From Lachnospiraceae bacterium (GTDB taxonomy: Bacteria > Bacillota > Clostridia > Lachnospirales > Lachnospiraceae): a stretch of DNA of 32,374 nt. The notes under the pieces were generated by a model. The model worked only from the letters and a program-made list of their open reading frames with translations, did not search any database and had not been told where the DNA came from. Positions 1-32,374 of this stretch are shown here, one piece after another (positions within the stretch are counted from its first letter, which is position 1; each line of letters opens with the position of its first letter). The position numbers were made by a program, and so were the translations under genes. The stretch is taken from assembly GCA_016285265.1 (NCBI GenBank), contig JAEEQL010000018.1, positions 1 to 32,374 on the forward strand. Reading direction: 5' to 3'.

Positions 1-2
1 TA

Positions 3-182
3 TATCCTTCGGGCAGACTCAAGGTAGTAGATCTCGACGAGCTTGCGGACGCCCTCGAAAAAGGACTTATCACCCAGGAGCAGACAAGCAACTGCTTAAG
101 GCAGCTGAACAGCCTGCTGGTCACAATACAGAGGGACAAATTCGACACCCTCAGCGAATATCTCGATTCCAGAGGATTATAA
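3..182 (+). CDS. C-terminal fragment of a DUF402-like protein (5' end outside window)
   Basis: Frame 3 reads YPSGRLKVVDLDELADALEKGLITQEQTSNCLRQLNSLLVTIQRDKFDTLSEYLDSRGL*; the 'DLDELADALEKGLIT' pattern resembles the end of DUF402 domains. Confidence 0.6.
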   Translation, partial: YPSGRLKVVDLDELADALEKGLITQEQTSNCLRQLNSLLVTIQRDKFDTLSEYLDSRGL

Positions 183-201
183 ATATATATACCAAACAAG
201 G

Positions 202-232
202 GTCAGGAGATGTCTTCTCCTGACTTTTTTTT
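202..232 (+). terminator. Rho-independent terminator of the upstream + strand gene
   Basis: Stem GTCAGGAGA-TGTCT-TCTCCTGAC followed by T8. Confidence 0.85.
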
Positions 233-424
233 GTTACTCCGCGGGTCCTGCCGCTGTGTATGAGGATTCTCGCCTTTCGTCGTCAGGCGCGAAACTTGTT
301 CGACAATCAATTTAGCTCATGCCGCAGGCCATTCACTTCGTTCAGGCCAGGCGGCCGTTTCTACCGCAGGCGACGAAGTCTCGAATCCTCATACAAGCCG
401 CGTCACCCGCAAATAAATAAAACA

Positions 425-453
425 AGAGTCAGGAGAAGACATCTCCTGACTCT
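425..453 (-). terminator. Terminator-like hairpin at the 3' end of the SbcC-like gene
   Basis: AAGAGTCAGGAGA-AGACA-TCTCCTGACTCTT; the core is the exact reverse complement of the 202-224 hairpin. Confidence 0.65.
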
Positions 454-473
454 TTAAATTATACATACTGTTA

Positions 474-2849
474 TCAGCTGAACTTTCTTGCGCTCTGGCA
501 GGTAAAGTAGATGATCTGATATCCCGAAGCAACATCACTGATGAAGCGGGTTGCACCGGAAAGCTTCTTGTCATCGAGATTGACGAAGGGATCGTCGAGA
601 ACGATGAAGGGCTTTTCGGAAGCATACATTGCATCGGCCATGGCAACTCTTCTGCACAGTCCGACAAGATCCTTGTAGCCTTCGGAAAGGGTATCGGGAA
701 CCCTGGGCTGTCCCTTCTCGACATAGGTTACGTTCAGGTTGGCATCGATGGTGAATACCTTGCCGTCGTCGCCGGAGAGCATCTTGAAATACTTATCGAA
801 TGATGCCTGGATGTCCTTGATGTATCTGGTATTGAAATTATCCCTTGCGATGGAGAGATACTCTCTTGTCTTGGTAACGATATCGTATCTCTTCTTGAGG
901 ACCTCAAGCTCTTCGGAACGTCTTTCGTACTCTTCGTGCGCGCTTTCCATGGTGGCACAGATCTCTTCGGCTTCCTGAAGCTCTTTCTTACAGGACTCGA
1001 CGAGCTTATCGTCGTTCGCGATGGATTCCTCGCATTTCTTAAGGGCGGTCTCAAGATCAAACACCGTCACCGTATCATCCTCGGGACGGACAAGTCCGTT
1101 ATAAGCCAAAACATTGTGATCCGTTTCGAAAACCTTTACTCTGGTGACCGCATCATCGACTTCCGACTGTCTTACCGTGATCTGCTCGACTCTGGTAGCG
1201 ATCTCACTTACGGGCAGGCATATTTCGGAAGCATCGGACTCGGGGATTGACGATCTGGTTCCCATGATGGAACATTTCTTGACATATTCTTTGACGGCGG
1301 AAAGTCTGCCTTCGTAATCCTTTTCCTTCACCAGCTCTTCATACTGCTTCTTCTTGTTGCCGAGAGCTTCATACTCCCTCACCTGGTTTCTCAGGTTGAT
1401 GAGATCACTCATCGCGGATCTTCCGACATAGGTTACACCTACGGCTCCGAGGAGGTCCTGTGCATCCATCTCGGTGCCTTCGACGAGCTCCTCGTCCTCG
1501 GCGATCTGTTCCATAAGCTCGTTATATCTTTTGGAAGTTCCCTCACCCTTGGCTCTGGTCTCGTCATTGTGCCTTTTGCGGAGCACAAGTCCGTAAACTA
1601 TCAATGCGATGCCGATGACCGATGCAGCCACTATGGGATATATCTTGGTGATCACAGCCGCAAGGACGGCGGCAAGAATGATCACGGCGCCTCCGGTTGC
1701 AAGTGCTATGAACGGCTTGTACTTCTCCCTCTGTTCTTCGAGAGCCTGGTTCTTGATCATCTCGGCCTGGTCTCTTCTGTCGGGAAGCTCATCCTTGAGT
1801 TCCTGGATCATATTCCACTGTTTGAGAAGCTTGTCTATCTCGGATGATGCGGGAATCTTCTTTGCAAATTTTCTGGTTTCTTCTTCAAGCCTTTCTGCTT
1901 CCGCGGGAGTAAGATCGTGGGATCTTAACTCCTTCTCATCGTCTCTGAGCGCAATAGAAGTTTCGACCCATTTTTCAGCCTCTTCCTGAGTGGGGATGGT
2001 TCCCTCGAAGATGCTCTTGGCACTGCGAAGCTCATTCTCCGCTTTCTCGCGTGCTTCTTTAAGATTATCGTAATTGTCCTTCTGCTCCTTGAGATCGAAA
2101 TACTTTCTCAGAGCATCAAGTCTGTTCTTGAGTTTTATCTGCGACTTTCTGTCTTCCTCAGACTTGACCGCAGCCTGTTCGGCCTTCGATGAAAGTTCGA
2201 CACAGAGCCCCTTCTGCGAATCGATGTTCCTGAACAGATCCTTTAATTTGGAGAGTTCGTTCTCCTCCTTGTTGATAAGACCGGTTGCTCTCGAAGGATT
2301 AAGTCTGTCGCTTTCCTTCTTGAGGATCTCGTCCGCAGCGGCATATCTTCTCATATCGTCGTCCTTTTCGGAGACGCCGCCGATACGGGCGCTGATGTCG
2401 CCCGTTACGCTCGTTGCGCAATCCTGCTGCGATACATATGCCGTTCTTTCAAAGGAGTCCGCATCGATCCCGAAAAGTGCGATTCCGGGAACAGGCTCGA
2501 AGGAATGATCAGCCATACCGGTCTCGGTATTCATTATCTTGAGAACGTCTTCCGACTCTTTGGTTCCGAAGGTCCTGTAGATGCAGTAATTCACCCCGTC
2601 CTTTTCGAAGGTGAGATTACCGCCGTAGGTTCCGCCCTGCCAGGGCCTGAAGAACTTTCTTTCGTTCTCGTATTCGTTCTTTCTTACTTTCTCACCGGAA
2701 AAGCCGTAGAGCATGACCTTGATAAATGACGCCAGTGTCGATTTTCCGGTTCCGTTATCTGTGCAGATGCAATTGAGTCCTGCGGAAAAATCCCTGTCCT
2801 CGCCGGAGATCTTTCCGAAATTGTCTATATGGCAAGAAACGAGTTTCAT
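474..2849 (-). CDS. SbcC/YhaN-like AAA ATPase with coiled coils and an internal hydrophobic segment
   Basis: Walker A TDNGTGKST near the N-terminus, long coiled coil, C-terminal LDDPFVNLDD Walker B-type motif; 4-bp ATGA overlap with an upstream SbcD-like gene. Confidence 0.85.
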   Translation of the reverse strand: MKLVSCHIDNFGKISGEDRDFSAGLNCICTDNGTGKSTLASFIKVMLYGFSGEKVRKNEYENERKFFRPWQGGTYGGNLTFEKDGVNYCIYRTFGTKESEDVLKIMNTETGMADHSFEPVPGIALFGIDADSFERTAYVSQQDCATSVTGDISARIGGVSEKDDDMRRYAAADEILKKESDRLNPSRATGLINKEENELSKLKDLFRNIDSQKGLCVELSSKAEQAAVKSEEDRKSQIKLKNRLDALRKYFDLKEQKDNYDNLKEAREKAENELRSAKSIFEGTIPTQEEAEKWVETSIALRDDEKELRSHDLTPAEAERLEEETRKFAKKIPASSEIDKLLKQWNMIQELKDELPDRRDQAEMIKNQALEEQREKYKPFIALATGGAVIILAAVLAAVITKIYPIVAASVIGIALIVYGLVLRKRHNDETRAKGEGTSKRYNELMEQIAEDEELVEGTEMDAQDLLGAVGVTYVGRSAMSDLINLRNQVREYEALGNKKKQYEELVKEKDYEGRLSAVKEYVKKCSIMGTRSSIPESDASEICLPVSEIATRVEQITVRQSEVDDAVTRVKVFETDHNVLAYNGLVRPEDDTVTVFDLETALKKCEESIANDDKLVESCKKELQEAEEICATMESAHEEYERRSEELEVLKKRYDIVTKTREYLSIARDNFNTRYIKDIQASFDKYFKMLSGDDGKVFTIDANLNVTYVEKGQPRVPDTLSEGYKDLVGLCRRVAMADAMYASEKPFIVLDDPFVNLDDKKLSGATRFISDVASGYQIIYFTCQSARKFS

Positions 2850-3952
2850 AAACTGATGTCCTCCCCCTTAAGAGCCTGTACGGCACATCTTACGATAAGT
2901 CCTCTTTCATCCTCGGTAAGGTCTTCTTCCTTAAGAAGTCTTACCAGTTCTCCCTTAAGGGATGCTTCGTGGAGGTATTCATCGTAGTCGATGGCGACTC
3001 TGGTCTGATCCTTCACTTCTCCGTAGAAGAATCTTCCGGACACCTGTCTTCTGACATGCTCGATATCTTTTTCAGCATCAACCGCGGTTTCGCCTTTAAG
3101 GACTATTCTGACAAGATCGTCCGACGTTGCGGGAGAGCCCTTTATCGCTTCGCCGATACGGCTGTCGATCTCGGGAGTAGTCATGCAATCCGAGATATCA
3201 GCTTCGATCTCATAGATATTTCTTTTTGCAAAGGGAACAAAAGATGTTTTGAAAGAAAGACTGTCATCATCTATATCAATGATAACAAAGCCATGCTCAC
3301 CGCACTCGTCAAACCCTCTTCCTTCGGGGCATCCGGGGTAACAGTACTTTCCTCTTGAAGGAAGTTCGCCCTCTGTGAAGATATGGTAATGACCGAGTGC
3401 AAGATAGTCGATATTTCTGTTCCTGAGTCTGGAAAGGTCGATGTTCTCAGCCTTATCCTTACCCTGGTATTCACCGACAGCTCCGTGCATCGTAACGATG
3501 TTCATCGCATCATAATCGAGATTGAGCTCGGTGTATGCCTTGTCAAATCCGTCCTCGCCCGGCACTATTCCGATGATGTTCACAGCTTTTCCCGAAGCGG
3601 TCTTGAGACTTAAGCTGTCAATGCCGGCCTTATCGAAAATGATGAGATTTCCGGGGTAGTCTCCCTCGAAATACGCAGCCTCGTCATGATTTCCCTTGAG
3701 ATATATAAAGGTTACATCCGGATGGGAATTGAATGCCGCTTTCACGCGGTTCACCGCTCCCACTCTTACATTCCTGGTATCGAATAGATCTCCCGCTATG
3801 ATCACGGCACTTACTCCGTTCTCATCGGCATAGTCTGCGATACCGCAGAACGTGTCCAGCAGCTCATCCCTCCTCAAAGAAGCCTTGGACTTGTCCAGCT
3901 TGGATTCCATTTTGGAATCAAGATGAACGTCCGCTATGTGTAACAGCTTCAT
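2846..3952 (-). CDS. SbcD/YhaO-like metallophosphoesterase (DNA repair exonuclease)
   Basis: Calcineurin-type motifs DVHLDS, GDLFD, GNHDE, GHYH. Confidence 0.88.
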   Translation of the reverse strand: MKLLHIADVHLDSKMESKLDKSKASLRRDELLDTFCGIADYADENGVSAVIIAGDLFDTRNVRVGAVNRVKAAFNSHPDVTFIYLKGNHDEAAYFEGDYPGNLIIFDKAGIDSLSLKTASGKAVNIIGIVPGEDGFDKAYTELNLDYDAMNIVTMHGAVGEYQGKDKAENIDLSRLRNRNIDYLALGHYHIFTEGELPSRGKYCYPGCPEGRGFDECGEHGFVIIDIDDDSLSFKTSFVPFAKRNIYEIEADISDCMTTPEIDSRIGEAIKGSPATSDDLVRIVLKGETAVDAEKDIEHVRRQVSGRFFYGEVKDQTRVAIDYDEYLHEASLKGELVRLLKEEDLTEDERGLIVRCAVQALKGEDISL

Positions 3953-3967
3953 CCGTATGTTACCCCC

Positions 3968-5176
3968 TTAGTAAAATATATGATGTCCTATCTGAATTCC
4001 GGTAAGTCCCTCTATCGGTGTCCGGAAATAGACACATGTTCCGACATTCGTCACTCCCGACATTGCTTCGTCCGCCGCCTGGTAACAGCTGGATGTCGCT
4101 TTGTTCTGTGCGAGTGCGATCGCCAGTCTTCCGCTTCCCGCGGGTGAAAACTGGCCCCTCTGGTAAATTACCCCTGTCAGTGTATCGGGATATCTTGCGC
4201 TGAGCAGCCTGTTTATAACGACGGCTCCGACGGCAACCTGTCCGTCATAAGGTTCGCCGCCCGCCTCACAGTATATGAGGTTGGCCAGAAGATATCTGTC
4301 ATTTTCCTCCCAGGTCACCTGGGAAATATCCCTCCAAACGCCGTTTGCGGCAGCTCTCGAAAGAGCCTGTTCCTCGGCAAGTCTCTGCTTAAGGTAAGCT
4401 ATGTCGGCTTCCTTTGCCTTGATGGCGGCTTCGTATGCAAGTGCGGCAGCTTCGGCATCCTCTATCTGGTCGGCATAAACGCTCATCACGTTTCTTGTCT
4501 CGGATATTATACCACTGACCATATTCTGCTGTTCGACGGTCTGCTGCTGAAGGCTCTCAAGCTCGGCCTGTTCCATCTCGAGACGCGCCTTCTGCTCTTC
4601 TATGAATGCCCTGTTGGCCTTGAACTCTTCGAGCTTTTTCTTGTCGTAGCTTTCGATCTTTTCAAAGAAATCGGCTGCGGTCAGCATTTCGGAAAAGGAC
4701 CTTGCTCCGAGGATCGCGGACAGATAATCCTGATTTCCTCTTTCGTACATATCGCGGACTCTGATGACCATGCATTCGTATTGCCACTCTTCGGTTGCGA
4801 TCGCTTCCTCGAGTGCAAGCCTTGTGGCCTCTATCTCCGCCTGCTTGTCGATCATCCCCTGCTCGAGAGTCTGGAGATTGTCCCCTATCTCCGCAAGCTG
4901 CCCGTTCAGCTCGTTAACCTTGACCTGCAGCTCTCCCTGCTCTGTCTTAAGCTCGTCGAGCGACTCCTGGTTGGCATGCTGCTGCGCCTCAAGTTCTTCT
5001 TTTTCCTGCTGGGCCTGATCTATCTGCTGCTGGGTCGTGGCTTCGACATCGATCCTGCCCGCCACAGCAAGGGTGAACACAAGAATGGGAGCAAGCAATC
5101 CGCTGAGCGCGGCTCTGCATCCTCTCCTTACCTTTGCATTCTTAAGTATCCTGTTTATGGGCAAAGCTTTCATCAT
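3968..5176 (-). CDS. Coiled-coil protein with C-terminal SleB-type cell wall hydrolase domain (Hydrolase_2)
   Basis: N-terminal hydrophobic segment, long Q/E-rich coiled coil, then LLANLIYCEAGGEPYDGQVAVGAVVINRL, typical of SleB-like hydrolases. Confidence 0.83.
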   Translation of the reverse strand: MMKALPINRILKNAKVRRGCRAALSGLLAPILVFTLAVAGRIDVEATTQQQIDQAQQEKEELEAQQHANQESLDELKTEQGELQVKVNELNGQLAEIGDNLQTLEQGMIDKQAEIEATRLALEEAIATEEWQYECMVIRVRDMYERGNQDYLSAILGARSFSEMLTAADFFEKIESYDKKKLEEFKANRAFIEEQKARLEMEQAELESLQQQTVEQQNMVSGIISETRNVMSVYADQIEDAEAAALAYEAAIKAKEADIAYLKQRLAEEQALSRAAANGVWRDISQVTWEENDRYLLANLIYCEAGGEPYDGQVAVGAVVINRLLSARYPDTLTGVIYQRGQFSPAGSGRLAIALAQNKATSSCYQAADEAMSGVTNVGTCVYFRTPIEGLTGIQIGHHIFY

Positions 5177-5661
5177 AGATCGATCTCTATCTTCCTGCCT
5201 GTGTCCTCATACCGGGTATATTTCACGCCTGCTGCGTCAAACATTCTCTTGGCCGCGACATTGGCGTCGGTACCCGCGTATTTGTCGCTGTGGTACACAA
5301 CCTCCTTGATGCCCGCCTGTATTATAGCCTTTGCGCATTCATTGCAGGGGAAAAGAGAAACGTAAAGGATGGTGTCCTCAAGAGATCCTCCCCTGTAATT
5401 GAGTATCGCATTCAGTTCGGAATGCGTTACATATGCGTACTTATTGGTGCCGGGATTGCCTTCCCTTCCCCACGGGAATTCGTCATCGCTGCATCCCTTG
5501 GGAAGACCGTTATAGCCCATTGAGAGTATCTTGTGATCGCGGCTTACGATGCAGCACCCGACCTGAGTGCTCGGATCCTTGCTCCGAAGGCCCGAAAGAT
5601 GGGCAACACCCATGAAATACTCATCCCAGCTTATATAATCTTCTCTCTTTTTATCATCCAT
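5173..5661 (-). CDS. comEB: dCMP deaminase (ComEB-like)
   Basis: HSELNAIL and PCNECAKAII zinc-deaminase motifs; [18 protein letters not shown]-terminus. Confidence 0.9.
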   Translation of the reverse strand: MDDKKREDYISWDEYFMGVAHLSGLRSKDPSTQVGCCIVSRDHKILSMGYNGLPKGCSDDEFPWGREGNPGTNKYAYVTHSELNAILNYRGGSLEDTILYVSLFPCNECAKAIIQAGIKEVVYHSDKYAGTDANVAAKRMFDAAGVKYTRYEDTGRKIEIDL

Positions 5662-6290
5662 TATTTGGTACCGAAGATCCTGTCGCCGGCATCGCCGAGT
5701 CCGGGTACGATGTAGTTATGATCGTTGAGCTTCTCGTCTACGGAACCGATGAAGATATCAACATCGGGATGTGCTTCCTTTAATACCTCGATGCCCTTGG
5801 GTGCGGCGATGATGCAGAGGAAGTGAATGTTCTTGCATCCTCTTACCTTGAGCATTGTGATCGCTTCGGATGCGGATCCGCCCGTTGCGAGCATGGGATC
5901 TACAACAAAGATCTCTCTTTCCGCACAGTCTGCGGGTATCTTGCAATAATACTCAACAGGCTTGGAGGTGTCGGGATCCCTGTAAAGTCCGATGTGTCCC
6001 ACCTTGGCGGTAGGGATCATTGAAAGCATTCCGTCTACCATTCCGAGTCCGGCCCTGAGAATGGGGATGACTGCGAGCTTCTTGCCGGCAAGCTGCTTGA
6101 CGGTCGTCTTGCAGATGGGAGTCTCGATATCAACGTCCTCGAGTCTGAGATCCCTGGTTGCCTCATAGCACATGAGCATCGCTATCTCACCGATGGTCTC
6201 GCGGAATTCCTTGGTTCCTGTTTCCTTTCTTCTGATAAAACCGATCTTGTGTCTTATCAAAGGATGATCCATTACAACTACTTTTCCCAT
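5661..6290 (-). CDS. upp: Uracil phosphoribosyltransferase
   Basis: [24 protein letters not shown]-terminus, [20 protein letters not shown]-binding motif, [18 protein letters not shown]-terminus. Confidence 0.96.
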
Positions 6291-6307
6291 ACCGCTTCTC
6301 CTGTTAA

Positions 6308-6745
6308 TTAATCCTGATTTTCGATCTGTCTGATCCTTCTTGCGTGGCGCTGTGCCCCGGAGAACTCTGTCTCAAGGAATGTCTCGACAATTGTCTCGGC
6401 AAGGTTCTGACCTATGATCCCCGCACCGAGCGCAAGCATGTTGGCATCGTTGTGGAGCCTGGTCATCTTGGCACTCAAAGGATCCGAGCAGAGAGCGCAT
6501 CTGATGCCCTGTACCTTATTTGCACAGATGCTGACACCGATTCCGGTGGTACATACAACAATTCCCTTCTCGCATTCGCCCTTCTCTACGAGTCTTGCCG
6601 CAGCATAGGCGAACTTGGGATAATCACAGCTGTCCTCGGAATATGTTCCGACATCCTGGATCTCATATCCTTTTTCGGTCAGATAATTCTTAAGGTGCTC
6701 CTTAAGTGCATATCCGCCATGGTCGCATCCGATCGATATTTTCAT
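6308..6745 (-). CDS. rpiB: Ribose 5-phosphate isomerase B
   Basis: [36 protein letters not shown], typical RpiB; start placed at MKISIG (the ORF track begins at 6760). Confidence 0.94.
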
Positions 6746-7812
6746 TTTAATTCCTCCCATTTCGAACCTGCGGACTTGAGCAGTCTGTTCCAGAAAGCCT
6801 GTCCGAATCCCCGGTCCGTAAAATTCTCCACAAAGATGACTTCGACATTCTCATCATCCATATCCCTGAGCGCGGAATAGAATTCGTGCGCCGCACCCGC
6901 CGCATCATCGAGAGAGCCGGCGCTTCTTATGACATCCGCGTCATATTTGGGCGCATGCTCTGCCGAACAGAACACTCCGGTCTTCCTGCCGGCACCTTTT
7001 GCCTTCGCAAGTTCACGGATTATGTGACCCTGAACCGCTTCATCCGAACCCTTTACCGGTCTGACCTCTCCCTTCGGAGCGTAATGTCTGTACCGCATTC
7101 CCGGTGCCTTGGGTCTGTCCTTGCAGTCCGGATCAAGAATTGCGGGATCGGTTATGACTTCTCTTCCGAGAGCTTCCGAGAGCATCTCATTTGTTATGAA
7201 CCCGGGACGAAGGACCATGATCCTGTCACCGGACAGATCGACTATCGTGGACTCCAGTCCTATCGGATTTACGCCTCCGTCTATTATCGCGTCGATGCGT
7301 CCGTCCATATCCTCGAGCACATATTTAAATGCCGTAGGGCTCGGTCTTCCGGAAATGTTGGCGCTCGGCGCGGCTATATATCCGCCGGACTGTCTTATAA
7401 GCTGCTGAGCCGTGAGGTCATCCGGCCATCTTACGGCGACCGTATCCAGTCCGCCCGTCGTGCGCTTCGGAACCTTTCCCGATGACTTAAGGACCATCGT
7501 GAGAGGTCCGGGCCAGAACCTTTTTGCAAGTATCCTGCATTCTTCGGGGATCTCCGAAACAATGCTCTCAAGCGAAGCCATATCCGAAATATGCACTATC
7601 AGCGGATTGTCCGAGGGTCTTCCTTTTGCGGAATAGATCTTCGCGGAGGAGCCTTCGTTCAGTGCATCACCGCCGAGTCCGTATACCGTCTCTGTCGGGA
7701 AAGCGACCAGTCCGCCTTCCTTTACGATCCTGCCGCATTCGACGATCGCCTTAAGATCGTTCTCCGTAAGCGGGCCTTCGGGCTGTTCTATTTTGTAGAC
7801 CGCTGTTTTCAA
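6742..7812 (-). CDS. L-threonylcarbamoyladenylate synthase (Sua5/YwlC/TsaC type)
   Basis: FPTETVYGLGGDAL, KGRPSDNPLIVHI and the C-terminal Sua5 extension with PGMRYRHYAPKG. Confidence 0.94.
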   Translation of the reverse strand: MKTAVYKIEQPEGPLTENDLKAIVECGRIVKEGGLVAFPTETVYGLGGDALNEGSSAKIYSAKGRPSDNPLIVHISDMASLESIVSEIPEECRILAKRFWPGPLTMVLKSSGKVPKRTTGGLDTVAVRWPDDLTAQQLIRQSGGYIAAPSANISGRPSPTAFKYVLEDMDGRIDAIIDGGVNPIGLESTIVDLSGDRIMVLRPGFITNEMLSEALGREVITDPAILDPDCKDRPKAPGMRYRHYAPKGEVRPVKGSDEAVQGHIIRELAKAKGAGRKTGVFCSAEHAPKYDADVIRSAGSLDDAAGAAHEFYSALRDMDDENVEVIFVENFTDRGFGQAFWNRLLKSAGSKWEELK

Positions 7813-7816
7813 TGGC

Positions 7817-9538
7817 TTACTGACCGTATGTATAGACCCTGAGAAGATTCCACGAGTCCGGAGTACCGTATCCGATCCTCCATGCTCCGACTCCTCCGAG
7901 GTCGAGTGTGTTCATCACATTGAGCTTGGCCATGAGCGATGAAGTATCCTCAAGCCATACCTGGTAAAGTGTGGTTCCTTCCCTCCACTCAAGGTAGTTC
8001 TGCGAGGTCTCCTCATCCCAAACGGGAGCGATGCCGAGATTTGCAACATATTCAGCCTGGTTTACGAGTGTCAGGTACTTTCCTGTCGTCACTCCGTCCT
8101 TGGTGGTCCATACGACGGTATAGAAAGGAACCGCGTTGATGATCTTCTCCGAGGGAACCTTTTCAAGCGTGAGCGTAAGTCCGTCCGAAGTAAATCCGAG
8201 ACTGGATACGCTTCCTGCGGTTCCGCCGTAAGGAGTGTGCTCGTCATAGCCCATTATCAGGACGTAATCAACAAACTGTCCCTGAAGGTCGAGCCTGTAA
8301 TGTGAATTGTAATCATAGGGAACGTAGTTATCCGTCGAAAGGCATATTCCGCTCTGTCTGCAGAGTACGGAAGTTTCTCTGAGGAACTGTACAAAATAAT
8401 CGCTGCTTTCCGCAGGCATTCCCTCGAAGTCGAAATTCAGTCCGTCGGCACCGACTTCAATAACGGCTGCGACAAGATCCGAGGCGAGCTTCCTTCTCCT
8501 TACCGTGTCGGACAAAAGAAGCGTCTCATCCAGATCAAAGCCGTTCTCATTCGCATAATTGAAATTGTCGACAACAACCCAGACCTTAAGTCCCTTCTGG
8601 TGACACTTCGCGACATAATCGGCGGAGCAGAAGTTCCTTAACGAACCCTGCTCGTCGGTGATCGATATCCATGTGGGTGCGATGACATTGATCCCGACCG
8701 CTTCGCCCAGCGCTTCGCCCAGGGTGTCGTTTCCGCCCAAGCCGGAGATCTGATGGAAACCGAGATTTACTCTCGTATCAAGTCTTACCGTCGTGTACTC
8801 GGGAAGCGCGGGAGCGATGGGTGCCATGTCGGTAACGGGCTCGGCAGAGGTCATCCTCTTATTCTCGATATACCCGATGATCGCATCGGAGGTCTTGACC
8901 TTGCTCCAGTCCTCCATTGCCTCGATAAGCTCGACTGTCTCGCCCTCTTCAACCTCTCTGAGGATGGGGCTCTTGATGCCGCCTCTTTCGCGGATCTGGG
9001 TATCCCTGGTGACGGTGCGCATCTCACGCGTGGTACCCCACTGGGTGTTAAGCTGGACTCGGCATTCGTAAGTCTCGGCCGTAAATGTGCAGAACATCTT
9101 CAGGTAATCCACCGAGATGTACAGACGGTTGTTCTCCCTCAGGGTAAGAGGAAATCCCAGGTCGGTGGTGACGCCGGAAACACTGTACGAGCTGGAGCCG
9201 TCCGTTACCTCATAGGTTTCCTTGGCGGTCGTGAACATAAGGGTTCCGCCGTTATAATTTCCGTCGTAAAAGAAACCCTGGGTAAGAAAAGCCCTGACGG
9301 TATCATAGTCAAAATAACATCTTCCGTCCCTTACAAGGGCCTGGTATGCTGTCTGCTCGTTCTGAAGGATTATCGCGGCCATGTCGCCGGACACTCCGTA
9401 GTGCTCGTGAAGATCGGCCATATCTTTGCCGTAAGAATATTTCTTATATAAAGGAATACCAACGGTAACTGCCCCGACTATAAGGATCAAAAGGATCGGG
9501 ATCAGCACCATGATGGCATGATTTTTTCTCTTTTTCAT
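7817..9538 (-). CDS. Membrane-anchored glycoside hydrolase family 18 protein with SH3-like region
   Basis: N-terminal TM helix, GH18 catalytic motif DGLNFDFEGM, SH3-like REVEEGETVELIEAMEDWSKVKTSDAIIGYIENKRM. Confidence 0.85.
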   Translation of the reverse strand: MKKRKNHAIMVLIPILLILIVGAVTVGIPLYKKYSYGKDMADLHEHYGVSGDMAAIILQNEQTAYQALVRDGRCYFDYDTVRAFLTQGFFYDGNYNGGTLMFTTAKETYEVTDGSSSYSVSGVTTDLGFPLTLRENNRLYISVDYLKMFCTFTAETYECRVQLNTQWGTTREMRTVTRDTQIRERGGIKSPILREVEEGETVELIEAMEDWSKVKTSDAIIGYIENKRMTSAEPVTDMAPIAPALPEYTTVRLDTRVNLGFHQISGLGGNDTLGEALGEAVGINVIAPTWISITDEQGSLRNFCSADYVAKCHQKGLKVWVVVDNFNYANENGFDLDETLLLSDTVRRRKLASDLVAAVIEVGADGLNFDFEGMPAESSDYFVQFLRETSVLCRQSGICLSTDNYVPYDYNSHYRLDLQGQFVDYVLIMGYDEHTPYGGTAGSVSSLGFTSDGLTLTLEKVPSEKIINAVPFYTVVWTTKDGVTTGKYLTLVNQAEYVANLGIAPVWDEETSQNYLEWREGTTLYQVWLEDTSSLMAKLNVMNTLDLGGVGAWRIGYGTPDSWNLLRVYTYGQ

Positions 9539-10107
9539 ATCAAAATTCCAATCAAAAAATTGAATGGCCGCACCTCTTGACCATACAAAGTTATTTTATC
9601 ACAAGGGCGCTTATCCGTCATTACTTTTTAAGCCGTCCGTTAAGTAAGAAAGACCCCGCACCGCAGGTGATTGCGGCACAGGGTCGGCTTCATGACATTT
9701 ACCTTCGACCACTACCGAAAATTATTAAAATTTAGTAAATGGCCATTGATATAAGTATTCTTGATCCGGGCTCCGTCTTATCCAAAAGGAATCCAAATAT
9801 ACCGTGAATATATTTTCCTTGCAGAGCCGTGGCACCCTCTGTTTAAAAGCGGCTCATCGGACCAAATCGGTCCGGACAGTGCAAAACGCATCTAAGGGCT
9901 GCCTTTTTTCGCAAAAAGACAACCTGCCCATCTGTTCGGGCTGTATTTTATTGATCTATAGGTTATTTTGGCCACATAAGATATTTTGGAGGAAGATCTC
10001 CGGCGAAAGAAAGAAGAAAGGAAAACCGATCCATGACAATGTGATATTGCATGCGTTTCTTTCTATCCGCAGGTCGGATGCTGCGGATATATCGAATGTG
10101 TTATTTT

Positions 10108-10130
10108 GGGCCTTTCGGGGCCCTCTTTTT
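10108..10130 (+). terminator. Terminator-like hairpin with U tract in the large intergenic region
   Basis: GGGCC-TTTCGG-GGCCC followed by TCTTTTT; no convincing upstream CDS. Confidence 0.55.
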
Positions 10131-10312
10131 GGATTCATCCCCTTTCCGCCGCCGGGGTTTTAAGAAGATGCACGGCCATTATCCGAAAGGATGCGGGATC
10201 CATTCAATGGGAAAATTTACCGAATTTTTGCCGACACAGGTGTCATTTGGGTATATTTTCCGGAAAAAAGCCCGATATATACTACAAGTATAGTATTTGT
10301 ACATTATTTTTC

Positions 10313-10341
10313 TTGACGCACTATGGCAAAACAGATATTAT
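10313..10341 (+). promoter_or_regulatory. sigma-A type promoter for mecA
   Basis: TTGACG, 17-bp spacer, TATTAT, ending 33 bp before the GTG start. Confidence 0.7.
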
Positions 10342-10374
10342 ATGAAAATCTTGAAAAAGATGGGGGAAAAATAA

Positions 10375-11169
10375 GTGAACATTGAGGTATTGGGTAACCT
10401 TCGGGTGAAGTGTACCCTTACAAGTGAATATCTGAAATCGCGCTGGATCGATGCGGGCGACCTCGCCTACGGATCCGAGGCCGCGACCGCACTCTTCAGG
10501 GACATCATCGAAGAGACCAACGAAAGATTCGGCATCGACTTCAGGGCCAGGGAAAACCACCCCGTAATGATCGAAGCCATTCCCATGGGAGAAGGCTCCC
10601 TTTCCGTGATCATCAGCAAGGCAGAGGATGCCGAGGAGCTCGACACGAGATTCTCCAGATTCTCACCCGAGCACTCAGCCGAGGGCATCACACCCGAATA
10701 CGGCGATGATGCGGACGATATCGACGACGATGATGAAGGTATTGAGACCGGTGCTCCCGTTTTCAGGGATCGCAAGCATTCTCCGGCCAAGCCTTCTGTC
10801 AGAAAGAATGTTACCGATTTCGGCAAGCCCTTCTTTGAGACCCTCGAAAAGGAAAAAGAGCGTATCCGCGAAGGCGGCTGCATCGTGACCATAACCTTCG
10901 ATATGATCGGAGACCTCTACGATCTCGCATCCGCAGGCCTCGCATACAGCGGCGATACATCCCTTTACAAGAACACCTCCACCGGCAGATACCTTCTGGT
11001 CATCCCCGTGGAAGGCGAGGAATATGCCATGGCGATGAACTTTGCCGAGGCGGCATCCGAGTTCGGAAAAGCGCGGATCGTCCCCAAATCGGGAGCCTCA
11101 TTCCTCGACAGGGATCACGAGTGCCTGATCGGCACCGGCGCACTTGAAAAGATCAAGGCCGGAAAGTGA
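10375..11169 (+). CDS. mecA: Adaptor protein MecA (GTG start)
   Basis: N-terminal MecA-type domain and C-terminal FDMIGDLYDLASAGLAYSGDTSLYKNTSTGRYLLVI separated by an acidic linker; upstream GGGGGA Shine-Dalgarno. Confidence 0.85.
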   Translation: MNIEVLGNLRVKCTLTSEYLKSRWIDAGDLAYGSEAATALFRDIIEETNERFGIDFRARENHPVMIEAIPMGEGSLSVIISKAEDAEELDTRFSRFSPEHSAEGITPEYGDDADDIDDDDEGIETGAPVFRDRKHSPAKPSVRKNVTDFGKPFFETLEKEKERIREGGCIVTITFDMIGDLYDLASAGLAYSGDTSLYKNTSTGRYLLVIPVEGEEYAMAMNFAEAASEFGKARIVPKSGASFLDRDHECLIGTGALEKIKAGK

Positions 11170-11195
11170 TCAATAACATTCGTTTTCATAAGATC

Positions 11196-11264
11196 AAAGG
11201 ACGGTTTTCATGTTCCGCCGCAGGTTTTTACCCGGGCGTGACGGAACACGAAAGCCGTCCTTTT
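11196..11264 (+). terminator. Long hairpin terminator downstream of mecA
   Basis: AAAGGACGGTTTTCATGTTCCGCCGC... pairs with ...GACGGAACACGAAAGCCGTCCTTTT, with few mismatches. Confidence 0.8.
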
Positions 11265-11302
11265 ATAATAGGTTCGATATGTTTTTATACAAGGGTTTAT
11301 GC

Positions 11303-11308
11303 TATAAT
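11303..11308 (+). promoter_or_regulatory. -10 element (TATAAT, near-extended) of the gdpP operon promoter
   Basis: TATGCTATAATG about 40 bp upstream of the gdpP start; no strong -35. Confidence 0.55.
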
Positions 11309-11348
11309 GTACTGAGTCTTTTTCATTATTTGTGAAAGGAAAAACCGG

Positions 11349-13406
11349 ATGATGAAAACCCGCTTAAAGGTAAAGGGACATTTAAGATCCTATATGCGTT
11401 TCAGCATATATCTCGGACTGCTTCTCCTTGCCGTTAACGCAGCCATATTCCTTGTAAGCATTCAGGCAGGTGCGCTCCTTTGCGTATTTACCGTTTTCTA
11501 CTTTATTGTTTCCCTTACTCTCTACTACAATAACAAGCCCATGATCATGAACGAGCTCGTGAGCTTTGCGACCGAGTACGGGCAGATCCAGAGAAAGCTC
11601 TTAAGGGAACTCGACATACCCTATGCCCTCCTTGATGAGGACGGCAAGGTGATGTGGACCAACATCGCTTTCGAGCAGATCACCGACGAACCCAGGAAAT
11701 ACAACAAGTCCATCACCTCCATATTCCCCGTCATCACCGGAGACAAGCTCCCCAGGGAAGAGGATTCGGACGAGGCTGAATTCGATATCGAGCACGAAGG
11801 CAGGGATTACAGCATCCGCCTCAAGAGGATCCCTCTTAAGGAAATGGCCGAAAACAGCGACCTGATAGAGGCCGAAGGCTACAACGGATATCTCATCGCG
11901 ATGTTCATGTTCGACAAGACCGCACTCAACATCGCACTTCAGGAACTCGATGACCAGTCGCTCTGCGTCGGAATGATCTACCTGGACAATTTCGACGAGG
12001 CTATGGAAAGTGTCGAGGAAGTCAAGCAGAGTCTCCTTGCGGCACTCATAGACAGAAAGGTCAACAAATACATCTCCGGACTCGACGGAATATGCCGTAA
12101 GACCGAGAAGGATAAGTACCTTGTGATCCTCCGCAAGAAAGCGATTGCCGAGATGCAGGACAGACATTTCGAACTGCTCCAGGATATCAAGACGGTCAAG
12201 CTCGGTGAGAACTCCATGGCAGTCACGACCAGTATCGGTCTCGGTGTGGACGGTCTCACATATGCACAGAATTATGAGTACGCACGTAACGCTATAGACC
12301 TCGCACTCGGCCGAGGCGGCGACCAGGCGGTCATCAAGACCAAGGACCAGGTTACCTACTACGGCGGAAAGTCACAGACCATCGAAAAGAGTACAAGGGT
12401 CAAGGCCCGCGTCAAGGCACAGGCACTCCGTGAGATCATCACGGCCAAGGACAATGTCCTCATCATGGGGCACAGCCGTCCCGATGCGGATTCGTTCGGT
12501 GCCGCCGTCGGTATCTACTGTATCGCCAAGGTCCTCGGCAAGAGCGCTTACATAGTCATGGATAACCCCACGAGCGAGGTCCAGCCCCTTATCGATACCT
12601 TCATAAGCGGAGGCGAGGAATACGAAGAGGTCATGATAAGCTCGCAGCAGGCCATCGACCTTGCAAACGCCGGTTCCGTTCTCGTTGTGGTCGACGTCAA
12701 CAAGCCTTCCATCACGGAATGCCCCGACCTTATCAAGTACTGCAAGACCATCGTTGTTCTCGATCACCACAGATCCGGAAGCGAAGTCATCGAGAATGCG
12801 ACCCTTTCATATATCGAGCCTTACGCATCGAGTGCGTGTGAGATGATCTCCGAGATACTCCAGTATGCTGCGGACAACGTCAAGATACGCCCCGAGGAAG
12901 CGGACTGCATGTATTCCGGTATCATGGTCGATTCCAACTCCTTCCAGAGCAAGGCCGGCGTAAGAACCTTCGAAGCGGCCGCATTCCTCAGAAGATGCGG
13001 TGCGGATGTAACAAGAGTAAGAAAGATGTTCCGCGCAGGTGCGGATGAATACAGGGCTAAGGCGGATACGGTATCACAGGCCGAGATCTACCGCGGAGCA
13101 TATGCGATAAGCGTATGTACCGCAGACGACTGTCCCAGCCCCACCCTCATCGGAGCACAGGCAGCGAACGAGCTCCTCAACATCAGGGGCATCAAGGCAA
13201 GCTTCGTTCTCACGGACTTTGCGGGTAAGATACATATAAGTGCAAGATCCATAGACGAAGTAAACGTCCAGCTCATCATGGAGCATATGGGCGGAGGCGG
13301 ACACCTCTCCGTTGCGGCCTGCCAGCTTGAAGGTGCGCAGATAGAGGAAGCGATAGGCGAACTTAAAAACACGATTGATTCTTTGACAGAAAGCGGTGAG
13401 ATCTAA
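11349..13406 (+). CDS. gdpP: c-di-AMP phosphodiesterase GdpP (PAS / degenerate GGDEF / DHH-DHHA1)
   Basis: Two N-terminal TM helices; GHSRPDADSFGAAVG and VVLDHHRSG DHH motifs; MGGGGHLSVAACQL DHHA1 motif. Confidence 0.95.
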   Translation: MMKTRLKVKGHLRSYMRFSIYLGLLLLAVNAAIFLVSIQAGALLCVFTVFYFIVSLTLYYNNKPMIMNELVSFATEYGQIQRKLLRELDIPYALLDEDGKVMWTNIAFEQITDEPRKYNKSITSIFPVITGDKLPREEDSDEAEFDIEHEGRDYSIRLKRIPLKEMAENSDLIEAEGYNGYLIAMFMFDKTALNIALQELDDQSLCVGMIYLDNFDEAMESVEEVKQSLLAALIDRKVNKYISGLDGICRKTEKDKYLVILRKKAIAEMQDRHFELLQDIKTVKLGENSMAVTTSIGLGVDGLTYAQNYEYARNAIDLALGRGGDQAVIKTKDQVTYYGGKSQTIEKSTRVKARVKAQALREIITAKDNVLIMGHSRPDADSFGAAVGIYCIAKVLGKSAYIVMDNPTSEVQPLIDTFISGGEEYEEVMISSQQAIDLANAGSVLVVVDVNKPSITECPDLIKYCKTIVVLDHHRSGSEVIENATLSYIEPYASSACEMISEILQYAADNVKIRPEEADCMYSGIMVDSNSFQSKAGVRTFEAAAFLRRCGADVTRVRKMFRAGADEYRAKADTVSQAEIYRGAYAISVCTADDCPSPTLIGAQAANELLNIRGIKASFVLTDFAGKIHISARSIDEVNVQLIMEHMGGGGHLSVAACQLEGAQIEEAIGELKNTIDSLTESGEI

Positions 13407-13852
13407 TGAAGATTATTCTTTTACAGGACGAGAAGAAACTCGGCAAAAAAGGTGACATCATAAATGCGAGCGACGGATATGCAAGAAACTACATCCTTCC
13501 CAAGGGAATAGGCGTGGAAGCTACCGCAGCCAATATCAACGACCTTAAGCTCCAGAAAGCAAACGAAAAGAAGATCGCAGACGAAAAGCTTGCGGAGGCA
13601 CAGGCACTCTCCGAAAAGCTCGCTTCCCTTTCGGTAAAGACATCCATCAAGACCGGTGCAGGCGGACGTTCATTCGGATCGGTCTCTTCCAAAGAGATCG
13701 CAGAGGAATGCGCAAAGCAGCACGGCATCACTCTCGACAAGAAGAAGATCGTTCTCGACGATGCGATCAAAGCTCCCGGAACATACAATGTTCAGGTCAA
13801 GCTTCATCCCCAGGTTACCGCAACCTTAAGCGTCAAAGTCGAAGAGGCTTGA
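13406..13852 (+). CDS. rplI: 50S ribosomal protein L9
   Basis: MKIILLQDEKKLGKKGDIINASDGYARNYILPKGIG. Confidence 0.98.
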   Translation: MKIILLQDEKKLGKKGDIINASDGYARNYILPKGIGVEATAANINDLKLQKANEKKIADEKLAEAQALSEKLASLSVKTSIKTGAGGRSFGSVSSKEIAEECAKQHGITLDKKKIVLDDAIKAPGTYNVQVKLHPQVTATLSVKVEEA

Positions 13853-13853
13853 T

Positions 13854-15239
13854 ATGGACGGATTCAGCGAAAATGTCATCAAAAAAATAATGCCCCATGA
13901 CGATGATGCGGAAAGAGCCGTACTCACCAGTATGCTTATGTCCTCCAAGGCCATATCCGAGGTCCAGGAGATCATCAAGGCAGGAGACGAGTTCTATAAC
14001 AGGATCTTCGGCTCTGTCTACGACATCATTGTCGAGATGGAAAACAACGGCCAGAAGGTCGATCCCGTAACCCTCAAGGATAAGCTCGGTGAAAACGAGA
14101 AGACCGCGAATGTCGCAAACCTCGCTTTCATCATGGATATCATGAAGGATTCGGCTACCAGCACCAGTGCCAATGCTACGTACTACGCGGAGATCGTTCA
14201 CCGCAAGGCCGAAAGCAGAAGCCTTATAAGTGCGGCCGAGGCGATCGCGGAAAAAGGATACCGTGACGAAACCGACACAACACAGCTTTTTGACGAGGCG
14301 GAAAAGAAGATCTTCGAAGCCACCCAGTCAAGGGTCGTAAGGGACATCAAGCCCATCGACGACATCTTCTATGAAGCGCTTTCAAACGTAGCGATCGCAT
14401 ACCGTAACCAGGGAACCGTTACCGGCCTTGCTACGGGATTTGCCGATCTTGATTTCCTTACATCGGGATTCCAGAAATCCGACTTCATACTCATAGCGGC
14501 AAGACCTTCCATGGGTAAGACCGCATTTGCGCTCAATATCGCCGAGCATATGGCCCTCAAGGGCAATAAGGGCGTCGGAATTTTCTCGCTGGAAATGAGC
14601 TCGACCCAGCTGGCCAACAGACTTATGGCCATGAATTCAAGGGTCAGCGTCTCACTCCTTCGAAACGGCAAGGTATCCGGCGACGACTACCAGAAGATAA
14701 CAGAGAGCGGAAGCCTTTTCGGAAAGTCCAAGCTCTTCATAGACGATACCCCGGGCATCTCGGTATCCGAAGTAAGGGCTAAGTGCAGAAGGCTTAAAGC
14801 AGCAGGCAAGCTCGATATCATCTTCATCGACTATCTCCAGCTGATGCAGGGCTCCGGCCGTGCGGAAAGCAGACAGCAGGAGGTCTCCCAGATCTCAAGA
14901 GACCTTAAGGGACTTGCACGTGAGCTCGAGATCCCCGTTGTCGCACTCTCACAGCTTTCGAGAACCGTCGAGAGCCGTAAACCTCCCAAGCCCATGCTCT
15001 CCGACCTTCGTGAATCGGGTGCGATCGAGCAGGATGCCGATATCGTAATGTTCATTTACCGCGAGGATTACTATAACAAGGATACCAAGAGAAAGAACGT
15101 ATCCGACATCATCATTGCGAAGCAGAGAAACGGCCCCGTAGACGAATTCCCTCTTGTATGGCTGCCCGAGTATACCAAGTTTGCCAATATGAGCAAGGAT
15201 GAAAAAGAAAAACTAAAGAGTCAGGGCTCAGAAGAATAA
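13854..15239 (+). CDS. dnaB: Replicative DNA helicase DnaB
   Basis: PHDDDAERAVLTSML, Walker A ARPSMGKTAFALN, DIIFIDYLQLM, LRESGAIEQDADIVMFIYRE. Confidence 0.97.
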   Translation: MDGFSENVIKKIMPHDDDAERAVLTSMLMSSKAISEVQEIIKAGDEFYNRIFGSVYDIIVEMENNGQKVDPVTLKDKLGENEKTANVANLAFIMDIMKDSATSTSANATYYAEIVHRKAESRSLISAAEAIAEKGYRDETDTTQLFDEAEKKIFEATQSRVVRDIKPIDDIFYEALSNVAIAYRNQGTVTGLATGFADLDFLTSGFQKSDFILIAARPSMGKTAFALNIAEHMALKGNKGVGIFSLEMSSTQLANRLMAMNSRVSVSLLRNGKVSGDDYQKITESGSLFGKSKLFIDDTPGISVSEVRAKCRRLKAAGKLDIIFIDYLQLMQGSGRAESRQQEVSQISRDLKGLARELEIPVVALSQLSRTVESRKPPKPMLSDLRESGAIEQDADIVMFIYREDYYNKDTKRKNVSDIIIAKQRNGPVDEFPLVWLPEYTKFANMSKDEKEKLKSQGSEE

Positions 15240-15264
15240 GCTTTGCCCAGGGTTTCGAATGAGA

Positions 15265-15300
15265 ATAAAAAAAAGCGCAAGTGCTAAGCACTTGCGCTTT
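15265..15300. terminator. Bidirectional terminator between dnaB (+) and ferredoxin (-)
   Basis: A-run, then GCGCAAGTGC-TAA-GCACTTGCGC, then TTT. Confidence 0.85.
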
Positions 15301-15313
15301 AGTCTTATATGGA

Positions 15314-15484
15314 TCAAGCCTGCTCGATAGCACCTACAGGGCACTGTCCTGCGCATGCTCCGCAGTCGATGCACTTCTCGGGATCGATCTCAAACTTTCC
15401 GTCTGCCATTGAGATAGCTCCAACGGGGCACTGAGCCTCGCAAGAACCGCAGCAGATACATCCGTCACCAATCTTATAAGCCAT
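15314..15484 (-). CDS. 2[4Fe-4S] ferredoxin, 56 aa (absent from the ORF track because of its length)
   Basis: Reverse strand reads MAYKIGDGCICCGSCEAQCPVGAISMADGKFEIDPEKCIDCGACAGQCPVGAIEQA*; two CxxCxxCxxxCP clusters; AGGAGGTG Shine-Dalgarno. Confidence 0.96.
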   Translation of the reverse strand: MAYKIGDGCICCGSCEAQCPVGAISMADGKFEIDPEKCIDCGACAGQCPVGAIEQA

Positions 15485-15627
15485 AATAACACCTCCTAAA
15501 AAAATTGTCCGTTCGGACTCCTGGATACCCTACTTATCCGTCTGTATTATAGTAATATAATTGTCTGACTATTACAAGAAAAAGAGTAATTAGCCCAGAC
15601 TAATCATAGTTAGTTAAGCCAAATCAT

Positions 15628-16410
15628 TTAGGAATGCGTGAATACCTCTCCCGCTGCGGTAAGCTCCTCACGTCTCTTCCTTATACCGTCAAGGATAACC
15701 TTTTTCTTTTCCAGAAGGACCTTGGGATCGAGAGGTTTTACATCCTTGAGGGGATAATCTATTCCGAGTTCCTCATACTTCTTCTTACCCATGTCGTGAT
15801 AAGGAAGAGCATCGAGTGCCCTCAGATTGTGGAACTGTCCGATGAAATATCCGAGTTCGTACAGATATTTGTCATCATCCGTAAGACCCGGAACGATGAC
15901 GTGGCGTATCCACATGTCTACATTCTTCTCCTGAAGATAGAACGGGAATTTCAGTATATTGGTATTGGGCTGCTTTACAAGACTCTTATGATGCTCATTA
16001 TCGATATGCTTGATATCGAGCATTACAAGATCGGTCAGTTCGCAGAGTCTGTCATATTTCTTCATAAGCTCGGCATTATCGGGATTGAACATTATTCCCG
16101 ATGTATCGAGACAGGTGTGGATACCGTCCTTTTTGCAGAGCTCAAAAAGCTCGAGAAGGAAATCTATCTGCACGAGGGGTTCTCCGCCGGTAACGGTCAG
16201 ACCGCCGCCGTTCTGATAGAAGCTCTCGTTACGGTGATACTGCTCGAGGATATACTTTGCCTCCATATCGGTGCCACCCGCCATCTCCCAGGTATCCGGG
16301 TTATGACAGTAAGCGCATCTCATGGGGCAGCCTTTGAAAAATACAACGAACCTTGTGCCGGGTCCGTCTACGGTTCCGAAGCTTTCAAGAGAATGAATGT
16401 GACCTATCAT
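15628..16410 (-). CDS. pflA: Pyruvate formate-lyase activating enzyme (radical SAM)
   Basis: GCPMRCAYCHNPDTW (CxxxCxxC) and TVTGGEPLVQIDFL motifs. Confidence 0.95.
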   Translation of the reverse strand: MIGHIHSLESFGTVDGPGTRFVVFFKGCPMRCAYCHNPDTWEMAGGTDMEAKYILEQYHRNESFYQNGGGLTVTGGEPLVQIDFLLELFELCKKDGIHTCLDTSGIMFNPDNAELMKKYDRLCELTDLVMLDIKHIDNEHHKSLVKQPNTNILKFPFYLQEKNVDMWIRHVIVPGLTDDDKYLYELGYFIGQFHNLRALDALPYHDMGKKKYEELGIDYPLKDVKPLDPKVLLEKKKVILDGIRKRREELTAAGEVFTHS

Positions 16411-16430
16411 CTGATTCTCCTTTTAAAAAC

Positions 16431-16457
16431 GGGCCCGAAGCGTAAGCTTTCGGGCCC
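16431..16457 (-). terminator. Terminator after the glycyl-radical-domain ORF
   Basis: GGGCCCGAA...TTCGGGCCC stem; on the minus strand it is followed by GTTTTTAAAAGG. Confidence 0.75.
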
Positions 16458-16481
16458 ATACTTTCTCATGATCTCCAGCGA

Positions 16482-16730
16482 TCAGATAGACTCGTGGAAG
16501 GTTCTGGAGATAACGTCTGCCTGCTGCTCGGGAGTTAACCTGATGAAGTTAACAGCGTATCCGGAAACACGGATGGTGAGCTGAGGATAGTTCTCGGGAT
16601 GCTGCTGAGCATCGAGAAGAGTATCTCTGTTAAGAACGTTTACGTTAAGATGGTGGCCACCCTTGGTAGCATAACCATCGAGAAGATTTACAAGGTTGTT
16701 AACCTGTGCTGTAGCTGCTTCTGCTGCCAT
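16482..16730 (-). CDS. grcA: Stand-alone glycyl radical domain of pyruvate formate-lyase (GrcA-like, 82 aa)
   Basis: [65 protein letters not shown]; radical Gly57 codon at 16560-16562; AGGAGG Shine-Dalgarno. Confidence 0.93.
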
Positions 16731-16751
16731 TTGTTTTTCCTCCTGTTAGGA

Positions 16752-16955
16752 TTATTGATAGTCATCGATACCCTGATGGAGAGTCGGAACGCTGCAAGCC
16801 AAAGGGGTTCTGGAGCAATCCGTGCAACCCATGGTCGTGACATCCTTTACATCTGTCTGATCTTCGGAGGTGTCAACATTCACATGACCGGTCCCGTTTT
16901 CAAAACCGCTGTCGAGCATCTTCACAAGATCATCTATCATGTCTTTCTGATCCAT
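16752..16955 (-). CDS. 67-aa protein: partial mimic of the glycyl-radical-domain N-terminus with a Cys-containing tail
   Basis: MDQKDMIDDLVKMLDSGFENGTGHVNVDTSEDQTDVKDVTTMGCTDCSRTPLACSVPTLHQGIDDYQ; GGAAAGGA Shine-Dalgarno; lies between the PFL body and the glycyl radical domain on the same strand. Confidence 0.7.
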   Translation of the reverse strand: MDQKDMIDDLVKMLDSGFENGTGHVNVDTSEDQTDVKDVTTMGCTDCSRTPLACSVPTLHQGIDDYQ

Positions 16956-17087
16956 AAGAGTATCCTTTCCGTAAATTTGTATATTCAGTCCCTTCCGGCC
17001 AAGGCACCATGCGGTCCGCTTACAAAAGATCCGTAATGCATTCCTTTGGTGCGTAGCCTTCGGGGATTTGCAACTTATCAGAACCTA

Positions 17088-19130
17088 TTACTTGCTGAGA
17101 TCGACATCAATGTCTCCTGCAAATACCTTGTCATCCTTGCCGAGTGCACCGGGGATGATGGTGAAGGTATTGGAGATTCCGTCCTGAGCATCGTTGAAAG
17201 GAAGCTTGGATACGGATGACAGTGATGCAACAGCACCGTGGGTATCACGGCCGTGCATAGGGTTAGCACCGGGAGCGAAAGGCATTCCCTTCTTACGTCC
17301 GTCAGGAGTGTTACCGGTTGCCTTACCGTAGGTAACGTTGGAAGTGATGGTAAGGATGGAGGTGGTAGGAACACCATCTCTGTAGGTGTGGTGACGACGT
17401 ACAGCGGTCATGAACTTGTGTACGATATCCTGAGCGATCTCGTCTACGCGGTCATCATCGTTTCCGTACTTAGGGAACTCACCGGTGGTCTTGAAGTCGG
17501 TGATGATTCCGTCTTCGTCACGGATAACTTCAACCTTCGCATACTTGATAGCGGAAAGGGAATCGGCAACGATCGAAAGACCTGCGATACCGGTTGCGAA
17601 ATATCTCTTAACGTTCTTGTCATGAAGAGCCATCTCTGCTCTCTCATAGCAGTACTTGTCGTGCATGTAGTGGATGATGTTGAGGGTGTTAACGTAAACC
17701 TCAGCCTGCCACTCCATCATGTCCATGAACTTGTCCATAACATCATCATAGTCAAGAACATCGCCGGTAACGGGACGATACTTAGGTCCGATCTGCTTCT
17801 TGGTAACCTCATCGATACCACCGTTGAGAGCGTAAAGGAGACACTTAGCAAGGTTAGCACGTGCTCCGAAGAACTGCATCTCTTTACCGATGACCATGGA
17901 GGATACGCAGCATGCGATACCGTAATCATCGCCGTGAACAACTCTCATGAGATCGTCGTTCTCGTACTGGATGGAAGATGTGGTGATGGAGATCTTAGCG
18001 CAGTACTTCTTCCAGTTCTGGGGAAGTCTGGTTGACCAGAGAACGGTGAGGTTGGGCTCGGGAGCCGCACCAAGGTTCTCAAGGGTGTGAAGATAACGGA
18101 AAGAGGTCTTGGTAACCATGTGTCTTCCGTCAACGCCTACGCCGCCGAGAGACTCGGTAACCCAAACGGGATCGCCTGCGAAGATCTGGTTGTACTCGGG
18201 AGTTCTTGCGAACTTGACGCAGCGAAGCTTCATGATGAAGTGATCTACGAATTCCTGGATCTCTTCCTCGGTGAAGGTTCCGTTTGCAAGGTCACGCTCA
18301 GCGTAAATATCAATGAAAGTGGAGGTACGGCCAAGGCTCATTGCTGCGCCGTTCTGCTCCTTAACGGATGAAAGATATCCGAAGTAGGTCCACTGGATAG
18401 CTTCCTGTACGTTAGCAGCGGGCTTGGAGATATCGCATCCGTAAGATGCAGCCATCTCTTTCATCATCTTGAGAGCCTTGATCTGCTCGCTGAGCTCTTC
18501 ACGAAGACGGATGACATCATCGGTCATAACGTAATCGGTGGAAAGCTTCTGCTCTTCCTTGTCCTCGATAAGTCTGTCGATTCCGTAAAGAGCTACTCTA
18601 CGATAGTCACCGATGATACGGCCTCTTCCGTAAGCATCGGGAAGACCGGTAATGATGTGAGAAGTACGGCAAGCTCTCATCTCGGGGGTATATGCATCGA
18701 AGCATCCCTCATTGTGAGTCTTACGGTTTACTGCGAAGAAAGCGGATACTTCGGGATCCATCTCATATCCGTTATCCTGACATGCCTTCTCTGCCATTCT
18801 GAGTCCGCCCCAAGGCTGGAGTGAACGCTTGAAAGGCTTGTCGGTCTGGAAACCAACGATCTTCTCCTTGCTCTTGTCAAGGTATCCGGGGCCGTGAGAA
18901 ACGATGGTTGAAACAACCTTGGTGTCCATATCAAGAACGCCGCCTGCTTCTCTTTCTTTCTTCTGAAGATCAAGGACCTGTGCCCAAAGATCCTTGGTAG
19001 CCTGTGTAGGTCCTGCAAGGAAGCTCTCATCGCCGTCATAGGGATGATAGTTTCTCTGGATGAAGTCACGGACATTTACTTCTTTGTCCCACTTACCTGT
19101 TTTGAAATCCTGCCATTCAGGTCTTTCCAT
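17088..19130 (-). CDS. pflB: Pyruvate formate-lyase catalytic body lacking the C-terminal glycyl radical domain (680 aa)
   Basis: [29 protein letters not shown] (Cys-Cys), [36 protein letters not shown]; ends [25 protein letters not shown] followed by TAA TAG. Confidence 0.95.
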
Positions 19131-19208
19131 TTAGTAGTACCTCCTATTGAAATAAAAAAAATTTGTTGGACGAAAACGGTCTCTAGTCCCACTTCGTCAA
19201 GTGAATTC

Positions 19209-19238
19209 ATTATAGTTAAAATTGTATACATTAGTCAA
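19209..19238 (-). promoter_or_regulatory. sigma-A promoter of the pfl operon
   Basis: Minus strand: TTGACT (19238-19233), 18-bp spacer containing TGTATACA, TATAAT (19214-19209). Confidence 0.75.
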
Positions 19239-19415
19239 GGCAGTGCCGTGTACTTTTTTACGTACAAAGCCCGTAAAATGGGAGTTTTTTGTGTATACAA
19301 TCCTGTTCCGGAAGTCCTTTTTTCACGGTCAAAAAATTCCCTGTTGTTAAAATCACAACATATGGGATATACTGTCTATTCAGATACAAAAAACAGATTT
19401 TTTACGGAGATCATC

Positions 19416-19688
19416 ATGAGCACCGAAAATATTGAAAACAACAATACAGATAAAGCCGAAGAGAATGTCCTCGAGGTATTCGGTATCAGACCCGACATGA
19501 CTCTCGGAGAGATCATGCAGACCAAGCCCGAAGTCATTCCCGTTCTCATGGAAGCAGGAATGCACTGCATCAGCTGCCCCGCAGCAATGATGGAAACACT
19601 CGAAGAGGCATCCATCGTACACGGCATTCCCGTAGATGAGCTTATGAAGTTCATCAAAGAGTCACTCGAAAGAGAAAGCAGCAACTGA
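19416..19688 (+). CDS. DUF1858 domain protein (hybrid-cluster-associated redox disulfide family)
   Basis: VFGIRPDMTLGEIMQTKPEVIPVLMEAGMHCISCPAAMMETLEEASIVHGIPVDELMKFI; start moved to the internal ATG at 19416 after GGAGA. Confidence 0.88.
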   Translation: MSTENIENNNTDKAEENVLEVFGIRPDMTLGEIMQTKPEVIPVLMEAGMHCISCPAAMMETLEEASIVHGIPVDELMKFIKESLERESSN

Positions 19689-19701
19689 TCGGACACAGAC
19701 A

Positions 19702-19738
19702 AAAAGCCCGCCGGACCGTTACGGTCCGGCGGGCTTTT
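19702..19738. terminator. Strong bidirectional terminator
   Basis: AAAAGCCCGCCGGACC-GTTAC-GGTCCGGCGGGCTTTT between convergent genes. Confidence 0.92.
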
Positions 19739-19758
19739 ACTATGCGTTTTACGGCTTA

Positions 19759-22197
19759 TCAGAGTGTGAACTGATTGATGATATCGTTGAGGTCCGAAAC
19801 GACCTTCTTGCACTCTTCGACCTTGTTGATGCTGTCGGTGGTATCGGATGCCATCTCACTGCTTCTTTCGGCGATCTCTACGACACCGTGGGATGCCTCG
19901 GTAACGGTGGAATCGATTCCGCCGATCGCATCCGCGATCTTACCGATATCGGAAGCGAGCTGGCCGATGTTGGTCCTGATCTCATTCATGCTCTTTCCGA
20001 AGGTATCGGCATCGTTCTTGTACTGTTCGCTTACCTTGCCGAATTCCTCGTAATCCGAAAGAACGTTGGTCTCAAGGAAGCCCGTGGTCTGGGTCAGGCA
20101 GTCAGACATCTGTTCAACCGCACTGTTGACTTCATCAACGATTCCGCCGATGTTCTTGACAGCTTCGGAGGTCTGGGTTGCAAGGTTACTGATCTCGGAT
20201 GCGACAACCGCAAATCCGCGTCCCGCTTCACCCGCTCTTGCAGCCTCGATTGAAGCATTGAGTGCAAGAAGTCCGGTCTGTGAAGAGATCGCCATAATGG
20301 TTCCGGTGAGCTCATTGATCTTGTTGACCGCCTGGGATGCAACGATTGCTTCTTCGGACTTAACCTTAACGCTCTCGTAGATCTCGATGGTCTTTTTGCT
20401 TGCTTTATCAGTTGTTGCGGCAAGTTCTCCGGCACGCTCGAGTACTTCGTTCGAAAGCTTCTTTCCTTCGTCGGCAAGCTGGTCAATGCCGCGTGCGTTA
20501 TCCTGAACATTCGCGATATTCTGCGCGATGGTGGTGGTGGAAGCTGCAGTCTCCTGCATGCCTGCCGCAAGCTCCTGTGTTGTTGCGGAGTTGTCTTCGC
20601 AAACCCTTCCGACATTGTCGATCGTAGCCTGGAGAGATCCTACGTTGGTGTCGATGCTTGTACCCGCCTGTGCAATGGATTCGACCATGGTGCGGAGATT
20701 GTCTCTCGTCTTACCTATAGCCCTTGCGATTATACCGACTTCATCGCCTCTCTTTTCAAGAGCCTTGGAATTTGAATCCTCGGTAAAGTCATAATTTGCG
20801 GTCTTGTTGATAACGGGAACAAGATGGTCGAGTGCCTGGAGCAAAACAATGGTAAATATTGCAACAAGGATCACAGCTACTACGAGGAAGATGATTCCGG
20901 TAATGATGAGCGTTGTCTTCATTGAATCAACGCCTACCATCATCTTGTCCCTGTCGGCGGTAACAATGACTATGTTTCCGTTTCCGGTAAATGCGTAACC
21001 GGCTACCTTGTAGGAACCCTTGTATTCATACGTACATGATCCGTTGGGAACTTCTTTGCCGGCCTGGAGATCCGCCACGATACCCTTTACGGCCGCGTTC
21101 TCAACGGGCTGTCCGATCTTCTCGGAATTGGTGTGATAGAGCATCGTTCCGTCGGGAGAGACCATATATGCATAGGATCCCTCAACACCCGACATCTCGA
21201 TCGCACCGATGAGTCTGCTGTAATCTATATTGATGAGCTTGTCATAGTCGGCGGTTACAAGAACGATATTACCGGTATCGGTAAAGGAATAACCTGCAAG
21301 CTTGAAAGCTCCCTTGTAATCATAAACGACATAACCGTCATTAACGGTCTTACCTGCCTGAAGGTCTGCTACGATGCCCTTTACCGCTGCATTCTCAACG
21401 GGTTGTCCGATCTTCTCGGGATTGGTATGCCAGAGCATTGTTCCGTCGGGAGCGACCATGTAAGCATATGAACCTTCGACACCGTCAATGGTGATATTTC
21501 CGAGAAGGGTATCATAATCGATCTTCATGAACTGGTCATAATCTGCGGTGACGATAAGGATATTTCCGTCCGCGGTGAATGCATAGCCCGCAAGCTTGAG
21601 TGCATCCTTATACTCATAAAGAACGGATCCGTTCTCCACGGTCTTGCCGGCCTGAAGATCTGCCACGATGCCCTTTACGGCCGCATTCTCGACCTGACCG
21701 CCGATCTTCTCTGCGGTAGGATGCCAGAGCATGACACCGGTGGGGGATACCATGTATGCATATGAACCTTCAACGCCGATTATATGAACATCCCTAAGGA
21801 GAGCGTTCAGATTTCCGCCGTCAGAAGCATCGATAGCCTTGGCAACTTCCTCTGCGAGGTTCTGCGCATAAGCCTTATAGACGGTCTCACCGAACTCTCT
21901 TGAGAAGTTAATGGAAATGGCTGCTTCCTGAGCGAGGTTCATGGCATATCCGCCGTAAGCCTTTTCACCGAATTCGGTTGCAAAGTCAACTCCTATTGCA
22001 GCTTCTTCCGCAAGATTCTGTGCATAGTTGAGATATGTTTCTTCCATTGCACCGGATGCCCTTTTGGTGGCAACCAGTATCTCAATGAGCACAAGCACAA
22101 ATACGATCGCGCTGATCAGAAGCGTGATCTTGGTACTCATCTTCGAAAAAAATGTCAGTTTGTCGTCCCTCTTTAACGACGCTGTTCCGCTAGCCAT
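19759..22197 (-). CDS. Methyl-accepting chemotaxis protein with three tandem Cache-like repeats
   Basis: N-terminal TM, repeated [18 protein letters not shown]...IVIVTADYD units, second TM, MCP signalling tip [28 protein letters not shown]. Confidence 0.92.
20910..21800 (-). repeat. Three tandem ~297-bp repeats inside the chemoreceptor gene
   Basis: Equivalent segments (gatcttctcgg..., accatgtatgcatatga...) recur near 21114, 21410 and 21705. Confidence 0.85.
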
Positions 22198-22297
22198 TTT
22201 CTCCCCTCCGTTTTATTGAGCTATTTGTTGAGTATTAATATATTTTGCGACCGAATACAGAATAATACAGACAATTATCACAAAATAGATACATATT

Positions 22298-22326
22298 ATA
22301 ATACCTATTTATGCATATAAGTTCAA
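22298..22326 (-). promoter_or_regulatory. Candidate sigma-A promoter for the chemoreceptor gene
   Basis: Minus strand TTGAAC, 17-bp spacer, TATTAT. Confidence 0.45.
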
Positions 22327-22420
22327 TGGGATAATTCACAAAAATATGCCAAAAATTACAAATTTTTACACAATTTAAAGATATCAGAGGTTGAATTTTA
22401 CCAATTTGGAAAAAATTAAA

Positions 22421-22443
22421 GCCCGGATCTTAACGATCCGGGC
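22421..22443 (-). terminator. Terminator of the rpsF-ssb-rpsR operon
   Basis: GCCCGGATC-TTAAC-GATCCGGGC followed on the minus strand by TTTAATTTTTTCC. Confidence 0.85.
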
Positions 22444-22467
22444 CTTATGTCTTGATCAAAACCTGAA

Positions 22468-22734
22468 TTAATCCTGGGTGTAAGGAAGGATTGCCATCTG
22501 GCGTGCACGCTTGATAGCTGTGGTAAGCTCTCTCTGGTGCTTAGCGCAGTTTCCGGTGATACGGCGGGGAAGGATCTTTCCTCCCTCGGAGATATACTTA
22601 CGGAGCTTATTAGCATCCTTGTAATCAATTACATTATCCTTGCCACAGAATACGCAGACCTTTCTGCGTCTGGCATGCATGCCGCCTCTTCTCTTGGCGG
22701 GGCCTTCAGGTCTCTCAGATTTGGTAAATGCCAT
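22468..22734 (-). CDS. rpsR: 30S ribosomal protein S18
   Basis: [61 protein letters not shown]; start placed at MAFTKSERP (the ORF track begins at 22749). Confidence 0.97.
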
Positions 22735-22760
22735 GATTGCCTCCTGCAAATCTTAACGAG

Positions 22761-23189
22761 TTAACTGAATGGGAGCTCTTCTACAAGTCCGTCGGGAACG
22801 TTGAGGAAATCATTTCCTCCGTTTGAAGATCCCGATGAAGCGGATCCTGAAGAGAATGATCCATCGGATGAAGCATTCTTGCTCTCAGCGAATTCAATGT
22901 CCTCGACCATGATGCGGACATCGTAAACCTTCTGTCCTTCCTTGTTGGTGTAGTTGTTGTTCTGGAGTCTTCCGGAAACCACAACCTTGGTACCCTTCTT
23001 GAGATATCTCTCAACGAACTCGGCCTGCTTGCCGAAGGAAGTACAGTTGAAAAAGTCTGCATCAGGCTCGCCATCACGCTTAAACCTGCGGTCCACCGCG
23101 ATACTGTACCTGGCAAAAGTCGTTCCTGTTGTTGAACTGCTGACTTCGGGATCTCTTGTGAGTCTTCCCATTAAAATAACTTTATTCAT
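22761..23189 (-). CDS. ssb: Single-stranded DNA-binding protein
   Basis: MNKVILMGRLTRDPEVSSSTTGTTFARYSIAVDRRF OB-fold; acidic C-terminal tip ending LPFS. Confidence 0.95.
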   Translation of the reverse strand: MNKVILMGRLTRDPEVSSSTTGTTFARYSIAVDRRFKRDGEPDADFFNCTSFGKQAEFVERYLKKGTKVVVSGRLQNNNYTNKEGQKVYDVRIMVEDIEFAESKNASSDGSFSSGSASSGSSNGGNDFLNVPDGLVEELPFS

Positions 23190-23201
23190 ATAGTGTTCTC
23201 C

Positions 23202-23492
23202 TTATGCTTCGTCCTGTCTAATGCATAAGTATCTGATGACGCCGTCCATGATTCTGATGCGACTGTCGAGCTCGGAAATTGCGGTTCCGTCAGCATCAAA
23301 ATGAATGAAGTAGTAATAGCCTTCTGTCATCTTCTGGATTTCGTAAGCGAGCTTCTTCTTGCCCCACTCTTCTACATCCGCGATCTGTCCGCCGAATCTG
23401 GTCACATACTTCTTGACCTTCTCAAGTACAGCGGCACGTGCGTCGTCATCAATTACAGCATTAATAACGACAGCTAATTCATACTTGTTCAT
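23202..23492 (-). CDS. rpsF: 30S ribosomal protein S6
   Basis: MNKYELAVVINAVIDDDARAAVLEKVKKYVTRFGGQIADVEEWGKKKLAYEIQKMTEGYY; start moved to ATG at 23492 with AGGAGG upstream. Confidence 0.96.
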   Translation of the reverse strand: MNKYELAVVINAVIDDDARAAVLEKVKKYVTRFGGQIADVEEWGKKKLAYEIQKMTEGYYYFIHFDADGTAISELDSRIRIMDGVIRYLCIRQDEA

Positions 23493-23559
23493 GCTGTTAC
23501 CTCCTTTTGGTCTCTGGCCCACCCCGAAGGTGAGCAAGGAAAATATATCACGGAGTTTC

Positions 23560-23588
23560 AATATATCATCTGAAACACGGCAAAGCAA
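23560..23588 (-). promoter_or_regulatory. Candidate promoter of the rpsF operon
   Basis: Minus strand TTGCTT, 17-bp spacer, TATATT; a GCTCACC-TTCGG-GGTGGGC leader hairpin lies between it and the Shine-Dalgarno. Confidence 0.5.
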
Positions 23589-23725
23589 GAGTTTTATTAT
23601 CTAAAAATGCATTTATTAGGAAAAATAACCTTTTCCGGGTACCGATAACCGCATTTTTAAGCAGGATATACGATAAGTATTTCTTTTGATTCAGAAATAT
23701 TTTATCGTGTTACGATAATTTTGTG

Positions 23726-23754
23726 TTGACATACAATATTCCGGGTGCTATATT
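23726..23754 (+). promoter_or_regulatory. Strong promoter of the DUF2975/XRE/DUF4173 module
   Basis: TTGACA, 17-bp spacer, TATATT. Confidence 0.78.
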
Positions 23755-23836
23755 GTCTCACGAAGGGCAGTCAAAGCCCTCACAGATCATGATCATTACC
23801 GGGCTCACCTTAACCCGGGCATAAACGGAGGCTGTT

Positions 23837-24331
23837 ATGACACAGAAAAACTTAGCGAGATGGATACAGGGCATTTTGCTCGGATTCGGAGTATTCGGAT
23901 TATTCTTCTGTGTGGGAGTCGTTTATTTCGGCATCATCCCCATTATCGGCAAGGATATAGTAATACGCAATCCGGAATTTTCGTATATGTTTACCCCCTG
24001 GATGGTATTTCTCCTTCTTACCGCCGTCCCCTGCTACATCTTCCTCTTTTTCGGATGGAAGATATCCAGGAACATAATGGACGATAACTCATTCTCGCAG
24101 GAAAACGCACACTATCTTAAGATCATGGCCTATCTCGCACTTGGAGACACAGTGTTTTTCTTCATCGGCAACATCGTTTTATTCTTCCTCAGCATGAATC
24201 ACCCGGGAATGCTGCTTGGATCGCTGGTAATAGATTTTCTCGGTGTTTCCGTTTCGGTGGGCTGTGCCGCTCTGTCACATCTGGTTCAGAAAGCGGCCGA
24301 GATGAAGGCCGAGAACGACCTGACAATATAG
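23837..24331 (+). CDS. DUF2975-like four-TM membrane protein
   Basis: Four hydrophobic segments in 164 aa; followed directly by a small XRE regulator, a typical DUF2975 arrangement. Confidence 0.7.
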   Translation: MTQKNLARWIQGILLGFGVFGLFFCVGVVYFGIIPIIGKDIVIRNPEFSYMFTPWMVFLLLTAVPCYIFLFFGWKISRNIMDDNSFSQENAHYLKIMAYLALGDTVFFFIGNIVLFFLSMNHPGMLLGSLVIDFLGVSVSVGCAALSHLVQKAAEMKAENDLTI

Positions 24332-24341
24332 GAGGCGGGCT

Positions 24342-24560
24342 ATGGATGAAGACAAGATCATATTCAACATAGATGTAATGCTCGCCAGACGAAAAATGAG
24401 CGTCAGTGAACTCGCCGACAGGGTCGGGATCACTGTGGCGAACATGTCAATCTTAAAAACCGGCAAAGCCAAAGCCGTCAAAGTAGACACACTCTGCAAA
24501 TTGTGCAGGGCACTGGACTGCCAGCCCGGCGACCTGCTCGAATACCGGAAAGGAAACTAA
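24342..24560 (+). CDS. XRE/Cro-type helix-turn-helix regulator (YozG-like, 72 aa)
   Basis: MLARRKMSVSELADRVGITVANMSILKTGKAKAVKVDTLCKLCRALDCQPGDLLEY. Confidence 0.88.
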   Translation: MDEDKIIFNIDVMLARRKMSVSELADRVGITVANMSILKTGKAKAVKVDTLCKLCRALDCQPGDLLEYRKGN

Positions 24561-24576
24561 TCTCAGGAGAATCATT

Positions 24577-26094
24577 ATGGAAATCTTTCGATACAAACGA
24601 TCATTCAAAAAAGCTCTTTTATGGGCGGCACTGGCCATACTGTTCATATACAGAAACCGGGCATCGGTAACATATCCGCTTTTCATGGCATCAACACTCG
24701 GGATCCTTGCATGGGACTGCAAGAGCATGGGCAAGAGTCTCATCAGAAATCTTGACGGAAAGTTTGACATCAAGCTGTTCTACTGCATAGTCCTTATGCT
24801 CCTTTCCATCCACAAGTGCATCAGTTCCTCCGTTGACCTTCAGTTCGGCAGCGGAATGGGAATACTGCTCATCTTCTCCTGCCTTCTCCTCAAGATCTAC
24901 TCCAACCAGGAAGCAAAGGAGATCACAGCGATGCTCTGCAAACTGGGACAGCTGATGATCGTCCCTCTCAAGAACATCGCAAAGCCCTTCACGGACTCCA
25001 AAGCGGTAAAACAGGCCAAAGCCATGGCGGCTGCCGGAATGGGCGGTGAAGGTGTCGCGCAGGAATCTGCGGGTAAAAAGACTGTAAAGAGCGTCTTACT
25101 CGGTCTGGTCATCGCGATCCCTCTTCTCTGGATCATCCTGGCACTGCTTTCATCGGCCGATCTTGTCTTCGGAAACATAGTCGAAGATATCCTTGACTGT
25201 ATCCATCTTCCCGAGCTCACCGAAGACTGGTTTGGTATCCCTTTCAAGTTCGTCCTGTCATTCCTTGCTTTTTACGCCTGGACGGCATGCCTTCCCGCGG
25301 AAATTTTCCCCGAATCATCCGCACCGAAGAAATTCGATGCAGTCGTTGCGATCACCTTTAACAGCCTGATAGCGGTTGTATATCTTCTTTTCAGTGGAAT
25401 TCAGTTCGTATATCTCGTAGGACAGATGGAGCTTCCCAAAGGCTATACCTACGCCGAGTATGCACACGAAGGTTTTTACCAGCTCCTTGCGGTCACCATA
25501 CTAAACCTGATACTCGTGTCATTTTGCAAAAAACACTTTGCCGATAATAAAGTCCTTAAGGCCATCCTGCTCATCATCAGTGTATGTACCTATGTGATGA
25601 TCGCATCATCCGCACTCAGAATGTATCTGTATGTCGGAGTATACGGTCTTTCACACCTCAGGGTTTATGTACTCTGGCTCCTCGTGATACTCACCGTATG
25701 GACCACAATCCTGATCGCAGGAATCTTCAGGGAGAACATTCCCTACTTCAGGATCATCACCGTATTCGTAAGCGTATGGTATCTCGTATTTGCATTTTCG
25801 ATGCCCGACAAGTGGATAACCGCATACGACCTGAGTCTGAAAAACGTACCCACGGATCTGGTATACGAGGTCTATCCCGATGCAGCGCCCATTCTCAAAG
25901 AGGACGGAAGATTCTGGACTGATTACTGCCGCTATCTTCATAATGACCTTGACGAATATCGTGAAAAGAATATCCTCAGCTTTGCGCGTGAGTATAACTT
26001 CTCCGAAGATTATGCAATGAGACTGATCGAAAAAGAAAACCTCGGTTCCGACGATTACGATTACAGATACGATCGCGATATGCTCTTTGGCTGA
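24577..26094 (+). CDS. DUF4173/DUF4153-like polytopic membrane protein
   Basis: Multiple TM helices with LLWIILALLSSADLVFGNI and YAWTACLPAEIFPESSAP; soluble C-terminal tail. Confidence 0.7.
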   Translation: MEIFRYKRSFKKALLWAALAILFIYRNRASVTYPLFMASTLGILAWDCKSMGKSLIRNLDGKFDIKLFYCIVLMLLSIHKCISSSVDLQFGSGMGILLIFSCLLLKIYSNQEAKEITAMLCKLGQLMIVPLKNIAKPFTDSKAVKQAKAMAAAGMGGEGVAQESAGKKTVKSVLLGLVIAIPLLWIILALLSSADLVFGNIVEDILDCIHLPELTEDWFGIPFKFVLSFLAFYAWTACLPAEIFPESSAPKKFDAVVAITFNSLIAVVYLLFSGIQFVYLVGQMELPKGYTYAEYAHEGFYQLLAVTILNLILVSFCKKHFADNKVLKAILLIISVCTYVMIASSALRMYLYVGVYGLSHLRVYVLWLLVILTVWTTILIAGIFRENIPYFRIITVFVSVWYLVFAFSMPDKWITAYDLSLKNVPTDLVYEVYPDAAPILKEDGRFWTDYCRYLHNDLDEYREKNILSFAREYNFSEDYAMRLIEKENLGSDDYDYRYDRDMLFG

Positions 26095-26133
26095 TAAGCA
26101 GCCTTTCCGGTCAGATTCAAACGAAAACAAAGG

Positions 26134-26182
26134 GACGGTTCCGGTGTTTCAGAATTTTTTGAAACACCGGAACCGTCTCCGT
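26134..26182. terminator. 18-bp perfect-stem hairpin between convergent genes
   Basis: GACGGTTCCGGTGTTTCA-GAATTTTT-TGAAACACCGGAACCGTC followed by TCCGTTTT. Confidence 0.75.
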
Positions 26183-26202
26183 TTTATTCATTATGTTTTT
26201 CT

Positions 26203-27921
26203 TCAGTCGACTATTCCGAAACCGAGGATCGTAAATCTCTTATCCTTTTCGGGAATCCTGATCTCGACATCTCTTTCCTTTGCGGGACCGCCCCTGAATG
26301 CGATCAGCGCATTGGCGTGCTGCCAGCCGATGATATGGGGATCTATGTCGAGCTTCTTTTCACCGTCCACATAAACCTCGGCACATCCTACCTCGGGTGA
26401 TGCGGAATCCATGTATCCGATAAGGAGTGCGCTGAACTTCATCCTTGCCCTGAAGACAACATCCGAATCACTCTTTCCGTCGTAGAACCAGTTGCCGGCA
26501 AATTCGGGAGTCACGCTCAAGTCCATATTTCTTTCGACTGCCTGAACCTCGGGGCTGTTTATTCCAAATACGCCTTTATCATAGGAAATAACGGCAGGTG
26601 CAGAGTCGATATTGAATCTGTCGACAAGATAAACCCCTTCAAACTCTCCGCCCTTCGGAGGTGTGATGCCTGTGATATCAAGGTCTGCTTCATCCTCGGA
26701 CTCATCGGCTATCTTAAAGATATTGATCAGGCCGTCCGCCATGATGCGGTGTCCCGTGTTGGTGGGATGATACATATCGTAGAAGTAGCGGTTCTTGCCG
26801 ACTACGCCGCCCTCTTCCACACTCAGATAGAACTGGTCATAAACCGCATCCTTGATGCTGACCATGGGAAGGTTATACGCTTCGCCCACGGGCTTAAGTC
26901 TGTCCTGAAGATTATAGCCGTCCACAAATACGGAATAGATCAGGATAACTGCAGGCTTCTGAGGACTGTTGTAAATCTTTCTCACAAGAGAATCGAAGCA
27001 CTCGCCCTGCGTTTCGTCTCCTTCGTCATTAACGGCAAATTCCACGACAACAACATCCGGGAGTTTCTTTCCATCTTCGGTGACATCGTGATCGTAACGC
27101 AGCATTCCGAGTTCGGAAGGAGTTCCGCCGACACCTGCTTTGGTATATCCCACGTTGTCTTCGTATCCCCTGCCCGCAATGTCACAGAATCCCTTGAAAG
27201 CATTATATGCATAGCAGCTTGTATTGATCGGTATGGCTCCGGCACCCTGGGTAATGGATCCGCCGATGAAAGCGACCTCAACCTTTTCTCCCTTACGTGC
27301 CTTATCGATGGCCGCCTTAAGACGATGGATGTTGCCCTTCTGCATAAGGGACTTTCCGATCATCTTCTTATAATTCTCGCTTGAAGTGTCAACTTCCTTG
27401 TCATCCTTAAGCTCGGGCGCGGTATATCCGTCGTTAAGATAGAATGCGACAGAGACCTTGGCCTGAAGGCCGGGCTCGGGGAATTCAAAACGGATCTGTC
27501 CGGGAACATTGTCATCATCCGACCAGTCGAAAAGAGAAAGATCCATGACCATCTCCATTCCGTCGGAATCGAGTTCCATTGCAAGTGTGGTTCCCGAGTT
27601 GTAGGGATCTTTCTTTCCGTACATCTGGAAACAGAACTTTACCTTAACGGGTTCACCGGACTTCTGTACCGATACGCCGATGCTGTGCACCTGCTTCTTA
27701 AGTCCCTCTACGGTATCGAGCTCGGCAAGCATGGATTCATCTTCGAGATTTCCGAAAAGCTTTGCGGCAGCCTTGAGTCTTCCGTCACTTTCAAAAATGA
27801 ACTGTATACCCCTTCCGTCGGGCTGGGGATAGCCGAGTATCTCCTTATCCCTCATCACATAATAAAACGGTCTTTTGGCTGTGGGGTCCTTGGGTGCCAC
27901 AGGTCCGCGTGATTCTGACAT
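26203..27921 (-). CDS. SGNH/GDSL-family hydrolase with flanking beta-rich domains
   Basis: Block I AFIGGSITQGAG, block II/III GGTPSE and VVEFAVNDEGDE, block V DMYHPTNTGHRIMA; likely start at MSESRGPVAP or MYMSESRG (track start 27954). Confidence 0.78.
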   Translation of the reverse strand: MSESRGPVAPKDPTAKRPFYYVMRDKEILGYPQPDGRGIQFIFESDGRLKAAAKLFGNLEDESMLAELDTVEGLKKQVHSIGVSVQKSGEPVKVKFCFQMYGKKDPYNSGTTLAMELDSDGMEMVMDLSLFDWSDDDNVPGQIRFEFPEPGLQAKVSVAFYLNDGYTAPELKDDKEVDTSSENYKKMIGKSLMQKGNIHRLKAAIDKARKGEKVEVAFIGGSITQGAGAIPINTSCYAYNAFKGFCDIAGRGYEDNVGYTKAGVGGTPSELGMLRYDHDVTEDGKKLPDVVVVEFAVNDEGDETQGECFDSLVRKIYNSPQKPAVILIYSVFVDGYNLQDRLKPVGEAYNLPMVSIKDAVYDQFYLSVEEGGVVGKNRYFYDMYHPTNTGHRIMADGLINIFKIADESEDEADLDITGITPPKGGEFEGVYLVDRFNIDSAPAVISYDKGVFGINSPEVQAVERNMDLSVTPEFAGNWFYDGKSDSDVVFRARMKFSALLIGYMDSASPEVGCAEVYVDGEKKLDIDPHIIGWQHANALIAFRGGPAKERDVEIRIPEKDKRFTILGFGIVD

Positions 27922-27943
27922 GTACATGTCCTCCTTAAATAAC

Positions 27944-28687
27944 TCAGATCTCAATCTGAGAAAATACCTTTCCGATCGGAGCGGGTATGACGAGATCCGC
28001 GCTCGAATCCCTTCCGGTAGGCGCCATATTCACGACTACCAGTTTATCTCCCTTGAAATAATCGATGAGTCCCGCTGCCGGATATACGGCGAGCGAAGTT
28101 CCTCCGATTATGAGAACCTGCGCCTCCGAAATGTAATGAACAGACTCCTGAAGAGTGTTCATATCAAGTCCCTCTTCATACAATACAACATCGGGTTTGA
28201 TATCTCCACCGCATTTTTTGCACTTTGGTACACTCTCGGTTGAGTCGGCAATGTAATCGATATCATAGAACTCACCGCACTTGATGCAGTAGTTCCTGAG
28301 TGTCGAGCCGTGAAGCTCCAGTACCTTCTTCGAACCTGCAGCCTGATGGAGTCCGTCGATATTCTGTGTTATAACGGCTTTGAGCTTTCCGGCCTTCTCA
28401 AGTTCCGCCAGCTTTATATGTGCGGCATTGGGCTTTACGCCCTTGACTATCAGCTTATCTCTGTAGAATTTATAGAACTCCGCGGTATGCCTTACATAGA
28501 ACGTGTGTGAAAGTATTGTCTCGGGAGGATAATCATATTTCTGATTGTACAGGCCGTCCACACTTCTGAAATCGGGAATCCCGCTCTCGGTGGATACGCC
28601 GGCTCCGCCGAAAAAGACAATGTTGTCATATTTTTTCACTATCTCATTAAGTTCAGCTATCTCTTTCGAGCAATCTTTTTCAGCCAT
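27944..28687 (-). CDS. NAD-dependent protein deacylase, Sir2 family
   Basis: FFGGAGVSTESGIPDFRS, TQNIDGLHQAAGS, CIKCG...CKKCGG zinc ribbon. Confidence 0.95.
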   Translation of the reverse strand: MAEKDCSKEIAELNEIVKKYDNIVFFGGAGVSTESGIPDFRSVDGLYNQKYDYPPETILSHTFYVRHTAEFYKFYRDKLIVKGVKPNAAHIKLAELEKAGKLKAVITQNIDGLHQAAGSKKVLELHGSTLRNYCIKCGEFYDIDYIADSTESVPKCKKCGGDIKPDVVLYEEGLDMNTLQESVHYISEAQVLIIGGTSLAVYPAAGLIDYFKGDKLVVVNMAPTGRDSSADLVIPAPIGKVFSQIEI

Positions 28688-28710
28688 ATCATTCCTCCTT
28701 CAAAATGTAA

Positions 28711-28733
28711 GGGCCTTCCGTAAAGGAAGGCCC
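28711..28733 (-). terminator. Terminator-like hairpin after glgD
   Basis: GGGCCTTCC-GTAAA-GGAAGGCCC; minus-strand tail TTACATTTTG. Confidence 0.65.
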
Positions 28734-28755
28734 TCCTTACCGGTACAGGGCCGGA

Positions 28756-29904
28756 TCAAAGTATCTGTTTATAGGCGGGCACGAATACGGGGAAGGTCTT
28801 ATCACCCTTGACAGACTTTCCGCTTGCGATATTAACTTCCTTGTCCATTATCGTGTATTCGATATCGCAGTTTCCCGCGATGACGGTATCCTGCATTACG
28901 ATGCAGTTCCTGAGCTTGGTTCCCCTTCCGACATGAACTCCTCTGAAGAGCACGCAGTTACTGACTTCGCCTTCAATGACACAGCCGTCTGCGATAAGGC
29001 TGTTTGAAACCTTGGAACCGGTGCAGTATCTTGCCGGGTTATCATCCCTGACGGTCGTATAGACATCGGATCCGTCAAAGAGAGCCTTAAGATTCTCGGG
29101 ATTGAGAAGCTTCATGTTCTCATCGAAATAGCTTACCATGTCGCTGATCCTTGCGGAGTATCCCTTGAACTCGTATCCGCAGATCTTCTCGGTTCCGATC
29201 ATGGGAGCAAGAACGTCTCTCTCATAGAAAACATGTCCCTGCGCATATGCCTTCTCGATCTGTTCTATGAGCTTTTCCCTTTCGGTAAGGTAAAGGTTCA
29301 TTGAAAGATTCTGGGGACCGTATTCCTTGGAATTCGTATTGATGGATACGACTCTGTCTCCGTCAAGATCAAGAGTGTAATACAGATCGGTGGTCTGTGT
29401 AAGCTGCATGTTCATGAAGCTGTAAGGGATCGCCTCATTCTTGTATGCGATCGTCACATCGGCACCGCTCTCCTGATGTGCACGGATCATATCCGAGAAA
29501 TCAAACTTGCAAGCGATGTTTGAATCGGTCATGAACACATACTGCTCCTTGCATCCCTTCAGGAATTCAAGAATGCTCGCTACAGCCTCGACACGTCCGT
29601 TATAGACCTTGATGCCTTTCTCGGCATAAGGAGGAACGATGTTGAGACCGCCGTTCTTTCTTACAAGATCCCAGGGTCTTCCGCTTCCGAGATGCCTCAT
29701 AAGGGATCTGTAATTCTTTTTAACGATTATCGAGACATTGTCGATACCGCAGTTTACGAGAGATGAAAGCGTGAAATCGACAAGTCTGTATCTTCCCGCA
29801 AAGGGAATTGAGGCCATAAGACGCTCGTTTACAAGCGAAGGAACCTCATTGTCATAGCTGTTGGCGAATATGATCGCCAGCGCATCGTGTTTGTTCGTCA
29901 GCAT
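28756..29904 (-). CDS. glgD: Glucose-1-phosphate adenylyltransferase GlgD-type subunit
   Basis: GlgC-like fold ([24 protein letters not shown]) with altered N-terminal catalytic motif; overlaps glgC start-to-stop. Confidence 0.9.
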
Positions 29905-31106
29905 TTTCCGCCCTCCCCGACATCTTCCTTGACCATTGCAGTACCGCCGATGACAGCTCTGTTTCCTACGCTGACGCCGGGACCTACCGTGGCAACATTC
30001 TTCTCATTTCCGGGTTCGGGTTTTTCACCGACTGTCGCATTCTCACCTATGAATGCATTTTCGCCGATGATGCAGTGAGTGACCTTTGCACCCTTGGATA
30101 TTCTGACGTTACCCATAACTACGGCATCTTCGACGACAGCACCTTCTTCGACTTCGACGCCCGCAAAGAGGATCGAGTGCCTTACGGTTCCGAAGATCCT
30201 GCAGCCGTTGGTGAGCATCGCATTGTCAATGACAGCTTTGTCGGAAATATACTGAGCGGCCTTTCCCGATGATCTCGAATAGATCTTCCAGTCATCATCG
30301 AAGAGATTGATTCCGCTGCTCTCGGGATTGAGAACCTCCATGTTGGCCTCCCAAAGGGATGAGATGGTTCCCACATCCTTCCAGTATCCGTTGAAGCGGT
30401 ATGCGTACATCTTCTTGCCGTCCTTAAGAAGCGCGGGAAGAATGTCGTTACCGAAATCATTGGATGAATCGGGATTTGCTTCATCTGCTTCAAGATACTT
30501 TTCAAGAACATCGAAATTAAAGATATAGATACCCATGGAAGCGAGATTGCTCTTGGGTGCCTTGGGCTTCTCCTGGAATTCACTGATGCGTCCGTCGGAA
30601 TCGGTTACCATGAGGCCGAAGCGGCTTGCTTCATCCCAGGGCACTTCCATGACCGCAACACTGAAATCGGCTCCCTTAGCTTTGTGGAACTCAAGGAAGT
30701 CATTGTAATCCTGTTTGCAGATCTGATCGCCGGAAAGGATGATGACATATTCCGGATCGTATCTTCTGAGGAAGCTTAAATTCTGATATATGGCATTGGC
30801 GGTTCCCTTATACCAGTCGGATCCCTTGGCCTGCTGGTAAGGAGGGAGCACATGAACACCGCCATGGAGTCTGTCGAGATCCCAGGGCTGTCCGTGTCCT
30901 ATATATTCGTTTAAAACAAGGGGCTGATATTGAGTGAGAATACCGACCGTATCTATGCCTGAATTGACACAGTTGGAAAGAGGGAAGTCAATAATACGAT
31001 ACTTTCCGCCGAAAGGCACAGCCGGTTTTGCCAGCTTATCCGTCAGAGCGTAAAGTCTCGATCCCTGTCCCCCGGCAAGGATCATAGCAACCATTTCCTT
31101 TGACAT
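29898..31106 (-). CDS. glgC: Glucose-1-phosphate adenylyltransferase GlgC
   Basis: [44 protein letters not shown]. Confidence 0.96.
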
Positions 31107-31255
31107 CGCACGTCTCCTTTGAAAAATATTGCCTTAAAAAGACTAATATATTTTACCATGTGTAGTAAATTTTCACAATAAGAGTGCGAATTTTAAAAGT
31201 TTTTTGGCAATTATGACAGAAAAAGAAGAATATTTATGTAAAGAATAAAAACCCG

Positions 31256-32374
31256 TTACTTTCCGGGAGCAAATTCCATGATATCGCCGTCTTCCTTCGG
31301 GGCATCCTCGACAGTTATGACGGAACAGATGGCGGATATAACCTTATCGTATCTTTCCATCATATCATCGTGTCCGGCAAGGATGGCATCACCGTTTCCG
31401 GCATTTGCCGCAGCCTCAAGCTTTGCAGCCATTTCCGAAAGTACGGTCGCACCTATCATTTTGGAAGTGCTCTTAAGGGAATGAACGTGGATCGCGTAAT
31501 TTTTCCAATCGCATTCTTCGAGACTCTTGCGGAGATTCTCGATCTTTTCGTCCTTGCCCTGGGCATACTCGGTCAGCAGAGTACGATAGAAATCATTATC
31601 GTTCTGGCAGTACTTAAGTCCCGTATCCGTATCGATCCCGATCCTCTTAAGAGCGGAATACTCAGTATCCTCGGGCTTTTCTTCGGAAACAGCTCCAACC
31701 TCCTCGATCACACGCTCAACCTTGTCCGCAGGAAGATACTTTATCAGCATGCTCTCAAGTGCGGCACTGTCAACGGGCTTGGTAAGATAATCCGTAAAGC
31801 CTTCCGAAAGATAGCGCTCCTTCGCACCTATTACGGCATCAGCGGTAAGGCAGATCACCGGTGCATCCTTGCTCGCGCCGTTTTCGGTTTCGCGGATCTT
31901 GTGGAACGCCTCGGTTCCGTCCATCTCGGGCATACGCTGATCCATGAAGATAAGATCGTAAGCATATTTCCTTGCCATATTGACGGCATCGGCGCCGTCC
32001 GTGGAAGTATCTATCTGCATCTTGGTATTCTTCAGCAGATTGACAACGACGGACAGATTGATTCTCGTATCATCCACGATAAGTATTCTGGCCTTGGGTG
32101 CATGGAACGACTCCTTGTATGAGCCGTTTTCCGACATGTTTGTCATAAAACGCTCACGTATGTCACCGATCGGTGCTTCGGATATAACCTTCTGGGGGAA
32201 GGTTACGGTAAAGACGGAGCCCTTGCCGTATACACTCTCCACTTCTATGGATCCGCCCATCATCTCGAGCAGGCGGTGAGTGATAACAAGACCGAGTCCG
32301 GTTCCTTCAACAGTGCTGTTACGGTCCATATCAAGGCGCTGGAATCTGGTGAAGAGCTTTTCCTTGTCCTCTGC
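31256..32374 (-). CDS. Hybrid histidine kinase C-terminal part (HATPase end, REC, Hpt); N-terminus outside window
   Basis: Open upstream of the track's ATG (AEDKEKLFTRFQRLDMDRNSTVEGTGLGL); REC ILIVDDTRINL...LIFMDQRMPEMDG; Hpt YAIHVHSLKSTSKMIGA. Confidence 0.9.
   Translation of the reverse strand, partial: AEDKEKLFTRFQRLDMDRNSTVEGTGLGLVITHRLLEMMGGSIEVESVYGKGSVFTVTFPQKVISEAPIGDIRERFMTNMSENGSYKESFHAPKARILIVDDTRINLSVVVNLLKNTKMQIDTSTDGADAVNMARKYAYDLIFMDQRMPEMDGTEAFHKIRETENGASKDAPVICLTADAVIGAKERYLSEGFTDYLTKPVDSAALESMLIKYLPADKVERVIEEVGAVSEEKPEDTEYSALKRIGIDTDTGLKYCQNDNDFYRTLLTEYAQGKDEKIENLRKSLEECDWKNYAIHVHSLKSTSKMIGATVLSEMAAKLEAAANAGNGDAILAGHDDMMERYDKVISAICSVITVEDAPKEDGDIMEFAPGK

Follow-up and report, generated by a model that had tools for sequence, protein, structure and literature searches.

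A very likely obligate split pyruvate formate-lyase with a separate glycyl radical subunit and a cysteine-bearing element in Lachnospiraceae

In the Lachnospiraceae of gut and rumen, pyruvate formate-lyase (PFL) holds a central place in fermentation; oxygen cuts the enzyme in two. In the stretch of 32,374 nucleotides from a Lachnospiraceae bacterium that was analysed here (the window), the PFL gene stops before the glycyl radical domain (GRD), which is encoded by an open reading frame of its own. The locus raises the question whether a broken gene is present or an enzyme that is made, and functions, as separate chains. The features of the locus are as follows.

15628-16410, minus strand: pflA, encoding the radical-SAM PFL activase (260 aa; TIGR02493, 287.6 bits, cut-off 231.75)
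16431-16457, minus strand: strong hairpin GGGCCCGAAAGCTTACGCTTCGGGCCC with GTTTTT after it, located between GRD and pflA
16482-16730, minus strand: GRD, 82 aa, with the motif RVSGYAV and its own AGGAGG; similar to GrcA3 of NCBIfam
16752-16955, minus strand: mid, an open reading frame of 67 aa in the gap between body and GRD, with its own start
17088-19130, minus strand: catalytic body of PFL, 680 aa (TIGR01255 positions 2-665, 1091.8 bits)

Read along the minus strand, the order is PFL body, mid, GRD, terminator-like hairpin and pflA. The body contains the active-site motif GIACCVSS with its adjacent cysteines, and its score against TIGR01255 (PFL1) lies above the cut-off of 994.2. It ends in TAA TAG, where intact PFLs run on into the GRD, and reaches positions 1-51 only of PF01228. 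The radical domain with RVSGYAV is thus not part of the body chain, as it would be in a single-chain PFL1, but forms its own reading frame 357 bp away. This 82-aa frame encodes a stand-alone radical domain (PF01228, 83 bits) without any cysteine. Of the 744 positions of TIGR01255, 2-665 align with the body and 664-744 with the small protein, so that the two together make up one complete PFL with no protein sequence lost. Both the separation into two genes and the division without loss had been proposed in a first-pass annotation made from the sequence alone, and both held. That annotation also suggested looking for a full-length PFL elsewhere; in the genome itself (92% complete) no second PFL-like reading frame, Gly_radical domain or TIGR01255 match was found.

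The hairpin between GRD and pflA is likely an intrinsic terminator or attenuator, which holds the activase below the enzyme parts, and pflA is probably expressed by partial read-through. Similar hairpins were found in most relatives. Upstream of the body and divergent from it, the reading frame at 19044-19688 (plus strand) contains in its C-terminal part a small HCISCPAA protein, which by its sequence resembles a DUF1858-type redox-domain protein.

An in-frame double stop in an enzyme made as one chain by E. coli could indicate a pseudogene or an assembly artefact. Family and phylum were surveyed for separate GRDs with profile NF038360. Genomes were sampled one per species, many of them being metagenome-assembled, and split genomes were counted from open-frame lengths together with checks of the retrieved loci. 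A separate GRD-like reading frame was present in 60 of 150 Lachnospiraceae genomes drawn over 149 genera, and an ordinary intact PFL in others of this set. Within the genus, 21 of 31 genomes carry a separate GRD 3′ of a GRD-less body, which measures about 680-705 aa where complete. The split also occurs in the cultured isolates P6A3, AC2028, YSD2013 and D16-50 and in three one-contig genomes (G055, G100, G139). Separate GRDs also extend to two further families of the same order (G044 and G055), and the phylum survey yielded one case from yet another family (G311). The reading frames have separate starts and their own ribosome-binding sites, their frames relative to each other vary among relatives, and both mid and GRD are under purifying selection. 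Against this conservation across isolates, metagenome-assembled genomes and one-contig genomes, a broken or misassembled PFL, which the first-pass annotation had named as the finding that would overturn it, is a highly improbable explanation. Read-through or recoding of the stop codons was considered as well and rejected, as the frame is not shared in most relatives and each reading frame is equipped with a start and a ribosome-binding site of its own.

Intact PFL1 was searched for with TIGR01255 in 41 split genomes and in G150, which has a fused form. In 38 of the 41 split genomes, as in the genome of the window, a full-length PFL that a spare part could repair is absent; an extra copy exists only in G139, G172 and G185. 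This agrees with the proposal of the first-pass annotation that the small protein is obligatory and not a spare. As judged from these gene contents, it is very likely that the enzyme functions only as separate chains, i.e. that it is an obligate split PFL. Conservation across genomes and the tree of the bodies indicate that the split is old, mostly kept vertically, and usually the sole PFL of the cell. The tree requires two changes between the split and the intact state; a single split clade is compatible with the data (p-AU 0.495), and the split probably arose once. A quick tree had suggested that the intact PFLs L201-L204, which are nested among the split ones, arose by re-fusion, but this was not established in view of the same result.

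Two further observations were made during the surveys. The locus L200 (G150:C26:146735-149014) encodes a PFL of 774 aa in which a body is joined by a Cys-rich linker (VTCGCEEVTC) to a GrcA3-like radical domain and which is a fused or transitional form. In a phage collection, two short human-faecal contigs labelled 'Bacteriophage sp.' encode a GRD that shares about 80% identity with that of the window (MT838895.1:2055-2288, MT838692.1:5954-6178); these may represent bacterial DNA of the virus fraction or a spare part carried by phages.

Small duplicates of the PFL radical domain comparable to the GRD are known from E. coli (GrcA/YfiD) and phage T4 (Y06I). A YfiD-type protein can be activated by PflA on a PFL without a working domain of its own (PMC8683613). 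However, YfiD repairs a full-length PFL that once had its radical domain, whereas the body described here never has one. YfiD also needs its disordered N-terminal half for binding; the GRD of the split enzyme is the domain alone, and the additional element is instead a separate cysteine-bearing protein or a tail of the body. Against the NCBIfam model NF038360 (rad_fix_GrcA3) the 82-aa protein scores 156.4-157.4 bits over its full length, just under the cut-off of 158, which indicates that stand-alone GRDs of this kind have already been noticed. The cut-off is passed by close relatives and in 52 of the 150 family genomes. The name GrcA3 implies an autonomous cofactor or spare, but on the genomic evidence the GRD is here the only radical domain of the enzyme.

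In one respect the first-pass annotation fell short. Its account of body and GRD stood, but it took the enzyme to have two parts and missed a third, which is either mid or a cysteine-bearing tail of the body. Mid contains a Cys pair at its C-terminal end (GCTDCSRTPLACSVPT; the typical stretch is GCTDCSRTPLACSVPTLHQGIDDYQ) and has no glycyl radical motif, the Cys-bearing stretch taking the place of the radical loop. Its N-terminal half (the first ~29 residues, comprising a helix and a GHVNV strand) shares homology with the first part of the GRD (hhalign E 7e-7), and the mid profile also matches GRDs of other genomes. Mid has no match among Pfam families, no naming model in NCBIfam, where its N-terminal half alone gave a weak match to GrcA3 (E 0.0055), and no convincing relative of known structure in the PDB. 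No mid was found in a plasmid search.

Mid is nevertheless a real gene. Almost every locus of the genus has it at the same position, and the genome collection yielded 472 confirmed relatives. The gene order, which the first-pass annotation had proposed to follow through relatives, was body-mid-GRD in 80 of 80 named loci retrieved out of these 472, one of which runs into the end of its contig and therefore has no body sequence. With the window as reference, the median dN/dS of mid was 0.045 (29 comparisons below saturation), and purifying selection on it is thus strong. The reading frame of its start sites relative to the body varies among relatives. Two shorter mids, L164 (G066) and L177 (G080), end after GCTDCAK and GCTTCSQ, respectively, with a CxxC only. 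That mid is a degenerate remnant of a GRD was ruled out by this selection and by its retention at unlinked positions.

All split genomes contain the cysteine-bearing stretch (Cys element) in one of three forms: as adjoining mid, as unlinked mid, or as a C-terminal tail of the body. A strong match to the mid profile was obtained in 38 of the 60 split genomes of the family, and the loci of the other 22 were inspected. In 21 of these the body carries a Cys tail, for example ..CGDMACKVPTLHKGIDDDDNN, ..ECGNQACNIPNIMESIDNE, ..DCACCEPNATLDEE and ..LDCLDSACRIPNLEEGLD, while the remaining genome (G183) has an unlinked mid (L210). In G032, body and GRD are ~100 bp apart and mid is likewise unlinked (L195). 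At least two cysteines are present in 114 of 115 distinct Cys elements, the exception being tail L196 with a single one; their spacing varies from adjacent or C-x1-C up to C-x8-C, and most mid proteins have three (C-x2-C-x6-C). The Cys stretch is absent from the ordinary intact PFLs of the family that were examined.

Tail and mid replace each other on the body tree. Parsimony counts nine switches, at least three of which are forced by strongly supported branches, and the Cys pair is kept throughout. As the split probably arose once, its association with the Cys element does not amount to many independent events; the repeated switches between tail and mid, unlike the split, are independent. The Cys element moves, yet every split enzyme retains it; the best reading is that the split enzyme requires its function. 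We are fairly confident that its partnership with the split enzyme is specific.

Because body, mid and GRD share a frame in the window, they were modelled with AlphaFold as one read-through chain, an artificial monomer predicted with an alignment of relatives. PFL is a dimer. The model of body, mid and GRD superposes on the whole E. coli PFL (2pfl; TM 0.94 by target, rmsd 2.1), mid being neither confidently placed nor in confident contact with the other parts. When the GRD was omitted, the pLDDT of the mid helix rose from about 56 to 82, the GHVNV strand formed, and the Foldseek alignment to 2pfl extended over 770 columns, beyond the 680-residue body. In this GRD-less model the N-terminal half of mid lies as if it occupied the place of the GRD helix and strand. 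The Cys end of mid is disordered in both models (pLDDT <50). An artificial single chain in monomeric form biases docking towards the known fold, and the models are thus taken to suggest that such a fit is possible.

The behaviour of mid in these models could fit a role as cap or inhibitor, in which mid and the GRD would compete for the body and the amount of active PFL would be set thereby. The GRD-like N-terminal half without a radical glycine and the better placement of mid in the absence of the GRD are in line with such a cap. But where the element is a tail, it belongs to the body itself and forms no competing module, and an inhibitor constantly produced from the same operon is hard to square with a control of dosage. 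We therefore regard a cap as unlikely.

What a vacant body requires may be deduced from E. coli. PFL lacking residues 696-759 (cut at 695) reaches wild-type activity together with activated YfiD (PMC8683613). This truncated PFL binds YfiD poorly because the recognition element, residues 696-733, is missing (PMC8683613). According to this precedent, a natural split has to cope with poor docking as well as with an active site left open.

The first of these problems would be solved if the Cys element, above all mid, were a docking aid, i.e. a separate version of E. coli PFL 696-733 which flags a body as intact and assists docking of the GRD, with the cysteines merely shaping or stabilising the element. 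Indeed, removal of 696-733 abolishes measurable binding of YfiD (PMC8683613), and the bodies described here are wholly without this stretch. The homology of mid to the start of the GRD includes the same strand, so that body, mid and GRD together would have two copies of it, as cleaved PFL has together with YfiD. Nevertheless, tail-type loci keep the Cys pair without any GRD-like helix or strand. The cysteines, and not the recognition-like part, are thus the common feature of the elements, and the GRD-containing model showed no confident contact of mid. A docking aid is accordingly a possible reading, although not one that we would expect to hold.

The three cysteines of most mids are also compatible with a metal site (zinc or Fe-S) that steadies the split enzyme, comparable to what accessory subunits do in benzylsuccinate synthase or 4-hydroxyphenylacetate decarboxylase. 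In such related enzymes accessory subunits carry [4Fe-4S] clusters (PMC12590467). In benzylsuccinate synthase, small extra subunits with a HiPIP-like fold bind [4Fe-4S] and govern radical formation in a glycyl radical enzyme, the catalytic subunit of which retains its radical domain (PMC12590467). However, only two cysteines are general among the Cys elements and their spacing is widely variable, and mid has neither a family match nor a relative of known structure. Metal binding thus appears improbable.

The reading we prefer, and consider somewhat favoured overall, is that of an obligate split PFL whose radical subunit can be replaced and whose vacant body is served by a Cys arm. The GRD would dock into the body at the site held by the C-terminal domain of an intact PFL, and PflA would install the radical on the docked GRD. 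If oxygen cut the radical glycine, only the 9-kDa GRD would be lost and a fresh one fitted. That the GRD can be replaced in this way after oxygen damage is reasonably probable. At least seven split genomes have a second, unlinked GRD gene with no PFL body nearby (L188, G134:C21; L193, G166:C18; L181, G118:C61; L184, G197:C5; L190, G085:C17; L192, G095:C33; L194, G096:C178), as would be expected of a stocked spare. These genes and the activity of truncated E. coli PFL with YfiD are consistent with an exchangeable GRD. By eye, a thioredoxin-like reading frame was identified from the sequence near the GRD of L188 and a Crp/Fnr-like regulator near that of L193.

For the Cys element of the split enzyme, we lean towards an arm that would be tethered to the body either covalently, as the tail, or through the GRD-like helix and strand of mid, which could sit in the empty GRD site. 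Its flexible dithiol would keep the exposed active-site Cys pair reduced, or quench a stray radical, until it is displaced by a new GRD. PFL turnover makes no active-site disulfide, and a dithiol would therefore serve protection or repair. Ribonucleotide reductases (RNR) of class I and II belong to the same barrel superfamily, use an active-site thiyl radical and have a flexible C-terminal dithiol (PMC5704485). This C-terminal Cys pair re-reduces the active site (PMC5704485). The corresponding feature, a conserved Cys pair on a C-terminal tail that appears flexible, is present in the split PFLs (114 of 115 elements; disordered in the models), with tails such as CGNQACNIP and CGDMACKVP compared with ..ESGACKI of E. 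coli NrdA. The likeness is one of a short motif and would be an analogy, and we propose a reducing or quenching arm of the RNR type only tentatively.

Two recent PDB depositions named 'Formate acetyltransferase', 38la and 38lb, contain PFL bodies that measure 687 and 739 aa and lack a GRD. Their chains (38la_A, 38lb_A) end at or soon after the split point, 38lb running past it with ..GNVMFGECDMCEMKELD... By sequence they resemble GRD-less PFL bodies, but may be truncated constructs. A search for a GRD chain in these entries gave none, and in the PDB copy up to 2026-04-08 they were not among the matches to our model. In view of these bodies and of the NCBI label GrcA3, the split itself is probably known to a few specialists. 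Neither a naturally split PFL nor mid or the Cys element was described in any paper that the literature search returned. The obligatory nature of the split, its breadth in Lachnospiraceae and the Cys element thus appear to be undescribed in the literature searched.

The split enzyme bears on how anaerobes whose PFL is cleaved by oxygen survive exposure to it. The 'spare part' repair known from E. coli is turned by a natural split into a standing design, and parts that are made separately would allow radical installation, docking and damage to be studied. With the split comes a Cys element that is nameless in the family libraries searched and absent from ordinary single-chain PFL.
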